This document shows, piece after piece, positions 1 to 64,000 of a stretch of 64,000 nt of DNA. Both the position numbers and the translations under genes were made by a program. The first letter of the stretch is position 1. Every line of letters begins with the position of its first letter. Source of the stretch: Flavobacterium sp. CG_23.5 (lineage in GTDB: Bacteria; Bacteroidota; Bacteroidia; Flavobacteriales; Flavobacteriaceae); the NCBI RefSeq assembly GCF_017875765.1, contig NZ_JAGGNA010000001.1, positions 248,001 through 312,000 of the forward strand. Reading direction: 5' to 3'. The notes beneath the pieces were generated by a model. The model made no database searches. It was given only the letters and a program-made list of their open reading frames with translations, and had not been told where the DNA came from.

Positions 1-24
1 ACTAAAATGGATAAAAAACAGGAA

Positions 25-516
25 TTATTTTACTTCAATGGTTTCTATAATCAGTTCAAAAGTTTCGCGTTTTTTATTCCCAATCAAAAATGCAATTTCT
101 TCTAAATTTGAACCATCATAATTCGGAATTTCTAATTTACGACCTCTAAAAGCAGGATATAACGACATAATAGGAATGTCAATGGTTTGCCAGTCTCCTG
201 AAGTTTTAAAGTGATAGACATACGAATGGGAATCATCTCGATGGGTCTTGACTCTAAATTGGTATTCTTTACCGTCTCCTTTAAGACGGATAGAAATGTG
301 CTTACTTTGTTCTAAAGCAATTGCAGCAAAAGCAAATTTAACAGCACAAAACCCACCATTATTTTCTAATGACACCTCACCTTCAAATACGCCATTTCCT
401 TCGGCATTCAGATATAATTTACTTTGTGATTTTCCTCCCATCACAGCATCATTGACAACTTTCCAGTGACTTAGATCACTTTTGGAACTAAATTCAAAAA
501 TCAATAACGGATTCAT
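25..516 (-). CDS. CIA30 family protein (NDUFAF1-like)
   Basis: 163 aa. The sequence fits the CIA30 fold, a jelly-roll carbohydrate-binding-like domain named for the mitochondrial complex I assembly factor. Visible features are the opening FSSKSDLSHWKVVNDAVMGG, the block GEVSLENNGGF, a central IRLKGDGKEYQFRVK and the closing IAFLIGNKKRETFELIIETI. Bacterial members have no settled function. The ATG at 516 is chosen because the family starts just before this block; a longer reading would run into the 3' end of the upstream lipoprotein gene. No signal peptide is seen, so it is probably cytoplasmic. The gap to the upstream gene is 32 nt and both lie on the minus strand. Confidence 0.8.
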   Translation of the reverse strand: MNPLLIFEFSSKSDLSHWKVVNDAVMGGKSQSKLYLNAEGNGVFEGEVSLENNGGFCAVKFAFAAIALEQSKHISIRLKGDGKEYQFRVKTHRDDSHSYVYHFKTSGDWQTIDIPIMSLYPAFRGRKLEIPNYDGSNLEEIAFLIGNKKRETFELIIETIEVK

Positions 517-548
517 TAGCGTTTTTTTCAAAAATAAATTTAAAATTT

Positions 549-1010
549 CTATTTCGGCAATGGTGCGCCGACAGCAATATCGCATCTATGGTTGGTTTGA
601 CCGTGTGGTGGATTCATTCCCTCTGGTGTAGGAGTTGCTTCAGCTGGAGTAGCTGCAGTAGTTATGGTTGTGGCAGGCGCTGGAGCGTTTTGATTCGGCT
701 TTGTAACCGCTGGAGCGTTCAATGGCGCTCCAACTGCAATGTCGCAGCGGTGTCCAGGTTGTCCGTGTGCCGGATTCATTCCTTTCGCAACAGTACTGAT
801 AGTTGATGGAGCAACAGTATTTGTCGTTACTGGATCAATAGTGGCGGGTTGTTGCTGGTTGCTAGTCTGAGATTGATTCTTCATTTGTCTTCCAACTTCA
901 GTAAAAGGAACTACATTTGTGGTAGTTGTGTCGTTTTGTTGTTCTGCTTCATTTTTGCAAGAAGTCGTTAGTATAGTTAATGCAAAAAGTAGATTGATAA
1001 AATTTTTCAT
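549..1010 (-). CDS. Lipoprotein with a duplicated GMNPxHGQ...HRCDIAVGAPL motif
   Basis: 153 aa. The signal sequence ends at a lipobox with Cys18 (LTTSC), so it is probably anchored in a membrane. The mature part is a low-complexity Thr/Ala/Pro/Gln linker holding two near-identical 21-residue motifs (about residues 78-98 and 131-151). Each motif contains GMNPxHGQ, then HRCDIAVGAPL. The two His and one Cys in each copy are invariant, which suggests a metal- or heme-binding or structural role, but this is inference. The motif recurs in Flavobacteriia proteins of unknown function. A -7 box TATATTTG (1036-1043, minus strand) lies upstream; no -33 TTG is seen at the right distance. Confidence 0.8.
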   Translation of the reverse strand: MKNFINLLFALTILTTSCKNEAEQQNDTTTTNVVPFTEVGRQMKNQSQTSNQQQPATIDPVTTNTVAPSTISTVAKGMNPAHGQPGHRCDIAVGAPLNAPAVTKPNQNAPAPATTITTAATPAEATPTPEGMNPPHGQTNHRCDIAVGAPLPK

Positions 1011-1286
1011 AATAAAGGATTTAAATTACTACACTCAAATATAAGACTTTAAATAGTAAACACCTAACTATTGCAATTGATTTTGGGGCATCAATCTTAT
1101 TCGCAAAATCATTTAGTAAAGGAAACTATGGGAATTCTTTTTTGCAAACTGTTTCAAAATTTACTAATGTAGTTATTTATGAAGAGTAGAATCAGTGCTT
1201 CTTTTTTTTTCAAAAGAACCCCACCTACAAATTTTCAAATCCACAAAATATATTCTACTTTAGCATACTATTAAATTTCCTATAAA
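1011..1286. other. Divergent intergenic region between lipoprotein gene and nadC
   Basis: 276 bp between divergently transcribed genes. On the minus strand a TATATTTG -7 box (1036-1043) fits the lipoprotein promoter. On the plus strand TACTTTAG (about 1257-1264) is a weak -7 candidate for nadC. A run of T (about 1202-1211) and AT-rich sequence fill the rest. No gene or structured RNA was seen. Confidence 0.5.
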
Positions 1287-2144
1287 ATGATTAGCGAAGC
1301 ACAGTTCGAAAACGAGTTACAATTAATAATAAAAAACGCCATTCGCGAAGATGTTGGTCCGGGAGATTACAGTTCTTTGGCCTGTATTCCTGCAACTGCA
1401 AGCGGAAAAGCAAAGTTGCTTGTAAAAGAAGATGGTATTATTGCCGGTGTGGCTTTCGCCAAAATGGTTTTTGCGTACGTCGATCCAAATTTGGAAATCG
1501 AAATTTTTATAAAAGATGGAACGCCAGTTAAAAAAGGTGATATTATTTTGCATGTTTCGGGAAGTTCACAATCCATTTTAAAAGCCGAAAGAGTAGTTTT
1601 GAATTCGATGCAAAGAATGTCAGCCATTGCAACCAAAACCAAAGAATACGTTCAGTTATTGGAAGGAACCCATACTAAAATTCTCGATACACGCAAAACA
1701 ACTCCGGGATTCCGTGCATGTGAAAAATGGGCAGTGAAAATTGGCGGAGGCGAAAACCACCGTTTTGCTTTGTATGATATGGTAATGCTCAAGGACAATC
1801 ACAACGATTTTGCGGGTGGAATTACTTTGGCCATAGCCAAAACTAAAGCCTATCTCAAAGAAAATAATTTGGATTTAAAAATAATTGTCGAAGCCAGAAA
1901 CCTAGACGAAATAAAAGAAATCCTGAAAAGCGAAGGTATTTTTAGAATCCTGATAGACAATTTCAATTATGAAGATACAAAAAAGGCAGTAGCCTTAATT
2001 GGCACCAAATGCTTAACGGAATCCTCAGGGAATATCAATGAAAAAACGATTCGTCATTATGCGGAATGTGGTGTTAATTATATTTCATCAGGTGCTTTGA
2101 CGCATTCCGTTTACAATATGGACTTAAGTCTAAAAGCGATTTAA
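1287..2144 (+). CDS. nadC: Nicotinate-nucleotide pyrophosphorylase (carboxylating), quinolinate phosphoribosyltransferase
   Basis: 285 aa, normal for the family. The enzyme makes nicotinate mononucleotide, CO2 and PPi from quinolinate and PRPP in de novo NAD synthesis. Hallmarks seen: REDVGPGDYSS at the N terminus, LDTRKTTPGFR (PRPP/quinolinate-binding Arg and Lys), the KIGGGENHRFALYD block, MLKDNH, and the C-terminal SSGALTHS barrel strand. The stop is followed after 3 nt by the ATG of the BrkB-type membrane protein, so the two are probably co-transcribed. nadA and nadB are not in the window. Confidence 0.96.
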   Translation: MISEAQFENELQLIIKNAIREDVGPGDYSSLACIPATASGKAKLLVKEDGIIAGVAFAKMVFAYVDPNLEIEIFIKDGTPVKKGDIILHVSGSSQSILKAERVVLNSMQRMSAIATKTKEYVQLLEGTHTKILDTRKTTPGFRACEKWAVKIGGGENHRFALYDMVMLKDNHNDFAGGITLAIAKTKAYLKENNLDLKIIVEARNLDEIKEILKSEGIFRILIDNFNYEDTKKAVALIGTKCLTESSGNINEKTIRHYAECGVNYISSGALTHSVYNMDLSLKAI

Positions 2145-2147
2145 ATT

Positions 2148-3059
2148 ATGTCCGAAGAAATAGAAATAAAACTCGAAAAAGTTCCGGTAATCAGGAATTT
2201 AGTTCATGTACTGAAACGGATAAAGCTGTCTTGGCTACAAGGAATGTCTTTATATGACTTATTAGAATTGTACGGATTGGGAATTCTGGAAAGCGCTTTG
2301 ACTTATCATGCAAGCGCTATTGCCTTTAGTTTTTTTATGGCATTATTTCCTTTTGCACTATTTATACTAAATCTTATTCCATACATTCCTATTGAAGGTT
2401 TTCAAAGTGATTTTCTTCAATTTGTAAGACAAGGAGTCCCACCTAATACGTATGATGCCATTTATAAAATCATTAATGATATTCTCCATAACAGTCATTC
2501 CGGATTGCTTTCATCAGGATTTATTCTGTCTATTTTCCTTATGGCAAATGGATTGAATGGAATTCTTGGAGGTTTTGAATCCTCCCGCCACGTACTCATC
2601 AAAAGGGGATTTATTCATCAATACATAGTCGCATTAGGCATGTCGTTATTGTTGTCATTGCTTTTAATCGTAACTATTTCAACGATAGTAGTTTTCGAGG
2701 TATTTATTCAAAAAACAGTTTTTAGCGATGTCAATCAACTGATTGTTTTGGGGAGATATGCATTCGTAATTCTGATGATATTAGCGACCACCTCCATACT
2801 TTTTAAGTTTGGCACAACACATGATAAAAACAGGGCATTTATCTCGATAGGTTCAGTATTCACAACTATCTTGATTCTTTTGGATTCCTACGGTTTTGGG
2901 ATTTGGGTGATACGATTCTCAAAATATAATGAATTATATGGGTCGATTGGTACATTATTAATTCTAATGTTTTACATTTGGATCAACTGTATGATATTAC
3001 TTCTGGGATTTGAATTAAACGCTACAGTAAATAAATTAAAAATTAAAAAAGAAGGTTAA
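2148..3059 (+). CDS. YihY/BrkB family inner-membrane protein
   Basis: 303 aa with about six hydrophobic helices (roughly residues 60-85, 118-140, 158-185, 200-220, 228-252, 262-285). The family signature is the first helix, ALTYHASAIAFSFFMALFPF, and the last, LYGSIGTLLILMFYIWINCMILLLG. The family was once annotated as ribonuclease BN, now considered wrong; members are polytopic inner-membrane proteins of uncertain function. It starts 3 nt after nadC and probably shares its transcript. A dispersed repeat element follows immediately downstream in the same orientation. Confidence 0.88.
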   Translation: MSEEIEIKLEKVPVIRNLVHVLKRIKLSWLQGMSLYDLLELYGLGILESALTYHASAIAFSFFMALFPFALFILNLIPYIPIEGFQSDFLQFVRQGVPPNTYDAIYKIINDILHNSHSGLLSSGFILSIFLMANGLNGILGGFESSRHVLIKRGFIHQYIVALGMSLLLSLLLIVTISTIVVFEVFIQKTVFSDVNQLIVLGRYAFVILMILATTSILFKFGTTHDKNRAFISIGSVFTTILILLDSYGFGIWVIRFSKYNELYGSIGTLLILMFYIWINCMILLLGFELNATVNKLKIKKEG

Positions 3060-3065
3060 ATTTAA

Positions 3066-3140
3066 GGAGCTAATTCCTGCTATTCGTTACAATCTTTTCC
3101 TTTAAAAAAAGGAAAAGGATTTTCACTGCTATCAGGGCTA
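3066..3140 (+). repeat. Dispersed GGAGCTA...GGGCTA element, copy a
   Basis: 75 nt. The conserved left block starts GGAGCTAATTCC and the right block ends CTATCAGGGCTA. The middle forms a hairpin with arms AATCTTTTCCTTT and AAAGGAAAAGGATT. It lies 6 nt after the BrkB-type gene in the sense orientation. Related copies are at 12582, 26408, 28279, 53833, 55026 and 59824. Confidence 0.75.
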
Positions 3141-3155
3141 AAAAAAAACAAAATT

Positions 3156-3590
3156 ATGAAAAACAACATTTTAATTATTGCAGCATTATTTTTTACAACT
3201 ATTTTTTATAGTCAAAATCAAACCGTTGTTGGAAAATGGAAAACTATTGACGACGAAACCGGTAAAGCAAAATCAATTGTAGAAATTTATGAGAAATCGG
3301 GAAAAATCTACGGGAAAGTAATTGAGATTTTAGATGTGGCTCATAAGAATAACGTATGTCAAGATTGTGCCGGAGAGGATAAAAATAAACCAATTCTTGG
3401 GTTGGTCATTATAAAAGGATTAAAAAAAGATGGGGATGAATATACTAATGGAAAAATATTAGACCCTAAAAACGGAAAAATGTATAAATGTTTAATGACA
3501 TTAGAATCAAAAGATAAACTGAAAGTACGTGGTTTTATTGGATTTTCATTATTTGGAAGAACACAATATTGGTCTAGAGTTAAAAACTAG
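3156..3590 (+). CDS. Exported DUF2147 domain protein
   Basis: 144 aa. An N-terminal signal peptide (residues 1 to about 20, cleaved near YSQ) precedes a DUF2147 domain. Recognisable blocks are VGKWKTIDDETGKAKSIVEI, the paired Cys in VCQDCAGE, GKILDPKNGKMYKCLMTL and the end VRGFIGFSLFGRTQYWSRV. DUF2147 proteins are small periplasmic or secreted beta-rich proteins of unknown biochemical role, common in Bacteroidota. It probably has its own promoter because a repeat element separates it from the previous gene. Confidence 0.88.
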   Translation: MKNNILIIAALFFTTIFYSQNQTVVGKWKTIDDETGKAKSIVEIYEKSGKIYGKVIEILDVAHKNNVCQDCAGEDKNKPILGLVIIKGLKKDGDEYTNGKILDPKNGKMYKCLMTLESKDKLKVRGFIGFSLFGRTQYWSRVKN

Positions 3591-3598
3591 GTCCTATT

Positions 3599-3668
3599 GT
3601 TTCAGGTTTCAAGTTTCAAGTTTTGTAACTGGAATAAGAGACTTAAAACCTGAAACTTTAAACTATTT
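3599..3668. repeat. Palindromic heptad array 1 (GTTTCAA units)
   Basis: Four 7-nt units on the left (GTTTCAG, GTTTCAA, GTTTCAA, GTTTTGT; 3599-3626) face four units on the right (ACTTAAA, ACCTGAA, ACTTTAA, ACTATTT; 3641-3668). The right half is roughly the inverse of the left, so the array can fold back on itself. It occupies nearly all of the gap between the DUF2147 gene and priA. Confidence 0.7.
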
Positions 3669-3679
3669 AAATTAAAAGA

Positions 3680-6130
3680 ATGTATTTCGTCGAAGTAATT
3701 TTACCGCTTTCCCTTGCCAAAACCTTTACTTATAGCATCTCAGAAGCCGAATTCCATTATATAAAAAAAGGAATGCGCGTGGCAGTTCCATTTGGTAAAA
3801 GTAAAATCTACACGGCTTTAGTTATCGAAATTCACCAAAACAAACCTGAATTATACGAAGCTAAAGAAATTCACCAAATCCTTGACGAAAAACCCATTGT
3901 AACAGAAATCCAAATCTTACATTGGCAATGGATTGCTTCGTACTATATGTGTGCCATCGGTGACGTTTATCGCGGTGCAATGCCTAGCGCACTTTTGCTG
4001 GAAAGCGAAACCGTAATTTCTCAAAAACAAGATTTATTTGTAGATGAAAGCCTGCTTTCGGATGATGAATATCTAATTTATCAGGCTTTACAACAACAAA
4101 GTTCACTCAAAGTCCAAGACATCATTTCAATTTTAAACAAGAAAAATATCTTTCCAGTCATTCAAAAATTGATTGACAAAAATATATTGGTGCTTGAGGA
4201 AGAAATGCTGGAAACCTATAAACCAAAATTAGTTCGCTACGTACGGTTGCATTCTAAATATGATTCAAATGCCGGTTTAAGTCAATTACTTGAGACACTC
4301 AAAAGTGCCAATAAACAAAAGGAAATTGTCTTGAATTATTTTCAACTTAGCGCTGTGGAAAAGAAGCCAATAACGGTAAAAAAACTGGTAGAGGCAGCTA
4401 ATTCTTCGGCAGCTATTGTAAAAGCATTGATTGAAAAAGAAATATTTGAGGACTATTTTATACAGGAAGACCGCGTCAATTTTACAGGAAAAACCAGAGA
4501 AGGTCAATTGCAGTTAAGTCCTGCACAACAAATCGCTTTTGATGAAATCAAAGAAAGTTTTATTCAAAAAGAAGTTTGCCTTTTACATGGCGTAACATCC
4601 AGTGGTAAAACGGAAATTTATATCAAACTCATCGAAGAATATATCGATTCAGGAAAGCAAGTACTGTATTTACTTCCTGAAATTGCTTTGACGACTCAAT
4701 TAGTGGGAAGGTTAAGGACTTATTTTGGCAATAAAGTAGCGGTTTTTCATTCGAAATATAATAATAACGAGCGCGTGGAAGTTTGGAATCAAGTTTTAGA
4801 AAATTCCGAAAAAGCGCAAGTGGTAATAGGAGCGAGGTCGGCCTTATTTTTGCCATTTCATAATTTGGGATTCATAATTGTAGATGAAGAACACGAGCAA
4901 ACGTTCAAGCAAGTAGATCCTGCACCTCGTTATCATGCACGCGATGCAGCCATAGTTTTGGCACATTCACATCAAGCAAAAGTGTTATTGGGTTCTGCAA
5001 CACCTAGCTTAGAAACCTATTTCAATGCTAAGTCTGGAAAATTTGGATTAGTCGAAATCTCGGAGCGATTTGGAAACGTCATGATGCCAAATATCGAATT
5101 GGTAGATTTAAAAGACAAATATTTTCGCAAGAAAATGACCGGGCATTTCAGCGATACTTTAATTGACGAAATCACAACAGCTTTGTCCTTAGGGGAACAA
5201 GTGATTTTGTTTCAAAACAGGAGAGGTTATTCTCCCATCATCGAATGCATGACTTGTGGTCATGTGCCCCATTGTCAGCAATGTGATGTGAGTTTGACGT
5301 ACCATAAGCATAAAGATCAATTGCGTTGTCATTATTGCGGATATTCCATGGCAAAACCAACGCATTGTCATTCTTGTTCCAGTGTTGATTTGGCTACAAA
5401 AGGTTTTGGAACTGAACAAATCGAACAAGAACTAATTGCTATTTTTCCAACTGCAAAAACGGGAAGGATGGATCAGGATACAACAAGAGGGAAATTTGGT
5501 TTTGAGAAAATAATCGATAGTTTCAAGAATAGAGAAATTGATATTCTTGTGGGAACGCAAATGCTTGCCAAAGGATTAGATTTTGATAATGTAACTTTGG
5601 TAGGGATTATGAATGCGGATAATATGCTGTATCATCCAGATTTCAGAGCTTTTGAAAGAAGTTTCCAAATGATGACGCAAGTGGCCGGTCGTGCAGGACG
5701 CTCAGAAAAACAAGGAAAAGTGATTATCCAAACCTATAATCCAAATCACAATACCATTCAGCAGGTAACCACTACAGATTATGTAGGAATGTTTAAGGAA
5801 CAGTTGTATGACAGACAGATTTATAAATACCCTCCATATTTTAGAATTGTTAAACTAACGCTTAAACAACGTGATTTTGATAAGTTAAAGGAAGGATCTA
5901 TGTGGTTGTATCAAGTGATGAGCCAAAACCTAAATATGCCTGTTTTAGGACCTGAAGAACCAGCAATCAGTAGGATCAGGAATGAATTTATACGGACGAT
6001 AATTATTAAAATTCCGCAGGAAATTTCTATTTTAAACACAAAAAAAACTATTCAAAAGATTCTGAATAGTTTTGAAGCCGTGCCTCAATATAGAGCTGTG
6101 AAGGTTACGTTAAACGTTGATTTTTATTAA
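3680..6130 (+). CDS. priA: Primosomal protein N' (replication restart helicase PriA)
   Basis: 816 aa. PriA is a 3'-5' superfamily 2 helicase that reloads the replisome at stalled forks. An N-terminal 3'-end-binding domain begins FVEVILPLSLAKTFTYSI. Walker A is GVTSSGKTE near residue 304, the DEEH box near residue 402, and GSATPSLET follows. Eight Cys between about residues 523 and 565 (CMTCG, CQQC, CHYCG, CHSC) form the two zinc sites. The helicase C lobe has VGTQMLAKGLDFDNVTLVG and QVAGRAGRSEKQG. Length and motif order are normal. It is transcribed toward the LytTR gene, with only 10 bp between the stops. Confidence 0.97.
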   Translation: MYFVEVILPLSLAKTFTYSISEAEFHYIKKGMRVAVPFGKSKIYTALVIEIHQNKPELYEAKEIHQILDEKPIVTEIQILHWQWIASYYMCAIGDVYRGAMPSALLLESETVISQKQDLFVDESLLSDDEYLIYQALQQQSSLKVQDIISILNKKNIFPVIQKLIDKNILVLEEEMLETYKPKLVRYVRLHSKYDSNAGLSQLLETLKSANKQKEIVLNYFQLSAVEKKPITVKKLVEAANSSAAIVKALIEKEIFEDYFIQEDRVNFTGKTREGQLQLSPAQQIAFDEIKESFIQKEVCLLHGVTSSGKTEIYIKLIEEYIDSGKQVLYLLPEIALTTQLVGRLRTYFGNKVAVFHSKYNNNERVEVWNQVLENSEKAQVVIGARSALFLPFHNLGFIIVDEEHEQTFKQVDPAPRYHARDAAIVLAHSHQAKVLLGSATPSLETYFNAKSGKFGLVEISERFGNVMMPNIELVDLKDKYFRKKMTGHFSDTLIDEITTALSLGEQVILFQNRRGYSPIIECMTCGHVPHCQQCDVSLTYHKHKDQLRCHYCGYSMAKPTHCHSCSSVDLATKGFGTEQIEQELIAIFPTAKTGRMDQDTTRGKFGFEKIIDSFKNREIDILVGTQMLAKGLDFDNVTLVGIMNADNMLYHPDFRAFERSFQMMTQVAGRAGRSEKQGKVIIQTYNPNHNTIQQVTTTDYVGMFKEQLYDRQIYKYPPYFRIVKLTLKQRDFDKLKEGSMWLYQVMSQNLNMPVLGPEEPAISRIRNEFIRTIIIKIPQEISILNTKKTIQKILNSFEAVPQYRAVKVTLNVDFY

Positions 6131-6140
6131 AAGTAGTTTT

Positions 6141-6836
6141 TTATGCAAATGATAGCGCTTTAACTAAATCTTCTTTTTTGTTTCTGCTTAAAGGGATTTT
6201 AGTGACTCCAATTTCGGCAAATTTGCTGTTAAAACGTTCTACTTTGTCGATATTGATAATATATGATTTATGAACACGTATGAATTTTTCTTTAGATAAA
6301 TCATTTTCAAAGGATTTCATTGTAGAAAGTACTAAATTACTATCTTCTTCAGTAACTACTCTTACATAGTCACCAAAAGCTTCTATCCATTTAATTTTAG
6401 AAGTAAAAATTTTCAATTTTTTTAGATTACTTTTAATAAAAATATGTTCTCCTTCTTCTTCCTTGTTTTCTTTTTTAAGTAAATATTGATCCATTGCTCT
6501 TCTAACCGAGGCGTTGAATCGATCGATTGCAATTGGTTTTTGCAAATAATCAGTCGCATCATAATCAAATGCTTTCATCGCATATTCTGCCTTAGAAGTA
6601 ATGAAAATTATTTGCGGTTTTATTTTTAAACCATCTAAAAAATCAAAACCACTTATAACTGGCATTTCAATATCCAGAAATATTAAATCTACGTTGTGTA
6701 CCGACATGCAACTCCTAGCTTCGATTGCATTCGAAAAATCCCCAATTAAATGTAAGTTTGTATGGTTATTTACTAACTTTGCGATAATCATTCTTTGAAT
6801 GGAACTATCATCAACTACTACGCAATTAAGTTTCAT
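6141..6836 (-). CDS. LytTR family response regulator
   Basis: 231 aa. The N-terminal receiver domain (about 1-120) has the acidic pair D9-D10, the phospho-acceptor D55 in LIFLDIEMP, and the Lys in YLQKPI. The C-terminal LytTR DNA-binding domain (about 133-231) has IKSNLKKLKIFTSKIKWIEAFGDYVRVV and FIRVHKSYIINIDKVERF. Such regulators usually pair with a 7TM/5TM-LYT-type histidine kinase, but none lies nearby, so this is an orphan regulator and its targets are unknown. It converges on priA. Confidence 0.93.
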   Translation of the reverse strand: MKLNCVVVDDSSIQRMIIAKLVNNHTNLHLIGDFSNAIEARSCMSVHNVDLIFLDIEMPVISGFDFLDGLKIKPQIIFITSKAEYAMKAFDYDATDYLQKPIAIDRFNASVRRAMDQYLLKKENKEEEGEHIFIKSNLKKLKIFTSKIKWIEAFGDYVRVVTEEDSNLVLSTMKSFENDLSKEKFIRVHKSYIINIDKVERFNSKFAEIGVTKIPLSRNKKEDLVKALSFA

Positions 6837-6941
6837 AATTTTTTATTTTAGATTTGGATTAGTAAATTTAACATTAAATTATTAAAAAAACTAATATGAA
6901 ACGTTTTTTTTCGCCGTTTGACGATTAAAGTAAAATAAGGC

Positions 6942-6971
6942 TTGTTTATCTAAAACAAATGGTTACTTTTG
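6942..6971 (+). promoter_or_regulatory. Promoter of rpsF-rpsR-rplI operon
   Basis: TTG (6942-6944), a 19-nt spacer, then TACTTTTG (6964-6971) match the Bacteroidota primary sigma consensus TTG-N17-23-TAnnTTTG. Transcription would begin around 6977, giving a leader of about 24 nt before the rpsF ATG at 7001. Confidence 0.8.
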
Positions 6972-7000
6972 CACCCAAATTAACAAATAAATATATATTT

Positions 7001-7342
7001 ATGAATCATTATGAAACTGTTTTCATTTTAAATCCCGTTTTATCTGAAGTTCAGGTAAAGGAAACAGTAAGCAAATTTGAAGATTTTCTTACTAGTAGAG
7101 GAGCAGAAATGGTATCGAAAGAAGATTGGGGCCTTAAAAAAATGGCTTACGAAATTCAAAACAAAAAATCTGGTTTTTACCATTTATTCGAATTCAAAGT
7201 AGCTGGAGAAGTTCTAATTGCTTTTGAAACTGAATTTAGACGTGACGAAAGAATCATGCGTTTCTTAACTGTAAGTTTAGATAAACACGCGATTTCTTGG
7301 GCTGAGAGAAGAAGAACTAAATTAAAAGCAACAAAAGCGTAA
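7001..7342 (+). CDS. rpsF: 30S ribosomal protein S6
   Basis: 113 aa. The S6 fold is recognised from [16 protein letters not shown] at the start, [21 protein letters not shown] in the middle and the basic tail [12 protein letters not shown]. It binds 16S rRNA together with S18, whose gene follows after 2 nt. The ATG at 7001 is chosen over an upstream in-frame start at 6959: the family begins here and the promoter -7 box (6964-6971) overlaps the upstream reading. Confidence 0.97.
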
Positions 7343-7344
7343 TC

Positions 7345-7641
7345 ATGGCTACACTACAACAATCGGCTTCAGGAAAAAAAGACGGAGATATCAGATATCT
7401 TACGCCTTTGAACATAGAAACAAACAAACAAAAAAAGTATTGTCGTTTCAAAAAATCAGGTATCAAATATATTGATTATAAAGATGCTGATTTCTTATTG
7501 AAATTCGTGAATGAACAAGGGAAAATACTTCCTCGTCGTTTAACAGGAACTTCATTAAAGTACCAAAGAAAAGTGTCAGTTGCTGTTAAGAGAGCACGTC
7601 ACATAGCATTAATGCCATATGTGGCTGATTTACTAAAATAA
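7345..7641 (+). CDS. rpsR: 30S ribosomal protein S18
   Basis: 98 aa. Motifs [40 protein letters not shown] and the C-terminal [16 protein letters not shown] are diagnostic for bS18. It binds next to S6 on the 30S platform. It is the second gene of the S6-S18-L9 operon, a conserved order in bacteria (without the ssb gene often found between S6 and S18 in other phyla). Confidence 0.97.
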
Positions 7642-7704
7642 TATTTAACGCAGTTGTTGGTTTTCTGAAAATGAAACCTAACTTCTATAACAAAGGACAA
7701 CAAC

Positions 7705-8148
7705 ATGGAACTTATTTTAAGACAAGACGTTCAAAATTTAGGATTTAAAGATGATGTAGTATCTGTGAAAAACGGTTACGGTCGTAACTTTTTAATCCCA
7801 CAAGGTCACGCACATTTAGCAACTTCTTCTGCAAAGAAAGTGTTAGCTGAAAACCTAAAACAAAGAGCTCACAAAGAAGAAAAAGTAGTAAACGATGCAA
7901 AAGCATTGGCTGAAGCTTTGAAAGCTATTGAAATTAAAATTTTCGCAAAAGCAGGTGGAGAAAAATTATTCGGTTCAATCACGAATATTGATATCGCTGA
8001 AGCTTTAGCAAAAGGCGGTCAAGTAATTGACAGAAAATTCATTACTAGTGGAATCGTTAAACGTACAGGAAAATATACTGCTAACGTTAGATTACACAGA
8101 GATGTAATAGTTGAATTGCCTTATGAAATTGTTGCTGAAAAAGCATAA
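7705..8148 (+). CDS. rplI: 50S ribosomal protein L9
   Basis: 147 aa. The N-terminal domain MELILRQDVQNLGFKDDVVSVKNGYGRNFLIPQG is typical of bL9. A long charged connecting helix (residues 48-78) and the C-terminal domain (GGEKLFGSITNIDIAEAL, IVELPYEIVAE) follow. A purine-rich AAAGGA (about 7693-7698) upstream of the ATG is one of the few SD-like motifs in the window. The operon ends at a strong terminator directly downstream. Confidence 0.97.
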   Translation: MELILRQDVQNLGFKDDVVSVKNGYGRNFLIPQGHAHLATSSAKKVLAENLKQRAHKEEKVVNDAKALAEALKAIEIKIFAKAGGEKLFGSITNIDIAEALAKGGQVIDRKFITSGIVKRTGKYTANVRLHRDVIVELPYEIVAEKA

Positions 8149-8168
8149 TTTCTAAGTTTATATAACTG

Positions 8169-8196
8169 AATCCCGATGTAAGTCGGGATTTTTTTT
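8169..8196 (+). terminator. Rho-independent terminator of rplI
   Basis: Perfect arms AATCCCGA (8169-8176) and TCGGGATT (8183-8190) with a 6-nt loop run straight into eight T. It ends the ribosomal protein operon. Confidence 0.9.
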
Positions 8197-8200
8197 GTTT

Positions 8201-8221
8201 AATCTGAACTTGGTTCAGATT
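8201..8221. repeat. Perfect palindrome AATCTGAAC-ttg-GTTCAGATT
   Basis: Nine-bp perfect inverted repeat with a 3-nt centre, placed between the rplI terminator and the DUF6495 gene. It could be an operator or a degenerate repeat. There is no T tract, so it is not a terminator. Confidence 0.5.
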
Positions 8222-8308
8222 CTTTAATTTATAAATAAAGAGCGTCGTAAATAATTAAGATGCTGACACGAGCGTAGCGAATTGACGCAGTAACTAAATT
8301 CAGCTTAA

Positions 8309-8782
8309 ATGAAATACTCAAGACTAACAAAAGAACAATTTGAAGAACTGAATCAAGAATTCAGTACGTTCCTTGCGACTCAAGCAATTGATAAAGCCGA
8401 ATGGGATAAAATAAAAACGGAACAACCTGAGGTTGCCGAACAAGAACTTGACGTTTTTTCTGATTTGATTTGGGAAGGTGTTCTTGCCAAAGCAGAATAT
8501 TTAGAACATTTTTCGAAAAACCATATTTTTCTGTTTCAAAGTTTTGATACTCATGTTCAGTCAATCGTTTTAAAATCGTTGGTTCCTGAAGTTGATTTTT
8601 TAACTAGAGAAGGGTTACAATGGCTTAGCGATAACATGTTTACCGAAACTATTGAAATGAAAACCGGTAAAAAGGAATTTACTGAAGAACGCAACAAGTC
8701 GATCTTTGCCTTGATACAACAAGGAGCTTTTTTAAGTGACGGACAATTATACAAACAAATAAACACAATTATAGAGTCATAA
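8309..8782 (+). CDS. DUF6495 family protein
   Basis: 157 aa, soluble, acidic and helix-rich, with no signal peptide. I recognise the Flavobacteriia-specific family from MKYSRLTKEQFEELNQEFSTFLA, the central DLIWEGVLAKAEYLEHFSKN and the LSDGQLYKQI terminus. No function is known. It stands alone: the rplI terminator lies upstream and a strong 19-bp-stem terminator separates it from ligA. Confidence 0.8.
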   Translation: MKYSRLTKEQFEELNQEFSTFLATQAIDKAEWDKIKTEQPEVAEQELDVFSDLIWEGVLAKAEYLEHFSKNHIFLFQSFDTHVQSIVLKSLVPEVDFLTREGLQWLSDNMFTETIEMKTGKKEFTEERNKSIFALIQQGAFLSDGQLYKQINTIIES

Positions 8783-8800
8783 TTCTATTGTTTTTATTTT

Positions 8801-10858
<2,058 letters not shown>

Positions 10859-10864
10859 AAGCGA

Positions 10865-11602
10865 ATGCAGTCACTGATTAAAAAAAATATTTTTTTGCAG
10901 GAAAATACAATCGTAGGTTTGTTCTTCTCTTTTGCAATTATTGAAATCTTAGCAGAATTATTTTCATTCAAGGTAATTTTATTTGCGTTTAGACCTTTTA
11001 TTGCCGTTGTGTTGCTCTATCTATATTGGATTACTTCTAATGTGCGGAGTTTACTTTTTTTTGTGACCGTATTTTTTTTATTACTGACTAGTATTTTTAT
11101 TCTTTCGACATCAATGCTATTTTTAATATTGGGATTGACAGGCATTTTGATTCACCGAATTTTGCTTATTTTTTATATTTTAAAATTAAATAAGGTGAAA
11201 GATTTTATGCCCATAGTAATTGCAATTATTCCTTTTATTCTTATTTTTTCCTATCTGCTTTCTATTTCTGATGAGATTCCGGAAAACAGTTATTATCCTT
11301 TGGTAGCTCAAAATATTTTGGTGTCTATTCTTGGTGGGGTTATCTTGTCTAATTACTTCATGAATCAAACTAGAAATACACCCTGGTTATTTATTTTTGG
11401 GCTATTGTCAACCGCTATGTATTTTACTGTATTTATTGAAAAATGTTTTTTATTTAATTTGCCTCCCACTTTCTTTACCCCATTAGGAATGATTTTATAT
11501 GTTTCCAGCTATTACGCTTTTTATAAATTTGTCATCGATACTGAAAGAATGGATGTAGATTTACAAGAATACAACTATCAAAATAATTCTTTGATTGATT
11601 AG
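10865..11602 (+). CDS. Polytopic membrane protein, YhhN-like (tentative)
   Basis: 245 aa with seven or eight predicted transmembrane helices and almost no soluble loops. The spacing and total size are compatible with the YhhN/TMEM86 (lysoplasmalogenase) family, but I do not see a decisive motif, so the family is tentative. The last 20 residues are polar and probably cytoplasmic. It is 6 nt after ligA and likely co-transcribed; the linkage does not suggest a shared function. Confidence 0.6.
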   Translation: MQSLIKKNIFLQENTIVGLFFSFAIIEILAELFSFKVILFAFRPFIAVVLLYLYWITSNVRSLLFFVTVFFLLLTSIFILSTSMLFLILGLTGILIHRILLIFYILKLNKVKDFMPIVIAIIPFILIFSYLLSISDEIPENSYYPLVAQNILVSILGGVILSNYFMNQTRNTPWLFIFGLLSTAMYFTVFIEKCFLFNLPPTFFTPLGMILYVSSYYAFYKFVIDTERMDVDLQEYNYQNNSLID

Positions 11603-11656
11603 AATGTAATTTGAGGAAAAATATTTTTGTTGGTAAAACAAATCCAATTAAAAAAA

Positions 11657-12568
11657 TTAAACAATAATTGAAGTTCCTTGTGATGCTTTTTCTTTATTAT
11701 TATCCAAATAGAAATCAATTCTCCCTAAATTAATTCCATAACAGCCGACTTGATTAACTAAAACATCTTTGCCAACACTGTTTTTCATCACAGTTGGTTT
11801 ATCAAGAAAGGTATGGGTATGACCACCAATTATTAAGTCAATATCTTGAGTAATTTGAGCCAATTTTAAATCGCAAATTTTATTGGGTTCGTCTTTATAA
11901 TTGTACCCTAAGTGCGACAAGCAAATCACTAAATCGCATTTGTTTTCTTTTTTCAAGATGCGAACCATATCTTGTGTAGTCTCAACAGGATCGTTATAAA
12001 CCGTTTCTTTGTACATTGCTTTGTCAACCAAGCCATTTAATTCCACTCCAAGTCCAAAAACACCAACTTTGATTCCGTTTTTATTAAAAATTTTATAGGG
12101 TTTTACTAGACCATTCATCACAGTATTTTTAAAATCGTAATTTGCTGATATAAACTCAAAGGTCGCGTGAGGCATTTGGGCGTACAATCCTTCAACTCCA
12201 TTATCAAAATCATGATTCCCAATCGCAGAAGCATCATATTTCATCATGCTCATCAATTTGAATTCTAATTCCCCTCCATAATAGTTAAAATAAGGAGTTC
12301 CCTGAAAAATATCGCCAGCATCAAGTAATAAAACATTTGGATTTTCTTTTCGGATGGTTTCAATCAATGCTGCTCTTCGCGCGACACCACCCATATTAGC
12401 ATTTTTTGGATGATTTGCAGGAAATGGATCAATATAACTGTGAACATCATTAGTATGCAAAATCGTGAGATGCTTCGTTCTCGCAGATTCGAAGCTGCTC
12501 AACGACAAACCCAAACTTAATAGAGCTGTACTTGCAGCCGTTTTTTCTATAAAATCTCTTCTTTTCAT
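11657..12568 (-). CDS. Metallophosphoesterase, N-terminal half of a 5'-nucleotidase (UshA-like)
   Basis: 303 aa. Residues 1-28 form a Tat-like signal (MKRRDFIEKTA..., with RRDF), so export is likely. The catalytic metallophosphatase domain shows LTILHTNDVHSYIDPF, LLLDAGDIFQGTPYFN, AIGNHDFDNG, CLSHLGY and IIGGHTHTFLDKP, the metal ligands of the UshA family. The usual C-terminal substrate-binding domain is missing here; it is encoded by the separate gene at 12748-13557. The two products probably act together as a periplasmic nucleotidase or phosphohydrolase. A dispersed repeat element sits between the two genes. Confidence 0.92.
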   Translation of the reverse strand: MKRRDFIEKTAASTALLSLGLSLSSFESARTKHLTILHTNDVHSYIDPFPANHPKNANMGGVARRAALIETIRKENPNVLLLDAGDIFQGTPYFNYYGGELEFKLMSMMKYDASAIGNHDFDNGVEGLYAQMPHATFEFISANYDFKNTVMNGLVKPYKIFNKNGIKVGVFGLGVELNGLVDKAMYKETVYNDPVETTQDMVRILKKENKCDLVICLSHLGYNYKDEPNKICDLKLAQITQDIDLIIGGHTHTFLDKPTVMKNSVGKDVLVNQVGCYGINLGRIDFYLDNNKEKASQGTSIIV

Positions 12569-12581
12569 TTTTTATTTTTTT

Positions 12582-12718
12582 AGAGCTATTTCCCGTCTCG
12601 TCCTAAAGACGAGATTGCAATCTTTTTATTTTTGAAAAAAAATAATAAGGATTTCCACTTCAAATGTAATTCACTGAACTCCTATAAGAATAAAAATCAA
12701 GTGAAGTAATCGGGGCTA
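12582..12718 (+). repeat. Dispersed GGAGCTA...GGGCTA element, copy b
   Basis: 137 nt, a long variant. The left block starts AGAGCTATTTCCCGTC and the right block ends CGGGGCTA. The middle contains a small stem (CTCGTCctaaaGACGAG) and an extended AT-rich insert between the ATTTCCACTT block and the right end. It lies between the two halves of the split 5'-nucleotidase, and is the only copy in antisense to its flanking genes. Confidence 0.65.
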
Positions 12719-12747
12719 GGGCATTATTTATTTACTAGGATTTATAT

Positions 12748-13557
12748 TTATTCAACAGTAATTCTAACATCATTTATCACCGGAATTGTATCTACTTCTT
12801 TGAAATAATCAATCAAAATATTTCGAAGTTTGTAATCTAAGTCAAATTTTTGAACTCCTTTTTTAAAGAAATTCATATTGTCACCCCCATTCGCTAAATA
12901 ATCGTTGGTACCCACATAATAGATAGTCTCTTTTTCAACAGGCTTTCCTCGGACTATTATATTCTTGGCCTTATTGTTTTTGTCGATTGTAAAAGTAATT
13001 CCAGAAAGTGGATGTGGTTTTTTTTCGGCGATAAAATAGTCAACTAATTCAAAAACCTGTTCTCCTTTCAAAGCAATAACGACCATAGTGTTTTCAAAAG
13101 GCATGATTTCAAATGCTGTTCTGCTGGTTACATTCCCTTTAGGAATAATGGAACGAATACCACCATGGTTGAGTAAACAAATATCGATATTCTTTTTTTC
13201 TCTGGCATTAAAAACCAGATTTCCCCGCTTCAAGCTGACATCCGCTAATAGATTTCCAATAGTTGTCTGCCATTTACCAGAACTTTTGTCCAATGTTACA
13301 GGACAGTAGGCAAGCACACTGTCCAAATCTTTATTAATATGTTCGCGATAGGGTTTAATGAAGTTTTCAATTTGCTTTGCCTGCTCGCCCTGTGGGCTCT
13401 GGTCAGGAACTTCGTTTTCCTTTGCAGTGATTGGAATTCGTTTGCCTTCTATTTTAGAAACATGATAATTTTGTTTGCTACAGGAAACAATAAAAAGAAA
13501 TGTTAAGAATATAACAAAAAGTTTTAAAACGTCGTTATACTTTTTTAGATTTACCAT
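12748..13557 (-). CDS. 5'-nucleotidase C-terminal domain lipoprotein
   Basis: 269 aa. A lipobox with Cys26 (FIVSCS) predicts a lipoprotein. The body matches the 5'-nucleotidase C-terminal domain, which binds the substrate base in UshA: GNLLADVSLK, ICLLNHGGIRSIIPKGNVT, FEIMPFENTMVVIALKG, LSGITFTID and YYVGTNDYLANGGDNMNFF. No catalytic metallophosphatase domain is present; it is supplied by the next gene (11657-12568). Gene order C-half then N-half on one strand suggests a split of a single ancestral protein. Reading continues into the partner across a 179-bp gap. Confidence 0.93.
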   Translation of the reverse strand: MVNLKKYNDVLKLFVIFLTFLFIVSCSKQNYHVSKIEGKRIPITAKENEVPDQSPQGEQAKQIENFIKPYREHINKDLDSVLAYCPVTLDKSSGKWQTTIGNLLADVSLKRGNLVFNAREKKNIDICLLNHGGIRSIIPKGNVTSRTAFEIMPFENTMVVIALKGEQVFELVDYFIAEKKPHPLSGITFTIDKNNKAKNIIVRGKPVEKETIYYVGTNDYLANGGDNMNFFKKGVQKFDLDYKLRNILIDYFKEVDTIPVINDVRITVE

Positions 13558-13604
13558 TTTAAATGCGACTTAATTAATTAATTTTGTAATCAGGTAAATG
13601 TAGT

Positions 13605-14123
13605 ATGTTTATAAATTATATAAAGAATTTCTACGTAAAAAAAACATTTAAAAAAAACTTGCAAAATGTAAAAAGCGAGGAGGTTTCAAATGTGGTAAAA
13701 ACAGTTGGTTTGTTAATTGATACCAGTTATTTTTCTAAAAAAGAAGCCTTGATTAACGACTTAATTGCAAATGGATTTTCTAATGAAAATATTAAGGTTA
13801 TTGTTTACACAGATAAATCAAAGTCAAACAACGCAAATTCACAACTTGCATTCAGTGCAAAACATCTTAATTGGAAAGGAGAAATTACGGAACCAAAAGT
13901 AAATGATTATCTCAATGAAGAATTTGATTTTCTTATCAGTTATTACGATGTTGAAAAAACAATACTAATGCTTTTTACTATTAAATCGAAAGCAAAATTT
14001 AAAGTGGGTTTTGCATCAATTGACAAAAGGTTAAACCATTTGATTATTGATACGAAAGCCGAAAATTATAAAGTTTTCACTGATGAATTATTCAGATATT
14101 TAAAATTATTAAACAAAATATAA
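13605..14123 (+). CDS. DUF6913 domain protein
   Basis: 172 aa. I recognise the Flavobacteriia family DUF6913 from the N-terminal basic stretch (FINYIKNFYVKKTFKKNL), then TVGLLIDTSYFSKKEALINDLIANGF, LNWKGEI and EFDFLISYYDVEK. The fold looks Rossmann-like and soluble. Function is unknown. A -7 box TAATTTTG (13579-13586) lies upstream without a clear -33. It is 9 nt from dapA and consistently paired with it in relatives, as far as I recall, so they are probably one operon. Confidence 0.78.
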   Translation: MFINYIKNFYVKKTFKKNLQNVKSEEVSNVVKTVGLLIDTSYFSKKEALINDLIANGFSNENIKVIVYTDKSKSNNANSQLAFSAKHLNWKGEITEPKVNDYLNEEFDFLISYYDVEKTILMLFTIKSKAKFKVGFASIDKRLNHLIIDTKAENYKVFTDELFRYLKLLNKI

Positions 14124-14132
14124 TCCAATACT

Positions 14133-15020
14133 ATGCAATCATTAATAGGAACTGGTGTTGCCCTTGTAACTCCATTTAAAGAAGATTTTTCAATTGATAC
14201 AGAAGCTTTAAAAAGAATTGTAAATTTCTCGATAGATGGCGGAATTGAATACCTTGTAGTGCTTGGTACGACTGCTGAAAATGCTACCTTGTCTCAAGAG
14301 GAAAAAGAATTAGTTATCAGTACGGTAATAGAAGCAAACAACGGAAGTTTACCATTAGTTCTTGGGGTAGGAGGTAACAATACTTTAAAGGTAGTTGAAG
14401 AATTGAAAACTAGAGATTTATCTCAATTTGTTGCAATTCTCTCTGTTTCACCTTATTACAATAAACCAACACAAGAAGGAATTTATCAACACTTTAAAGC
14501 AGTTGCAGAAGCGTCTCCAATTCCAGTAATTTTATATAATGTTCCGGGAAGAACAGCAAGTAATATGTTGCCGGCTACTGTTTTGCGTTTAGCCAATGAT
14601 TTCAAAAATGTAGTTGCCATCAAAGAAGCCGCGGGTGATATGGTTCAAGCGATGCAATTATTGAAAAATAAACCAAAAGATTTCCTTGTAATTTCTGGAG
14701 ATGATATGATTGCTTTACCTATGGTTTTAGCCGGTGGATCTGGTGTTATATCTGTAATTGGTCAAGGTTTTCCAAAAGAGTTTTCGGAAATGATACGATT
14801 AGGTTTGAATAGAAAAGTGGATGAAGCATTCAAAACACAGTATATTTTAGATGATTGTATCGATATGATTTTTGAACAAGGAAATCCTGCAGGAATCAAA
14901 GAAGTGTTTCTATCATTGGGAATTTCCGAAAATGTTGTTCGTCTTCCACTAATAAAAGTAGATGAGACATTAGCGGGAAGAATAAACCATTTTGTTGAAA
15001 AAATGAATAAAAACGGATAA
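14133..15020 (+). CDS. dapA: 4-hydroxy-tetrahydrodipicolinate synthase
   Basis: 295 aa, usual length. It condenses pyruvate with aspartate semialdehyde, the first committed step to lysine and diaminopimelate. Seen: [17 protein letters not shown], the [11 protein letters not shown] loop (Thr-Thr pair), the catalytic Tyr in [10 protein letters not shown], the Schiff-base Lys in [10 protein letters not shown], and [22 protein letters not shown]. It follows the DUF6913 gene by 9 nt. Confidence 0.97.
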
Positions 15021-15053
15021 AAAATCTTACTTTTATTAAAACAAAAAAATATT

Positions 15054-15083
15054 TTGAAGTAGCTAAATTATTAACTAAATTTG
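15054..15083 (+). promoter_or_regulatory. Promoter of the bamD-rpoZ-coaBC-DUF4835-recN operon
   Basis: TTG (15054-15056), a 19-nt spacer, then TAAATTTG (15076-15083): both elements match the Bacteroidota consensus with the same spacing as the rpsF and fabV promoters. A short hairpin ACCGAA-ac-TTCGGT (15086-15099) followed by ATGATTTTTTG overlaps the expected start point. Confidence 0.8.
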
Positions 15084-15149
15084 CCACCGAAACTTCGGTA
15101 TGATTTTTTGTGTTTACTACGGCCGGGAAATCATAAATAAAGTATAAAA

Positions 15150-15944
15150 ATGAAAAAAATATTATCTCTATTACTTCTTGTTACCTTTTTTTATTCTTGT
15201 AATGAATATCAAAAAGCTATAAAAACCGAAGATGTTTCCATAAAGTTTAGTATGGCAACCAAATTGTATGATTCAGGTAGTTATACTAAAGCAATTCGTC
15301 TTTTTGAGCAAATTGCTCCTACTTACAGAGGGAAACCACAAGCAGAAAAATTGTTTTATATGTTTGCGCAATCGTATTATAAAACAAAACAATATTATTT
15401 AGCGGGATACCAATTTGAAAGTTTTGTTTCTGGTTATCCAAAAAGTGAAAAAGTTCAAGAGGCTGCTTATTTAGCCGCCAAAAGTTACTCGATGCTATCA
15501 CCGGTTTATAGTTTAGATCAAAAAGATACCTTTAAGGCCATTGACAAACTTCAAGCATTTATAGACAATTATCCAAATTCAGAATATTTGGCAGAAGCAA
15601 ACGCAACGCTAAAACAGCTAAGCGAGAAAATAGAGAAAAAGGTATATGAAAATGCAAAAGGTTATAATACCATCTCAGATTACAAATCTGCGATTGTTGC
15701 TTTTGATAACTTTATAGCAGATTATCCTGGTACAATGTTCAGGGAAGATGCTCTTTTTTACAAATTTGATTCTGCTTACCAATTAGCAATAAACAGTATT
15801 CCTGCAAAAATGGAAGAAAGATTAAATGTTGCAAAAGCAGCGCATTCAAATCTTGTAAAATTTAATGCAAATAACAAATACAAAAAGAAAACTGACGAAA
15901 TGTTAGTGCGAATTGATAAAGATTTACAAAAATTTAATAAATAA
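15150..15944 (+). CDS. bamD: Outer membrane protein assembly factor BamD
   Basis: 264 aa lipoprotein: signal sequence with lipobox Cys17 (FFYSCN). The mature part is a chain of TPR-like helical hairpins, e.g. MATKLYDSGSYTKAIRLFEQIAPTY, YFMFAQSYYKTKQYYLAGYQFESFV and YNTISDYKSAIVAFDNFIADYPGT. BamD works with BamA to insert beta-barrel proteins in the outer membrane. First gene of a five-gene operon; rpoZ begins 4 nt after its stop. Confidence 0.93.
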   Translation: MKKILSLLLLVTFFYSCNEYQKAIKTEDVSIKFSMATKLYDSGSYTKAIRLFEQIAPTYRGKPQAEKLFYMFAQSYYKTKQYYLAGYQFESFVSGYPKSEKVQEAAYLAAKSYSMLSPVYSLDQKDTFKAIDKLQAFIDNYPNSEYLAEANATLKQLSEKIEKKVYENAKGYNTISDYKSAIVAFDNFIADYPGTMFREDALFYKFDSAYQLAINSIPAKMEERLNVAKAAHSNLVKFNANNKYKKKTDEMLVRIDKDLQKFNK

Positions 15945-15948
15945 AGTC

Positions 15949-16266
15949 ATGGATTTAAAAAAGACGAATGCTCCGGTAAATACAATAACTTACAATAAAA
16001 ATGTTATTGAAGAACCTACTGGTAATGTGTATGAAGCGATAACCATTATGGCTAAAAGAGCAAACCAAATCAATTCTGAAATCAAAAAAGAATTGACAGA
16101 GAAATTGGAAGAATTTGCTACATATAATGACAGTCTTGAAGAAGTTTTTGAAAATAAAGAACAAATTGAGGTTTCTAAATTTTACGAAAAATTGCCTAAG
16201 CCTCATGCTTTAGCGGTTCAAGAATGGTTAGATGGTAAAATCTACCACAGAGATTCAAATAAATAA
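15949..16266 (+). CDS. rpoZ: DNA-directed RNA polymerase subunit omega
   Basis: 105 aa. Bacteroidota-type omega: a non-conserved N terminus, then NVYEAITIMAKRANQINSEIKKELTEKLEEFA, corresponding to the omega/Rpb6 motif, and an acidic C-terminal extension. It helps assemble beta'. The ATG at 15949 is used rather than an earlier in-frame start inside bamD. Only 4 nt separate it from bamD and 7 nt from coaBC, so it is translated from the same transcript. Confidence 0.88.
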   Translation: MDLKKTNAPVNTITYNKNVIEEPTGNVYEAITIMAKRANQINSEIKKELTEKLEEFATYNDSLEEVFENKEQIEVSKFYEKLPKPHALAVQEWLDGKIYHRDSNK

Positions 16267-16273
16267 TAGTATA

Positions 16274-17485
16274 ATGTCAGTTTTAAGCGGTAAGAAAATT
16301 TTACTAGGTATTTCTGGTGGGATTGCTGCCTATAAAACAGCGTCATTAGTACGACTCTTCATAAAAGCAGGTGCACATGTCCAAGTGATAATGACACCTG
16401 CTTCTAAGGATTTTGTAACTCCTCTAACGTTATCTACGTTATCAAAAAATCCTGTATTTTCCAGTTTTTATAATCAAGATGATGAGAACGAAAAATGGAA
16501 TAATCACGTTGAATTAGCACTGTGGGCAGATTTGATGCTTATTGCACCTGCAACGGCAAACACCTTGTCTAAAATGGCAAGCGGTACTTGTGATAATCTT
16601 CTTATTGCAACTTATTTATCGGCAAAATGTCCGGTGTATTTTGCTCCTGCGATGGATTTGGACATGTATAAACATCCCTCTACGATTGCAAATTTTTTAG
16701 CTTTAAACCAATTTGGAAACACTATAATTCCCGCTGAAAGTGGTGAATTAGCCAGTGGTTTATCTGGTGAAGGAAGAATGGCAGAACCAGAAAATATTGT
16801 AGCATTCTTGGAAGCTGATTTAGAAAGTAAATTACCTCTTAAAGGGAAAAAAATACTAATTACTGCCGGTCCCACATACGAAGCGATAGATCCTGTACGT
16901 TTTATAGGAAATCATTCGTCTGGAAAAATGGGTTTTGATATTGCCTTAAGTGCTGCAAATTTAGGGGCTTCAGTGATATTAGTTACTGGTCCTACCAATT
17001 GTAAAGCGGTTCATTCTTCGATAAAGGTGATAAATGTAGTTTCTGGTGAGGAAATGTATAACGCGTGTCATCTCTATTATGAGGATGTTGATGTGGCAAT
17101 AGCTGCAGCAGCAGTAGCAGATTACAAACCAAAGAATGTGGCACTTCAAAAGATTAAAAAAGCAGAAGATGATTTCACCATTGAGCTGGAAAAAACCAAA
17201 GATATTTTAGCTTCTTTGGGTAAAATCAAAAAAAATCAGTTTTTAATCGGGTTTGCTTTAGAAACGGAAAATGAAATTGAAAATGCGAAGTTGAAAATTC
17301 AGAAAAAAAACTTAGATTTGATAGTTTTAAACTCATTGCAAGATCAAGGAGCCGGTTTTGGAAAGCCGACAAATAAAGTTACCTTTATAGATAAATTTTT
17401 CAATATCGAAGCGATGGAACTGAAATCAAAAGAAGCTGTGGCGGATGATATATTAAACAAAGTAATCACACATTTTTATGTATAA
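16274..17485 (+). CDS. coaBC: Bifunctional phosphopantothenoylcysteine decarboxylase / phosphopantothenate-cysteine ligase
   Basis: 403 aa. It performs two consecutive steps of coenzyme A synthesis. The N-terminal CoaC flavoprotein part has KKILLGISGGIAAYKT, the catalytic His in NHVELALWADLMLIAPATANTLSKMA, and APAMDLDMY, where the classical PxMN motif reads PAMD, a form I associate with Bacteroidota. The CoaB part has ILITAGPTYEAIDPVRFIGNHSSGKMG and the KIKKAEDDFTIELEKTKDIL lysine cluster. Start chosen at 16274, 7 nt after rpoZ. It overlaps the next gene by 8 nt. Confidence 0.96.
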   Translation: MSVLSGKKILLGISGGIAAYKTASLVRLFIKAGAHVQVIMTPASKDFVTPLTLSTLSKNPVFSSFYNQDDENEKWNNHVELALWADLMLIAPATANTLSKMASGTCDNLLIATYLSAKCPVYFAPAMDLDMYKHPSTIANFLALNQFGNTIIPAESGELASGLSGEGRMAEPENIVAFLEADLESKLPLKGKKILITAGPTYEAIDPVRFIGNHSSGKMGFDIALSAANLGASVILVTGPTNCKAVHSSIKVINVVSGEEMYNACHLYYEDVDVAIAAAAVADYKPKNVALQKIKKAEDDFTIELEKTKDILASLGKIKKNQFLIGFALETENEIENAKLKIQKKNLDLIVLNSLQDQGAGFGKPTNKVTFIDKFFNIEAMELKSKEAVADDILNKVITHFYV

Positions 17486-18362
17486 AATAATTACTTTTCT
17501 TTTCTTACTTACTTTTGGGCTTTCACAAGCGCAACAGCTAAATTGTACGGTAACGGTCAATTCACAAAAACTAACTAATGCGAATCAAGCCGTTTTTAAA
17601 ACTTTGGAAGCGTCAGTAAGTGAATTTGTAAATAAAACAGATTGGACAGGACAAACTTTTAAACAAAATGAAAAGATTAATTGTTCGATGTATATTACTG
17701 TTTTATCGAACAGTTCCGATCAATTCACGGCAACAATACAAGTACAATCATCAAGACCTGTTTTCAATTCATCCTATGCTTCGCCTGTATTGAATTATAA
17801 CGATAAGGACTTCAGTTTTAGATATACGGAGTTTGAAAATTTAATCTTTAGTCCTACTACTTTTGATTCAAATTTAGTGTCAGTATTGGCATTTTATAGC
17901 AATATAATATTGGGAATGGATGCAGATACTTTTGTATTACAATCGGGGAATCCTTATTTTGAAACAGCCCAAAACATTTCTAATGTGGCGCAACAAGGCG
18001 GTTATAAAGGATGGACGCAAAGCGATGGAAATCAAAATCGTTACTTTTTGATAAATGATTTATTATCTCCCACATTTATGGAAGTCAGACAAACTTTATT
18101 CGATTACCATTCCGGATTAGATTTGATGAGTCAAGATTTGAAAGCTTCAAAAGAAAAAATAAAGAAGTCATTACTTAATTTATCAAAATTAAATAATACA
18201 AAACCCAATGCTTTTTTAACACGCGTATTTTTTGACGCTAAATCAGACGAAATTGTTTCTATTTTTTCAGGTGGGCCAAGTATTTCAATTACTGATTTGG
18301 TTGAGAATATGAATAAAGTTTCTCCTTTGAATTCCAGTAAATGGGCATCAATTAAGTATTAA
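17478..18362 (+). CDS. DUF4835 family exported protein
   Basis: 294 aa with a signal peptide (MYKIITFLFLLTFGLSQAQQ, cleaved near AQQ). The mature protein begins LNCTVTVNSQKLTNANQAVFKTLEASVSEFVNKTDWTG, diagnostic of DUF4835, a family linked to gliding/type IX-secretion bacteria and nearly always found between coaBC and recN. Function unknown; probably periplasmic or surface exposed. Translationally coupled to coaBC through an 8-nt overlap. Confidence 0.9.
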   Translation: MYKIITFLFLLTFGLSQAQQLNCTVTVNSQKLTNANQAVFKTLEASVSEFVNKTDWTGQTFKQNEKINCSMYITVLSNSSDQFTATIQVQSSRPVFNSSYASPVLNYNDKDFSFRYTEFENLIFSPTTFDSNLVSVLAFYSNIILGMDADTFVLQSGNPYFETAQNISNVAQQGGYKGWTQSDGNQNRYFLINDLLSPTFMEVRQTLFDYHSGLDLMSQDLKASKEKIKKSLLNLSKLNNTKPNAFLTRVFFDAKSDEIVSIFSGGPSISITDLVENMNKVSPLNSSKWASIKY

Positions 18363-18418
18363 TTGATTACTTTCAAATTACTAAAATATCCTTGTTTTTC
18401 ATCCCAAAATTAATTTAA

Positions 18419-20071
18419 ATGATTACCTCTCTTTCGATAAAAAACTATGCACTTATAGAAAAATTAACTATTGATTTTTCCAAAGGTTTTTCAATAATCA
18501 CTGGAGAAACAGGCGCAGGGAAATCAATAATATTAGGAGCTTTAGGTCTAGTTTTAGGAAAAAGAGCCGACTTAACTTCGTTGAAGAATAAAGAAGAAAA
18601 GTGTATTATTGAAGCTCATTTTGAGATCTCCAAATATAATCTGCGTCAATTTTTTGAAGAAAATGATTTGGATTATGAAGATGATACCATTATTAGACGT
18701 GAAATTCTGCCGTCTGGGAAATCAAGAGCTTTTATCAATGATAGTCCCGTAAATCTTCAAGAACTACAGGAATTGAGTTTGTTTTTGATTGATATTCACT
18801 CGCAACAACAAACCCAAGAACTATCGGATGAGAATGTTCAATTCGAAATTATAGATGCAATTGCTACTAATCAAGTTACTATTCTAGAGTATCAATCGGT
18901 TTTGAAAAGTTATAAATTGGATAAGTCTAAATTAAATTCGCTTCTTAAAAAACAAAATGATGCTTCAAAAGAGCAAGAATACAATACTTTTTTATTGGAT
19001 GAATTAGTAACTGCACAATTAAAATCAGGCGAACAAGAAGTTCTTGAAGCTGATTTTGAAAAATTGAATAATGTTGAGATTATAAAAGAATCCATTGATA
19101 AATCTTTGGCTGTTGCCAATGAAGAACAAATAGGAGTTTTACATAATTTGAATGAAATTAAGGTTTCATTGCAAAAAATTTCCTCTTTTTCTTCCGAATA
19201 TTATTCCTTGTTGGAAAGAGTTACAAGCATAGCAATTGAATTTGATGATATTTCTGATGAATTAAACAGATGTTCAGAGAAACTGATTAATGATCCGGAA
19301 CAATTGGATTTAATTAGTCAAAAGTTGCAAGTGATTTTTAATTTGCAAAAGAAACATCAAGTTTCTTCAGTCGATGAATTAGTAGAAATTCAGGCTAATC
19401 TAGAAAATTCAGTTTTAGAATTAGGAAATTTAGAGGAAGAAATTATAGTATTGACTACTTCAATTCAACAAAAAACGATAATATTAGATACTTTATCTGA
19501 GACAATTCATAAAAACAGATTGGATTCAATCCCTGTTTTATCTGGAAAGTTGATTACTATTTTAGAAACTTTAGGAATGCCAAATGTGCGTTTTAATATT
19601 GAACTTAATGCGACTTCAACTTATTTAGCAAACGGAAAAGACGAACTTCAGTTTTTATTTTCTGCTAATAAAGGAACTGACTTTGGATTACTGAAAAAAG
19701 TGGCTTCCGGGGGAGAAATGTCAAGAATAATGCTTGCAGTAAAGGCAATATTGGCACAATATTCAAAATTACCGACACTGATTTTCGATGAAATAGATAC
19801 CGGTGTTTCAGGCGAAATTGCAATTAGAATGGGAGAAATCATGAAGGAAATGAGCCAGAAAATGCAAATTTTTGCCATTACCCATTTACCACAAATTGCT
19901 GCAAAAGGAAATGCACATTTCAAAGTATTCAAATCGACTATTGGTGAGGATACACAATCCGAATTAAAGTTACTGAGTAATGACGAAAGAGTTGTTGAAA
20001 TTGCGCAAATGCTATCAGGAATTGTTGTTTCTGATTCGGCCTTAAATCATGCAAAAACCTTGCTGAATTAA
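18419..20071 (+). CDS. recN: DNA repair protein RecN
   Basis: 550 aa SMC-like ATPase of double-strand break repair. Walker A is FSIITGETGAGKSIILGALG (about residues 22-41). Two long coiled-coil arms span about 150-360. The C-terminal head has the ABC signature KKVASGGEMSRIMLAVK and Walker B LIFDEIDTGVSGEIA, then ITHLPQIAAKGNAHFKV. Last gene of the bamD operon. The promoter of fabV overlaps its final codons. A weak hairpin CCTTTT-aac-AAAAGG (20094-20108) follows. Confidence 0.97.
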   Translation: MITSLSIKNYALIEKLTIDFSKGFSIITGETGAGKSIILGALGLVLGKRADLTSLKNKEEKCIIEAHFEISKYNLRQFFEENDLDYEDDTIIRREILPSGKSRAFINDSPVNLQELQELSLFLIDIHSQQQTQELSDENVQFEIIDAIATNQVTILEYQSVLKSYKLDKSKLNSLLKKQNDASKEQEYNTFLLDELVTAQLKSGEQEVLEADFEKLNNVEIIKESIDKSLAVANEEQIGVLHNLNEIKVSLQKISSFSSEYYSLLERVTSIAIEFDDISDELNRCSEKLINDPEQLDLISQKLQVIFNLQKKHQVSSVDELVEIQANLENSVLELGNLEEEIIVLTTSIQQKTIILDTLSETIHKNRLDSIPVLSGKLITILETLGMPNVRFNIELNATSTYLANGKDELQFLFSANKGTDFGLLKKVASGGEMSRIMLAVKAILAQYSKLPTLIFDEIDTGVSGEIAIRMGEIMKEMSQKMQIFAITHLPQIAAKGNAHFKVFKSTIGEDTQSELKLLSNDERVVEIAQMLSGIVVSDSALNHAKTLLN

Positions 20072-20089
20072 TATTTAGCTTTATATTTG
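20060..20089 (+). promoter_or_regulatory. Promoter of fabV, starting inside recN
   Basis: TTG (20060-20062) lies in the last codons of recN. After 19 nt comes TATATTTG (20082-20089). Both boxes and spacing match the Bacteroidota consensus, so fabV has its own transcription start near 20095. Confidence 0.78.
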
Positions 20090-20163
20090 TTTCCTTTTAA
20101 CAAAAGGTATTTTCGTATTACCAAAAAATAATTTCAAGGATAATAAATTAAGAATAACAAGAT

Positions 20164-21354
20164 ATGATTATAGAACCAAGAATGAGAGGATTTATTTGTA
20201 CGACATCTCACCCAAAAGGATGCGAACAAAATGTTAAAAATCAAATTGAATATATAAAATCCAAAGGTCCTATTGCTGGAGCCAAAAAAGTATTGGTAAT
20301 TGGTGCTTCAACCGGTTTTGGTTTGGCTTCGAGAATTACAAGTGCTTTTGGTTCAAATGCGGGAACTATAGGTGTATTTTTTGAAAAACCACCAGCAGAA
20401 GGCAAAACAGCTTCTCCGGGTTGGTACAATTCTGCGGCTTTTGAAAATGAAGCGCATAAAGCGGGATTATTTGCAAAAAGTATTAATGGCGACGCTTTTT
20501 CAAATGAAATAAAAAAACAAACATTAGATTTAATAAAAGCTGATTTAGGCCAAGTTGATTTGGTTATCTACAGTTTGGCTTCTCCTGTTCGTATGCATCC
20601 GGTAACCGGTGTTTTACATCGTTCCGTTTTGAAACCTATCGGAAGTACGTTTACCAATAAAACGGTAGATTTTCATTCAGGTAAAGTTTCAGAAATTTCT
20701 ATTGCTCCTTGTACTGACGAAGACATTGAAAATACAGTTGCGGTAATGGGTGGTGAAGATTGGTCAATGTGGATTGATGCTTTAAAAGCTGAAAATCTCC
20801 TTGCTCCAGAAGCTACTACGGTTGCGTATTCTTATATAGGACCATCACTTACTGAAGCCGTTTATAGAAAGGGGACCATAGGTCGTGCCAAAGATCACCT
20901 TGAAGCTACTGCTTTTTCTATTACAGATAGTTTAGCAGATATTAATGGTAAAGCTTATGTTTCTGTAAATAAAGCATTGGTTACTCAAGCAAGTTCAGCA
21001 ATTCCAGTTATTCCATTATATATTTCTTTATTGTATAAAATCATGAAAGCAGAAGGAATTCATGAAGGATGTATTGAGCAGATTCAGCGTTTGTACAGTG
21101 AAAGATTATATACTGGTGCCGAAATTCCAACGGATGAAAAAGGTAGAATTCGTATCGATGATTTAGAAATGCGTCCTGATGTTCAAGAAAAGATTGCTAA
21201 ATTGTGGGCAGAGGCTGTGACCGAAAATTTATCTGATATATCTGATTTAGAAGGATACAGAAAAGATTTTTACAATTTATTCGGTTTTGATGTTGAAGGT
21301 GTAGAGTACAAAGCTGATGCGGATGAAATGGTAAATGTTTCTAGTATTGCGTAA
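20164..21354 (+). CDS. fabV: Trans-2-enoyl-CoA / enoyl-ACP reductase FabV
   Basis: 396 aa, the normal size of FabV, a monomeric NADH-dependent enoyl reductase of the SDR superfamily. Seen: start MIIEPRMRGFICTTSHPKGC, the cofactor loop KKVLVIGASTGFGLASRI, VIYSLASPVR, and the catalytic Y-x8-K motif in VYRKGTIGRAK. FabV enzymes act on crotonyl-CoA or on acyl-ACP and are known to resist triclosan. It is bounded by its own promoter and a 16-bp terminator, and sits next to a second, FabI-type reductase. Confidence 0.95.
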   Translation: MIIEPRMRGFICTTSHPKGCEQNVKNQIEYIKSKGPIAGAKKVLVIGASTGFGLASRITSAFGSNAGTIGVFFEKPPAEGKTASPGWYNSAAFENEAHKAGLFAKSINGDAFSNEIKKQTLDLIKADLGQVDLVIYSLASPVRMHPVTGVLHRSVLKPIGSTFTNKTVDFHSGKVSEISIAPCTDEDIENTVAVMGGEDWSMWIDALKAENLLAPEATTVAYSYIGPSLTEAVYRKGTIGRAKDHLEATAFSITDSLADINGKAYVSVNKALVTQASSAIPVIPLYISLLYKIMKAEGIHEGCIEQIQRLYSERLYTGAEIPTDEKGRIRIDDLEMRPDVQEKIAKLWAEAVTENLSDISDLEGYRKDFYNLFGFDVEGVEYKADADEMVNVSSIA

Positions 21355-21389
21355 TTCTTTTTACAAAGTTAAAATATAAAATTTTTCAT

Positions 21390-21448
21390 AATACACCTTA
21401 ATTTCATAATGGTTTTATTCATTTAGAAATTAAGGTGTATTTTTTTTA
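21390..21448 (+). terminator. Terminator of fabV
   Basis: Perfect 16-bp arms AATACACCTTAATTTC (21390-21405) and its inverse (21426-21441), with a 20-nt loop and eight T. It separates the fabV transcript from fabI. Confidence 0.9.
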
Positions 21449-21477
21449 AATCTGATTTAAAGTTAATTTCATTTGTT

Positions 21478-22284
21478 ATGTATAATTTATTAAAAGGGAA
21501 AAGAGGTATTATTTTTGGAGCATTAGATGAAAATTCCATTGCTTGGAAAACGGCCGAACGTGTTCATGAAGAAGGAGGGATTTTCGTGCTATCGAATGCG
21601 CCGGCTGCGATGAGAATGGGAACCATTGATCAATTGGCACAAGAAACTAATTCGCAAATCATTCCTGCAGATGCAACTTCGGTAACTGATTTAGAAAATT
21701 TAGTTGATCAGGCAATAGCAATTTTGGGAGGTAAAATTGATTTTGTTTTGCACTCTATCGGGATGTCTGTAAATGTTCGAAAAGGAAATCATTACACGAA
21801 TCAGAATTATGATTACACGGAGAAAGGTTGGAACGTATCTGCCGTTTCTTTTCATAAAGTGATGCAAGTTTTGTATAAAAAAGATGCCATGAACGAATGG
21901 GGAAGTATCGTGGCTTTGTCTTATATGGCAGCGCAGCGTGTTTTCCCTGATTATAATGATATGGCTGACAATAAAGCTTATTTGGAATCTATTGCCCGCA
22001 GTTTTGGATATTTTTTTGGAAGAGATAAAAAAGTAAGAGTGAATACCATTTCACAATCACCGACGGCTACCAAAGCGGGTCAGGGTGTGAAAGGTTTTAA
22101 TGGATTCATTGCTTTTGCTGAGAAAATGTCACCATTAGGAAATGCAACTGCTTTAGATTGTGCTAATTATACTGTTTCTATGTTTTCGGATTTAACAAGA
22201 AAAGTGACTTTACAAAATTTATTGCATGATGGTGGATTCTCCAATATGGGAGTGAGCCAGGAAGTGGTTGAAATGTTTGAATAA
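21478..22284 (+). CDS. fabI: Enoyl-[acyl-carrier-protein] reductase (NADH) FabI
   Basis: 268 aa. Last step of each elongation cycle in type II fatty acid synthesis. The N-terminal GKRGIIFGALDENSIAWKTAERV replaces the usual dinucleotide loop of SDRs. The catalytic Y-x6-K motif is DYNDMADNK, with the accessory Tyr in SYMAAQ. VNTISQSPTATKAGQGV follows, then LLHDGGFSNMGVS at the end. Normal length. Transcribed independently of fabV. Confidence 0.95.
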   Translation: MYNLLKGKRGIIFGALDENSIAWKTAERVHEEGGIFVLSNAPAAMRMGTIDQLAQETNSQIIPADATSVTDLENLVDQAIAILGGKIDFVLHSIGMSVNVRKGNHYTNQNYDYTEKGWNVSAVSFHKVMQVLYKKDAMNEWGSIVALSYMAAQRVFPDYNDMADNKAYLESIARSFGYFFGRDKKVRVNTISQSPTATKAGQGVKGFNGFIAFAEKMSPLGNATALDCANYTVSMFSDLTRKVTLQNLLHDGGFSNMGVSQEVVEMFE

Positions 22285-22313
22285 AAAGCAAATAAAACCA
22301 AAAATTTTACAAC

Positions 22314-22345
22314 AACCATCAATTGCTATTTGATGGTTTTTTTAT
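22314..22345 (+). terminator. Terminator of fabI
   Basis: Arms AACCATCAA (22314-22322) and TTGATGGTT (22330-22338) with a 7-nt loop and a T tract. An upstream in-frame extension of the next ORF would start inside this hairpin, which argues for the internal ATG at 22414. Confidence 0.88.
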
Positions 22346-22413
22346 GGATAAAGATTATATTTGTTAAAATTTTCGAATCAATAGAATACTACCTAAATAG
22401 AACATTAAAAAGT

Positions 22414-23412
22414 ATGTTATTTTCCTTAATCATTCCAGTTTACAACCGTCCAGATGAAGTCGATGAACTTTTAGAAAGTTTGTCGCAATCGAACTACAAT
22501 GAGATTTTTGAAATTGTGATTGTTGAAGATGGATCTACATTGAGATGCCAGGATGTCGCTCAAAAATATGGGAACAAATTAGATATTTCTTACTATTACA
22601 AAGAGAATTCAGGGCCTGGAGATTCCAGAAATTACGGAATGAAAAAAGCAAGAGGAGATTATTTTATCATTTTTGATTCAGATTGCATCATTCCAAAACA
22701 GTATTTAGATGAAGTTGAAAAAGCTTTAAAACAAAATTATGTAGACTGTTTTGGTGGGCCTGACAAGGCTTTGGACAGTTTTTCCGATATTCAAAAAGCA
22801 ATAAATTTTGCTATGACTTCATTTCTCACTACGGGTGGAATTCGCGGTGGATCAGAAAAAATTGATAAGTTTCAACCTCGAAGTTTCAATATGGGATTGT
22901 CTCGAAAAGCTTTTGAAGCCTCACAAGGTTTTGGAAATATTCATCCTGGGGAAGACCCGGATTTATCGATACGTTTATGGAACTTAGGTTTTGAAACCAA
23001 ACTTTTTCCAAACGCATTTGTATATCATAAAAGAAGAATTGATTGGGATAAGTTTTCTGTTCAGGTCAATAAATTTGGTAAAGCAAGACCAATTCTTAAT
23101 AGCTGGTATCCCAAGTACAATAAAATTACTTTTTTCTTCCCAACTGTTTTTTTAATAGGATTTGTTGTAGCGCTTCTTGCCCTAGTTTTTAATAATGATT
23201 TGCTGCTTAAAATGTATTTTATGTATTTTTTGGTATTATTTTTGATGTCAACATATCAGAACAAGAGCTTGAAAATAGGGTACTTATCATTAATTGCAGT
23301 TTGGAAACAATTCTTTGGTTACGGACTCGGTTTTATGGAATCATTTATAAAAATCATCATTCTGAAACAAAAGCCTCAGAAGGCCTTTCCAGAATTGTTT
23401 TTCAAAGTATAA
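22414..23412 (+). CDS. Glycosyltransferase family 2 membrane protein
   Basis: 332 aa. The GT-A domain (about 1-225) begins MLFSLIIPVYNRPDEVDELL, with IVEDGS, GDSRNYGMKKARGDYFIIFDSDC (DSD metal site) and HPGEDPDLSIRLWNLGF (the acceptor-side ED-like motif). Two or three transmembrane helices follow (about 246-300). Such proteins transfer sugars to lipid or cell-envelope acceptors on the cytoplasmic face. The ATG at 22414 is chosen because upstream alternatives overlap the fabI terminator. The next gene, coaE, starts 1 nt after the stop, implying a bicistronic unit. Confidence 0.9.
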   Translation: MLFSLIIPVYNRPDEVDELLESLSQSNYNEIFEIVIVEDGSTLRCQDVAQKYGNKLDISYYYKENSGPGDSRNYGMKKARGDYFIIFDSDCIIPKQYLDEVEKALKQNYVDCFGGPDKALDSFSDIQKAINFAMTSFLTTGGIRGGSEKIDKFQPRSFNMGLSRKAFEASQGFGNIHPGEDPDLSIRLWNLGFETKLFPNAFVYHKRRIDWDKFSVQVNKFGKARPILNSWYPKYNKITFFFPTVFLIGFVVALLALVFNNDLLLKMYFMYFLVLFLMSTYQNKSLKIGYLSLIAVWKQFFGYGLGFMESFIKIIILKQKPQKAFPELFFKV

Positions 23413-23413
23413 C

Positions 23414-24010
23414 ATGACAAAAATTATAGGATTAACGGGTGGTATTGGCACTGGAAAAACTACAATTGCTAATGAATTTCGATCATTAGGAGTTCCGGTT
23501 TATATTGCTGATGATGAAGCTAGAAAACTCATGCAGTCCAGTGATGTTATTGACGCAATCAAAATAGTTTTTGGTCATGCCGTTTTTGATGATAATCAAC
23601 TAAATAGAGAAAAGCTTGCCCAAATTGTGTTTAACGACCCCGAAAAACTGGAGCAACTTAATGCAATTGTTCATCCGGCCGTAAAAAAACATTTCTCGGA
23701 ATGGATTTTAAATCAGAAAGAGTCTCCGTTTATTATTTATGAAGCAGCAATTTTGTTTGAAAGTGGGGGTTACAAAAATTGTGATTTAATCATTACTGTT
23801 ACCGCACCTTTAGAAATAAGGATTCAAAGGGTAATGGAAAGAGATAAAACGACCCGTGAGCAAGTTTTAAAAAGAATTAATATGCAATGGAATGACGAAA
23901 AACGCATCCTAAAAAGCGATTTTGTCATTAAAAACACAAATATTGAAGAAACTAAATCAGAAATTGTTAAAATTCTTAAAATTTTAAGGATTAGACAAAA
24001 TGAGCATTAG
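23414..24010 (+). CDS. coaE: Dephospho-CoA kinase
   Basis: 198 aa. It phosphorylates the 3' hydroxyl of dephospho-CoA in the last step of coenzyme A synthesis. P-loop IIGLTGGIGTGKTTIANEF; VYIADDEARKLM; HPAVKKHF; IIYEAAILFESGGYKNCDLIITVTAP; and the R-rich lid RVMERDKTTREQVLKRI are all standard. It follows the glycosyltransferase by 1 nt and precedes a two-component system. Confidence 0.95.
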   Translation: MTKIIGLTGGIGTGKTTIANEFRSLGVPVYIADDEARKLMQSSDVIDAIKIVFGHAVFDDNQLNREKLAQIVFNDPEKLEQLNAIVHPAVKKHFSEWILNQKESPFIIYEAAILFESGGYKNCDLIITVTAPLEIRIQRVMERDKTTREQVLKRINMQWNDEKRILKSDFVIKNTNIEETKSEIVKILKILRIRQNEH

Positions 24011-24056
24011 ATGTTAATGTTTGGTTAATGTATTATTTAATATATTGTTAAAATAC

Positions 24057-24064
24057 TAATTTTG
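24057..24064 (+). promoter_or_regulatory. -7 box directly before the histidine kinase gene
   Basis: TAATTTTG matches TAnnTTTG. The ATG lies 5 nt beyond it, so a transcript started here would have essentially no leader. No -33 TTG was found at 17-23 nt, so the call is tentative. Confidence 0.45.
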
Positions 24065-24069
24065 TTTCG

Positions 24070-25653
24070 ATGAATAAACTTTTTTTTAGATTACTAGTAT
24101 TATTGATGAGCTTATCCTTGATTGGGATAATTTTGGTTCAGGTATATTGGTTTAATACATCATTTAAAAATAATGATGATCAATTCAAATTTCATGTTAA
24201 ACAAGTTATAGGTAACGTAGCCGATAAATTGCAGCAAAAAGAGGCTTATAGTTTTTATGATAAATACAATCACTATAAAGACAGTACAGGTAAAATTCCT
24301 CAAAAGAATGATTTATTGGAATTTTATTATGTTCAGAAAAATCCTAAAACGAATAAAACTATAGTTTATTCAAATAGCATTATATCAGAAGATTATAAAA
24401 TATCGTCGACGTTCTTTGATAAAAAATTTGATAGTGATAGATTTAAGAATTTTAATTCTAAACGAGTTACGGAAGTTTACAACAATAACAATATTGACAA
24501 TTCGTCTGTTCAACAAAACTTAATTCCAGATGTGAAGATTGAAAAATCTGGAAATTTAGATGTTCTAGATAATGCTCAATTTGAGATTTTTTTCAAAGAT
24601 ATTGCTTCAGCAATGCCTATTCAAGAAAGAGTTTCAAAAGAAATATTGCAGAAGCTAATAAAGAAAGAATTAGAGGAATATGGTGTAAATACAAGATTTG
24701 AGTTTGGTATTTATAATAATAATTTGGCAACAAAGGTAAAATCAAAAGATTTTAAATATGATAAAAATGCCACTTATTCAATTCCTATTTTTAGTGATAA
24801 TGAAGGAAATAGTAAATATCAATTATTGGTTACATTTCCTCATAAAAAGAAATATTTATTGTCAGAACTCGTTAGTATAACAGTACTGTCGATCATATTT
24901 ACGCTAATTATTCTGATAGCATATTCGAGTGCATTAAATCAATTAATTCGTCAACGTCATATATCGGAGATTAAAACAGATTTTATCAACAATATGACTC
25001 ATGAATTTAAAACGCCTATTGCGACTATTAATTTAGCTTTGGATGCGATAAAAAACCCGAAAATAATTGATGATAAGGAGAAGGTTCTTCGATACCTTCA
25101 AATGATTAGGGATGAAAATAAAAGAATGCACGCTCAAGTTGAAAATGTTTTGCGTATTTCTAAATTAGAAAAAAAAGAGTTAGATATAGCTAAAGAATCT
25201 TGTAATGCTGAAGAAATTATTAATGAAGCTATTGAGCATGTAAATTTAATATTGGAAGACAGACAGGGTACAATTACAACACATTATGATGCCACAAGAA
25301 AGACTGTTTTGCTAAATGACGTTCATTTTACCAATGTGATTGTGAATATTTTGGAAAATGCAATTAAATACTCACCAGATATTCCTAAAATTGATGTTGT
25401 TACAGAAAATGTAAAAGATATGGTCATCATTAAGATTAAGGATAATGGACTAGGAATGGGTAAGACAGCGCAGAAAAGGATTTTTGAAAAGTTTTATAGA
25501 GAGCATACAGGAGACATACATAATGTTAAAGGGCACGGTTTAGGTTTAGCCTACGTAAAAAGAATTGTTGAAGACCATAATGGTCAAGTATATGTAGAAA
25601 GTGAAAAGGGGAAAGGAAGTACCTTTATAATAAAATTACCATTAATAAATTAA
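24070..25653 (+). CDS. Sensor histidine kinase (HisKA/HATPase)
   Basis: 527 aa. Transmembrane helix 1 (about 7-29) and helix 2 (about 270-293) flank a 240-residue extracytoplasmic sensor region of no recognisable family. The HisKA box has phospho-acceptor His311 in FINNMTHEFKTPIATINLALDAI. The ATPase domain has NILENAIKYS (N box), IKIKDNGLGMG (G1) and VKGHGLGLAYVKRIV (G2). It resembles the RprX-type kinases of Bacteroidota. The partner regulator starts 3 nt after the stop. Confidence 0.94.
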   Translation: MNKLFFRLLVLLMSLSLIGIILVQVYWFNTSFKNNDDQFKFHVKQVIGNVADKLQQKEAYSFYDKYNHYKDSTGKIPQKNDLLEFYYVQKNPKTNKTIVYSNSIISEDYKISSTFFDKKFDSDRFKNFNSKRVTEVYNNNNIDNSSVQQNLIPDVKIEKSGNLDVLDNAQFEIFFKDIASAMPIQERVSKEILQKLIKKELEEYGVNTRFEFGIYNNNLATKVKSKDFKYDKNATYSIPIFSDNEGNSKYQLLVTFPHKKKYLLSELVSITVLSIIFTLIILIAYSSALNQLIRQRHISEIKTDFINNMTHEFKTPIATINLALDAIKNPKIIDDKEKVLRYLQMIRDENKRMHAQVENVLRISKLEKKELDIAKESCNAEEIINEAIEHVNLILEDRQGTITTHYDATRKTVLLNDVHFTNVIVNILENAIKYSPDIPKIDVVTENVKDMVIIKIKDNGLGMGKTAQKRIFEKFYREHTGDIHNVKGHGLGLAYVKRIVEDHNGQVYVESEKGKGSTFIIKLPLIN

Positions 25654-25656
25654 AAT

Positions 25657-26370
25657 ATGGAAAATGTAAATAAAAAAATACTTTTAGTTGAAGACGACCT
25701 TAATTTTGGTGCCGTACTAAAAGATTATTTGATGCTAAATGATTTTGACGTTACTTTAGCTAAAAATGGAATGGAAGGTTTTGAAAAATTCAAAAAAGAT
25801 ACCTTTGATTTATGTATTTTGGATGTTATGATGCCATATAAAGATGGCTATACGCTAGCAAAAGAAATCAGAGAAAAAAATAATGAAGTGCCAATTATTT
25901 TCTTAACAGCAAAATCTATGAAAGAGGATGTGTTGAAAGGGTACAAAGCTGGTGCGGATGATTACTTAAATAAACCTTTTGATTCTGAAGTGCTTTTAAT
26001 GAAAATTAAAGCTATTATTCAAAGAAAATCTTCAGATAATAAGGCGGAACAAGCACAATTTGAATTTAATATTGGTAAATTTCATTTTAATTCAAAACTC
26101 CGTTTTTTAACTTTTGATAATGAAGAACCAATAAAATTATCTCCTAAAGAGAATGAATTATTGAAAATGTTGATTCTTCATGAAAATGATTTAATGCCTA
26201 GAGAGTTAGCATTAACTAAAATATGGAGAGATGATAACTACTTTACTTCAAGAAGTATGGATGTTTACATCGCTAAATTAAGAAAATACCTTAAGCTAGA
26301 TGAAGATGTAGAAATTCTTAATATTCACGGTGAAGGATTTAGATTAGTTGTAAAAAACAAAGTAGCATAA
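25657..26370 (+). CDS. OmpR-family response regulator (RprY-like)
   Basis: 237 aa. Receiver domain (1 to about 120) with D13-D14, phospho-acceptor D56 in LCILDVMMPYKDG, and Lys in YLNKPFD. The C-terminal winged-helix trans_reg_C domain (about 137-233) has LSPKENELLKMLILHENDLMPRELALTKIW and SRSMDVYIAKLRKYL. It pairs with the kinase just upstream (3 nt). Regulated genes cannot be told from the sequence. Confidence 0.94.
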   Translation: MENVNKKILLVEDDLNFGAVLKDYLMLNDFDVTLAKNGMEGFEKFKKDTFDLCILDVMMPYKDGYTLAKEIREKNNEVPIIFLTAKSMKEDVLKGYKAGADDYLNKPFDSEVLLMKIKAIIQRKSSDNKAEQAQFEFNIGKFHFNSKLRFLTFDNEEPIKLSPKENELLKMLILHENDLMPRELALTKIWRDDNYFTSRSMDVYIAKLRKYLKLDEDVEILNIHGEGFRLVVKNKVA

Positions 26371-26378
26371 TATTAAAG

Positions 26379-26408
26379 AGGCTTCGAGAAATCGGAGCCT
26401 TTTTTTTG
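26379..26408 (+). terminator. Terminator of the two-component operon
   Basis: Arms AGGCTTCGA (26379-26387) and TCGGAGCCT (26392-26400) with one G-U pair, loop GAAA, then eight T. A dispersed repeat element begins at the end of the T tract. Confidence 0.9.
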
Positions 26409-26485
26409 GAGCTATTTCCAGCTAACCGTTTTAATCTTTTATGCTGAACACCAGCATAAAAGGATTTCCACTTTTATCTGGGCTA
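26408..26485 (+). repeat. Dispersed GGAGCTA...GGGCTA element, copy c
   Basis: 78 nt in the sense orientation relative to the regulator gene. Left block GGAGCTATTTCCAGCTAACC; central stem AATCTTTTATGCTG...CAGCATAAAAGGATT; right block TTCCACTTTTATCTGGGCTA. It abuts the terminator T tract without a gap. Confidence 0.75.
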
Positions 26486-26513
26486 GGACTTTATGGAAAA
26501 AATAAATTTTAGT

Positions 26514-27254
26514 TTATTTCCAATTCAATTGCAAAGCGAAACTGGTTTTATCTTCTTTCGTGATACTAAATGTAGTCGCGTTTTCATTTAAACTTTTATG
26601 AATGATCACGCTGTCTTTGAAAGATAACTCCTTAAGAAAATTCATTTCAAAACTTGCAATTTGTTGGTTTAGAATTAGTTTTTCGTCTATATGATCTAGA
26701 CACCATTCCAAATATTTTACATTATTTACGTGATTTACAATATCCAAATCGGATAAGAAAACTGTTTTTTCAAAGACCATTTCTTTTTGATGATTCAAAT
26801 TAATTTTTGAAAAGCCATGCTTTGTAGCTCTTGTATCAGGATACAATTGAAAATGGTCGAATGGTAAGGCCAAACCTTCTGGTCGGCGAATTTCAGTATT
26901 AAAAACAACCCAAAAAGTCTCCGAACCGACTATTTTTTTTCCATTGACGTACATTTCAAGCGCACGTACCGAACGGGAATTTTCTAAAGAATTAATCCAA
27001 GTTTTTACTGTCACTACATCTCCCCATTTAGGTAAAGCATCGATTTCAACTCGCATTCTGCTCAAAACCCAAGCTTGGTTGAATTCCTGCATGTCAGAAA
27101 AACTAATTCCGCCAATTTCCGAATGTGCTGCGGCTGTTAACTGCAGGATATTGCACAAATCAGTATATTTTAAGTAGCCGCTTGGTGCACATTGAGTAAA
27201 ATTGATTACCCAATCTTTGCTAAGAATGGAAGTGAAATGTGGAGCTATTGGCAT
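26514..27254 (-). CDS. Acyl-ACP thioesterase (FatA/FatB-like)
   Basis: 246 aa with two tandem hotdog folds. It releases fatty acids from acyl carrier protein. The N-terminal hotdog has YLKYTDLCNILQLTAAAHSE and WVLSRMRVEIDALPKWGDVV. The C-terminal hotdog has the catalytic motif DLDIVNHVNNVKYLEWCLD (Asn, His). Cytoplasmic; no signal peptide. Separated from miaA by a heptad repeat array (27265-27306). Confidence 0.85.
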   Translation of the reverse strand: MPIAPHFTSILSKDWVINFTQCAPSGYLKYTDLCNILQLTAAAHSEIGGISFSDMQEFNQAWVLSRMRVEIDALPKWGDVVTVKTWINSLENSRSVRALEMYVNGKKIVGSETFWVVFNTEIRRPEGLALPFDHFQLYPDTRATKHGFSKINLNHQKEMVFEKTVFLSDLDIVNHVNNVKYLEWCLDHIDEKLILNQQIASFEMNFLKELSFKDSVIIHKSLNENATTFSITKEDKTSFALQLNWK

Positions 27255-27264
27255 TGATAAATAG

Positions 27265-27306
27265 GATTTAAGATTTTTGATTAACGATTTAAGATTTTTG
27301 ATTTGC
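27265..27306. repeat. Heptad array 2 (GATTnnn, six units)
   Basis: Six contiguous 7-nt units: GATTTAA, GATTTTT, GATTAAC, GATTTAA, GATTTTT, GATTTGC, in perfect register. It is followed to about 27350 by a looser ATTGnn-type array. The 19 nt at 27272-27290 recur as an exact inverse at 29850-29868, 2.6 kb away. Confidence 0.8.
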
Positions 27307-27354
27307 CATAGCTATTGAAATTGATTTTTGCTATTGTTATTGCAATTGAATTGG

Positions 27355-28272
27355 CTATTTCTTTGAATTTATATAACTGACAATTTCTTCATACGGAGTT
27401 TCAAAATTAAACCATTTGGTATTTTCATTTCTTTTAAACCAAGTCAATTGGCGCTTAGAAAACCGTCTCGTGTTTTTCTTTATTTCTTCGATGGCAAATT
27501 CTAATGTGATTTCACGATCAAAATAACTAAATAATTCTCTATAGCCCACGGTTTGCAATGCATTCAATTCCTTGTTTGGAAATAAAGCTTTGGCTTCAGC
27601 CAATAAACCTTCGTTCATCATACTATCAACACGTAGATTGATTCGATTGTATATTACGTTTCTTTCTGCTTCAAGTCCAATTAAAATAGGAGTGAAGTTG
27701 CGACTGTTTTGTTTTTGATTTAAAAAAGATGAATATGGTTTTCCAGAACCCAAGCATACTTCTACAAAACGCATCATTCGTTGTGGATTTTGTAAAGTTT
27801 GTGGATTTTCTTTTGTTAATCTTGCGTAATAATCTGGATCTAATACTTCTAGTTTTTGTTGCAAATACCCAATTCCCAATTTTTCATAATTTGAATTTAC
27901 ATCTAAGCGAACTGAAGGATCAATTTCAGGAAATTCATCAAAACCTTTCAGAATCGAATCCACATACAAGCCGGATCCGCCAACTAAAATAGCATAATCG
28001 TTTGTCAAAAATAATTCATCGAGTTTAGACATGGCTTCTTTCTCAAAATCACCTACTGTATAATTATCGAAAATTGAAATATTTTGAATGAAATGATGTT
28101 TTGCTGCCGCTAGCTCTGAATTGCTTGGAACTGCTGTTCCTATGCTCATTTCTTTGAAAAATTGTCGGCTGTCGCAGGAAATAATTTCGCAATTGAAATA
28201 GTTTGCGAGCATAATACTTAAGGAAGTTTTTCCAATAGCTGTGGGTCCGATAATGGTTATTAAGTATTTCAT
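27355..28272 (-). CDS. miaA: tRNA dimethylallyltransferase
   Basis: 305 aa. It transfers dimethylallyl to A37 of tRNAs reading UNN codons. P-loop MKYLITIIGPTAIGKTSLSI; CDSRQFFKEMSIGTAVPS; the substrate motif HHFIQNISIFDNYTVGDFE; LVGGSGLYVDSILKGFD; NPQRMMRFVEV; and the terminal SKRQLTWFKRN are standard. The ATG at 28272 is chosen because the ORF extension upstream reads through a dispersed repeat (28279-28420). Confidence 0.96.
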   Translation of the reverse strand: MKYLITIIGPTAIGKTSLSIMLANYFNCEIISCDSRQFFKEMSIGTAVPSNSELAAAKHHFIQNISIFDNYTVGDFEKEAMSKLDELFLTNDYAILVGGSGLYVDSILKGFDEFPEIDPSVRLDVNSNYEKLGIGYLQQKLEVLDPDYYARLTKENPQTLQNPQRMMRFVEVCLGSGKPYSSFLNQKQNSRNFTPILIGLEAERNVIYNRINLRVDSMMNEGLLAEAKALFPNKELNALQTVGYRELFSYFDREITLEFAIEEIKKNTRRFSKRQLTWFKRNENTKWFNFETPYEEIVSYINSKK

Positions 28273-28278
28273 GTTTTT

Positions 28279-28420
28279 TAGCCCTGATGGAAACGGAAAC
28301 CCCGGAGTTATGAAAGTTCGTTTTTCTTGGTGTAAAAGAGCGACCAAAGGAAGCTCCTTTTATGCCTTAGAAAAACTACTTGAATAGCGAGGAGTTGCAG
28401 TGTATAGCAGGAGTAGCTAC
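28279..28420 (-). repeat. Dispersed GGAGCTA...GGGCTA element, copy d
   Basis: 142 nt, long variant on the minus strand. The 5' block reads GTAGCTACTCCTGCTATACA and the 3' block ends CATCAGGGCTA. The middle holds a stem-forming stretch with CATAAAAGGAGC and its relative GCTCTTTTACAC. It lies downstream of the exonuclease gene in sense orientation and abuts the miaA start. Confidence 0.65.
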
Positions 28421-28437
28421 AAATTAAAGTTAGTCAA

Positions 28438-29799
28438 TTAAAAATTTATCACTTTTAGCGTTTTGCTTCTTCGAACATGGCCCTGAATAATATTCTTGGT
28501 ATCACGATTATTTTGCATAGGAATGATAATATTTCTTAGGATTTCAATATTGTGTATTTGATAGTTCAAATCATAAAACGCATAGCCTTTGTAAATTCCG
28601 TTTTCTATCAAAACAGCGGATCGTTCACTGATATTTCTTCCTTTGTCGATAAGAATCATGTTTTGATTTTCGAAGGAGTTTTTTTCTATAAATTCAAGGA
28701 CTCTAGCGTTGTATATTTCAGGAGAAACTTCACCAATGCAAGCGCCATCACATTCTTTTATGCTGTATTGAAAGCAGTTTGTTTTTGAGGTATATAATCC
28801 CGTAAATTTTTGACATAAATTATAATGGGAAGTGATTCTAAACAAGGCATTTTTCCCTTCCTGCAAAGAGGTAAATGAGGTGATTTCTTTTTTTCGACCG
28901 TCTGCTTTTTGAAGTTTTAGGTTCAAATAGCCTTTTTCATCTTTTTCAGCATACAATGCAAATTGAAATATGCTTTTTCGTTGGGCTCTGTTTAGAATAG
29001 GTTTATTGATTTTTATTTCTTCACTTTCTTTTAATAAAGCAATCAATTCGCTTCCGGTTTCATCGTACGTTACGGTAAAAACGTCGGTTTGAATCTTTTT
29101 GCATTTAGTTGAAGTCCCTGTAAAATGCTGATTTATTCGTTTTTTTATGTTTCGGCTTTTGCCAATATAAATCAGGTTACCTTTTTCATTGTGAATGTAA
29201 TAGATACCAGTTGTAGAAGGTAAACTACTAACAATGTCTAGCAGTTTTGGAGCAATTCCTTTCTCAACTTCGAGTTTGATAAAATCTTTTACAATTTCTT
29301 TTTCTAGATCTTTCTCTAAAAGAATTTTGAATAATTTGACTGTAGCCAATGCATCTCCACTGGCTCTGTGTCTATCTGCCATTGGGATTCCAAGGGCACG
29401 CACTAGTTTTCCTAAACTATGCGAAGGTTGCTCTGGTAATAGTTTTTTTGATAATTCTACAGTGCAAAGTGTTTTTGCTTCAAAATCATAGCCTAATCGT
29501 CTAAACTCAGTGCGTAAAATTCTATAATCGAAAGAGGCATTGTGCGCTACTATGACACAATCATTTGTCATTTCGACAATACGTTTGGCTACTTCAAAAA
29601 ATTTGGGAGCACCGCGCAACATTTCATTATTGATTCCAGTTAATTTCACCACAAATGGCTGAATCGGGATTTCCGGATTGACTAAACTGATGAATTGGTC
29701 CACAACCTCATGTCCATCAAATTTATAGATGGCGATTTCAGTTATTCCCTCTTCGTTGAATTGTCCTCCTGTGGTTTCTATGTCAAGTATTGCGTACAA
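28438..29799 (-). CDS. DnaQ-type 3'-5' exonuclease fused to a GIY-YIG nuclease domain
   Basis: 453 aa. Residues 1 to about 170 form an epsilon-type exonuclease: YAILDIETTGGQF (Exo I, DxE), VIVAHNASFDYRIL (Exo II) and HRASGDALATVKL (Exo III). Residues about 195-275 are a UvrC-like GIY-YIG domain: GIYYIHNEKGNLIYIGKSRNIKKRINQHF. The remainder lacks the UvrC RNase H domain but has the CQYSIKECDGACIGE-type Cys motif seen in UvrC/Cho relatives. The role is probably DNA repair. The start is a TTG codon (29797-29799); an in-frame stop lies just upstream and no ATG precedes the Exo I motif. Confidence 0.9.
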   Translation of the reverse strand: MYAILDIETTGGQFNEEGITEIAIYKFDGHEVVDQFISLVNPEIPIQPFVVKLTGINNEMLRGAPKFFEVAKRIVEMTNDCVIVAHNASFDYRILRTEFRRLGYDFEAKTLCTVELSKKLLPEQPSHSLGKLVRALGIPMADRHRASGDALATVKLFKILLEKDLEKEIVKDFIKLEVEKGIAPKLLDIVSSLPSTTGIYYIHNEKGNLIYIGKSRNIKKRINQHFTGTSTKCKKIQTDVFTVTYDETGSELIALLKESEEIKINKPILNRAQRKSIFQFALYAEKDEKGYLNLKLQKADGRKKEITSFTSLQEGKNALFRITSHYNLCQKFTGLYTSKTNCFQYSIKECDGACIGEVSPEIYNARVLEFIEKNSFENQNMILIDKGRNISERSAVLIENGIYKGYAFYDLNYQIHNIEILRNIIIPMQNNRDTKNIIQGHVRRSKTLKVINF

Positions 29800-29840
29800 A
29801 TTTTTTGTTTAATGTTTAATGTTACAAGTTATGAAACATG

Positions 29841-29875
29841 TGAAGTCAAAAATCGTTAATCAAAAATCGAAAATC
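29841..29875. repeat. Heptad array 3 (nnnnATC units)
   Basis: Five 7-nt units TGAAGTC, AAAAATC, GTTAATC, AAAAATC, GAAAATC, the inverse sense of array 2. 29850-29868 is the exact inverse of 27272-27290. It ends at the yggS stop codon. Confidence 0.75.
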
Positions 29876-30533
29876 AATTTCTTCCTCCAAAGATACTACT
29901 TCCTATTCGAATCATTGTGCTTCCGCAGTCAATTGCGAGTTGATAATCGCCTGACATTCCCATTGACAACGTAGAGATGCATTGCAGTGCATCTCTACTG
30001 CGAATGGTATCAAAAATCGATTTCAAATGAGTAAATTCTTTTTTAATTTGCTCTTTGTTATCCGTAAATGTTGCCATTCCCATCAATCCCACCACTCTAA
30101 TATTTTTCATTTCTTGAAATTCATTAGAAGATAATAGAGAAGACAATTCCTCTTCATCAAGACCAAATTTAGTTTCCTCTTCAGCGATATGAATTTGCAA
30201 TAAGCAATCAATAATTCTGTTATTTTTTTGTGCTTGTTTATTGATTTCCTGTAGTAATTTCAGACTATCTACTCCATGAATTAAGCTCACAAATTGTGCC
30301 ATAAATTTGACTTTATTCGTCTGAACATGACCAATCATGTGCCATTGAATGTCTTTTGGCATTTGTTCCCATTTTTCCGCCATTTCCTGGATTTTGTTTT
30401 CTCCAAAAATGCGTTGTCCTGCTTCATATGCTTCCATTAAGTCAGGAACGGGTTTAGTTTTAGAGACAGCAACTAAGGTTATATGCTCTGGTAAAGTAGA
30501 TTTTATGGAGAGTAAGTTTTGAGCTATCGACAT
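29874..30533 (-). CDS. YggS family PLP-binding protein (PLPBP)
   Basis: 219 aa. A fold type III PLP protein involved in vitamin B6 homeostasis, with no known catalytic activity. The PLP Lys is in ITLVAVSKTKPV; also RIFGENKIQEMAEKW, IQWHMIGHVQTNKVK, VVGLMGMATFTDN and TLSMGMSGDYQLAIDCGSTMIRIGSSIFG. The segment just before TLSMGMSGDY (SRDALQCIS) is encoded by a perfect palindrome (29971-29998), which looks like an in-frame insertion in a variable loop. It is 35 nt downstream of the DUF1015 gene. Confidence 0.94.
   Translation of the reverse strand: MSIAQNLLSIKSTLPEHITLVAVSKTKPVPDLMEAYEAGQRIFGENKIQEMAEKWEQMPKDIQWHMIGHVQTNKVKFMAQFVSLIHGVDSLKLLQEINKQAQKNNRIIDCLLQIHIAEEETKFGLDEEELSSLLSSNEFQEMKNIRVVGLMGMATFTDNKEQIKKEFTHLKSIFDTIRSRDALQCISTLSMGMSGDYQLAIDCGSTMIRIGSSIFGGRN
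29971..29998. repeat. In-frame palindrome inside yggS
   Basis: Perfect 11-bp arms GTAGAGATGCA (29971-29981) and TGCATCTCTAC (29988-29998) around the loop TTGCAG. It is fully coding and lies in the variable segment before the conserved LSMGMSGDY motif. Confidence 0.85.
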
Positions 30534-30568
30534 TTTTTAAATCTTTTAATTTTATTTTTAATTCTAAT

Positions 30569-31789
30569 CTAAAATTCATAAATCACTAAACCACTTCTGA
30601 ACTTTGGTTCGATATAGGTGCTTTTTGGGGGCATGATCAAATTGTTATCGGCTAAATCTTTAATTTCCGTAATGTTTGAAGGATAAAGAATAAAGCCAAC
30701 TTCAAATTCCCCTTGATCAATTTTATCTTTTACTTCTAAAACGGATTGCTTCCCAGAAATGTACTCGATACGTTCATCATTGCGTAAATCTTCGATTGCA
30801 AGTAGAGGTAAAAGTACTTTTTTATACAAAATTTGAGTGTCTAAACTCTCTAATGCGCTATTAAAAACAGTGTTTTCCTTTCGTAAAATTAAGCTATAAA
30901 AGTTATTGTCAAGGTACATTCCGAACTGATGTTTTTCAGAAGGTTGAACAGGTTGTTTGTGTTTATTTTCAACAATAAAATTCACATTCAATGCCGTGAT
31001 AAAATCCTCTTTCGAGAAACCGTTTAAATCTTTTACTAATCGATTAAATTCGTAAATTTTAACATTATTTTCCGAAATTAAGTAGCTTAATATATAATCC
31101 TTTGTAGTGTTTTCCGGATTTTTATTTTCTTCGGATAGTAATTTTAAAGCTTCTGTACGATGATGTCCGTCAGCGATATAAAGACTTTCTGTTTTTTCGA
31201 ATATTTTTTGTATCCAATTAATTTCTAAAGTATCTTCAATTTTCCACAGATAATGAACCTCTTTTTTGGTTGTAGAAAATTCAAAATCGGCTAGTTTTTG
31301 AGTACAGTTAAAAATCCAATTTTCTATTGTTTTATTGTCAGGATAAGTCATTAAAACTGGCTCCGTATTGAACTCGGCATATTTCATATAATCTTTCAGT
31401 AATTGTACTCGAAAGGCTAAAATATCTTCGTGTTTTTTTATAACATTATTACGATAATCTTCCACACTTGTTCCTACAATAATTCCGGTGAAAGAATGTG
31501 TTTTGGTCACGATTTTATGAATATAAATCGCCGGTTTTTTATCTTTAACTAATATAATTTCATTTTTGAATTCCTGGTATTTTTGATGTACCTGTCGGTA
31601 TCTTTTTTCAAAAGAAACAGTTTCCTGATTGGTATAGGCTGGTTTTAGAATATGCAAAAACGATAACGGATTAAAATCCAATTGTGCTGCTAACTCGGCA
31701 TTCACATATTCTTCATAGGAACGACAAGTGACTAGGCAAACTTTATCACGAGTGGGTCTGACCGCTTGGAAAGGAACTATTTTTGCCAT
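30569..31789 (-). CDS. DUF1015 family protein (SerK-like)
   Basis: 406 aa, usual length. Diagnostic: start MAKIVPFQAVRPT, LDFNPLSFLHILKP, and IADGHHRTEAL in the middle, a motif shared with ParB/serine kinase-like proteins. An archaeal DUF1015 member (SerK) phosphorylates free serine using ADP; whether this bacterial protein does so is unknown. Co-oriented with the yggS gene (35 nt) and downstream of the hydroxyacyl-CoA dehydrogenase gene, an order I recall from other flavobacteria. Confidence 0.85.
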   Translation of the reverse strand: MAKIVPFQAVRPTRDKVCLVTCRSYEEYVNAELAAQLDFNPLSFLHILKPAYTNQETVSFEKRYRQVHQKYQEFKNEIILVKDKKPAIYIHKIVTKTHSFTGIIVGTSVEDYRNNVIKKHEDILAFRVQLLKDYMKYAEFNTEPVLMTYPDNKTIENWIFNCTQKLADFEFSTTKKEVHYLWKIEDTLEINWIQKIFEKTESLYIADGHHRTEALKLLSEENKNPENTTKDYILSYLISENNVKIYEFNRLVKDLNGFSKEDFITALNVNFIVENKHKQPVQPSEKHQFGMYLDNNFYSLILRKENTVFNSALESLDTQILYKKVLLPLLAIEDLRNDERIEYISGKQSVLEVKDKIDQGEFEVGFILYPSNITEIKDLADNNLIMPPKSTYIEPKFRSGLVIYEF

Positions 31790-31796
31790 TTTTTAT

Positions 31797-31864
31797 AGTA
31801 TTCAGTAGCAGTTAGCAGTCGCAGTATTCAGTGGGAAAGCTGTAAACTGCGATTGCGTACTGTG
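31797..31864. repeat. Palindromic repeat array 4 (CAGTnnn units)
   Basis: Left half: CAGTAG, CAGTTAG, CAGTCG, CAGTATT, CAGTGGG (31803-31835), spaced 6-7 nt. Right half: inverse-type units around ACTGCGATTGCGTACTGTG (about 31843-31863). AGTATTCAGT occurs twice (31797-31806, 31823-31832). It fills the gap between two minus-strand genes. Confidence 0.65.
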
Positions 31865-31868
31865 ATTT

Positions 31869-32756
31869 TTATGTAAATTGTTTAGAAATCTTTTCTGCTT
31901 TTTTACTTTCCGAATAATCATAGAAACCTTCACCAGATTTTACACCCATTTTTCCTGCGCGAACCATATTTACCAGTAACGGGCAAGGCGCATATTTCGG
32001 GTTTTTGAAACCATCATACATTACATTTAAGATGGCTAAACATACGTCAAGACCAATAAAATCAGCTAATTGTAAAGGTCCCATTGGGTGTCCCATCCCT
32101 AATTTCATTACCGTGTCAATTTCATAAACACCAGCGACTTTGTTGTATAAAGTTTCAATGGCTTCGTTGATCATTGGCATCAAAATTCTATTGGCGACAA
32201 ATCCAGGATAATCATTTACTTCCACTGGAGTTTTTCCTAATTTTTCGGATAAATCCATGATAATTTTCGTCACCTCGTCCGAAGTAGTGTAGCCTCGAAT
32301 GATTTCAACGAGTTTCATGATGGGCACTGGATTCATAAAGTGCATTCCAATAACGCGCTCTGGATGTGCTACGACAGCTCCAATTTGAGTGATAGAAATA
32401 GAAGAAGTATTGGTTGCCAAAATAGTATTATGAGAACAAGCCTCATTCAATTGCTTGAAGATATTTAATTTCAATTCAACATTTTCGGTAGCCGCTTCAA
32501 CCACTAAATCTGCTCCCACAACGCCATCTTTTATGTCAGTATACGTTATAATATTGGTAATCGTTTTTGCTTTATCTTCTTCAGTTATCGTTCCTTTTGA
32601 AACCATTCTGTCTAAATTAGCGGCAATAGTTGCCATTCCTTTGTCAAGTGATTTTTCGGAAAGATCAATTAGTTTTACGGTAAAACCACTTTGAGCAAAT
32701 GTGTGAGCAATTCCATTACCCATTGTTCCCGCTCCGATTACTGCTATTGTTTTCAT
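31869..32756 (-). CDS. 3-hydroxybutyryl-CoA dehydrogenase
   Basis: 295 aa. NAD(P)-dependent oxidation or reduction at C3 of short acyl-CoA. The Rossmann motif is IAVIGAGTMGNGIAHTFAQSG. IGMHFMNPVPIMKLVEIIRG contains the catalytic His, and GFVANRILMPMINEAI and MKLGMGHPMGPLQLADFIGLD form the C-terminal dimer domain. The single-domain form is like Clostridium Hbd/PaaH. Likely roles are fatty acid degradation or butanoate metabolism. A palindromic heptad array separates it from the oxidoreductase upstream. Confidence 0.93.
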   Translation of the reverse strand: MKTIAVIGAGTMGNGIAHTFAQSGFTVKLIDLSEKSLDKGMATIAANLDRMVSKGTITEEDKAKTITNIITYTDIKDGVVGADLVVEAATENVELKLNIFKQLNEACSHNTILATNTSSISITQIGAVVAHPERVIGMHFMNPVPIMKLVEIIRGYTTSDEVTKIIMDLSEKLGKTPVEVNDYPGFVANRILMPMINEAIETLYNKVAGVYEIDTVMKLGMGHPMGPLQLADFIGLDVCLAILNVMYDGFKNPKYAPCPLLVNMVRAGKMGVKSGEGFYDYSESKKAEKISKQFT

Positions 32757-32768
32757 TCTGTTTTTTTA

Positions 32769-32832
32769 TTTAAAGTTTAAAGTCCCAAGTTTCAAGTCGG
32801 ATAACCCTAAACTTGAAGCTTGAAACCTGAAT
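32769..32832. repeat. Palindromic heptad array 5 (TTTCAAG / CTTGAAA units)
   Basis: Four left units TTTAAAG, TTTAAAG, TCCCAAG, TTTCAAG (32769-32796) face four right units CCCTAAA, CTTGAAG, CTTGAAA, CCTGAAT (32805-32832). The unit order is roughly mirrored, so the element is both a tandem repeat and a hairpin. It is the clearest example in the window. Confidence 0.8.
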
Positions 32833-32841
32833 TTTTTTTAA

Positions 32842-33807
32842 CTATTTTTTAAAGCAATCAATAATTTGATAGGCCACGCGAAGCGCTTCCGTTGCTTGTT
32901 CTAGGGTTACAACAGGAGTAGTGTTATTATTGATGGCATCTGCAAATGAATCTAGTTCGTCAAGAATTGCATTGTTTTGTTCTACATCAGGATTTGAAAA
33001 GTAGATTTGTTTTTTAACTCCTTCAGCGTTTTGCAAAATGATATCAAAATCACCAGGAACTTCTGGAGCGTCTTTCATTTTTACTACTTCACATTTCTTT
33101 TCTAAGAAATCGACTGAGATATAAGCATCTTTCTGGAAAAAACGTGATTTACGCATGTTTTTCATCGAAATTCTACTGGCAGTTAAATTAGCCACACATC
33201 CATTTTCGAATTCGATTCGGGCGTTAGCAATATCGGGAGTGTCGCTGATAACAGAAACTCCGCTTGCGCTAATGTTTTTTACTTTAGATTTTACCACACT
33301 TAAAATTGCATCAATGTCATGAATCATTAAATCCAAAACTACAGGCACATCCGTACCGCGAGGATTGAATTCAGCCAATCGATGTGTTTCAATAAACATT
33401 GGGTTTTCGATCATGTTTTTGGTTGCGATAAATGCAGGATTAAATCGTTCTACATGACCAACTTGACCTTTAACATTGTATTCTTTTGCCAAAGCGATTA
33501 TTTCTTCGGCTTCTTCAACTGTATTTGAAATAGGTTTTTCTATAAAAACGTGTTTGCCTGACTTGATAGCAACTTTAGCACATTTATAATGAGAAAGAGT
33601 AGGAGTGACAATATCAATTACATCAACAGCATGAATAAGTGTAGCTATCGTGCTAAAATGTTTGTAACCAAATTCTTTAGAAACCTTTTCGGCATTTTCT
33701 TGGTTTGGGTCGTAAAAACCAACTAATTCATATTTTTCAGATTGTTGTAATAAACGCAAATGTATTTTACCCAGATGACCCGCACCTAACACTCCAATTT
33801 TCAGCAT
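32842..33807 (-). CDS. Gfo/Idh/MocA family oxidoreductase
   Basis: 321 aa. N-terminal Rossmann domain: LKIGVLGAGHLGKIHLRLLQQ, VDVIDIVTPTLSHYKCAKVAIKSGKHVFIEKPISN (the EKP motif). The C-terminal GFO_IDH_MocA_C domain begins GQVGHVERFNPAF and contains DLMIHDIDAIL, with the conserved His/Asp. The substrate is not predictable; sugars or polyols are typical. A -7 box TATTTTTG (33824-33831, minus strand) lies upstream. Confidence 0.9.
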   Translation of the reverse strand: MLKIGVLGAGHLGKIHLRLLQQSEKYELVGFYDPNQENAEKVSKEFGYKHFSTIATLIHAVDVIDIVTPTLSHYKCAKVAIKSGKHVFIEKPISNTVEEAEEIIALAKEYNVKGQVGHVERFNPAFIATKNMIENPMFIETHRLAEFNPRGTDVPVVLDLMIHDIDAILSVVKSKVKNISASGVSVISDTPDIANARIEFENGCVANLTASRISMKNMRKSRFFQKDAYISVDFLEKKCEVVKMKDAPEVPGDFDIILQNAEGVKKQIYFSNPDVEQNNAILDELDSFADAINNNTTPVVTLEQATEALRVAYQIIDCFKK

Positions 33808-33951
33808 AATGATTTAATTTGTACAAAAATAGCAATAAATTGATTACTTTTTTAAGGATATCAAACAATTATTTAACCAATTTAATATTTAAAATTCACT
33901 ATTTAATATTAGAAATTGTTTTCTATTTTTACCAAAATTAAATATCAAATT

Positions 33952-34593
33952 TTGAAAGATACAGCCAAACATCAAGGACTTCGGAATCAATTAGTAAGCA
34001 CTTTGGAACAAAAAGGGATTACTGATAAAAATGTTTTGGATGCAATAAAAAAGATTCCAAGGCACTTATTTTTAAATTCCAGTTTTGAAGATTATGCTTA
34101 TCAGGACAAGGCATTTCCTATTGGTGCTGGTCAAACTATTTCTCAACCCTATACCGTAGCTTTTCAATCCCAGTTATTGGAAATAAAAAAAGAGCATAAA
34201 GTTTTAGAAATAGGAACTGGTTCGGGATATCAAACGGCTGTATTATGTATGATGGGAGCGAAAGTTTTTAGTGTGGAAAGACAAAATGAATTGTTTAAAA
34301 CAACCTCTTTGTTATTTCCAAAACTAAATATTCGTCCTAAACATCTTTCTTTTGGAGATGGGTATAAAGGATTACCCGGATATGCTCCGTTTGACAGCAT
34401 CATTGTAACTGCTGGCGCTCCGTTTATTCCTCAACCATTGATGTCACAATTAAAAATAGGAGGTAGGCTAGTTATTCCGCTAGGAGAAGAGGTACAAATT
34501 ATGACTTTGTTGATTCGTAAAAACGAAACCCAATTCGAAAAACATGAGTTTGGAGAATTCCGATTTGTACCATTATTAGAAGATAAAAATTAA
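33952..34593 (+). CDS. pcm: Protein-L-isoaspartate(D-aspartate) O-methyltransferase
   Basis: 213 aa from a TTG start. It methylates isoaspartyl residues in damaged proteins using S-adenosylmethionine. Seen: IPRHLFLNSSFEDYAYQDKAFPIGAGQTISQPYTVAFQ, VLEIGTGSGYQTAVL (SAM motif I), FGDGYKGLPGYAPFDSIIVTAGAP and IGGRLVIPLGE. No ATG is available near the N terminus. TTG at 33952 (giving MKDTAKHQGLRNQLV) fits the family better than the upstream TTG at 33916. It ends at a bidirectional terminator shared with the Fic gene. Confidence 0.93.
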   Translation: MKDTAKHQGLRNQLVSTLEQKGITDKNVLDAIKKIPRHLFLNSSFEDYAYQDKAFPIGAGQTISQPYTVAFQSQLLEIKKEHKVLEIGTGSGYQTAVLCMMGAKVFSVERQNELFKTTSLLFPKLNIRPKHLSFGDGYKGLPGYAPFDSIIVTAGAPFIPQPLMSQLKIGGRLVIPLGEEVQIMTLLIRKNETQFEKHEFGEFRFVPLLEDKN

Positions 34594-34597
34594 AAAG

Positions 34598-34634
34598 AAA
34601 CCCGTCTCGCTTAAATAACGAGACGGGTTTTTTA
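34598..34634. terminator. Bidirectional terminator between pcm and the Fic gene
   Basis: Perfect 12-bp arms AAACCCGTCTCG (34598-34609) and CGAGACGGGTTT (34619-34630), a 9-nt loop, with T after the right arm and A before the left. It serves both convergent genes; the Fic stop codon lies inside its right flank. Confidence 0.9.
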
Positions 34635-35681
34635 TTGACCAATAATACTTAAATACCGCTCTAAGCTTTCTTTTTCTTTTTCAGCGATAAACAGTAAAAA
34701 ATCTTCTTTGTTATTTTTAGTTTGAGCTGTTTCCAGTGCTTCATAATATTTCATTCTAGTTTCATAATCCCCTTTTATATTAGCAATGATGTAGCCATGC
34801 TGCAATAAAACTAAGTTCATGACTAAACGAGATGTTCTACCGTTTCCATCAATAAATGGATGAATGGTTACTAATCGTTCGTGTATTTCGGCAGCCAAAA
34901 CGATAGGATGAAGAATTGATTTATTGCTTTCATACCAAATGAAAAAATCTTCCATTTCCTTAGCGACCATATACGGTTGCGGTGGCATGTGAGTGCTTCC
35001 TTTTATCATCACTTGTACTTTTCTGTATCTTCCAGCTTCCTCGGGATGAATTCCTCTCAAAATTAAATTATGAATAGATAATACTTCTCGTTCATTTATG
35101 GAGCTATTTTTTTGCACTAATTCTTTAATGTATGCAATCGCCTCCTGATGATTAATCACTTCAAGATGTTCCCTCATACTTTTCCCTGAAATAGTTAAAC
35201 CTTCATTGATAACCAAATCAGTTTCCCGAAGCGTCATAGTATTTCCTTCGATACGGTTACTTTCAAAAGTGTATTCTAATTCTAATGCTTGGGCGATTCG
35301 ATAGCTGTCAAATTGACGAAAACTATCCAGTTTTGTCTTCAAAGTGTCGATTTCGTCTAAGATTTTTTGTAGCGTATTAGATATTTTTTTCTTTAAAGAT
35401 TTACTTTGATATCTTATTTCTTCCTCAGCAACTAGTAATGCTTTTAATGCAAATTCATCTTGACCTATTTCATAAAGAATTTTTTCTTTTAGCCAAGCTA
35501 CCATTATTGTTTCTAAATCTATTTCCAGTAACGATGCTAGTTTTATAACTTGCTCTCTAGTGGGTTTTCTAGTGCCACTTTCAAATTTACTAATCAAGGC
35601 TTGATCAATTCCTAAAAGTTGAGCCACTTCTCTGGTTTTGAGTCCTTTTTGTTCTCTTTCGTTTTTGAGTAGTATTTTCAT
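34632..35681 (-). CDS. Fic family protein with N-terminal XRE-type HTH
   Basis: 349 aa. Residues 1 to about 58 form a helix-turn-helix of the XRE/Cro type (LKTREVAQLLGIDQALISKFESGTRKPT). The Fic domain has the active-site motif HPFIDGNGRTSR, so AMP transfer (or a related nucleotide transfer) is expected. Upstream lies the inhibitory helix motif SNRIEGN, matching (S/T)xxxE(G/N), so it should be a class II, self-inhibited Fic enzyme. HTH plus Fic suggests self-regulation or a toxin-like module, but no antitoxin gene is adjacent. The ATG at 35681 is used; a TTG 30 nt upstream is less likely. Confidence 0.93.
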   Translation of the reverse strand: MKILLKNEREQKGLKTREVAQLLGIDQALISKFESGTRKPTREQVIKLASLLEIDLETIMVAWLKEKILYEIGQDEFALKALLVAEEEIRYQSKSLKKKISNTLQKILDEIDTLKTKLDSFRQFDSYRIAQALELEYTFESNRIEGNTMTLRETDLVINEGLTISGKSMREHLEVINHQEAIAYIKELVQKNSSINEREVLSIHNLILRGIHPEEAGRYRKVQVMIKGSTHMPPQPYMVAKEMEDFFIWYESNKSILHPIVLAAEIHERLVTIHPFIDGNGRTSRLVMNLVLLQHGYIIANIKGDYETRMKYYEALETAQTKNNKEDFLLFIAEKEKESLERYLSIIGQ

Positions 35682-35699
35682 TTTTGAAAATGTTTTAAA

Positions 35700-35716
35700 T
35701 TGTCTTGACAAAATTA
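35700..35716 (-). promoter_or_regulatory. Candidate promoter and operator of the Fic gene
   Basis: On the minus strand, TAATTTTG (35709-35716) matches the -7 consensus. The perfect inverted repeat TTGTC-tt-GACAA (35700-35711) overlaps its end and the expected start point, 19 nt before the ATG. That is where an autorepressing HTH protein would bind. No -33 TTG is seen. Confidence 0.5.
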
Positions 35717-35768
35717 GTCATTTTTTTTGAATTTAAAAAACCGCACTGTTTTGAACTTCAATTTTTAT

Positions 35769-36221
35769 TTAAAATGATTTTTTTATTCTGTCAAGATCTC
35801 TTTTAGTGTCTTGTTCCTTTAGAGATTCGCGTTTGTCGTAGGTTTTCTTCCCTTTGCAAAGACCAATTTGTAGTTTAGCCATTCCTTTTTCATTGGTGAA
35901 CAATTTTAAAGGGATAACGGTAAGTCCTTTTGCTTGAACACTTTTAGCAAGGCCTTTTAATTCTTTTTTATTCAAAAGTAACTTACGTTCGCTTCTTGCT
36001 TTGTGGTTGAATTGATTGCCAAAAGTATATTCTTCAATGTAAGTATTGATTGCAAAAAGTTCGTTATTGCTAAATTCACAAAAACTCTCCGTAATATTCG
36101 CTTTTCCTAAACGGATTGATTTAATCTCAGTTCCAGCCAAAACAATCCCAGCAGTGAATGTTTCAATTATTTCATAATCGAATTTAGCTCTTTTGTTGTA
36201 TATATTTATTGTTTTTAGCAT
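35769..36221 (-). CDS. smpB: SsrA-binding protein SmpB
   Basis: 150 aa. It delivers tmRNA to stalled ribosomes. Diagnostic: INIYNKRAKFDYEIIETFTAGIVLAGTEIKSIRLGKANITESFCEF, NPHxKRERKLLL-type segment NHKARSERKLLLNKKELKGL and the C-terminal KGKKTYDKRESLKEQDTKRDLDR tail. Start chosen at the ATG 36221; a longer reading (to 36290) is not supported by the family. The tmRNA gene itself is not in the window. Confidence 0.97.
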   Translation of the reverse strand: MLKTINIYNKRAKFDYEIIETFTAGIVLAGTEIKSIRLGKANITESFCEFSNNELFAINTYIEEYTFGNQFNHKARSERKLLLNKKELKGLAKSVQAKGLTVIPLKLFTNEKGMAKLQIGLCKGKKTYDKRESLKEQDTKRDLDRIKKSF

Positions 36222-36341
36222 AGGATTGCAAAGGTATGATAAAAAAGAAAAGATTTCTACTAAAGGACAATAATTAGACTCAAAAACCACTTGAAAACTA
36301 TTATTTACATCCTTTAAAAGTGAAATTATAATGCTAATAGT

Positions 36342-36827
36342 TTACGGTAATTTTAATAATTGATGATTTATAGAATCGCCATTTATAGTCACGATGTAAA
36401 GATTGCCAAAAGTAGTGTCATTGATATCAAAGTATATTTTTTGACCGATAATTTGATTAACAAAATTTGGAATAGTATTGCTATGGCCAACAACCAATAC
36501 CTTTTTTCCTAAAGTTTCTTTTTTGAATGATTCTAAGTCTATAGTTTTAGGATTATATTTTATAATACTAATCTTTTTATTTGTCGCTGTTGGGGTAGCG
36601 GTTTGAAGAGTTCTATTAAAATCAGTAGAGTAGATGGCATCTAGATTAATTTCTGAAAATATTTCATTCCAAAGTTTGGCTCTTTGAAGACCAGTTTGAG
36701 ATAAATCAGGATTTTTAGAATTATCAACTTTCTCCGCATGGCGAATAAAGTAATAAGTGGTTGTAGTGTTTTGTCCAAAACTAACTTGCAAAACAAAAAA
36801 AGCAACAATCAATAAATATTTTTTCAT
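36342..36827 (-). CDS. Exported histidine phosphatase family protein (SixA/PGM-like)
   Basis: 161 aa. Signal peptide (MKKYLLIVAFFVLQVSFGQ) then a phosphoglycerate-mutase-like fold: YYFIRHAEKVDNS (catalytic His within RHA), QRAKLWNEIF, AIYSTDFNRTLQTATPTA (conserved Arg) and VLVVGHSNTIPNFVNQIIG (second His). The substrate is unknown; the periplasmic location separates it from glycolytic mutases. ATG at 36827 gives the signal peptide; a longer start at 36875 would put a polar stretch in front of it. Confidence 0.9.
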   Translation of the reverse strand: MKKYLLIVAFFVLQVSFGQNTTTTYYFIRHAEKVDNSKNPDLSQTGLQRAKLWNEIFSEINLDAIYSTDFNRTLQTATPTATNKKISIIKYNPKTIDLESFKKETLGKKVLVVGHSNTIPNFVNQIIGQKIYFDINDTTFGNLYIVTINGDSINHQLLKLP

Positions 36828-36864
36828 TTGACCTAATTTAAAATTTTGTTGTTTAACGATTTTA

Positions 36865-36872
36865 TATATTTG
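36865..36872 (+). promoter_or_regulatory. -7 box immediately before the VF530-like gene
   Basis: TATATTTG matches TAnnTTTG and ends 4 nt before the ATG. TTG at 36846-36848 gives a spacer of 16 nt, slightly short. The predicted transcript would be leaderless. Confidence 0.5.
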
Positions 36873-36876
36873 CAAA

Positions 36877-37107
36877 ATGGAAAATTCAAAATCAAAAGAT
36901 CCTCTTCACGGAATCACTTTACTAAGAATCTTGGAACAATTAGTGGAACATTATGGATTTGATACTTTGGGAGAATTAATTAAAATTAAATGTTTTACGG
37001 ATAATCCTAGCATAAAATCTTCGTTAACTTTCCTACGAAAAACAGAGTGGGCCAGAAAGCAAGTCGAAGAATTATATATTCAATCCTTGCCTAAATTCAT
37101 AAAATAG
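36877..37107 (+). CDS. VF530-like small protein (DUF2132)
   Basis: 76 aa. The sequence KDPLHGITLLRILEQLVEHYGFDTLGELIKIKCFTDNPSIKSSLTFLRKTEWARKQVEELY matches the VF530/DUF2132 family almost end to end. Members are annotated as DNA-binding because of their fold; the biological role is unknown. It is the only plus-strand gene between 34.6 and 39.4 kb and is divergent from the histidine phosphatase gene, with 49 bp between the starts. Confidence 0.88.
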   Translation: MENSKSKDPLHGITLLRILEQLVEHYGFDTLGELIKIKCFTDNPSIKSSLTFLRKTEWARKQVEELYIQSLPKFIK

Positions 37108-37114
37108 TTTCAAT

Positions 37115-37666
37115 TTAATTGATTCGATAAGAAACCATAACGCCACCGCGGTAGGGTAACCATTCTCCGCTTTTGTTCCAATGCTTAGCGGTTTCGTAAC
37201 GTTCATCAGTTCCCAGATAATATCCATGGTAGAACCCTTGCTGATTTCCTCCTCCCAAAAAGCAGTCTAATACAAACTTATCATTTATTTTAGCTTGATA
37301 TCCAATTGTTGCACCTATGACATAACCAAATCCTTTTTCATATCTATCAGTATTTAAATAATTCCATTTTTGGAAATTAAAGGCAGTTGCACCTATGTGT
37401 GCTCCAACATAGAAACCATTATACTTCTCTTTAAAATGATAGCGATATTCCGGAATAAAAGTATAAAACTGTAACGGTTTACCGTCTACTGACTTCCACG
37501 GGGAGGCTAAAATGTCTAATTGAAAAGTCGATTTTTTGCCAATACTGGTTTCAATACCCACGTTTGGCACGCCTAATAAAGTCGTTAATGCATTTACTTT
37601 TACGTAAGTTTGACTTTGGGAATGGATTGAAAAGAAAAGAATTGCAATTAATAATAATTTTTTCAT
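37115..37666 (-). CDS. Outer-membrane beta-barrel protein (DUF3575-like)
   Basis: 183 aa. Signal peptide (MKKLLLIAILFFSIHSQSQ). Alternating hydrophobic/polar strands with aromatic girdle residues, such as VGIETSIGKKSTFQLDILASPWKS, FIPEYRYHF and GFYVGAHIGATAFNF, end in VSYRIN, close to an outer-membrane C-terminal signature. It fits the DUF3575 family of small barrels. Converges on the VF530-like gene with 7 bp between stops. Confidence 0.82.
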   Translation of the reverse strand: MKKLLLIAILFFSIHSQSQTYVKVNALTTLLGVPNVGIETSIGKKSTFQLDILASPWKSVDGKPLQFYTFIPEYRYHFKEKYNGFYVGAHIGATAFNFQKWNYLNTDRYEKGFGYVIGATIGYQAKINDKFVLDCFLGGGNQQGFYHGYYLGTDERYETAKHWNKSGEWLPYRGGVMVSYRIN

Positions 37667-37804
37667 AATGAAGGTTTCCTAATGCTTTTCCTATAAAGCA
37701 TAATACTTTTCGGCGGCAAATATAAAGATTATTCTTTCAAATAGACAATAATATGGGTTTTTGTAAAAAATAATATCGAGTGATTTATTTATGATTTAAA
37801 ATAG

Positions 37805-38353
37805 TTATTTATTCAAAATAGAGTAAATAACAGCATCTAAAAAACGTCCTTCATAAAATTCATTTTCTTTGAAATGCGCTTCTTTTACAAAACCACATTT
37901 TTGCAAAACTTTTTCAGATCCAAAATTTTCAGGATCAATTATAGCTTCAATCGAATGCAGTTTCATCTCATTAAAACCATAAGTAACAACTTCTTTTACA
38001 GCTTCAGAAACAATCCCTTTTCCATTATATTCCGGAAGTATCATATAGCCAATCTCAGCACGAAAATGCTCGGGTTTTATTCTATAATGACCAATAATGC
38101 CTATTAGTTTTGGGTTATCTTTCAACGTAATCGCCCAATTTATCCCTTCGTTGGATTCAATTTTAGCATCAATCAATGCAATATGCTCCAGGGCATCATC
38201 ATTTGTTTTCACTAATGGTCTAGGAATATATTTCATGGTTTCTGGATTAGAACGCAAAGCGAAAATTTCGTTTACATCATCCTTATTAACGCGTCTCAAC
38301 AGTAATCTTTCGGTTTCTAAATTTGGAAATGGAGTAAAATTAATAGTCAGCAT
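37805..38353 (-). CDS. GNAT family N-acetyltransferase (RimJ/RimL-like)
   Basis: 182 aa. FPNLETERLLLRRVNKDDVNEIFALRSNPETMKYIPR is the typical start of the Acetyltransf_3 subgroup; IGYMILPEYNGKGIVSEAVKEVVTYGF holds the acetyl-CoA loop, and IEAIIDPENFGSEKVLQKCGFVKEA follows. Substrate unknown; protein N-terminal alanine or small molecules are typical for this subgroup. Starts 18 nt after the aldose epimerase stop and is likely co-transcribed with it. Confidence 0.9.
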   Translation of the reverse strand: MLTINFTPFPNLETERLLLRRVNKDDVNEIFALRSNPETMKYIPRPLVKTNDDALEHIALIDAKIESNEGINWAITLKDNPKLIGIIGHYRIKPEHFRAEIGYMILPEYNGKGIVSEAVKEVVTYGFNEMKLHSIEAIIDPENFGSEKVLQKCGFVKEAHFKENEFYEGRFLDAVIYSILNK

Positions 38354-38371
38354 ATCTTTTATTTTATTAAT

Positions 38372-39223
38372 TTAGAGGATTTCAATACTAAATTTTGATC
38401 TAAAAGTTTCATTGGCACCCAAAATTTGGATTCCTTCTTTCTCAAAAAGATTTCCGGAACTTTCATTAGTATCTGAATAGCCAAACCAAGGTTCGATGCA
38501 AAGAAATGGGGCATTCATTTTTGTCCAAATTCCTAAGCTAGGGAAATCTTTGAAATGAACTCGGAACTTTGGTTTTGCATTTTCTAAAATGGTCACCGAA
38601 TTAGATTCCAATGTTTTAAAAATTAAAGCATCATTTTCAAATAACGGATAGTTCAAAGTCACTTGTTTATTTAGTAACTCCAGCGTTTTTGTTTTATTTG
38701 AAATTAAATCATTCTCTAAAAGGTAATATTTTAAAGATTCTTCTTTTTCGAATTCAATAGCGTAATTTTCAAAATTACCTGATAAAGCAAAAGCAGGATG
38801 CGCTCCAATAGAAAACGGCATTTTTAATTTTCCTTTGTTAATGACTTTATATTCAATGGATAAACTCGTGTTGTCTAGAGTATAGGTTATTTGTAATTCA
38901 AAATTAAAAGGATAGACTTTTAATGTTTCTTTAGATGATTTTATCGAAAAAGTGGCGCTATTCTCGTTTTTATCTATTATTTGAAACTCCATATCTCGAG
39001 CAAATCCATGTCGGGATAAATGATATTCTGTATTATTATATTGATAGGAATTATTTTTTAATGTGCCAACAATTGGAAACAAAATAGGAGAGTGCTTGCC
39101 CCAAAAATCAGGATTTCCTTCCCATAAGTATTCTTCGTTATTAGTATCTTTTAAAGAACATAATTCAGCACCGAAGCTCTTTATTGTAGCGGTTAAAAAA
39201 GTATTTGTAATTACTGTTTTCAA
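38372..39223 (-). CDS. Aldose 1-epimerase family protein (LacX-like)
   Basis: 283 aa. Galactose mutarotase-like beta-sandwich: FGAELCSLKDTNNEEYLWEG, HSPILFPIVGTLKNNSYQ, HGFARDMEF, KMPFSIGAHPAFAL (conserved His) and FLCIEPWFGYSD (conserved acidic end). LacX-type members act on free or phosphorylated sugars; the substrate is unknown. The start is TTG at 39221-39223 (MKTVITNTFL); no ATG lies upstream in frame. Confidence 0.87.
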   Translation of the reverse strand: MKTVITNTFLTATIKSFGAELCSLKDTNNEEYLWEGNPDFWGKHSPILFPIVGTLKNNSYQYNNTEYHLSRHGFARDMEFQIIDKNENSATFSIKSSKETLKVYPFNFELQITYTLDNTSLSIEYKVINKGKLKMPFSIGAHPAFALSGNFENYAIEFEKEESLKYYLLENDLISNKTKTLELLNKQVTLNYPLFENDALIFKTLESNSVTILENAKPKFRVHFKDFPSLGIWTKMNAPFLCIEPWFGYSDTNESSGNLFEKEGIQILGANETFRSKFSIEIL

Positions 39224-39481
39224 AGCAGTTTTTGTTTTAATTTAGATTGTAAATATATTTCAAATTTTTCTAAAAGCATAAAGTGGTCAAAATATAAAGT
39301 GGTCAAAAGATATTATTATATAGTAAAACTTTTCAACAAATTATTTTTTTGTTACACTCTGCATTATTTTTCATTAATTTGTTACAATATTTAGTCAATA
39401 TTTTTTTTTAATGTAACAAAAGTACACACTTTCATACTAATTGTTAATCAAACAGATAAAAAGTAAAAAATCAATCAAATT
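39224..39481. promoter_or_regulatory. Regulatory region upstream of the M1 peptidase gene
   Basis: 258 bp between divergent genes. It holds a 15-nt tandem repeat ATAAAGTGGTCAAAA (39278-39292 and 39294-39308) and three copies of TTTGTTACA: direct at 39348-39356 and 39378-39386, inverted at 39412-39420. The second and third copies form an inverted pair 25 nt apart. No gene is seen. Confidence 0.6.
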
Positions 39482-41740
39482 ATGAAAAACAACTTCATTA
39501 AAGCGTCATTTTATTTAGCTTTATTTTGTGGAGTTTCTTCGCTTCATGCGCAGGACTCAAAAACAAGCGTCTCAAAGTACGATTATCATGATGCATTTGC
39601 ACCAGGATTTTATACTAAAAATGGAACGGAAACTCGTTCTGCAAGTGGTCAACCTGGAGCAAAGTATTGGCAAAACAGGGCTGATTATCAATTAACTGCA
39701 AATTTAAATGATAAAAACAGTGAGATTACTGGTACCGAAACCTTAACGTATACTAATAACAGTCCAGATAAATTAGCTTTTCTTTGGATGAACGTTGACC
39801 AAAATCTATTTAAAAAAGATTCGCGTGGAAATGCAGTTATTCCGGTTAACGGAAGTCGTAACGGAGCGGATGGTGAAATTTTTGATGGAGGTCACAAAAT
39901 TAAATCAATCAAAGTTATTGCAACGATAGGAGGAAAAGCTGTTGAAAAAGAAGCGAAATTTACAGTTGTGGATACTCGAATGCAAATTATTTTGCCACAA
40001 GAATTAAATGGTAATGGGTCTTCAATTAAAGTAAAAATAGACTTCTCATATATTTCACCAAAATACGGTTCAGACAGAACTGGAGTTTTAGATACCAAAA
40101 ATGGTAAGATTTTCACCATTGCTCAATGGTATCCTAGAATGTGTGTTTATGATGATGTAAAAGGATGGAATACTTTGCCTTACATCGGTGCAGGAGAGTT
40201 TTATTTAGAATACGGAGATTTTGATATTGCAATTACGGCACCGTCTAATCATATTGTAGTTTGTTCTGGTGACTTACAAAACCCATCAGAAGTGTATACA
40301 GCCGAACAACAAAAACGTTGGGCGCAAGCCGCTGCAAGTGACAAAACTGTAATGATTCGCACGGCAGCCGAAGTAACTAGCGCTAGCTCTCGTCCAGCAG
40401 GAAAATCGACTTTGACGTGGAAATTTAAAATTAAAAATTCTCGAGATGTTGCTTTTGCATCATCAGCTGCTTTTATTATTGATGCTGCCAAAATTAATTT
40501 GCCAAGCGGAAAAAAATCTATGGCAATTTCGGCTTATCCAGTTGAAAGTGAAGGTCAAGGTGCATGGGGCCGTTCAACCGAATATACCAAGACTTCCATT
40601 GAAAATTATTCAAAAAGATGGTTTGAATTTCCTTATCCTGCTGCCACAAATGTTGCCGGTAATGAAGGAGGAATGGAATATCCTGGAATTGTTTTTTGCG
40701 GATGGGAATCAAAAGGAGATAATTTATGGGGAGTAACTGATCACGAATTTGGTCACGGTTGGTTTCCAATGATTGTAGGCTCAAACGAACGTGTTTTTGC
40801 GTGGATGGATGAAGGTTTTAATACTTTTATTAATTCGTTAAGTTCGGTTGATTTTAATAATGGAGAGTACAAACAGCCTGCTTCCGATTTGCATCGTTCG
40901 GCTAATACGTTGACAAATTCTGAAATGGAGCCTGTTTTCACTGCACCTGATGCATTAAAAGAAGCAAACTTAGGTATATTGGCTTATTATAAACCAAGTG
41001 CTGGATTAACCATGTTGCGTGAACAAATTCTAGGAAAAGAGCGTTTTGATTACGCTTTTAGAACCTACACGGAACGTTGGGCTTTCAAACACCCAACTCC
41101 AGATGATTTTTTCCGTACGATGGAAAATGTCTCAGGAGAGGATTTAAACTGGTTTTGGAGAGGTTGGATTATTAACAACTGGCGTTTTGATCAAGCAGTT
41201 TCGAAAGTTAAATATATAAAAAATGATCCTGCAAAAGGAGCTATTATTACTATAGATAATTTAGAGAAAATGCCTTTTCCAGTAATCTTAGATATCAAGT
41301 CTAAATCTGGTAAAGTGACTAGAGTTAATCTTCCGGTGGAGATTTGGGAACGCAACAAAAGTTGGTCGTTCAAATCAAATACAACTGAAGAAATTGACAC
41401 AATAACACTTGATCCAAGTCATGTTTTTCCAGACATTAATACTGGTAATGACACATGGACAGCTGGAAAAGGAGAATTAGAGAAAGAAATAGTTGTAGCA
41501 CTAGATGCTTATTTAGGAACATTTTCAAGTAAACAAATTCCTGTAAAACTTATTTTTTCCGATGAAGATGGTGTTTTGATCGGGAAATCCGAAGGTCAGC
41601 CAAATTTGAATCTGGTTGCTGCAGGAAACAATAAATTTGTTTTTGCTCCCGCTGGACTTACTATTCAATTTAACGAAAGTAAAAGCGAATTTACACTAGG
41701 AGTTAACGGACAGAGTTTCTTATTTACAAGAGATAAATAA
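39482..41740 (+). CDS. M1 family metallopeptidase (exported aminopeptidase)
   Basis: 752 aa. Signal peptide (about 1-23, ending HAQ). Gluzincin catalytic core: [10 protein letters not shown] in place of the GxMEN exopeptidase motif, then the zinc site HEFGH-x18-E in [28 protein letters not shown]. The N-terminal beta domain starts [34 protein letters not shown]. Expected to trim N-terminal residues from periplasmic or extracellular peptides. A monocistronic unit: it has a dedicated regulatory region and its own terminator. Confidence 0.93.
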
Positions 41741-41760
41741 TATTTTATAGTATTCATAAA

Positions 41761-41792
41761 AACGCCAACTGAGAAGTTGGCGTTTTTTTTAT
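41761..41792 (+). terminator. Terminator of the M1 peptidase gene
   Basis: Arms AACGCCAACT (41761-41770) and AGTTGGCGTT (41775-41784) with a GAGA tetraloop and eight T. Confidence 0.92.
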
Positions 41793-41820
41793 GATTAGAT
41801 TTAAAAGTAAACAGTTAGTT

Positions 41821-42864
41821 TTACTCCGGAATTTGTTGACTCAAACAATGTAATGTTCCAAAACCCCAAATAAAATCAGTAGCGCTAATTCCGATGATTT
41901 CTCTATCGGGAAAACATTCTGAAAGGATGTTCAACGCTTTTCTATCATTGCTGTCGTTAAAAGTAGGAACCAAAACACACTTATTCAAAATTAAGAAATT
42001 AGCATAACTGGCAGGTAATCTCAAGCCATCAAAATCCAAACGTTTTGGCATGGGTAAAACAACAATTATAGGAGATTTACCATTTTCCAGTTTAGCGTTT
42101 TGCAAACGTTGCAAATTGTCTTGCAACGGTTTGTAATTATTATCCGTTGGATCTGTTTCTACAATAGTTACAATAGTGTCTTCATTTACAAAACGGCATA
42201 AATCATCGATGTGACCGTGCGTATCATCACCTTCAATTCCGTTTCCTAACCAAATCACATTGGTAATTCCAAGATATTCCTTGAAAACTGCTTCGTAATC
42301 TGCTTTGGTAAAATTTGGATTGCGAACCTGAATATCTGGATGCATCAAACATTCTTCCGAAGTCAGTAAAGTACCTCTTCCGTTGCTATCAATCGCGCCA
42401 CCTTCAACAATTACCGGTTTTCCTTTATACATTACTTGAGTAACAGGAATATTCAAAAACTCGCCCACTTTGGAAGGAACAAATTTGTCCAATTGAAAGT
42501 TTTTGTACTTGGCCCAACCATTAAAGTTGAAATTTAATGCTTCTCTTTCGGTTCCGTTTTTTACGATAATTGGTCCCGAATCACGCATCCAACTTCTATT
42601 GGTTTTGTGAATTATAAAAGAAACATTTTCGATTTTTACATGAGCCGTTTCTAACATTCCAACGACTTTTTCTTTCTGATTTTCATCGGCCACCACTAAA
42701 ATGACTTGTTCGAAAGTAGCCACTTTTTTAATGAATTCTACAAAAGCCCATTGTATAGCTTCATATTTTCCTGGCCAATCTTTACCATTATGCGGAAAAC
42801 ATAATAAAATGCCTTGCTGTTTTTCCCACTCAGCAGGAAATCTTCTATTATTGGTTGTACTCAT
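41821..42864 (-). CDS. aguA: Agmatine deiminase
   Basis: 347 aa. Converts agmatine to N-carbamoylputrescine. Guanidino-modifying (peptidylarginine deiminase) fold: FPAEWEKQQGILLCFPHNGKDWP, SWMRDSGPIIV, GKPVIVEGGAIDSNGRGTLLTSEECLM, LGNGIEGDDTHGHIDDLCRFV and the catalytic Cys in GFGTLHCLSQQIPE. It starts 2 nt after the stop of aguB; the two genes form the agmatine-to-putrescine pathway. Confidence 0.95.
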   Translation of the reverse strand: MSTTNNRRFPAEWEKQQGILLCFPHNGKDWPGKYEAIQWAFVEFIKKVATFEQVILVVADENQKEKVVGMLETAHVKIENVSFIIHKTNRSWMRDSGPIIVKNGTEREALNFNFNGWAKYKNFQLDKFVPSKVGEFLNIPVTQVMYKGKPVIVEGGAIDSNGRGTLLTSEECLMHPDIQVRNPNFTKADYEAVFKEYLGITNVIWLGNGIEGDDTHGHIDDLCRFVNEDTIVTIVETDPTDNNYKPLQDNLQRLQNAKLENGKSPIIVVLPMPKRLDFDGLRLPASYANFLILNKCVLVPTFNDSNDRKALNILSECFPDREIIGISATDFIWGFGTLHCLSQQIPE

Positions 42865-42866
42865 AA

Positions 42867-43754
42867 TTAGTCAATTGCTCTTTTAGTAATATCGCCAAAA
42901 GCGTCAATTCTTCTGTCTCTAAAAAATGGCCAGTTCTGACGTACATTTTCCTGTAAATCCAAATCAACTTCTGCAATAAGGATTTCTTCTTTATCGTGTG
43001 AGGCTTGCGCCAATATTTCACCTTGCGGTCCCGCAATAAACGAAGATCCCCAAAACTGGATTCCATCGGTATCAGGTAAATATTGCTCTAAACCTATTCT
43101 ATTTGCTGCTGCAACATAAACACCATTAGCAACCGCATGTCCTTTCATGACACTCATCCAAGCTCCATGCTGGTTTACTCCGTATTCATCTTTTTCTCCT
43201 GGATGCCATCCAATTGCTGTTGGGTAAAATAACACTTCAGCTCCTTTTAAAGCGGTCAGTCTTGCTGCTTCAGGATACCATTGATCCCAACAAATTAGTG
43301 TTCCTATTTTTCCTTTTTTGGTTGGAATCGTTTTGAAACCCAAATCGCCAGGCGTAAAATAAAATTTTTCATAAAAATGCGGATCATCAGGAATGTGCAT
43401 TTTTCGATACAATCCGGCTTCAGATCCATCTGTATCAATTATGTATGCACTGTTGTGGTAAATTCCTGCCATTCTTTTTTCGAAAAAAGGAACAATGATT
43501 ACTACGCCCAATTCTTTTGCCAAAGCGCTAAAAGCAATAAACGAAGTGCTGTATAAAGGTTCTGCTAATGCAAAATTGTCTACATCTTCGCTCTGACAGA
43601 AATAATGACTGCTGTATAATTCCGGTAACGAAATGACCTCGGCGCCTTGACTGGCAGCATCGCGTACCCAGCTCAAACACTTCTTAAGGTTGTTTTCGGC
43701 AACGTCGTTAAGGTTCAATTGAATAACTGCTATTTTATATTTTTTATTCGGCAT
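42867..43754 (-). CDS. aguB: N-carbamoylputrescine amidase (carbon-nitrogen hydrolase)
   Basis: 295 aa. Nitrilase superfamily with the catalytic triad: Glu in ISLPELYSSHYF, Lys in YRKMHIPDD and Cys in IGTLICWDQWYPEAARL. It makes putrescine, CO2 and ammonia from N-carbamoylputrescine. The ATG at 43754 (MPNKKYKIAVIQLN) is chosen; an earlier in-frame start adds seven unconserved residues. A -7 box TATTTTTG (43773-43780, minus strand) lies 18 nt upstream. First gene of the aguB-aguA unit. Confidence 0.95.
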   Translation of the reverse strand: MPNKKYKIAVIQLNLNDVAENNLKKCLSWVRDAASQGAEVISLPELYSSHYFCQSEDVDNFALAEPLYSTSFIAFSALAKELGVVIIVPFFEKRMAGIYHNSAYIIDTDGSEAGLYRKMHIPDDPHFYEKFYFTPGDLGFKTIPTKKGKIGTLICWDQWYPEAARLTALKGAEVLFYPTAIGWHPGEKDEYGVNQHGAWMSVMKGHAVANGVYVAAANRIGLEQYLPDTDGIQFWGSSFIAGPQGEILAQASHDKEEILIAEVDLDLQENVRQNWPFFRDRRIDAFGDITKRAID

Positions 43755-43905
43755 AGTGTACTTTTTAGACTGCAAAAATAGTGAATTTTATAAAGAGTAG
43801 AAAACGGAGATAATGGAAAAGTGAGACTAATTTCTTTACGATTTTCTGATGCTCAAAAATGAAGTACAATTTGTAACGATGAACTATTACTTTATACGTT
43901 ATTCC

Positions 43906-44838
43906 TCAGTTTATTTTAAAGTCGTTAAGAATTATTCTTATTCCTTCTGAATACTTTGTTACTTTGAAATCTGGAAATCTAGTTTTGAATTTTGAGGATT
44001 GAAAGATATTGTCAATCGCATAACGTGGGAGTAATTCCTGTGTTTCTTTAAGGTTTTTGTTAAAGAAAGAACCTATTTTCAGTACGAGCCAGGGCAATAC
44101 TTTGTATTTTATTTCTCTACCCAATTGATGCCCGATTTCTGCAATAAATTGCTTGTAGGTTAATCGGTTATCGTCACAAGGTAAGTGCCAAGTTTGCCCA
44201 AAAGTATCAGCTGTATTGCCAATTAATGCCATGGCTTTGCTAGCGTCAGGGGTAAAGATAAGTGTACGTAAGACATTGTCTTTTAAAAATACTTTAGTTT
44301 CTTTTCCGTTTTTAAGATTTTCGAAAATAAGACTATTGGTAAGTCCTTTGGTTTTACCGGGACCATAAAACTCGGGTGCTCTGCAAATCACGGCTTCATT
44401 TTCTTTGTTGGCAATGGCTTTTAACAGTAATTCAGCAGCCAGTTTTTTTCCTCTTCCTTTTTTCCCCTCAGAAGTTAAAGGAGTTTCTTCGGTTTGAATT
44501 TCGCTGTCTTGAGGATAGGCGCAGGTATTGTCGAAATACACGAGTTTGCAGTTGTTCTTTTTACAGGCGGCGATTGCATTTTTCATTACAATTACCCAAT
44601 CCCTAAGCCATATTTCAGAATCATACGGAAGTCCCACTGTCAAATAGGCAATCTCTGTGTTTTCAAGTGCTGTTACAACACTTTCAAGATTGAGTAAGTC
44701 TGCTTTAAAAAGATGATCGTTTGGATGGACTTTTTGGGGATTGCGTCCCACTAATTTAATTTGGTCTGTATAATTATTTCGCAATTCGCGAGCTAATTCT
44801 TCTCCTATGATTCCGTTTGCTCCTAATATCGTTTGCAT
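43906..44838 (-). CDS. NAD-dependent epimerase/dehydratase family protein
   Basis: 310 aa, extended SDR. The nucleotide loop ILGANGIIGEELARELR sits at the very N terminus. LVYFDNTCAYPQDSEIQTEETPLTSEGKKGRGKKLAAELLL covers the catalytic region; the usual YxxxK appears altered (GRGKK here), so activity as a classical epimerase is uncertain. Some members act as atypical binding or isomerase proteins. RAPEFYGPG follows. No operon partner; 183 bp separate it from the divergent plus-strand gene. Confidence 0.82.
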   Translation of the reverse strand: MQTILGANGIIGEELARELRNNYTDQIKLVGRNPQKVHPNDHLFKADLLNLESVVTALENTEIAYLTVGLPYDSEIWLRDWVIVMKNAIAACKKNNCKLVYFDNTCAYPQDSEIQTEETPLTSEGKKGRGKKLAAELLLKAIANKENEAVICRAPEFYGPGKTKGLTNSLIFENLKNGKETKVFLKDNVLRTLIFTPDASKAMALIGNTADTFGQTWHLPCDDNRLTYKQFIAEIGHQLGREIKYKVLPWLVLKIGSFFNKNLKETQELLPRYAIDNIFQSSKFKTRFPDFKVTKYSEGIRIILNDFKIN

Positions 44839-45021
44839 CTTAACTATTTTTCTTGTTCGAAAATGGGTTGGAGTGCTAAGGTAAGAATAATTTTTACGGG
44901 ATATTCGCTATATGGAGCAGCTATAGCCATGACAAATGAAGATATAAGTTTAAAAAATGAGCTTTGAATTAAAAATAGCAGCAAAAGTGACTATTTTTGT
45001 TAGATAGAATAAACTAAATAC

Positions 45022-45747
45022 ATGATTATGAAAACTATTTTTAAAGCTACTTTAATTCTTAGTACAGTGATTTTTAGCTTCACTTCGACGTTGGCGCAGT
45101 CAAAAGATAAAAAAGCCAATGCCATCGTGAAAGATATGCTAACAGCGATGGGCGGAATGAAAAATTATAATGCTATCCATTTTATTCAATGGGAATTTGT
45201 GAACAGAAAACTCTTTTGGGATAAATGGACAGGAAATGTTCGCATAGAGAATCCAACAGAAAATCAAGTAATTTTAGTAAATATCAATACTTTAAAAGGT
45301 AAGGCATATCAAAATGGAGTATTAATTAAAGATCAGACTAAAGCCAATGGTCTGCTTAAAGAAGCGAAGAACTGGTGGATAAATGATTCGTATTGGTTAG
45401 TGATGCCATGGAAATTACAAGATCCTGGAGTGCATCTTATTTATGTTAAAACGGATAAATTACCAAATGGAAAAACGGCGGATATTTTGCAACTCACTTT
45501 TAGTGCTGTTGGTGTAACTCCCGAAAATAAATACTGGCTGTATGTTGATAAAAAAGACCATTTAATAAAGCAATGGGCGCATTATAAAAATTATAAAGAT
45601 GCCAAGCCAAAGTTCTTAAAGCCATGGAATAACTATCAAAAAGTGGGTAACATCTTGCTTTCTTTTGACAGACCGAATGAAGAAGTTGGACCCAAAAATG
45701 TAAAAGTTAAAACTAATTTTAATTCCGCTATTTTCACGAAACTATAA
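45022..45747 (+). CDS. Exported protein of unknown function (DUF6503-like, tentative)
   Basis: 241 aa. Signal peptide ending near LAQS. The mature protein begins KANAIVKDMLTAMGGMKNYNAIHFIQWEF and is rich in Trp and Tyr (WWINDSYWLVMPWKL, KYWLYVDKKDHLIKQWAHY), in a pattern like the LolA/outer-membrane sorting fold of single-sheet lipid-binding proteins. I recall similar proteins as DUF6503, but this is not certain. ATG at 45022 and 45028 are both possible; the second gives MKTIF. A -7 box TATTTTTG (44992-44999) lies upstream. Confidence 0.7.
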   Translation: MIMKTIFKATLILSTVIFSFTSTLAQSKDKKANAIVKDMLTAMGGMKNYNAIHFIQWEFVNRKLFWDKWTGNVRIENPTENQVILVNINTLKGKAYQNGVLIKDQTKANGLLKEAKNWWINDSYWLVMPWKLQDPGVHLIYVKTDKLPNGKTADILQLTFSAVGVTPENKYWLYVDKKDHLIKQWAHYKNYKDAKPKFLKPWNNYQKVGNILLSFDRPNEEVGPKNVKVKTNFNSAIFTKL

Positions 45748-45839
45748 AAGTTAGTAATTTGTTATAAATTTTTTTATCTATCGGTAAGAAGTAAACCTTT
45801 TTCTAGGTTTCGCTCAAACGTATCAAACTTTAATCGAAA

Positions 45840-45864
45840 AAATAGCAATAGCAAAATTCGCTAT
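45840..45864 (-). terminator. Possible terminator of the Gmad2 lipoprotein gene
   Basis: On the minus strand a short ATAGC/GCTAT stem is followed by TGCTATTTTTTCG. A second small hairpin AAACCT-tttct-AGGTTT (about 45791-45808) lies between the two convergent genes. Weak stems. Confidence 0.4.
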
Positions 45865-45871
45865 GTAGGTT

Positions 45872-46324
45872 TTACTTTAGTGGTATTTGTAATTCGTGTG
45901 TTCGGCTACCATCTTTTGCGCTCTCTTCAAACAGAATAAGAGTTAAAGTTGAATACTCCTCTTTTTTCTCAATATCGATTGTAAAATCAAATTTACCCCA
46001 TTCTGGTGCGCCAGCATCGGTCATTGTAAATCCGTTTTTCAATTCGTTATATCCATCCTCAATCACCCAACTAACGTTTGCTTCCCAAACTTGGGCTTGT
46101 CCTTGTATATGGAATTTAGTTCCATCTATTTTTTCTACCGTTACTTGGCGAAAATGTTCATTTGAAAAGACTGTCGCTATTTGTTTTTGTGGTTCGATGG
46201 GCTTTGTTATTTCAATTGTATCGCTGGAAACCGAGTTTTCATTGCTTTCCGTTTCGTCTTTATTTTGTTTGTTGCATGCTAACAATAACAAGCTAAATAA
46301 CAACATTGTTAATTTTATTTTCAT
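45872..46324 (-). CDS. Lipoprotein with Gmad2 immunoglobulin-like domain
   Basis: 150 aa. Lipobox with Cys17 (LLLLACN). After a Ser/Glu-rich linker the C-terminal half is a Gmad2 domain: FHIQGQAQVWEANVSWVIEDGYNELKNGFTMTDAGAPEWGKFDFTIDI and LFEESAKDGSRTHELQIPL. Gmad2 was described in bacterial spore germination proteins; in a Gram-negative lipoprotein it is probably an envelope-associated beta-sandwich of unknown role. Stands alone on the minus strand. Confidence 0.85.
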   Translation of the reverse strand: MKIKLTMLLFSLLLLACNKQNKDETESNENSVSSDTIEITKPIEPQKQIATVFSNEHFRQVTVEKIDGTKFHIQGQAQVWEANVSWVIEDGYNELKNGFTMTDAGAPEWGKFDFTIDIEKKEEYSTLTLILFEESAKDGSRTHELQIPLK

Positions 46325-46488
46325 TGTTTTACTAGTTTGAGATTTTTTTCCTAAAAGGTTTTAGATAGTATAGCATTCTTGAACTATCGCAAGGACTAAA
46401 ATATAAAATTACTTGGAATTAGCCGCAGATATCCGATCATACTTATTGTTATAGCTAGTTTTTCTTATTTTAATCCAATCAATTTAAC

Positions 46489-47286
46489 CTACCACCAAAC
46501 AATAAAAAATTCTAAATAGGAATTTTTGTCTTTTTGCCAACATAATGGTGCTTGTTTTTCATTAATAGCATTGGTAATGTGCTTTTCTATACCATTAAAG
46601 TGGTTCCAAATTTCGTTTTCAGCTGGATCCATTCCCCATTCCTTTTTTGGAGGTAGATAATAAGTTTTTGATGGATTATCAAGGCTTATAAAAGTTTCCA
46701 TGTTTATATAGTAGCCTTTTATGGCTTTTTCATAAATAGGGCTAAAATTGGCTTTATAATCGTAAGGAACGAACAAGGAAACTAATAAACACAGCGCTTG
46801 AGAAACATCGTCAACTACAATAGTATCAAACATTGATTTAGCACAATTATGGTATAATAAAGGAAATTGTTTTGTTTTTAATTTTTCTAATTTCTCTTTC
46901 AATGAATCATTCCTATTTGGACCAATCCAATTATTTATTGGTTCCGAAGAAATGCTTGGGTCAAACAGATAAAACTTATAAGCTAACTCCAGATGGATTA
47001 ACTGCTTTGTATTTTCATTTTGAATAATAAAATCAATTTCGCCAATGGTTTTTTTATCTTCAATTATTTGAACATTTTCATAAAGTAGTTTGTAGTTGGT
47101 AGACGCTTTAATCAATTCAGAAACAATTTTTTCTACCAAATGTCCCAATCTTACATTAGTTGGCAGTTGAAATTCCAGATCAGTTGTTAGGTTTAATGCC
47201 GATAAATCAAAAGTTTGTAAACCAGTAAAAGAAAAGTCTAGACAATTCGCTTTTATTATTGATGCAATCCTTGTCTTCGTTTTCAT
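46489..47286 (-). CDS. DUF1853 family protein
   Basis: 265 aa, soluble. The family is recognised from NVRLGHLVEKIVSELIKAS, LYENVQIIEDKKTIGEIDFIIQNENTKQLIHLELAYKFYL and NNWIGPNRNDSLKEKLEKLKTKQFPLL. The E-x-D-x(n)-H/E-x-E-L-A-x-K arrangement resembles a PD-(D/E)XK nuclease core, suggesting a nuclease-like fold; activity is untested as far as I know. No close operon partners. Confidence 0.85.
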   Translation of the reverse strand: MKTKTRIASIIKANCLDFSFTGLQTFDLSALNLTTDLEFQLPTNVRLGHLVEKIVSELIKASTNYKLLYENVQIIEDKKTIGEIDFIIQNENTKQLIHLELAYKFYLFDPSISSEPINNWIGPNRNDSLKEKLEKLKTKQFPLLYHNCAKSMFDTIVVDDVSQALCLLVSLFVPYDYKANFSPIYEKAIKGYYINMETFISLDNPSKTYYLPPKKEWGMDPAENEIWNHFNGIEKHITNAINEKQAPLCWQKDKNSYLEFFIVWW

Positions 47287-47636
47287 TCTATCGTTGGTGT
47301 TAATGTAGTTTGTTTCGCAAAGAAAGCCCTATAATCGCAAGAAGTTCAAAATTTTTTAAAACAGATACCTTTTTGTTTTTTATATAATTTTAAAAATATA
47401 AAAAATAGAAGAGAATATACCATTTTTTTAACGCTTACGCTAGCAGTCTGAACTAAATTTCAGTTTAGTTTTCGAAACTTTATCCTCCCAAATAGTACAG
47501 ACAAAGCTACATGTTTATTAGACATTTGCAAAGCGAGAATAATTATTCTTCCTGAAAGGACAGCTTTTGCAAATGCCTTATATTTCTGCCCGAATTGAAT
47601 TTAAGTCCTGTTCGCTATTGCTTTTAAAATTCAACT
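47287..47636. other. 350-bp gene-free stretch with nested palindromes
   Basis: No convincing ORF. It contains an imperfect palindrome around CTGAACTAAATTTCAGTTTAG-type sequence (about 47450-47470) and a nested structure at 47522-47576: outer arms ACATTTGCAAAGC and GCTTTTGCAAATGC around the perfect palindrome AGAATAATTATTCT (47536-47549). This marks the left border of the accessory region. Confidence 0.55.
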
Positions 47637-48659
47637 TTACTTTAAAAACAATTTCATCGCCAGTAAATATTCATCAGGTTTTTCGATATAAACATCATGT
47701 CCTGACTTTTCTATTATTTTTAATTGACTGTTTTTAAAAATAGCTCTATATTCATTCGTATTGCCCCAAGGAATATTATCGTATTGACCTTTTATTATTA
47801 AAACGGGAATAATACTGTTCTTAAGTTTTGGTCTTGGATCTGTAAGCTTGCTATAACTTGTTGGTGTTTTAATATTGCAGTAACCGCCACCGCCACCTTC
47901 TTCGGGCAATATTTTGGAAGGATCATAAACAAGTCCTTTGGTAAAACCCATTGCCATTTTATTTAAATAGCTATCCGCCTCTTCATCACTCGCTATTTTC
48001 TTTCCAAAAAACGCCCAAAAACGAATTGCTATATACCGTGGCTTTAATACAAAGCCAATTACATCACTGTTAACTTCCATTGGGTCTTTGAGCTGTAAAC
48101 TATCAGGTGCTTTAATTTTTTCAACCGAATCATTAACTGGTTTTACTGCACCTGGGCATGTAAGTATTATCTTATCCACTTTTTTGAGGTTATCAGCTGC
48201 GTATAATGTTGCCAAAGCACCGCCCCAAGATTGCCCTACTAAAATTATTTTTTTAGCTTTTATAATCTCGACGATTGCTTCAAGATCTTTTTGATGACGC
48301 GGCGCAGTATAATCATTTACATTTTCGAGCCTAGCAGACAGCCCACAACCAATTTGGTCATATAAATAAACATCAAATCCATCTTCAGAAAGTTTACCAA
48401 GAACTTCAATCACTTTCGAATGTACATATCCACCTGGGCCTCCATGTAGGTAAATAACAGGGTATGGTTTTTTAATTCCTTTCCCTTCAATAAAAGTATA
48501 GGCTATCTTGGAACCTGTTTTTAGATTCCAATATTGAGTTGATTGTCTTGGTTTTATCGTTGGGCTGTCTTGCATTGATGGCATACAAGCCTTAAAAAAG
48601 AATAGAACAAGAAGTATTAAAAATGCCCATTTAAGCACTCTGAAAATCTTTCGTTTCAT
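47637..48659 (-). CDS. Alpha/beta hydrolase (proline iminopeptidase-like), probable lipoprotein
   Basis: 340 aa. A hydrophobic N terminus ends in FFKAC (Cys25), compatible with a lipobox or a membrane anchor. The alpha/beta-hydrolase core has the oxyanion motif HGGPGGYVHSK, YDQIGCGLS and the nucleophile elbow VGQSWGGALA. The acid and His come from IIKGQYDNIPWG and IIEKSGHDVYIEKP. The HGGPG motif is shared with prolyl iminopeptidases and tricorn-interacting factor F1. Tail end of the same-strand accessory block. Confidence 0.88.
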   Translation of the reverse strand: MKRKIFRVLKWAFLILLVLFFFKACMPSMQDSPTIKPRQSTQYWNLKTGSKIAYTFIEGKGIKKPYPVIYLHGGPGGYVHSKVIEVLGKLSEDGFDVYLYDQIGCGLSARLENVNDYTAPRHQKDLEAIVEIIKAKKIILVGQSWGGALATLYAADNLKKVDKIILTCPGAVKPVNDSVEKIKAPDSLQLKDPMEVNSDVIGFVLKPRYIAIRFWAFFGKKIASDEEADSYLNKMAMGFTKGLVYDPSKILPEEGGGGGYCNIKTPTSYSKLTDPRPKLKNSIIPVLIIKGQYDNIPWGNTNEYRAIFKNSQLKIIEKSGHDVYIEKPDEYLLAMKLFLK

Positions 48660-48714
48660 TATTTAAATTTTATAGTTATCGTCATAAGACGATTTGGATT
48701 ATATAAAGTTACCT

Positions 48715-49680
48715 TTATAGTGAAGTTTTTTTTAATAACAGTGAATTAGTAAATATTATTTCTTGATAAACACTTTCAGTAAAAGACGTGTTTATATTCC
48801 ATTCTTTTCCGTATTTGATAATAGTACCAGCGAACAATTCTAATTCATTATCTTCTTTTCCTGAATTTAAATCAAGTTGTAATGAAGTAGGTGTTTTTGG
48901 AGGAAATGTAGCTGCTTTTTCAAATGTCTTTTGGATAATGTTGTCTTGTAGATAAATTCCTTTTCGATCTGCAATTGATTTTATTTCGTCCATTATTTTC
49001 GTCGCCTCTTCTTTTTGTAATTCAATGGTGCAAACGGCTCCTATAGAGGAATTGTATTTTGCAGTTATTAAACCAAAACTTGCTATGAAAATAAATTTAG
49101 TCCAAATATCAACTAAAGAATTGTCTTTAAACTCAAAATCTATTTTACTGCTGTCTATTAAATTGATAACCCAATCTATATCTTCAGAAGCATGTTCTGG
49201 GTCTTTGCCTAAGATTAATTTTCCTGCTTTTCCTTTATGTTCAATAATGCCCTTTTCACTTATATGAGAAGCAACATAAAGACAGGAGGGTAAAATAATA
49301 TTATTAGGTATGATTTCACGAATTCGATCATAAATATCAGCTCCATTCATCATTGGTATTAGGATGGTATTTTTTGTAATTACTTCGGATAGTTGCGTAC
49401 AAACATTCGTTAAATCATATTCTTTAACACAAATAAATACCAAATCAGGCTTAGAAATGTCAAATACTGTTTGATGAATCGCATCCGGTTTTGTTGTACT
49501 TATTGAATGTTCCGGAGAAAGTAACGTTAGTCCATTTTCTTTTACAGTATCGTAGGTTGTACCTCTTGCTACGAAAGAAATTGTATGTTGTTTATTTTTT
49601 TCGTTTGCTTGATTTATCTTAAAGCCAAAATAACCGCCAACACCCCCAAGACCTATGATAACAATGTGTTTTTTATTCAT
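48715..49680 (-). CDS. Ketopantoate reductase family protein (ApbA/PanE-like)
   Basis: 321 aa. The N-terminal Rossmann motif is IVIIGLGGVGGYFGFKI; the substrate region has VCVKEYDLTNV, PMMNGADIYDRI and DIWTKFIFIASFGLITAKYN. In true PanE the Lys of this last motif is followed by a conserved Asn pair; here the positions read Ala/Ser/Phe, so ketopantoate may not be the substrate. It follows the first Crp/Fnr gene by 60 bp and may be regulated by it. Confidence 0.82.
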   Translation of the reverse strand: MNKKHIVIIGLGGVGGYFGFKINQANEKNKQHTISFVARGTTYDTVKENGLTLLSPEHSISTTKPDAIHQTVFDISKPDLVFICVKEYDLTNVCTQLSEVITKNTILIPMMNGADIYDRIREIIPNNIILPSCLYVASHISEKGIIEHKGKAGKLILGKDPEHASEDIDWVINLIDSSKIDFEFKDNSLVDIWTKFIFIASFGLITAKYNSSIGAVCTIELQKEEATKIMDEIKSIADRKGIYLQDNIIQKTFEKAATFPPKTPTSLQLDLNSGKEDNELELFAGTIIKYGKEWNINTSFTESVYQEIIFTNSLLLKKTSL

Positions 49681-49740
49681 CTTTTTTTTTACAAAGGTGA
49701 AAATTCACGAATACATAAGCACTTGATAAATGGCAAGAAA

Positions 49741-50322
49741 TTATAGTTTACTGATTTCTTTTCTAATTCTGCTTAATGTACTGTCTGTAATTCCTAAATA
49801 AGAAGCTATAATTTTAAGAGGAACATGTTGAAAAATAAGTGGCTGTAGTTTTAAAAGGTTTAAATACCTTGTTTCTGCTTTTTGACTTGCCATTTCAATT
49901 ACTCGGTCGTTTAGTTTATAGTAATTGATAACAAATAAAAGCCGGCTAAACTCCCTGAATTCCGCGATGTTATGAAAGTTTTTTTGTACATTTTCTAAGG
50001 AAGTTTCCCATAGTATGCAGTCAGTCAAGGTTTGATAGATTTCTTTTGTAGGTTGTTTTTTAAAGAAGGATAAAAAGTCATTTACAAAACAAGGCGCTGA
50101 ATAGATGTTAGTTGTAACTTCATTATTATCTTCATCCAGAATATAGGAGCGCATATATCCTTTCTCTAAAAAATATGTTTTTGTGCTGATCGTGTCTTGA
50201 TCCAGCAGTGTAGTATTCTTATCTAATGCAAAATCACAGAACGTTTCCGTAATTTTTTCCACGATTTCTTTTTGGATTGGAAACAAAGAATGGAAATAAT
50301 TGTTAAGTATCGATTTGTCCAT
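49741..50322 (-). CDS. Crp/Fnr family transcriptional regulator (paralogue 1)
   Basis: 193 aa. N-terminal cyclic-nucleotide-binding-like beta roll (about 25-115: NTTLLDQDTISTKTYFLEKGYMRSYIL) and a C-terminal helix-turn-helix (LKIIASYLGITDSTLSRIRKEISK). The cNMP-binding Arg-Ser pair of classical CRP is not evident, so the ligand is unknown. Its 5' side abuts the 349-bp repeat, copy A; a second paralogue sits in the same relation to copy B. Confidence 0.9.
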   Translation of the reverse strand: MDKSILNNYFHSLFPIQKEIVEKITETFCDFALDKNTTLLDQDTISTKTYFLEKGYMRSYILDEDNNEVTTNIYSAPCFVNDFLSFFKKQPTKEIYQTLTDCILWETSLENVQKNFHNIAEFREFSRLLFVINYYKLNDRVIEMASQKAETRYLNLLKLQPLIFQHVPLKIIASYLGITDSTLSRIRKEISKL

Positions 50323-50344
50323 TAATTTGGTTTTTCAATTTCAT

Positions 50345-50536
50345 GTATAACGTCAGCGTGTGTAAAACGCGCCATAGAACTTAATTTGGAGCAAATATAG
50401 TTGATTTGTTGTGCCAAAAAGGAATTGCTTTAAAAACCGACCTCCGGTTCCGTTCAAACGCGGGTTAATTACTTCGTCTGTTCGCTATCGCTCGGGTGTT
50501 GGCTTTGCGAGCGCAACGAATACTTAGTTGTTAGCA
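50345..50536 (-). repeat. attC-like spacer A
   Basis: On the minus strand it runs from CTGCTAACAACTAAG (overlapping the stop of the gene remnant) to CGCTGACGTTATAC, just before the Crp/Fnr gene. The outer TAAC/GTTA and the inner CGTTGCG / CGCTGACG boxes are complementary with a bulge. The end core GTTATAC deviates from GTTRRRY at one position. Confidence 0.45.
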
Positions 50537-50620
50537 GCCGCTTTTATTAATTTTTTTAATTCTTTGAAAGCGTCAATTTGTTTCTCTCTAGAATGTACTT
50601 GCATTGTGTACCCGCATTGC
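50524..50620 (-). pseudogene. C-terminal remnant of a lost gene (copy A)
   Basis: Reading frame ending at TAA (50524-50526) encodes about 30 residues including CGYTMQVHSREKQIDAF and KELKKLIKAAANN. The coding-like composition and the stop codon overlapping the palindromic spacer suggest the tail of a gene whose body is gone. The same tail (KASANN) is present in repeat copy B, so the truncation came before the duplication. Confidence 0.5.
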
Positions 50621-50651
50621 AAATGCTACGATTTTGTTTTTAAAGAAAGGA

Positions 50652-50674
50652 GGTACTCGTTGCAAACGAGCACC
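50652..50674. repeat. REP-like hairpin (copy A)
   Basis: Arms GGTACTCGTT and AACGAGCACC with a short GCA centre and one mismatch. The same 23 nt recur at 52321-52343. The shape is like REP elements mobilised by REP-associated tyrosine transposases; no such transposase is in the window. Confidence 0.55.
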
Positions 50675-50729
50675 AGATGGGAATTTTATCAGTCAGATTT
50701 TGTCTGTTTTTAGTAATTTTCTCGATATC

Positions 50730-51356
50730 TCAATTCCACTTTTCTATTTTTTGTGGTTTTTTATTTGCAATCAATAACTGTTTCCCAGCTAAAATAAGAA
50801 TAAATAAATACAAGGCGATGAAAATAATCCGTTGCGATATACCTGGTGTGTTTTCTGAAACAAAACTCATCGCTACTATCATTATAAAAGGTATTAAGAA
50901 AGTAGAAATTGCCGTATTTTTCCAAATGTTATTCTTTTTGAGTTGCCACCATAAAGTCAAAGCACATAGTAGCCAAAAAACAGCTCCTCCAACTGCTCCA
51001 ACCGAGTGAATAATTGTACTAATCGATTTTTTATTTTCCATATTGGCTGGAGATAATCCTGCAAGAGTTAGAAACAATCCAGATAAAATTAATAAATAAA
51101 ACGGGTATGATTTTATAGAATATGAACGAAATTCCTTCATAAGGTTAAAACTGAAAATTGCTATGAGAATTCCTGGTATAATGAATCCCAGTATGTTAAA
51201 TATCCATTTGTTTTCAGCATCAGTTGATCCTAGTTCACTTACAGCTTTATGAAAGTGATTGTAACCATCAGTTCTTAGTCCTGCCATTATGATAATAGTT
51301 GATACCCCAACCACAACAGCAGTAATTCCAATTAATCCATTAGTCTTATTATTCAT
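50730..51356 (-). CDS. DUF998 family membrane protein
   Basis: 208 aa with six predicted transmembrane helices. The family is recognised from GLIGITAVVVGVSTIIIMAGLRTDGYNHFHKAVSELGSTDAENKWIFN at the start, plus AGLSPAN and THSVGAVGGAVFW-type segment IHSVGAVGGAVFWLLCA. Function unknown. ATG at 51356 chosen because DUF998 begins there. It is 55 nt downstream of the second Crp/Fnr gene on the same strand, so co-transcription and control by it are likely. Confidence 0.87.
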   Translation of the reverse strand: MNNKTNGLIGITAVVVGVSTIIIMAGLRTDGYNHFHKAVSELGSTDAENKWIFNILGFIIPGILIAIFSFNLMKEFRSYSIKSYPFYLLILSGLFLTLAGLSPANMENKKSISTIIHSVGAVGGAVFWLLCALTLWWQLKKNNIWKNTAISTFLIPFIMIVAMSFVSENTPGISQRIIFIALYLFILILAGKQLLIANKKPQKIEKWN

Positions 51357-51411
51357 TCTTTGTTTTTTCTTCAAAGATATGAGCTTATAAAAAAACATTT
51401 TTTGATCTATG

Positions 51412-51987
51412 TCAAAAAAAGACTATTTTGGCACGTATTCGGCTCAATGTTTCTTGTGTAATTCCTAAATATGAGGATAGCATCCCAAGTGGTACTCTTG
51501 ACAATATGTTTTTAGACGTGTTGCAAAAGAATTGATACTTCTCTGTGGCTGTATGAAATTGCATCGAAATTATTCTTTCTGACTTTTGAATAAAGTATTT
51601 GGAGATTAAAATTCTACCAAATCGCTCCATTTCGGGAAATTCCTTAAAACACTTTTCAAGTTGTAAAACATTAATGGCAATTAGTTCTGCCTTTTCTAAT
51701 GTTTCTATGTAGCAGTTGTCGGGAACATTTTTCATAAAACTATAAATAGAAGTAATCCATTCTCCTTCAGCTGAAAAATTGTCGGTTATTTCCTTTTCGT
51801 CTTTTTTATAGAAAACTCGTAATAGACCTGATTTTATGAAATAAGTATTTTCACAAATTCTGTTTGGTCTATGCAAAAACTTTCCTTTTTCAATGATTTT
51901 TGTACTAGAAATTTCTTCCAGTCGTTTTGTTAATTCTTTTGAAACAGGAATGAAGCTTTTGATATGATCTACTAATATTTCTATCAT
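51412..51987 (-). CDS. Crp/Fnr family transcriptional regulator (paralogue 2)
   Basis: 191 aa. Same architecture as the copy at 49741: cyclic-nucleotide-binding-like N terminus (IEKGKFLHRPNRICENTYFIKSGLLRVFYKKDEKEITDNF) and C-terminal HTH (PLGMLSSYLGITQETLSRIRAKI). The two proteins are clearly diverged, while their upstream DNA is almost identical. That suggests the flanking repeat, not the gene, was recently duplicated or exchanged. It precedes the DUF998 gene by 55 nt. Confidence 0.9.
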   Translation of the reverse strand: MIEILVDHIKSFIPVSKELTKRLEEISSTKIIEKGKFLHRPNRICENTYFIKSGLLRVFYKKDEKEITDNFSAEGEWITSIYSFMKNVPDNCYIETLEKAELIAINVLQLEKCFKEFPEMERFGRILISKYFIQKSERIISMQFHTATEKYQFFCNTSKNILSRVPLGMLSSYLGITQETLSRIRAKIVFF

Positions 51988-51997
51988 TTACGAATTA

Positions 51998-52346
51998 GGT
52001 TTTTCAATTGCATGTCTAACGTCAGCGTGTATAAAAAGCTCCTTAGAACTTAATTTGGAGCAAATATAGTTGATTTGTAGTGCCAAAAAGGAATTGCTTT
52101 AAAAACCGACCTCCGGTTCCGTTCAAACGCGGGTTAATTACTTCGTCTGTTCGCTATCGCTCGGGTGTTGGCTTTGCGAGCGCAACGAATACTTAGTTGT
52201 TAGCAGACGCTTTTATTAATTTTTTTAATTCTTTGAAAGCGTCAATTTGTTTCTCTCTAGAATGTACTTGCATTGTGTACCCGCATTGCAAATGCTACGA
52301 TTTCGTTTTTAAAGAAAGGAGGTACTCGTTGCAAACGAGCACCAGA
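51998..52346. repeat. 349-bp direct repeat, copy B
   Basis: Partner of 50329-50677. Contains an attC-like spacer (52014-52205), the gene remnant tail (stop at 52193-52195) and the REP-like hairpin (52321-52343), in the same order as copy A. Confidence 0.93.
52014..52205 (-). repeat. attC-like spacer B
   Basis: On the minus strand it ends GCTGACGTTAGACATG, where GTTAGAC fits the attC core GTTRRRY exactly. The other end is CTGCTAACAACTAAG. The 192-nt span is longer than typical attC sites. The end lies 27 nt before the Crp/Fnr start codon. Confidence 0.5.
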
Positions 52347-52351
52347 GTGGG

Positions 52352-52380
52352 GCAACGAATCATTAGTTGTTAACTGCAGT
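52352..52380 (-). repeat. Isolated attC-like arm downstream of the HEPN-like gene
   Basis: On the minus strand, GCAGTTAACAACTAATGATTCGTTGC follows the HEPN-like gene. It matches the arm in spacers A and B (TAACAACTAAGTATTCGTTGC), but is cut off after 25 nt where the REP-like hairpin of repeat B begins. Confidence 0.45.
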
Positions 52381-52381
52381 A

Positions 52382-53032
52382 TTAATATCGATTATACCAA
52401 TCACTTACAAAGCAACAAAGTGAAAGGGCTTTAAGACTATTTATTTCTGTTCCGTAATTTTTGTCTTCTCCATGCATTACCGCATGTCTATTTAATTTGC
52501 TAAAGTATTTTGACTTTTTAACTTTAATAGAAGGAACATTTAATGGACAATCATCTTTTAAAAGACTCACGAAATCTGGATTTCTTTTTTTGTCTAAGTG
52601 CTTATCAAGATTTTGTCGATTATGAAAGATTTTGCCATCAATCATTCCGTCTCCTTGCGACAAGAAAAGAATTGTTGACGAATAATACATTTTGTTTTTG
52701 TGAGCCAGAAAAGCTTCTTTAAAAATGTTTTCCCTCTCTGAGTGTTTTGAAATTAATTTTGCCTCAATACTCTTGATGTTTTTTTTATAAAATTCAATCA
52801 GTGATTTTTCAGCAGTTTCTATTTCGTCGTTTTTAATTAGTTTAATCGTTTCAGACAATTTTCTCATTTCAATATCACTTGAAATATACCATCCATAGTT
52901 CAATAATATTTCAGTGTTTTCAGTCATCGAAGGATTTGATATGTCTAAAGCTTTAGACAAAATCGCCGAGATTCCTCCAATCTTTTCAATTTCCTCTGCT
53001 ATTTTGTTTAAGTTGTTCAAAGCTAAATTCAT
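52382..53032 (-). CDS. Hypothetical protein with C-terminal HEPN/Abi-C-like motif
   Basis: 216 aa, helix-rich, no signal peptide. I do not recognise the N-terminal region. Near the C terminus, LNRHAVMHGEDKNYGTEINSLKALSLCCF fits the NRHxxxHG segment of HEPN and Abi-C-like domains, with an R-x4-H motif at about residues 182-187. HEPN R-x4-6-H motifs are ribonuclease sites in many toxins and abortive-infection proteins. A defence or toxin role is inference only. ATG at 53032 is preferred to a TTG at 53059. It is flanked by attC-like sequences on both sides. Confidence 0.7.
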   Translation of the reverse strand: MNLALNNLNKIAEEIEKIGGISAILSKALDISNPSMTENTEILLNYGWYISSDIEMRKLSETIKLIKNDEIETAEKSLIEFYKKNIKSIEAKLISKHSERENIFKEAFLAHKNKMYYSSTILFLSQGDGMIDGKIFHNRQNLDKHLDKKRNPDFVSLLKDDCPLNVPSIKVKKSKYFSKLNRHAVMHGEDKNYGTEINSLKALSLCCFVSDWYNRY

Positions 53033-53065
53033 ATTTTTAGTTTCGTAGTGTTTTTTCAATATTGC

Positions 53066-53199
53066 AGTTAACGTCCATGCCGCTTGGCGATGTGGCGGAT
53101 TAAGGAAGCCTAATCTTTCGGTTAATGACTAATTTTCCAAGTACAAAACTATCTTCAAATTAAGCCAAATCCCGCCATATTGCCAAACGACGGTTAGCC
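53066..53199 (-). repeat. attC-like imperfect palindrome between two orphan genes
   Basis: 133 nt. Outer elements TAACGTC (53069-53075) and GACGGTTA (53089-region mirrored at 53189-53196) pair with one bulged base. Inner 15-bp arms TTGGCGATGTGGCGG (53084-53098) and CCGCCATATTGCCAA (53172-53186) pair with two G-U. The central 70 nt are unpaired. On the minus strand the ends read GGCTAAC and GTTAACT. Length, bulge and unpaired centre resemble integron attC sites such as VCR. Confidence 0.6.
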
Positions 53200-53206
53200 G
53201 TTGTTT

Positions 53207-53689
53207 TTATTTTTTAATTCTGTTTTCGGTTATGTTTTGGCTTTTCAAAGTAATAATTGGCTTAAATAATACTTTTTCACAAGCGTAACAATTTTCAATT
53301 CTGTATTGTTCAAACTTACCAAACTTTGTTTTATAAAATTCATGTCCGCTTTTCTCAATTTCGAATTCCGCATAACAATAGCCAATTGGCAGATCTAATG
53401 GAGTATGAAACCAATCTATTCTTGATTTTTCATAAAACTTGAAGTTTCCATTTTTGTCGGTTTTAACACTTTCAGTTCTTAAATCTCTTGATTCATTCGA
53501 GCCAATTTTTTCATTTATGAAATATTCTTTTTCAATTCTGTAAACTGTTGCGTTGAAAACAGGCATATTGTTTTCGTCAATTACCTTTCCTTCAATATTT
53601 GCCTCAAAAATTACTTTCTGAGGATGAATGAAAATTCCAATTAATAAAATTAGAAAAAACATTAAAATAATTTTGGTTGATTTTTTCAT
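53207..53689 (-). CDS. Exported or membrane-anchored protein with a carboxypeptidase-regulatory-like fold
   Basis: 160 aa. Hydrophobic N terminus (about residues 5-22; signal peptide or anchor), then FEANIEGKVIDENNMPVFNATVYRI and SVKTDKNGNFKFYEKS. This is the classic pattern of a CarboxypepD_reg/CNA-B-like beta-sandwich (GxVxDxxxxPVxxAxV, TDxxGxF). Four later Cys may be structural. No known function. It is flanked by attC-like ends: AACGGCTAAC at its 3' side and the same motif in inverse at its 5' side (about 53714-53723). Confidence 0.75.
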   Translation of the reverse strand: MKKSTKIILMFFLILLIGIFIHPQKVIFEANIEGKVIDENNMPVFNATVYRIEKEYFINEKIGSNESRDLRTESVKTDKNGNFKFYEKSRIDWFHTPLDLPIGYCYAEFEIEKSGHEFYKTKFGKFEQYRIENCYACEKVLFKPIITLKSQNITENRIKK

Positions 53690-53832
53690 TTTTCGTTTCG
53701 TTCAGGTAAAATAACGGCTAACTCGTACATAACATCAAATGTATACATCTTTTTTGGTGTTTTTTCTAAATTTGAAATTTTTTTCTTGTTAAATAATTCT
53801 TGTTGGTGTTGAGATGTAATATACCCTCTCAT

Positions 53833-53926
53833 TAGCCCTGATCGAGGCGGCATCCTCGCAGTGTAACGGAGAGATATAGCCGAGAGCAGGAGGGATGGTT
53901 GTTCTGGAAATAATTATTTCTGCTCC
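53833..53926 (-). repeat. Dispersed GGAGCTA...GGGCTA element, copy e
   Basis: 94 nt, minus strand. Begins AGGAGCAGAAATAATTATTT and ends GAGGATGCCGCCTCGATCAGGGCTA. The right block keeps the GGATGCCGC form seen in some relatives. It starts about 15 nt beyond the DUF808 terminator. Confidence 0.65.
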
Positions 53927-53940
53927 TAAAAATCTCCATA

Positions 53941-53969
53941 AAAAAACACCAGCCTCTCGACCAGTGTTT
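53941..53969 (-). terminator. Terminator of the DUF808 gene
   Basis: On the minus strand AAACACTGG and its partner (GCTGGTGTTT) form an imperfect stem followed by six or seven T. It resembles the clpB terminator at 55154-55183 in sequence. Confidence 0.7.
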
Positions 53970-54020
53970 CTTTACTATTTTTAAATATGGAAGAGCTAAA
54001 GTGCACTCATTATGCATGGC

Positions 54021-54890
54021 TTACTTTTTGCCAATTATCTTCTTGAACAATTTTACAATTCCCAAAACAAGTAAACCAAATGCGAGGCCAACTAAAAATT
54101 CTGTTACAATGGCGGGTAATTGGGGCAATACATCATGTAAAAAATCAATGTTATGTACAAATATGCCTCCTGCTACTAAGATCAAGGCGATTGTACCTAT
54201 AACGGATAAACTTTTGATGACTTTGGGCAGTGCTTGTACCAGAATATTACCTAGACTTTTTGTAAAACTTCTTTCTTTTGAGCTGATTTTCATTAGTTTT
54301 AACCCTACTTCATCCATTCGGACAATTAAGGCTACAATTCCATAAACACCCACGGTTGCTACTATTGCAATGATGGAAACAACAAGAATTTGGGATAAAA
54401 TTGGTTTTCCAATAACGGTGCCCAGTGCAATAATTACAATCTCTACTGATAGAATAAAATCAGTTACTATTGCTGATTTTATTTTTTCTTTTTCGAAAGT
54501 CAAAATTTCTTCTTTGGTCATTGGTTCCAAAGATTTTTCATGCTTTGCATGCTCATGAGGAAATAAATATTCGTATATTTTTTCGGCGCCTTCGTACGCT
54601 AAATAAAGTCCACCAAGTACTAAGATTATTATAATAGCCACGGGTAAAAAAGCACTCAACAGAAAGGCTATAGGTAAAATGATTAGTTTATTAATGAAAG
54701 AACCTTTTGCAATTGCCCATAATACGGGGAGTTCTCTTGAGGATATAAATCCCGAAGCTTTCTCGGCATTTACGGCTAAATCATCGCCCAAAATACCTGC
54801 CGTTTTTTTGGCGGCAATTTTACTCATTACGGCAACATCATCCATAATTGCTGCGATATCGTCTAATAATGCGAAAAATCCTGATGCCAT
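54021..54890 (-). CDS. DUF808 family inner-membrane protein (YedI-like)
   Basis: 289 aa. The start MASGFFALLDDIAAIMDDVAVMSKIAAKKTAGILGDDLAVNAEKA is diagnostic. Five or six transmembrane helices follow (about 70-125, 155-215, 230-280). KSAIVTDFILSVEIVIIALGTV is the central helix. The family has no established function. The ATG at 54890 is used because the family always begins MASGFFALLDD; an upstream TTG at 54935 is rejected. Confidence 0.92.
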   Translation of the reverse strand: MASGFFALLDDIAAIMDDVAVMSKIAAKKTAGILGDDLAVNAEKASGFISSRELPVLWAIAKGSFINKLIILPIAFLLSAFLPVAIIIILVLGGLYLAYEGAEKIYEYLFPHEHAKHEKSLEPMTKEEILTFEKEKIKSAIVTDFILSVEIVIIALGTVIGKPILSQILVVSIIAIVATVGVYGIVALIVRMDEVGLKLMKISSKERSFTKSLGNILVQALPKVIKSLSVIGTIALILVAGGIFVHNIDFLHDVLPQLPAIVTEFLVGLAFGLLVLGIVKLFKKIIGKK

Positions 54891-55025
54891 TTTGATTGTT
54901 TTAATAACTGATTTGATTTTGGTTTTGCTTTGCAAAAATTTAATCGATGCGTTATGATTTTTTATTAGTGCGAATTTAAAACTTTTTTATTTATAATTTA
55001 ATTTTAGAAATCCGAAATTTCTAAT

Positions 55026-55140
55026 CTAGCACTTTTGGGAGTAAATCTTCAGCGCTGTCATTGTGCAGAATGAAGCAATCAGGTTGGATACGGCGGACAG
55101 CGGGACAACTCGAGATGCAAATTTAATGTAGTTCTGCTCC
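55026..55140 (-). repeat. Dispersed element, copy f (degenerate)
   Basis: 115 nt. The 5' end GGAGCAGAACTACATT and the CCCGCTGTCCGC block fit the family, but the 3' end is decayed. It lies 14 nt beyond the clpB terminator in sense orientation. Confidence 0.45.
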
Positions 55141-55153
55141 AAAAAATCAGCAT

Positions 55154-55183
55154 AAAAAAACACCAGCCTTTCGACTGATGTTT
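55154..55183 (-). terminator. Terminator of clpB
   Basis: Arms AAACATCAG (minus, 55183-55175) and CTGGTGTTT (55166-55158) with one G-U pair, an 8-nt loop, and seven T on the minus strand. Confidence 0.85.
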
Positions 55184-55253
55184 TGTGATACTTGTCAATA
55201 CATTTTTTGCTTCATTTCATTACAGAAGTTCTCAAATCGTAGGGACAAACTGC

Positions 55254-57860
55254 TTATTCTACCAGTTCCGTTTGGTTTCTGAACACCAACTTTCCATCAA
55301 AAGCATCCAACAGAATAATGCTGTCTGATGTGATATTTCCAGCAAGGATTTCCTTAGATAACTGGTTCAAGACATCTCTTTGAATCACACGTTTTACCGG
55401 TCTGGCACCAAATTGCGGATCATATCCTTTTTCTGATAAATAGGCAATGGCTTCTGGAGTAGCATCCATTGTAATTCCTTGTTGTGCCAGCATTTTTGTG
55501 ACACTTTTCAGTTGCAAACCTACAATTTTGGTAATATTAGCATTGGTAAGTGGCGTAAACATTACAATTTCGTCAATACGGTTGATGAATTCCGGACGAA
55601 CGGTTTGTTTCAATAAACCTAAAACTTCTACTTTGGCCGCTTCTGTTGCTGCTTCCACACTTCCTTTTAAATTTTCAAATTTCTCTTGAATAATCTGGCT
55701 CCCCATATTTGAAGTCATAATGATAATAGTGTTTTTGAAATCGGCAAGACGGCCTTTGTTGTCCGTCAATCGTCCTTCATCCAATACTTGCAACAAAATA
55801 TTAAAGGTATCGGGATGTGCTTTTTCGATTTCATCAAGCAAAATTACGGAATACGGTTTTCTACGAACGGCTTCAGTCAATTGTCCGCCTTCGTCATAAC
55901 CCACATATCCCGGAGGCGCACCAACTAAACGGCTCACACTATGACGCTCCTGATATTCACTCATATCGATTCTTGTCATGGCGTTTTCATCGTCAAATAA
56001 ATATTCGGCCAAGGCTTTTGCCAATTCGGTTTTTCCAACTCCTGTAGTTCCAAGGAATAAAAATGTTCCCACGGGTTTTTTCATGTCCTGTAATCCTGCG
56101 CGACTTCTTCTTACGGCATCACTTACGGCTTCGATTGCTTCTTCCTGACCTACTACACGCTGGTGCAATTCGGCTTCCAGATGCAATAGTTTTTCGCGTT
56201 CTCCTTGTAGCATTTTCATAACTGGAATCCCAGTCCATTTGGCTACTACTTCGGCAATGTCTTCTCGGGTAACTTCCTCTTTAATAAGTGAACTTCCGCC
56301 AGCTTGGTTTTCGATTAGTGCTGCATGCAAAACCTCCAGACGCTCTTGCGCTTCTTTTATTTTCCCATAACGAATTTCAGCTACTTTTCCATAATCACCA
56401 TCGCGTTCGGCGCGTTCGGCTTCATACTTAAAATCTTCAATTTCTGTTTTTATCGATTGAATGTTATCTACAACATCTTTCTCCGATTTCCATTTGGCAA
56501 AAATTTCATTTCGCTCTTCTTTAAGATTGGCTAAATCAAGACCTAAAATTTTAAGTTTACTTTCGTCTTTCTCTCTCTTTATTGCTTCAATTTCAATTTC
56601 GAGTTGCATTACTTTTCGATCCAAAACATCCAATTCTTCTGGTTTTGAGTTGATTTCCATGCGTATTTTTGAAGCAGCTTCGTCCATTAAATCTATGGCT
56701 TTGTCCGGAAGAAAACGGTTGGTAATATAACGCTGTGATAATTCGACGGCAGCAATAATAGCTTCATCTTTTATCTGTACTTTATGGTGTGTTTCATATT
56801 TTTCTTTGATACCACGCAGGATTGAAATCGCACTTTCGGTATCTGGTTCTTCGATAATTATTTTTTGGAAACGTCTTTCGAGCGCTTTATCTTTTTCAAA
56901 ATATTTTTGGTATTCGTCCAATGTGGTTGCACCGATAGCACGCAGTTCTCCACGCGCCAAGGCTGGTTTCAGAATATTAGCCGCATCCATTGCGCCTTCG
57001 CCACCACCAGCGCCTACGAGTGTGTGAATTTCATCAATGAATAAAACAATATCACCCTCGGCAGCAGTAACTTCCTTCACCACTGATTTTAGTCGTTCTT
57101 CAAATTCTCCTTTGTATTTGGCTCCCGCAATTAAGGCACCCATATCCAATGAAAATACAATTTTATCTTTCAGGTTGTCAGGAACATCGCCATCTACAAT
57201 TCGATGCGCTAAACCTTCGGCGATGGCGGTTTTACCAACACCGGGTTCACCAACTAACATTGGATTATTTTTGGTTCTACGGGTTAAAATCTGCAGCACA
57301 CGTCTAATTTCTTCGTCACGACCAATCACTGGGTCGAGTTTTCCATTACGGGCTAATTCATTGAGATTTTTGGCGTATTTATTTAAAGCATTATACGTTT
57401 CTTCCGCGGAGGCCGATGTAACTCTTTCCCCTTTTCGCAATTCGTCGATCGCGGCTTTTAATCCTTTTCCGGTAACACCTTGGTCTTTCAATATTTGGGC
57501 AACCTTAGTTTTAGAATCAAAAATCGCCAAAATCAAATGTTCAATGGAAACGAATTCATCATTCATTTTTTTGGCTATAATTTCCGCTTCATTAAGAGTA
57601 GTATTGGCAGTTCTGGACAGCATGATTTCTCCACCGGAAACTTTAGGAAAGCTCTGAATAGTGCTATCCAATATTTGAAGAAATAGTGGAACATTTACAT
57701 TGAGTTTTTTCAAAATAAAAGGCGCCACATTTTCATCCACTTCAAAAATTGCCTTGAAAATATGTTCGTTTTCAATCTGTTGCTGCCCCAAGGTTTGCGC
57801 AAGTTGCTGAGAAAGCTGAATAGCTTCCTGAGATTTGATTGTAAATTTATTTATGTTCAT
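55254..57860 (-). CDS. clpB: ATP-dependent chaperone ClpB
   Basis: 868 aa. Hexameric disaggregase working with DnaK. Clp N-terminal repeats (1 to about 145), AAA1 Walker [16 protein letters not shown] and Walker [15 protein letters not shown], a coiled-coil middle domain (about 400-525, with [15 protein letters not shown]) that distinguishes ClpB from ClpA/C, AAA2 Walker [21 protein letters not shown] and [13 protein letters not shown], and the C-terminal D2-small domain ([16 protein letters not shown]). Divergent from ytxJ; paired palindromes lie between them. Confidence 0.98.
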
Positions 57861-57948
57861 GATTTTATATTGTTTGTGTTATTTAGCTAACTTTGCGATT
57901 CATTAATCAAGATATATTCCATTACAATAGTACAGACAAAATGACTGA

Positions 57949-57989
57949 TTTTATATGATTTTTATCATATAAAAAAGTCAAATTGACTT
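57949..57989. promoter_or_regulatory. Two adjacent palindromes between clpB and ytxJ
   Basis: First: perfect 10-bp arms TTTTATATGA (57949-57958) and TCATATAAAA (57965-57974). Second, directly abutting: AAGTCAA-a-TTGACTT (57975-57989). Their position in a divergent promoter region makes them operator candidates for clpB, ytxJ or both. No CIRCE element is present. Confidence 0.6.
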
Positions 57990-58003
57990 AAAACAAGACA
58001 ATT

Positions 58004-58393
58004 ATGAGTTTTTTAAAAAATATTTTTAGTGGTTCAGAAAACCAAAATGATTCTTCAAATAAAATCAATTGGACTGCCTTAACAGATTTGGGACAATTGA
58101 ACGATATTATTGCACTTTCAAATGAAAAACCGGTGGCTATTTTTAAACACAGTACACGTTGTAGTGTGAGCAGAATGGCGTTGAAGCAATTTGAAAATGA
58201 ATTCGATTTGTCAGATAAAGTTACGCCTTATTTTCTAGATTTAATAGCGTATCGCGATATTTCCAATGAAATTGCGAGTCGTTTTGGAGTAACACATCAA
58301 TCTCCACAATTGCTTTTGATTAAAGGCGGAAAATCAGTTTATAATGTTTCGCATAGCGATATTGACGCGGAAGCATTGAAAGGGAAGTTGTAA
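58004..58393 (+). CDS. ytxJ: Bacillithiol system redox-active protein YtxJ
   Basis: 129 aa thioredoxin-fold monothiol protein. The redox motif is FKHSTRCSVSR (TCxxS-type, with a single Cys), preceded by INWTALTDLGQLNDIIALSNEKPVAIF and followed by VTPYFLDLIAYRDISNEIASRFGVTHQSPQLLLI. YtxJ is a monothiol bacilliredoxin, so the organism probably makes bacillithiol; the bsh genes are not in the window. The gene is divergent from clpB. Confidence 0.9.
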   Translation: MSFLKNIFSGSENQNDSSNKINWTALTDLGQLNDIIALSNEKPVAIFKHSTRCSVSRMALKQFENEFDLSDKVTPYFLDLIAYRDISNEIASRFGVTHQSPQLLLIKGGKSVYNVSHSDIDAEALKGKL

Positions 58394-58415
58394 TCTATTT
58401 TACTAAAAAAAATTT

Positions 58416-58465
58416 ACCGCAAATTCGCAATTTTTGATTCAATCATTAATTTGCGAATTTGCGGT
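58416..58465. terminator. Bidirectional terminator between ytxJ and argH
   Basis: Perfect 15-bp arms ACCGCAAATTCGCAA (58416-58430) and its inverse (58451-58465), a 20-nt loop, A residues before and T after. It serves the two convergent genes. The CCGCAAA/TTCGCAA wording also resembles the 7-nt repeat arrays. Confidence 0.82.
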
Positions 58466-58506
58466 TTATTATTTTTTGCTGAAGTGGTTAAAAAAAGAAA
58501 TCGTCT

Positions 58507-59787
58507 TTAAAATGAAGATTTCATCTTTTGTTTTATTTCATCCAAACAAAGGTTATTTATACTTCCTTCATGCGTATGTTTGGTTTCTTTTGGTGATTGA
58601 AATGTACCGTTTTCCAATTGTTCTGCAACTGCTTTGTAAGCATCTCTAAAAGGAATTCCAGCAACCACCATTTCATTTAAAGAATCTACTGTAAACAAGT
58701 AATTGTATTTTTTATCGTCCAAGATGTGCTCTTTCACTTTGATATCCTTAATTGCAAATGTTGCAATATCCAAACATGCTTTTAGATTTTGAATCGCAGG
58801 AAATAATCCTTCTTTTAACAATTGCAAATCCCTGTGGTAGCCACTTGGGAGGTTATTTGTAATCAAAGTGATTTCGTATGGTAACGCTTGAATTTTGTTA
58901 CATTTTCCACGAATCAATTCAAAAACATCCGGGTTTTTCTTGTGTGGCATAATGCTCGAACCTGTTGTAAGATGTGCCGGTAAGCTGATAAAATCAAAAT
59001 TCTGACTCATATACAAACACACATCCATAGAGAATTTAGCAAGGGTAGCGGCAACACTGCTCATGGCAAAAGCAACTGTTTTTTCTGATTTTCCACGGCT
59101 CATTTGAGCAGCAACGGAGTTGAATTTTAAGGTTTCGAATCCCAGTTCTTTTGTTGTGAAAGTTCTGTTGATGGGAAATGAACTTCCGTATCCTGCAGCG
59201 GAACCTAATGGATTTTGATCCACGATTTTCAAAGCAGCATTCAGCATCGTAATATCATCGATTAAGGTTTCGGCATAAGCGGAGAACCACATCCCGAAAG
59301 AAGACGGCATCGCGATTTGAAGATGCGTGTAACCCGGTAATAAAACATTTTGATGTTTTTCTGCGGATTCCATTAACAAATCAAAAAGCACTTTTACTTG
59401 TTCTTTCAGGTCTGTAACGACATCTTTCAAATATAAATTAACGTCTACTAAAACCTGGTCGTTACGAGAACGCGCCGTATGGATTTTTTTACCGGCATCA
59501 CCTAATTTTATGGTCAATAAATATTCAATTTTAGAATGTACGTCTTCAAAACTATCCTCGATTACGAAATTACCTTTTTCGTCATCAGTTATGATTTCTT
59601 CTAAAGCCAAAACAAGAGAAGTAGTTTCTGAATCGGTCAAAAGTCCGATTTGGCCTAGCATTTTAGCATGTGCAATAGAACCTATTGCATCATATTTGGC
59701 TAGAACTAAATCCAGTTCTCTGTCGTTTCCAACGGTAAAATGTTCGATTTGCTTATCGGTTGGTATTCCTTTTTCCCAAAGTTTCAT
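58507..59787 (-). CDS. argH: Argininosuccinate lyase
   Basis: 426 aa. Cleaves argininosuccinate to arginine and fumarate. Signature GSSIMPHKKNPDVFEL; also TARSRNDQVLVDVNLYLK, LLPGYTHLQIAMPSSFG, QNPLGSAAGYGSSFPINR and DLQLLKEGLFPAI. Slightly short compared with the usual 450-470 aa at the C terminus, as expected for Bacteroidota. Last gene of the visible arginine run; a dispersed repeat separates it from argE'. Confidence 0.96.
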   Translation of the reverse strand: MKLWEKGIPTDKQIEHFTVGNDRELDLVLAKYDAIGSIAHAKMLGQIGLLTDSETTSLVLALEEIITDDEKGNFVIEDSFEDVHSKIEYLLTIKLGDAGKKIHTARSRNDQVLVDVNLYLKDVVTDLKEQVKVLFDLLMESAEKHQNVLLPGYTHLQIAMPSSFGMWFSAYAETLIDDITMLNAALKIVDQNPLGSAAGYGSSFPINRTFTTKELGFETLKFNSVAAQMSRGKSEKTVAFAMSSVAATLAKFSMDVCLYMSQNFDFISLPAHLTTGSSIMPHKKNPDVFELIRGKCNKIQALPYEITLITNNLPSGYHRDLQLLKEGLFPAIQNLKACLDIATFAIKDIKVKEHILDDKKYNYLFTVDSLNEMVVAGIPFRDAYKAVAEQLENGTFQSPKETKHTHEGSINNLCLDEIKQKMKSSF

Positions 59788-59823
59788 ATATGGATAATTA
59801 GATTTTTAGACTTTTTAGATTTT

Positions 59824-59902
59824 TAGCCCCGATAGCAGTGGAAATCCTTTTATTTTTTTCTTTAAAAAATAAAAGATTGCAACGTATAGCGGGATTAGCT
59901 CC
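59824..59902 (-). repeat. Dispersed GGAGCTA...GGGCTA element, copy g
   Basis: 79 nt, minus strand, between argE' and argH. Begins GGAGCTAATCCCGCTATACG and ends TTCCACTGCTATCGGGGCTA; the central stem is AATCTTTTATTTT...AAAATAAAAGGATT. It is the best preserved copy, closest to the consensus. Confidence 0.8.
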
Positions 59903-59932
59903 TGAAAATAATCAGGATAAATCCAAATTATT

Positions 59933-61033
59933 TTATTGTTTGAAAAAATCAGTTAGTATTTTGATATACAATTCAATTCCTTCTTCTATTTCGTTTATAA
60001 ATATAAATTCATCTGCCGAGTGTGACCGCAGGGTTTCGCCAGGTCCTAATTTTAAGGATTGACAGCTTAAAACCGATTGATCAGAAAGGGTAGGCGAGCC
60101 ATAAGTGGTTCTTCCCAGTGCGATTCCTGCCTGCACTAAACCATGATTAACTGGAATTGAGGAAGCGTTTAAGTGCATAGATCTAGGAGTAACAAATACT
60201 TCCCGCGTTTCTTTTTTTACTCCCCCTTCGCGGGTTGGGGGGCTTACGGTGTCTAAAATTTCCTGATTGCTATAACAATCATTCACTCTGATATCCACAA
60301 CCAAGTGACATTCCGCAGGAACTACGTTGTGTTGTTTTCCTGCGCTTATTTGTGTTACCGTCATTTTCACGGGCCCTAAAACCTCCGATATTTTTTCGAA
60401 TTGATAGCTATTAAACCATTCAATAACGGGTATTGCATTGTAAATAGGATTGTCAGGATTATTGTGCGCGGCGTGACTCGCGGTACCTTTTACAATAACA
60501 TCAAGTACCAATAAACCTTTTTCGGCTATGGCCAATTGCATCAAAGTAGGTTCGCCAACAATGGCACATTCCAGTTCCGGTAAATGTTTCAAGACGCTGT
60601 TTAATCCTTTTTTACCACTGCTTTCTTCCTCTGCGGATGCTACCATAACAATATTGTAAGGTAGATTTTCATTCGAATAAAAATGAACAAAAGTCGCTAA
60701 AAGCGAAACCAAACAACCTCCTGCATCATTGCTTCCCAAGCCAAATAGCTTTCCGTCTTCAACAATCACCTTGAAAGGATCTTTAGTATATCCTTGATTA
60801 GGTTTGACGGTATCGTGATGGGAATTCAGTAAAAGCGTAGGTTTGGTTGTGTCAAAATGTTTATTAAAAGCCCAAACATTGTTATTTTCTCTTTCGAAAG
60901 GAATATTATTTTGGGTAAACCAATTTTCGATTAAAAGCGCTGTTTGGTCTTCTTCACTTGAAAAGGAAGGGGTTTCAATCAGTGATTTTAATAGCGCAAT
61001 GGCTTCTTGTGTTAGGGTTTGTATGTTTTTCAT
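59933..61033 (-). CDS. M20 family deacylase of arginine biosynthesis (N-acyl-citrulline/ornithine type)
   Basis: 366 aa. ArgE/DapE-type metallohydrolase: LLNSHHDTVKPNQGYTKDPF (metal His, Asp), GLGSNDAGGCLVSLLA, MVASAEEESSGKKGLN (catalytic Glu pair), CAIVGEPTLMQLAI and the C-terminal GETLRSHSADEFI (metal His). From its place in the operon it should remove the acyl group from N-acyl-citrulline made by the carbamoyltransferase. The stretch SPPTREGGVKKETRE after NQEILDTV is not part of the expected family pattern; a G/C-rich palindrome (60220-60243) encodes it. Confidence 0.9.
   Translation of the reverse strand: MKNIQTLTQEAIALLKSLIETPSFSSEEDQTALLIENWFTQNNIPFERENNNVWAFNKHFDTTKPTLLLNSHHDTVKPNQGYTKDPFKVIVEDGKLFGLGSNDAGGCLVSLLATFVHFYSNENLPYNIVMVASAEEESSGKKGLNSVLKHLPELECAIVGEPTLMQLAIAEKGLLVLDVIVKGTASHAAHNNPDNPIYNAIPVIEWFNSYQFEKISEVLGPVKMTVTQISAGKQHNVVPAECHLVVDIRVNDCYSNQEILDTVSPPTREGGVKKETREVFVTPRSMHLNASSIPVNHGLVQAGIALGRTTYGSPTLSDQSVLSCQSLKLGPGETLRSHSADEFIFINEIEEGIELYIKILTDFFKQ
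60220..60243. repeat. In-frame G/C-rich palindrome inside the M20 gene
   Basis: CCCCC (60222-60226) and GGGGG (60237-60241) arms around TTCGCGGGTT, in the coding region, giving the residues SPPTREGG. Its base composition is far from the surrounding AT-rich DNA. It resembles the CCCCCnnCGGGGG-type repeats scattered in flavobacterial genomes. Confidence 0.7.
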
Positions 61034-61065
61034 TTATTTTTTACAAAATCATAAAGTTTATTTTA

Positions 61066-61131
61066 AACCATTAAGGAATTAAGAAAATTAAGTTTTTTAT
61101 TTCTTAATTAAACCTTAATTCCTTAATGGTT
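61066..61131. repeat. 18-bp palindrome between argB and the M20 gene
   Basis: Perfect arms AACCATTAAGGAATTAAG (61066-61083) and its inverse (61114-61131), with inner AAAATTAAG / CTTAATTAA. No U tract follows on the minus strand, so it is not a plain terminator; it may slow or process the operon transcript. Confidence 0.75.
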
Positions 61132-61138
61132 CAATTTT

Positions 61139-61924
61139 TTACAGTTGAATAGTGGTGCAAACTGAATTTTCATTTTGCAGCATCCTGTGATGACCAATTT
61201 TTATTTTTTGAACTCCTTTGGACAAACTATTGAAACAGTTGTCTAATTTAGGAATCATGCCGGAATGTATCGCTTTTTCGGCTTTTAATTTGGAATATAA
61301 TTCTTGATTGATGTTTTCAATTATGGAAGAATCATCTTCGGCATCATATAAAACGCCCGGTTTTTCGAAACAATAATTCAAAGTTACTTCAAATACTTCG
61401 GATAAGGCAATCGCCAATTCACTGGCAATGGTGTCTGCATTTGAGTTTAATAATTGTCCTTTTCCATCGTGCGTAATCGCACAAAATACAGGAACAATCC
61501 CATTTGTAAGCAACGTTTCCAATAGTTCGGTATTGACTTTTTTGACATCTCCTACAAAACCGTAGTTAATCGTGGGATGGTTTCTTTTATCCGATTGAAT
61601 TAAGTTTCCATCTGCACCCGAAAATCCCAAGGCATTGGTGGAATTTGCTTGTAATTGGGCAACAATGTTTTTGTTGATTTGACCTGCATAAATCATCACG
61701 ACTACATCAAGCATTGCAGCATCGGTAATGCGTCGTCCGTCAATCATTTGAGGAACTAATCCAATACTTTCGGCCATTTTTGTAGCGGATTTTCCGCCAC
61801 CATGAACGAGTATTTTGTACCCTTCAATCGCAGAAAAATCAGATAAAAATTGCGATAATTCCGCTGGATTATCAATGATGTTTCCACCAATTTTTATAAT
61901 AGTTAATGGTTTCTTATTTTCCAT
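61139..61924 (-). CDS. argB: Acetylglutamate (N-acyl-glutamate) kinase
   Basis: 261 aa. Amino-acid kinase fold: TIIKIGGNIIDNP, LVHGGGKSATKMAESIG, MIDGRRITDAAMLDVVVMIYAG, GFSGADGNLI, VPVFCAITHDGKGQLLNSNADTIASELAIAL and GMIPKLDNCFNSL. It phosphorylates N-acylglutamate, the second step of arginine synthesis. In this clade the acyl group is probably succinyl rather than acetyl, by inference from the carbamoyltransferase. It overlaps argF' by 11 nt. Confidence 0.93.
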   Translation of the reverse strand: MENKKPLTIIKIGGNIIDNPAELSQFLSDFSAIEGYKILVHGGGKSATKMAESIGLVPQMIDGRRITDAAMLDVVVMIYAGQINKNIVAQLQANSTNALGFSGADGNLIQSDKRNHPTINYGFVGDVKKVNTELLETLLTNGIVPVFCAITHDGKGQLLNSNADTIASELAIALSEVFEVTLNYCFEKPGVLYDAEDDSSIIENINQELYSKLKAEKAIHSGMIPKLDNCFNSLSKGVQKIKIGHHRMLQNENSVCTTIQL

Positions 61925-62861
61925 TTTCTAATATTTTTTTCAACACTAATTGGGCTGCATACGTTCTGTTATTGGCTTGTTCAATCACAATCGAATTTTC
62001 GCTGTCAATTACTTCATCCGTTACGATTACGTTACGTCTTACCGGCAAACAGTGCATGAATTTAGCATTGTTGGTCAGTTTCATTTTATCGGCGGTTACA
62101 GTCCATTTGGGGTCGGAATTAGTGATTTTTCCGTACTCTTTGTAATTACTCCAGTTTTTGGCATAAATAAAATCAGCATTTTCAAAAGCCTTATCTTGGT
62201 CGTATTCAATCTTCGAATCTTTAGTTATTTCAGGATTTAATTCGTAGCCTTCGGGATGCGTAATGACAAAATCGGCATCTTGTAACTGCATCATTTCCAC
62301 AAACGAATTAGCAACTGCTTGAGGCAATGCTTTAGGATGTGGCGCCCAAGTCAAAACTACTTTTGGTTGATGTTTCGTTTTGTGTTCAGCCATAGTTATA
62401 GCATCGGCTAACGATTGTAATGGATGTCCGGTAGCTCCTTCCATATTAACAACAGGCACAGTGGCATGTTTTAAGAAACCAGAAAGTACGATTTCTGCAT
62501 TGTCTTTTTCTTTATCCATCAATCCTGCAAAAGAACGTACGGCAATAATATCGCAATATTGAGAAACTACCGCTGCCGCTTCTTTAATATGCTCCGAAGC
62601 ACCGGAGTTCATGACGGCTCCGTCTTCAAATTCAAGAGTCCAACCTTCATTGGTAAAATTCATTACCATGACGTTCATGCCCAAATTTAATGCCGCTTTT
62701 TGGGTACTCAAACGCGTTCTTAAACTTGGATTAAAAAACAACATTCCTAAGGTTTTGTTTTTACCCAGTTTTTTGTTTTTAAGCGGATTTTTTTTAATTT
62801 TAATTGCTTGTTTCACCCATTTTGATAGAGAATCAATGTTTTGTATCGAAATATAGTTCAT
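61914..62861 (-). CDS. N-succinylornithine (acylornithine) carbamoyltransferase
   Basis: 315 aa. Carbamoyl phosphate is bound by FFNPSLRTR (residues 42-50). The acyl-ornithine family is shown by WTLEFEDGAVMNSGASEHI, MEGATGHPLQSLAD, VVLTWAPHPKALPQAVANSF, VITHPEGYEL and MHCLPVRRNVIVTD. The residue that sets acyl specificity (Glu92 in Xanthomonas N-acetyl enzyme, Pro90 in Bacteroides N-succinyl enzyme) is Ser89 here. Mutating that Glu to Ser is known to give succinyl activity, so N-succinylornithine is the likely substrate. It overlaps argB by 11 nt. Confidence 0.93.
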   Translation of the reverse strand: MNYISIQNIDSLSKWVKQAIKIKKNPLKNKKLGKNKTLGMLFFNPSLRTRLSTQKAALNLGMNVMVMNFTNEGWTLEFEDGAVMNSGASEHIKEAAAVVSQYCDIIAVRSFAGLMDKEKDNAEIVLSGFLKHATVPVVNMEGATGHPLQSLADAITMAEHKTKHQPKVVLTWAPHPKALPQAVANSFVEMMQLQDADFVITHPEGYELNPEITKDSKIEYDQDKAFENADFIYAKNWSNYKEYGKITNSDPKWTVTADKMKLTNNAKFMHCLPVRRNVIVTDEVIDSENSIVIEQANNRTYAAQLVLKKILENGK

Positions 62862-62936
62862 TGTTTTATGTTTTTGTGGTTAGTCGATTCTTTGTTTATT
62901 TGGATAACCGAATAAACAAATAACCGAATCAACTTT

Positions 62937-63698
62937 TTAAATTATTTTAGTAAAAGGTATTTCGTTTTTTAAAGCTTTCAAAATAAAATTGTCTTCCAAT
63001 CCATTGACAATCCAAGTTTCGATAGCAGCGTTTTTGGCAATTGCCGAAGCTTCTATTTTTGATTGCATTCCACCAGTTCCATGAGAAGATTTCGAATCGC
63101 CAATTTCTTTTTCCAATACTTTTAAATCGGTTACCAAAGAAATCGTTGCAGGAACGGTGTCGTTTATGGATGCTTTGGTGTAAATTCCGTTCGTATTCGT
63201 AGCGATAATCAGAATGTCAACATTTAATAAAACGGCCGTTAAAGCGGCTAATTTATCGTTGTCACCAAACCGAATCTCATCTGTTGCCACCGTGTCATTT
63301 TCATTGATAATCGGAATGTAATTATTTTTGACCAACACATTGATGGTGTTCACGATATTTACTTTGGATTGTTCTTTTTCGAAATCAGAATAAGAAAGTA
63401 AACACTGTGAAATTAGCAATCCTAAATCGCTGAAGTTTTCATGATAAATCCGCATTAAATGAGGCTGACCAATCGAAGCCAAGGCTTGTTTTACAAAAAC
63501 ATCTTTGTCTTGATTTTCCAGTTTTACAAATTGTTTGGCTGCAGCGATAGCACCTGAACTCACAATGATAAACTCGTACTCGTCTTGTAAAGTGGCTATT
63601 TGCATGCCAATATCTTCAATCTTTCCTCTCGAAATATGATTGGTTTCTTTGGTTAACGTATTGCTTCCTAACTTTAATAAAATTCTTTTTTTAGACAT
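62937..63698 (-). CDS. proB: Glutamate 5-kinase (catalytic domain only)
   Basis: 253 aa. Amino-acid kinase domain: KKRILLKLGSNTLTKE, FIIVSSGAIAAAK, QALASIGQPHLMRIY, IPIINENDTVATDEIRFGDNDKLAALTA and GTGGMQSKIEASAIAKNAAIETWIVNG. It makes gamma-glutamyl phosphate for proline synthesis. The C-terminal PUA domain of the E. coli enzyme (about 367 aa) is absent. ATG at 63698 is chosen; an earlier in-frame start adds eight residues overlapping a short repeat. It lies 136 nt from proA. Confidence 0.95.
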   Translation of the reverse strand: MSKKRILLKLGSNTLTKETNHISRGKIEDIGMQIATLQDEYEFIIVSSGAIAAAKQFVKLENQDKDVFVKQALASIGQPHLMRIYHENFSDLGLLISQCLLSYSDFEKEQSKVNIVNTINVLVKNNYIPIINENDTVATDEIRFGDNDKLAALTAVLLNVDILIIATNTNGIYTKASINDTVPATISLVTDLKVLEKEIGDSKSSHGTGGMQSKIEASAIAKNAAIETWIVNGLEDNFILKALKNEIPFTKII

Positions 63699-63803
63699 GA
63701 TTTTTAACCGCAAAGGGCGCAAAGTTTATATTTTGAATCTTTACAAACCCAAGGTTCGCAAAGGAAATCTTATATCATTAATCGTTATTCTAAAATCTGC
63801 AAT

Positions 63804-63838
63804 TAACCGAATACTGAACACTGATTACTGCCTACTAT
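63804..63838. repeat. Heptad array 6 (nnACTGA units)
   Basis: Units ATACTGA, ACACTGA, TTACTGC, CTACTAT (63811-63838), in perfect 7-nt register; the last unit overlaps the proA stop codon (63835-63837). A CCGCAAAG-type pair of repeats lies just upstream (about 63710-63765). Confidence 0.65.
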
Positions 63839-64000
63839 CTCACTTGTCCATTCCCGTAAATATACCACTTATTAGTAACTAAATGTTGCAAACCAATAGG
63901 TCCACGTTGGTGTAATTTGTCTGTGCTTATCGCCAATTCGCCACCTAAACCAAATTGTCCTCCATCAGTGAATCGGGTGGAAGCGTTTTGGTACACGGCT
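63835..64000 (-). CDS. proA: Gamma-glutamyl phosphate reductase (C-terminal part; runs off the window)
   Basis: 54 residues up to a TAG stop. The reading [20 protein letters not shown], then [33 protein letters not shown], is the highly conserved C terminus of ProA. The rest of the gene lies beyond the right edge. It would feed glutamate semialdehyde into proline synthesis, directly after proB's product; proA is upstream of proB in transcription order. Confidence 0.95.

Follow-up and report, generated by a model that had tools for sequence, protein, structure and literature searches.

Integrons that pair the integrase IntI with attC sites are known in their general features from class 1 integrons and the Vibrio cholerae superintegron. 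The known IntI proteins grip their hairpin sites by a segment that is missing from the short integrases described below. In the integrons of Treponema, the integrase, a true IntI, is co-oriented with its cassettes. According to the parts of PMC4792948 used here, the 20-residue I2 domain of IntI accommodates extrahelical attC bases, has not been identified elsewhere and may, through its acquisition, have enabled the recognition of single-stranded sites. For Bacteroidetes, the complete integron named in the IntegronFinder 2.0 paper, likewise in extract, is that of Salinibacter ruber M1. The extract of PMC8138268 allows for integron-like recombinases that lack the insertion, so that the integrase family described here may already stand in a published tree, its arrays undescribed. 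Among the matches listed in a search of the open literature (subscription journals and preprints lay outside its scope), no title or abstract opening concerned such a system, and PMC7370490 contained none of the terms sought.

Here we analyze a palindrome in the window, the whole 64,000-nt stretch of Flavobacterium sp. CG_23.5 DNA under study, which occupies positions 248001-312000 of a genome that is a single contig of 3.67 Mb. With a probability of about 0.9, we take positions 53069-53196 to represent an attC-like recombination site that belongs to an integron-like system present in Flavobacterium and other Bacteroidota. The system resembles IntI integrons in its integrase beside an attI-like site, its co-oriented, mostly single-gene, orphan cassettes, a 3′ hairpin that travels with the gene, a break between G and TT (G-TT) and a bottom strand predicted to fold better. 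It differs in that the integrase lacks the IntI segment and often carries an extra N-terminal stretch, the core reads GTT(R)N6A where theirs reads GTTRRRY, the two ends of a cassette pair along roughly 14 nt, A.C/G.T positions recur, a promoter-like motif is present in part of the loops, and the integrase usually lies upstream of the array and co-oriented with it, whereas theirs is divergent. One-way reading of integrase and cassettes is shared with the Treponema integrons, which, unlike this system, have a true IntI. Cassettes without an adjoining integrase, as in the window, recall CALIN, but these comprise at least two close attC sites without an integrase, and a single site in the window matches our covariance model. 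The short integrases have the fold of XerA, XerC and XerD, with NF040815 (XerA_Arch) scores of 192-214 bits, below the cut-off of 220, in all five proteins scored; they differ from four Xer-type sequences, which fall into a clade of their own (100/99) and have no C-terminal SPLD-like motif.

Results

The sequence-only reading had described an attC-like palindrome with inner arms, TAAC/GTTA ends and an unpaired centre, all of which are present, the site proper being 53069-53196 on the minus strand. It is the one match in the window, at E<=1, to R1, a covariance model built from such sites, and itself belonged to the R1 training set; the other window junctions are degenerate. BLAST relatives of the palindrome were found in 38 of the 100 genomes searched, its own included. 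The 15-nt inverted ends reported around gene 53207 (53193-53207 and 53708-53722) are there, and a second pair, which the first reading had left unnamed, brackets gene 52382 (52369-52383 and 53058-53072). The quoted ends GGCTAAC and GTTAACT do not fit the consensus RYYYAAC/GTTRRRY to which they had been compared. The spacers at 50345 and 52014, suggested along with 53066 as the basis of a custom model, are copies of one another that have no R1 match at E<=1 (repeat D1, 50324-50623 and 51993-52292, 97% identical over 300 nt), and so are not of equal quality as sites. In repeat D1, the right half is unpaired and what looks like the remnant of a truncated cassette is present; pieces of the repeat occur elsewhere in the genome. 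The absence of an integrase from the window was borne out: the best tblastn match of 23 integrases had an E-value of 0.045 and lay elsewhere than at the attI-like relic. In the window, an attI-like relic is followed by two clean cassettes and by degenerate ones, with no integrase (Table 1). A Pfam scan assigned no family to the cassette 2 gene and none at E<=0.001 to that of cassette 1, which has two sub-cutoff carboxypeptidase-regulatory-like matches at E<=0.01; PADLOC gave no match for five window genes.

Table 1. Features of the array in the window, in the order in which the minus strand reads them
Feature	Position	Strand	Details
attI-like relic, ...TTATGTACGA followed by GTTAGCC; at start of array, no adjoining integrase	53723..53752	-	27/30 bases identical to the stretch after the L061 long integrase
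Cassette 1 body, GTTAGCCGTTATTT...AAACAACGGCTAAC	53193..53722	-	gene 53207-53689, 160 aa; inverted ends 13/14, A.C at position 11
attC-like hairpin site between cassettes 1 and 2	53069..53196	-	R1 112.7 bits, E 3.8e-22
Cassette 2 body, GTTAACTGCAATAT...ATACTGCAGTTAAC	52369..53072	-	gene 52382-53059 (TTG start; from ATG 52382-53032); inverted ends 13/14, A.C at position 11
Degenerate junction	52021..52368	-	begins like a left arm, then an apparent remnant of a truncated cassette, another TAAC and a right half to CGCTGAC followed by GTTA without matching left arm; no R1 match at E<=1
Cassette 3-like stretch, starts GTTAGACATGC	50730..52020	-	cNMP-binding, Crp/Fnr-like gene at 51412-51987 and DUF998 gene at 50730-51398; reading the sequence revealed no 3′ end to match
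Degenerate right half, second copy, to CGCTGAC followed by GTTA	50352..50529	-	within repeat D1
Cassette 4-like stretch	49741..50351	-	cNMP-binding, Crp/Fnr-like gene at 49741-50322; likewise no 3′ end to match was seen

Single-sequence folding was tried as proof of the site and dropped, the folding energy of the palindrome being within chance (z -0.81 and -1.25, not significant). The case therefore rests on comparison among sites, and what goes beyond chance is a covarying hairpin family, not the folding energy of a single palindrome. Aligned over 135 columns, 36 hairpins share 24 pairs, of which 18 change on both sides, the four TAAC/GTTA pairs and one further T-A pair are invariant, and one is non-standard, mostly A.C, in 35 of the 36 hairpins. 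Their covariation score was 0.590, against 0.149 ± 0.013 in 500 shuffles, none of which scored as high, and at most 0.119 in slid versions; preselection of the hairpins by pairing score introduces a bias towards pairing, and the slid and shuffled controls still lie far below. Across these 36 sites, structure is conserved over sequence, as in attC-type sites.

Fold and loop counts used 89 distinct hairpins, 45 cassettes without a scored hairpin being omitted; a hairpin score threshold of 34 was too strict, retaining 32 of 135, and a threshold of 28 with a bonus retained 90 of 135. For the excised form, folding predicts greater stability of the bottom strand in 83 of the 89 hairpins and of the top strand in 6 (median difference 3.6 kcal/mol), compared with a 45 to 44 split in random windows, and the folded bottom strand is thus predicted to be favoured. 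The motif TAnnTTTG, which we take to be the Bacteroidetes -7 element, occurs in the loops on the cassette strand in 23 of the 89 and on the other strand in 3 (mean 5.2 and maximum 12 in 200 shuffles). Its relaxed form TAnnTT(T/A/G)G occurs in 39 and 4, respectively (shuffles: mean 10.6, maximum 18), and 27 of these 43 occurrences end 47-55 nt before the end of the hairpin. The strict motif, missing from most loops, may have a promoter role.

Relatives of gene 53207 (82-92%) are found in seven other Flavobacterium records, the named ones being Flavobacterium or Flavobacteria. In six of the seven, the DNA match starts at the G of GTTAGCC or, in L040, where the attI-like sequence matches too, nine bases earlier; in L045 it is limited to the gene, yet GTTAGCC precedes the gene, and the closing end of the cassette 1 unit was not seen there. 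The closing end GGCTAAC is present in four records (L039, L041, L042, L043) and altered in L040 and L044. Four records keep both ends between other neighbours, and outside the unit the neighbours differ. The hairpin after the unit also differs among records, with reservations for L044, in which the alignment extends about 96 nt into it, and for L041 and L042, with short, weaker hairpin matches.

When GTTA...TAAC pairs complementary over 14 bases were sought, dozens of units came up, their end sequences differing from one unit to another; position 11 holds a near-fixed mismatch, for which the coding strand has A in the 5′ end and C in the 3′ end. Across species, units open with GTT(R)N6A and close with the complement, CN6(Y)AAC. 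Counted with nested pairs included, this end signature was found 57 times in the window and 20 array loci, 25 times at 20 loci taken for their integrase, 40 times at 20 further short-integrase loci of the phylum, once in a Chryseobacterium plasmid stretch and never at 20 true-IntI loci, the reversed-sequence controls giving 0, 1, 0, 0 and 0, respectively; the array loci had been selected for a relative of the palindrome, and the integrase loci irrespective of arrays. Irrespective of this signature, in pairs whose inverted ends match perfectly over 10 bases, A.C occupies position 11 in 77 of 94 cases from the Flavobacterium set and the plasmid, in 36 of 45 from the second set and in 1 of 41 at true-IntI loci. 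The canonical core RYYYAAC/GTTRRRY was present in 6 of 135 units at each end, these units having been preselected for GTTA/TAAC ends. The core is GTT(R)N6A...CN6(Y)AAC rather than GTTRRRY/RYYYAAC.

Within genomes, all eight pairs of duplicates with bodies at least 90% identical, six of which derive from four copies in L159, share 93-100% of the downstream 118 nt and 52-90% of the upstream 118 nt. Two species of one genus (L156 and L157) have in common a 1059-nt unit, 97.6% identical, whose first base is the G of GTTGG. In each species the unit stands directly at the attI-like site of an integrase, the two integrases being 47% alike; it includes the 3′ hairpin and stops at the following GTTA, past which the two have different cassettes. 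Together with the within-genome duplicates, this unit reads as the integron pattern. A mobile unit running from GTTA through the gene to TAAC, without the hairpin, had been suggested by the differing hairpins that follow the same gene across species, and was dropped because the duplicates and L156/L157 show the downstream hairpin travelling with the gene. Between species, however, the hairpin of the gene-53207 unit does not keep to its gene, the bodies being 89-94% identical and the hairpins 58-76%; this tells against a simple account, and conversion or another exchange must also act. Judged by sequence, the units represent gene cassettes, most of which have a single main ORF, that run from GTT(R)N6A to CN6(Y)AAC and are followed by a 110-190 nt hairpin that moves along; each consists of a gene and its 3′ attC, in one orientation, with the break at G-TT.

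The longest ORF (ATG starts) of 135 units runs in the direction of the unit in 111 and opposite to it in 5, with 19 lacking an ORF of 60 aa, and has a median length of 201 aa, or 91% of the body. No Pfam family was detected at E 1e-4 in 16 of 20 scanned cassette proteins. One cassette of the own genome (L048, 7651-8448) encodes a TIR/SEFIR protein with a PADLOC bSEFIR match (defence).

The layout was surveyed at 44 integrase loci, three picked for palindromes and the rest for their integrase, covering 362 kb upstream and 337 kb downstream. Once nested pairs are left out, the downstream side holds 110 units that read with the integrase and the upstream side 7 that read against it, the other two combinations of side and direction giving 0 and 0, against 5 units in all in the reversed-sequence control; with nested pairs counted, the numbers are 118 and 8. 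Co-oriented downstream units occur at 31 of the 44 loci. The strict scan gave no downstream unit at the other 13, six of the 44 having less than 1 kb downstream; the own-genome integrase is among these 13, yet R1 gives five sites there. The seven upstream, opposite units belong to L085 and L150, which have the classical integron layout, L150 with one downstream unit as well.

A loose attI-like pattern, A/T-rich sequence and then an A followed by GTT(R)N6A, lies 36-174 nt past the stop codon of 29 of 43 integrases, and is also found in 162 of 2000 random 200-nt pieces, for which reason a strict, TATA-type form was used; this follows 21 of 43 integrases, against 14 of 2000 random pieces. By sequence, the arrays run away from an adjoining tyrosine recombinase, often from an attI-like A-GTT site. 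A Chryseobacterium plasmid (L127, 10001-20123) carries a short integrase and then R1 sites and Crp/Fnr-like genes, so that the system occurs on a plasmid too.

In 100 relatives, TIGR02249 gave no match above its cut-off, and strong split matches to tyrosine recombinases of roughly 350 aa. Whole-protein TIGR02249 scores of five such short integrases were 200-217 bits (cut-off 265). The KxxKDR to HxLRH distance is 55-66 residues in short integrases (45 of 46 measured), 100 in IntI (18 of 21) and 66-68 in Xer (3 of 4). The short integrases thus lack a segment of IntI, about 41 residues long, which from its place would include I2, the IntI-specific insertion. Catalytic residues are invariant or nearly so in a 35-row alignment, and the C-terminal SPLD-like motif is carried by 41 of the 46 short integrases, by 10 of the 21 IntI and by 0 of the 4 Xer. 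In a 71-row tree, built without L095, the 21 IntI form one clade (100/100) and the four Xer-type proteins another (100/99), with 45 short integrases outside both; the short integrases as a single clade, tested jointly with an IS91-linked integrase, had a p-AU of 0.389 and appeared in 0% of 200 bootstrap trees. By these tests, the system does not belong to the IntI integrons. The predicted integrase model (pLDDT 83.9, pTM 0.58) has a small N-terminal beta-alpha unit, a helical domain and a catalytic domain, and its best PDB match with Foldseek is the integron integrase 2a3v (TM 0.62 by query length).

Longer integrases of 552-584 aa, with a long N-terminal extension, were observed in L061 (111-1865), L083, L086 and L159, where the attI-like pattern lies 39-47 nt past the stop codon. 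True IntI above the TIGR02249 cut-off were found in 84 of 296 genomes of the phylum, all but G134 among the matches listed being outside the window's class.

A covariance model and a search for a recombinase beside such a site had been suggested as checks, and both gave matches. R1, whose counts per genome are lower bounds, finds at least 20 sites in the own genome, at least 7 of them on the plus strand after its integrase, an open frame at 1281766-1282809 that has its own array about 1 Mb from the window on the same chromosome. A second, broken recombinase gene with two stops (1297008-1297520) lies shortly past that array. Including the own genome, R1 matches 64 of 100 relatives (53 of 61 within the genus, 11 of 39 outside it), and it matches 142 of 198 sampled genomes, in 93 of 120 genera, of the class Bacteroidia. 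At E<=1 there were 93 matches in 300 kb of array and short-integrase loci, counting six training sites and a few opposite-strand echoes, against 3 weak ones in 322 kb of true-IntI loci. These three (L143 6124-6248, L141 5936-6052 and L141 6982-7098; E 8e-4 to 0.09) are perhaps ordinary attC sites of similar fold. The 33 genomes of the genus with a strong short-integrase match have a median of at least 18 sites and the 28 without one a median of at least 4 (p 0.0013, the strength threshold having been fixed after the scores were seen), so that integrase presence predicts site number only moderately.

Occurrence of the palindrome at a fixed place in related strains, with the same flanking genes, would have told against a mobile origin. 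In six relatives, the loci of the DUF808 gene that flanks the array (107 kb), three of which also hold clpB within the examined stretch, gave no R1 site at E<=0.01. The array genes, too, had no match there at E 1e-8, save 28-30% Crp/Fnr-like matches about 7 kb off in L190. Unit boundaries, for their part, coincide with the GTT core in the relatives of gene 53207, in the duplicates and in L156/L157, and the proposal of a cassette-like array with a divergent core accords with both observations.

Discussion

Layout and mobile unit are strongly supported as integron-like by the sequence comparisons, recombination activity being inferred. The recombinase would join the folded bottom strand of a hairpin to attI or to another hairpin at G-TT, and the cassette, gene and 3′ hairpin together, would thereby be excised as a circle or inserted. 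Coding-strand A.C mismatches would become G.T wobbles in the bottom strand, the better folder, and its better folding would set the polarity of insertion; in part of the loops a promoter-like motif, TAnnTTTG, may drive the next cassette.

The first reading had allowed for a different mobile system that converged on the same form. As to ancestry this is possible, the integrases falling outside the sampled IntI clade and lacking the IntI segment. An ordinary integron or CALIN of the IntI kind, in which only the core has diverged, would share the layout of integrase, attI-like site and co-oriented cassettes with 3′ hairpins, and could claim both the 2a3v fold match and the SPLD-like motif (41 of 46 short integrases and 10 of 21 IntI, against 0 of 4 Xer). 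We consider it improbable in view of that missing segment, the position of the short integrases outside the sampled IntI clade (100/100), the TIGR02249 scores of five proteins (200-217 bits against a cut-off of 265), the core consensus, which 6 of 135 units show at each end, and the 20 true-IntI loci, with zero end signatures and 3 weak R1 matches in 322 kb. That the host XerC/XerD act on the hairpin sites, as with Xer-exploiting integrative elements, and that the adjoining recombinase is a passenger would agree with the kinship of the short integrases to Xer in sequence and fold and with arrays in genomes without a strong short-integrase match; arrays that begin beside a dedicated integrase, with fixed polarity, make this very improbable. 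Single genes flanked by inverted ends might also suggest inverted-repeat or insertion-sequence elements with terminal repeats that start with GTTA by chance, an explanation that is barely credible for ends that vary from unit to unit and pair mutually, instead of forming constant terminal repeats, for units separated by hairpins and for a polarity fixed relative to the integrase.

The integron-like reading leaves two fates for the window array, which would be mobile only if the integrase elsewhere in the genome works in trans, and would otherwise be a stranded remnant, built by this system and now without an acting recombinase. The latter, compatible with the integron-like reading, is a real prospect at somewhat below even odds: the window holds an attI-like relic and no integrase, and the junctions at 52021-52368 and 50352-50529 are degenerate, but the open-frame integrase with its own array in the same chromosome could act in trans.

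At even odds, we propose a second integron lineage, widespread in Bacteroidia, whose recombinase, without the IntI insertion, would act on folded single-stranded hairpins, the strand being encoded by A.C (coding) versus G.T (bottom) pairs and not by extrahelical bases. It may be independent of IntI or reflect the state from which IntI arose, and many of its hairpins may hold a promoter that serves the next cassette. An integrase lacking the I2 region, in a cassette system of integron layout, would make the I2-acquisition idea directly testable. If the proposal is true, a large store of mobile, mostly orphan genes may have been missed in Bacteroidia, for which R1 offers a means of finding such arrays (142 of 198 genomes, against Salinibacter ruber M1 named in the extract of IntegronFinder 2.0).

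A search for an Rfam family for the palindrome returned three matches at E<=10, none of them attC-like. Between the array start and the DUF808 gene, the window contains a Flavo-1 RNA match at 53830-53897 on the plus strand (38.9 bits; gathering threshold 42).
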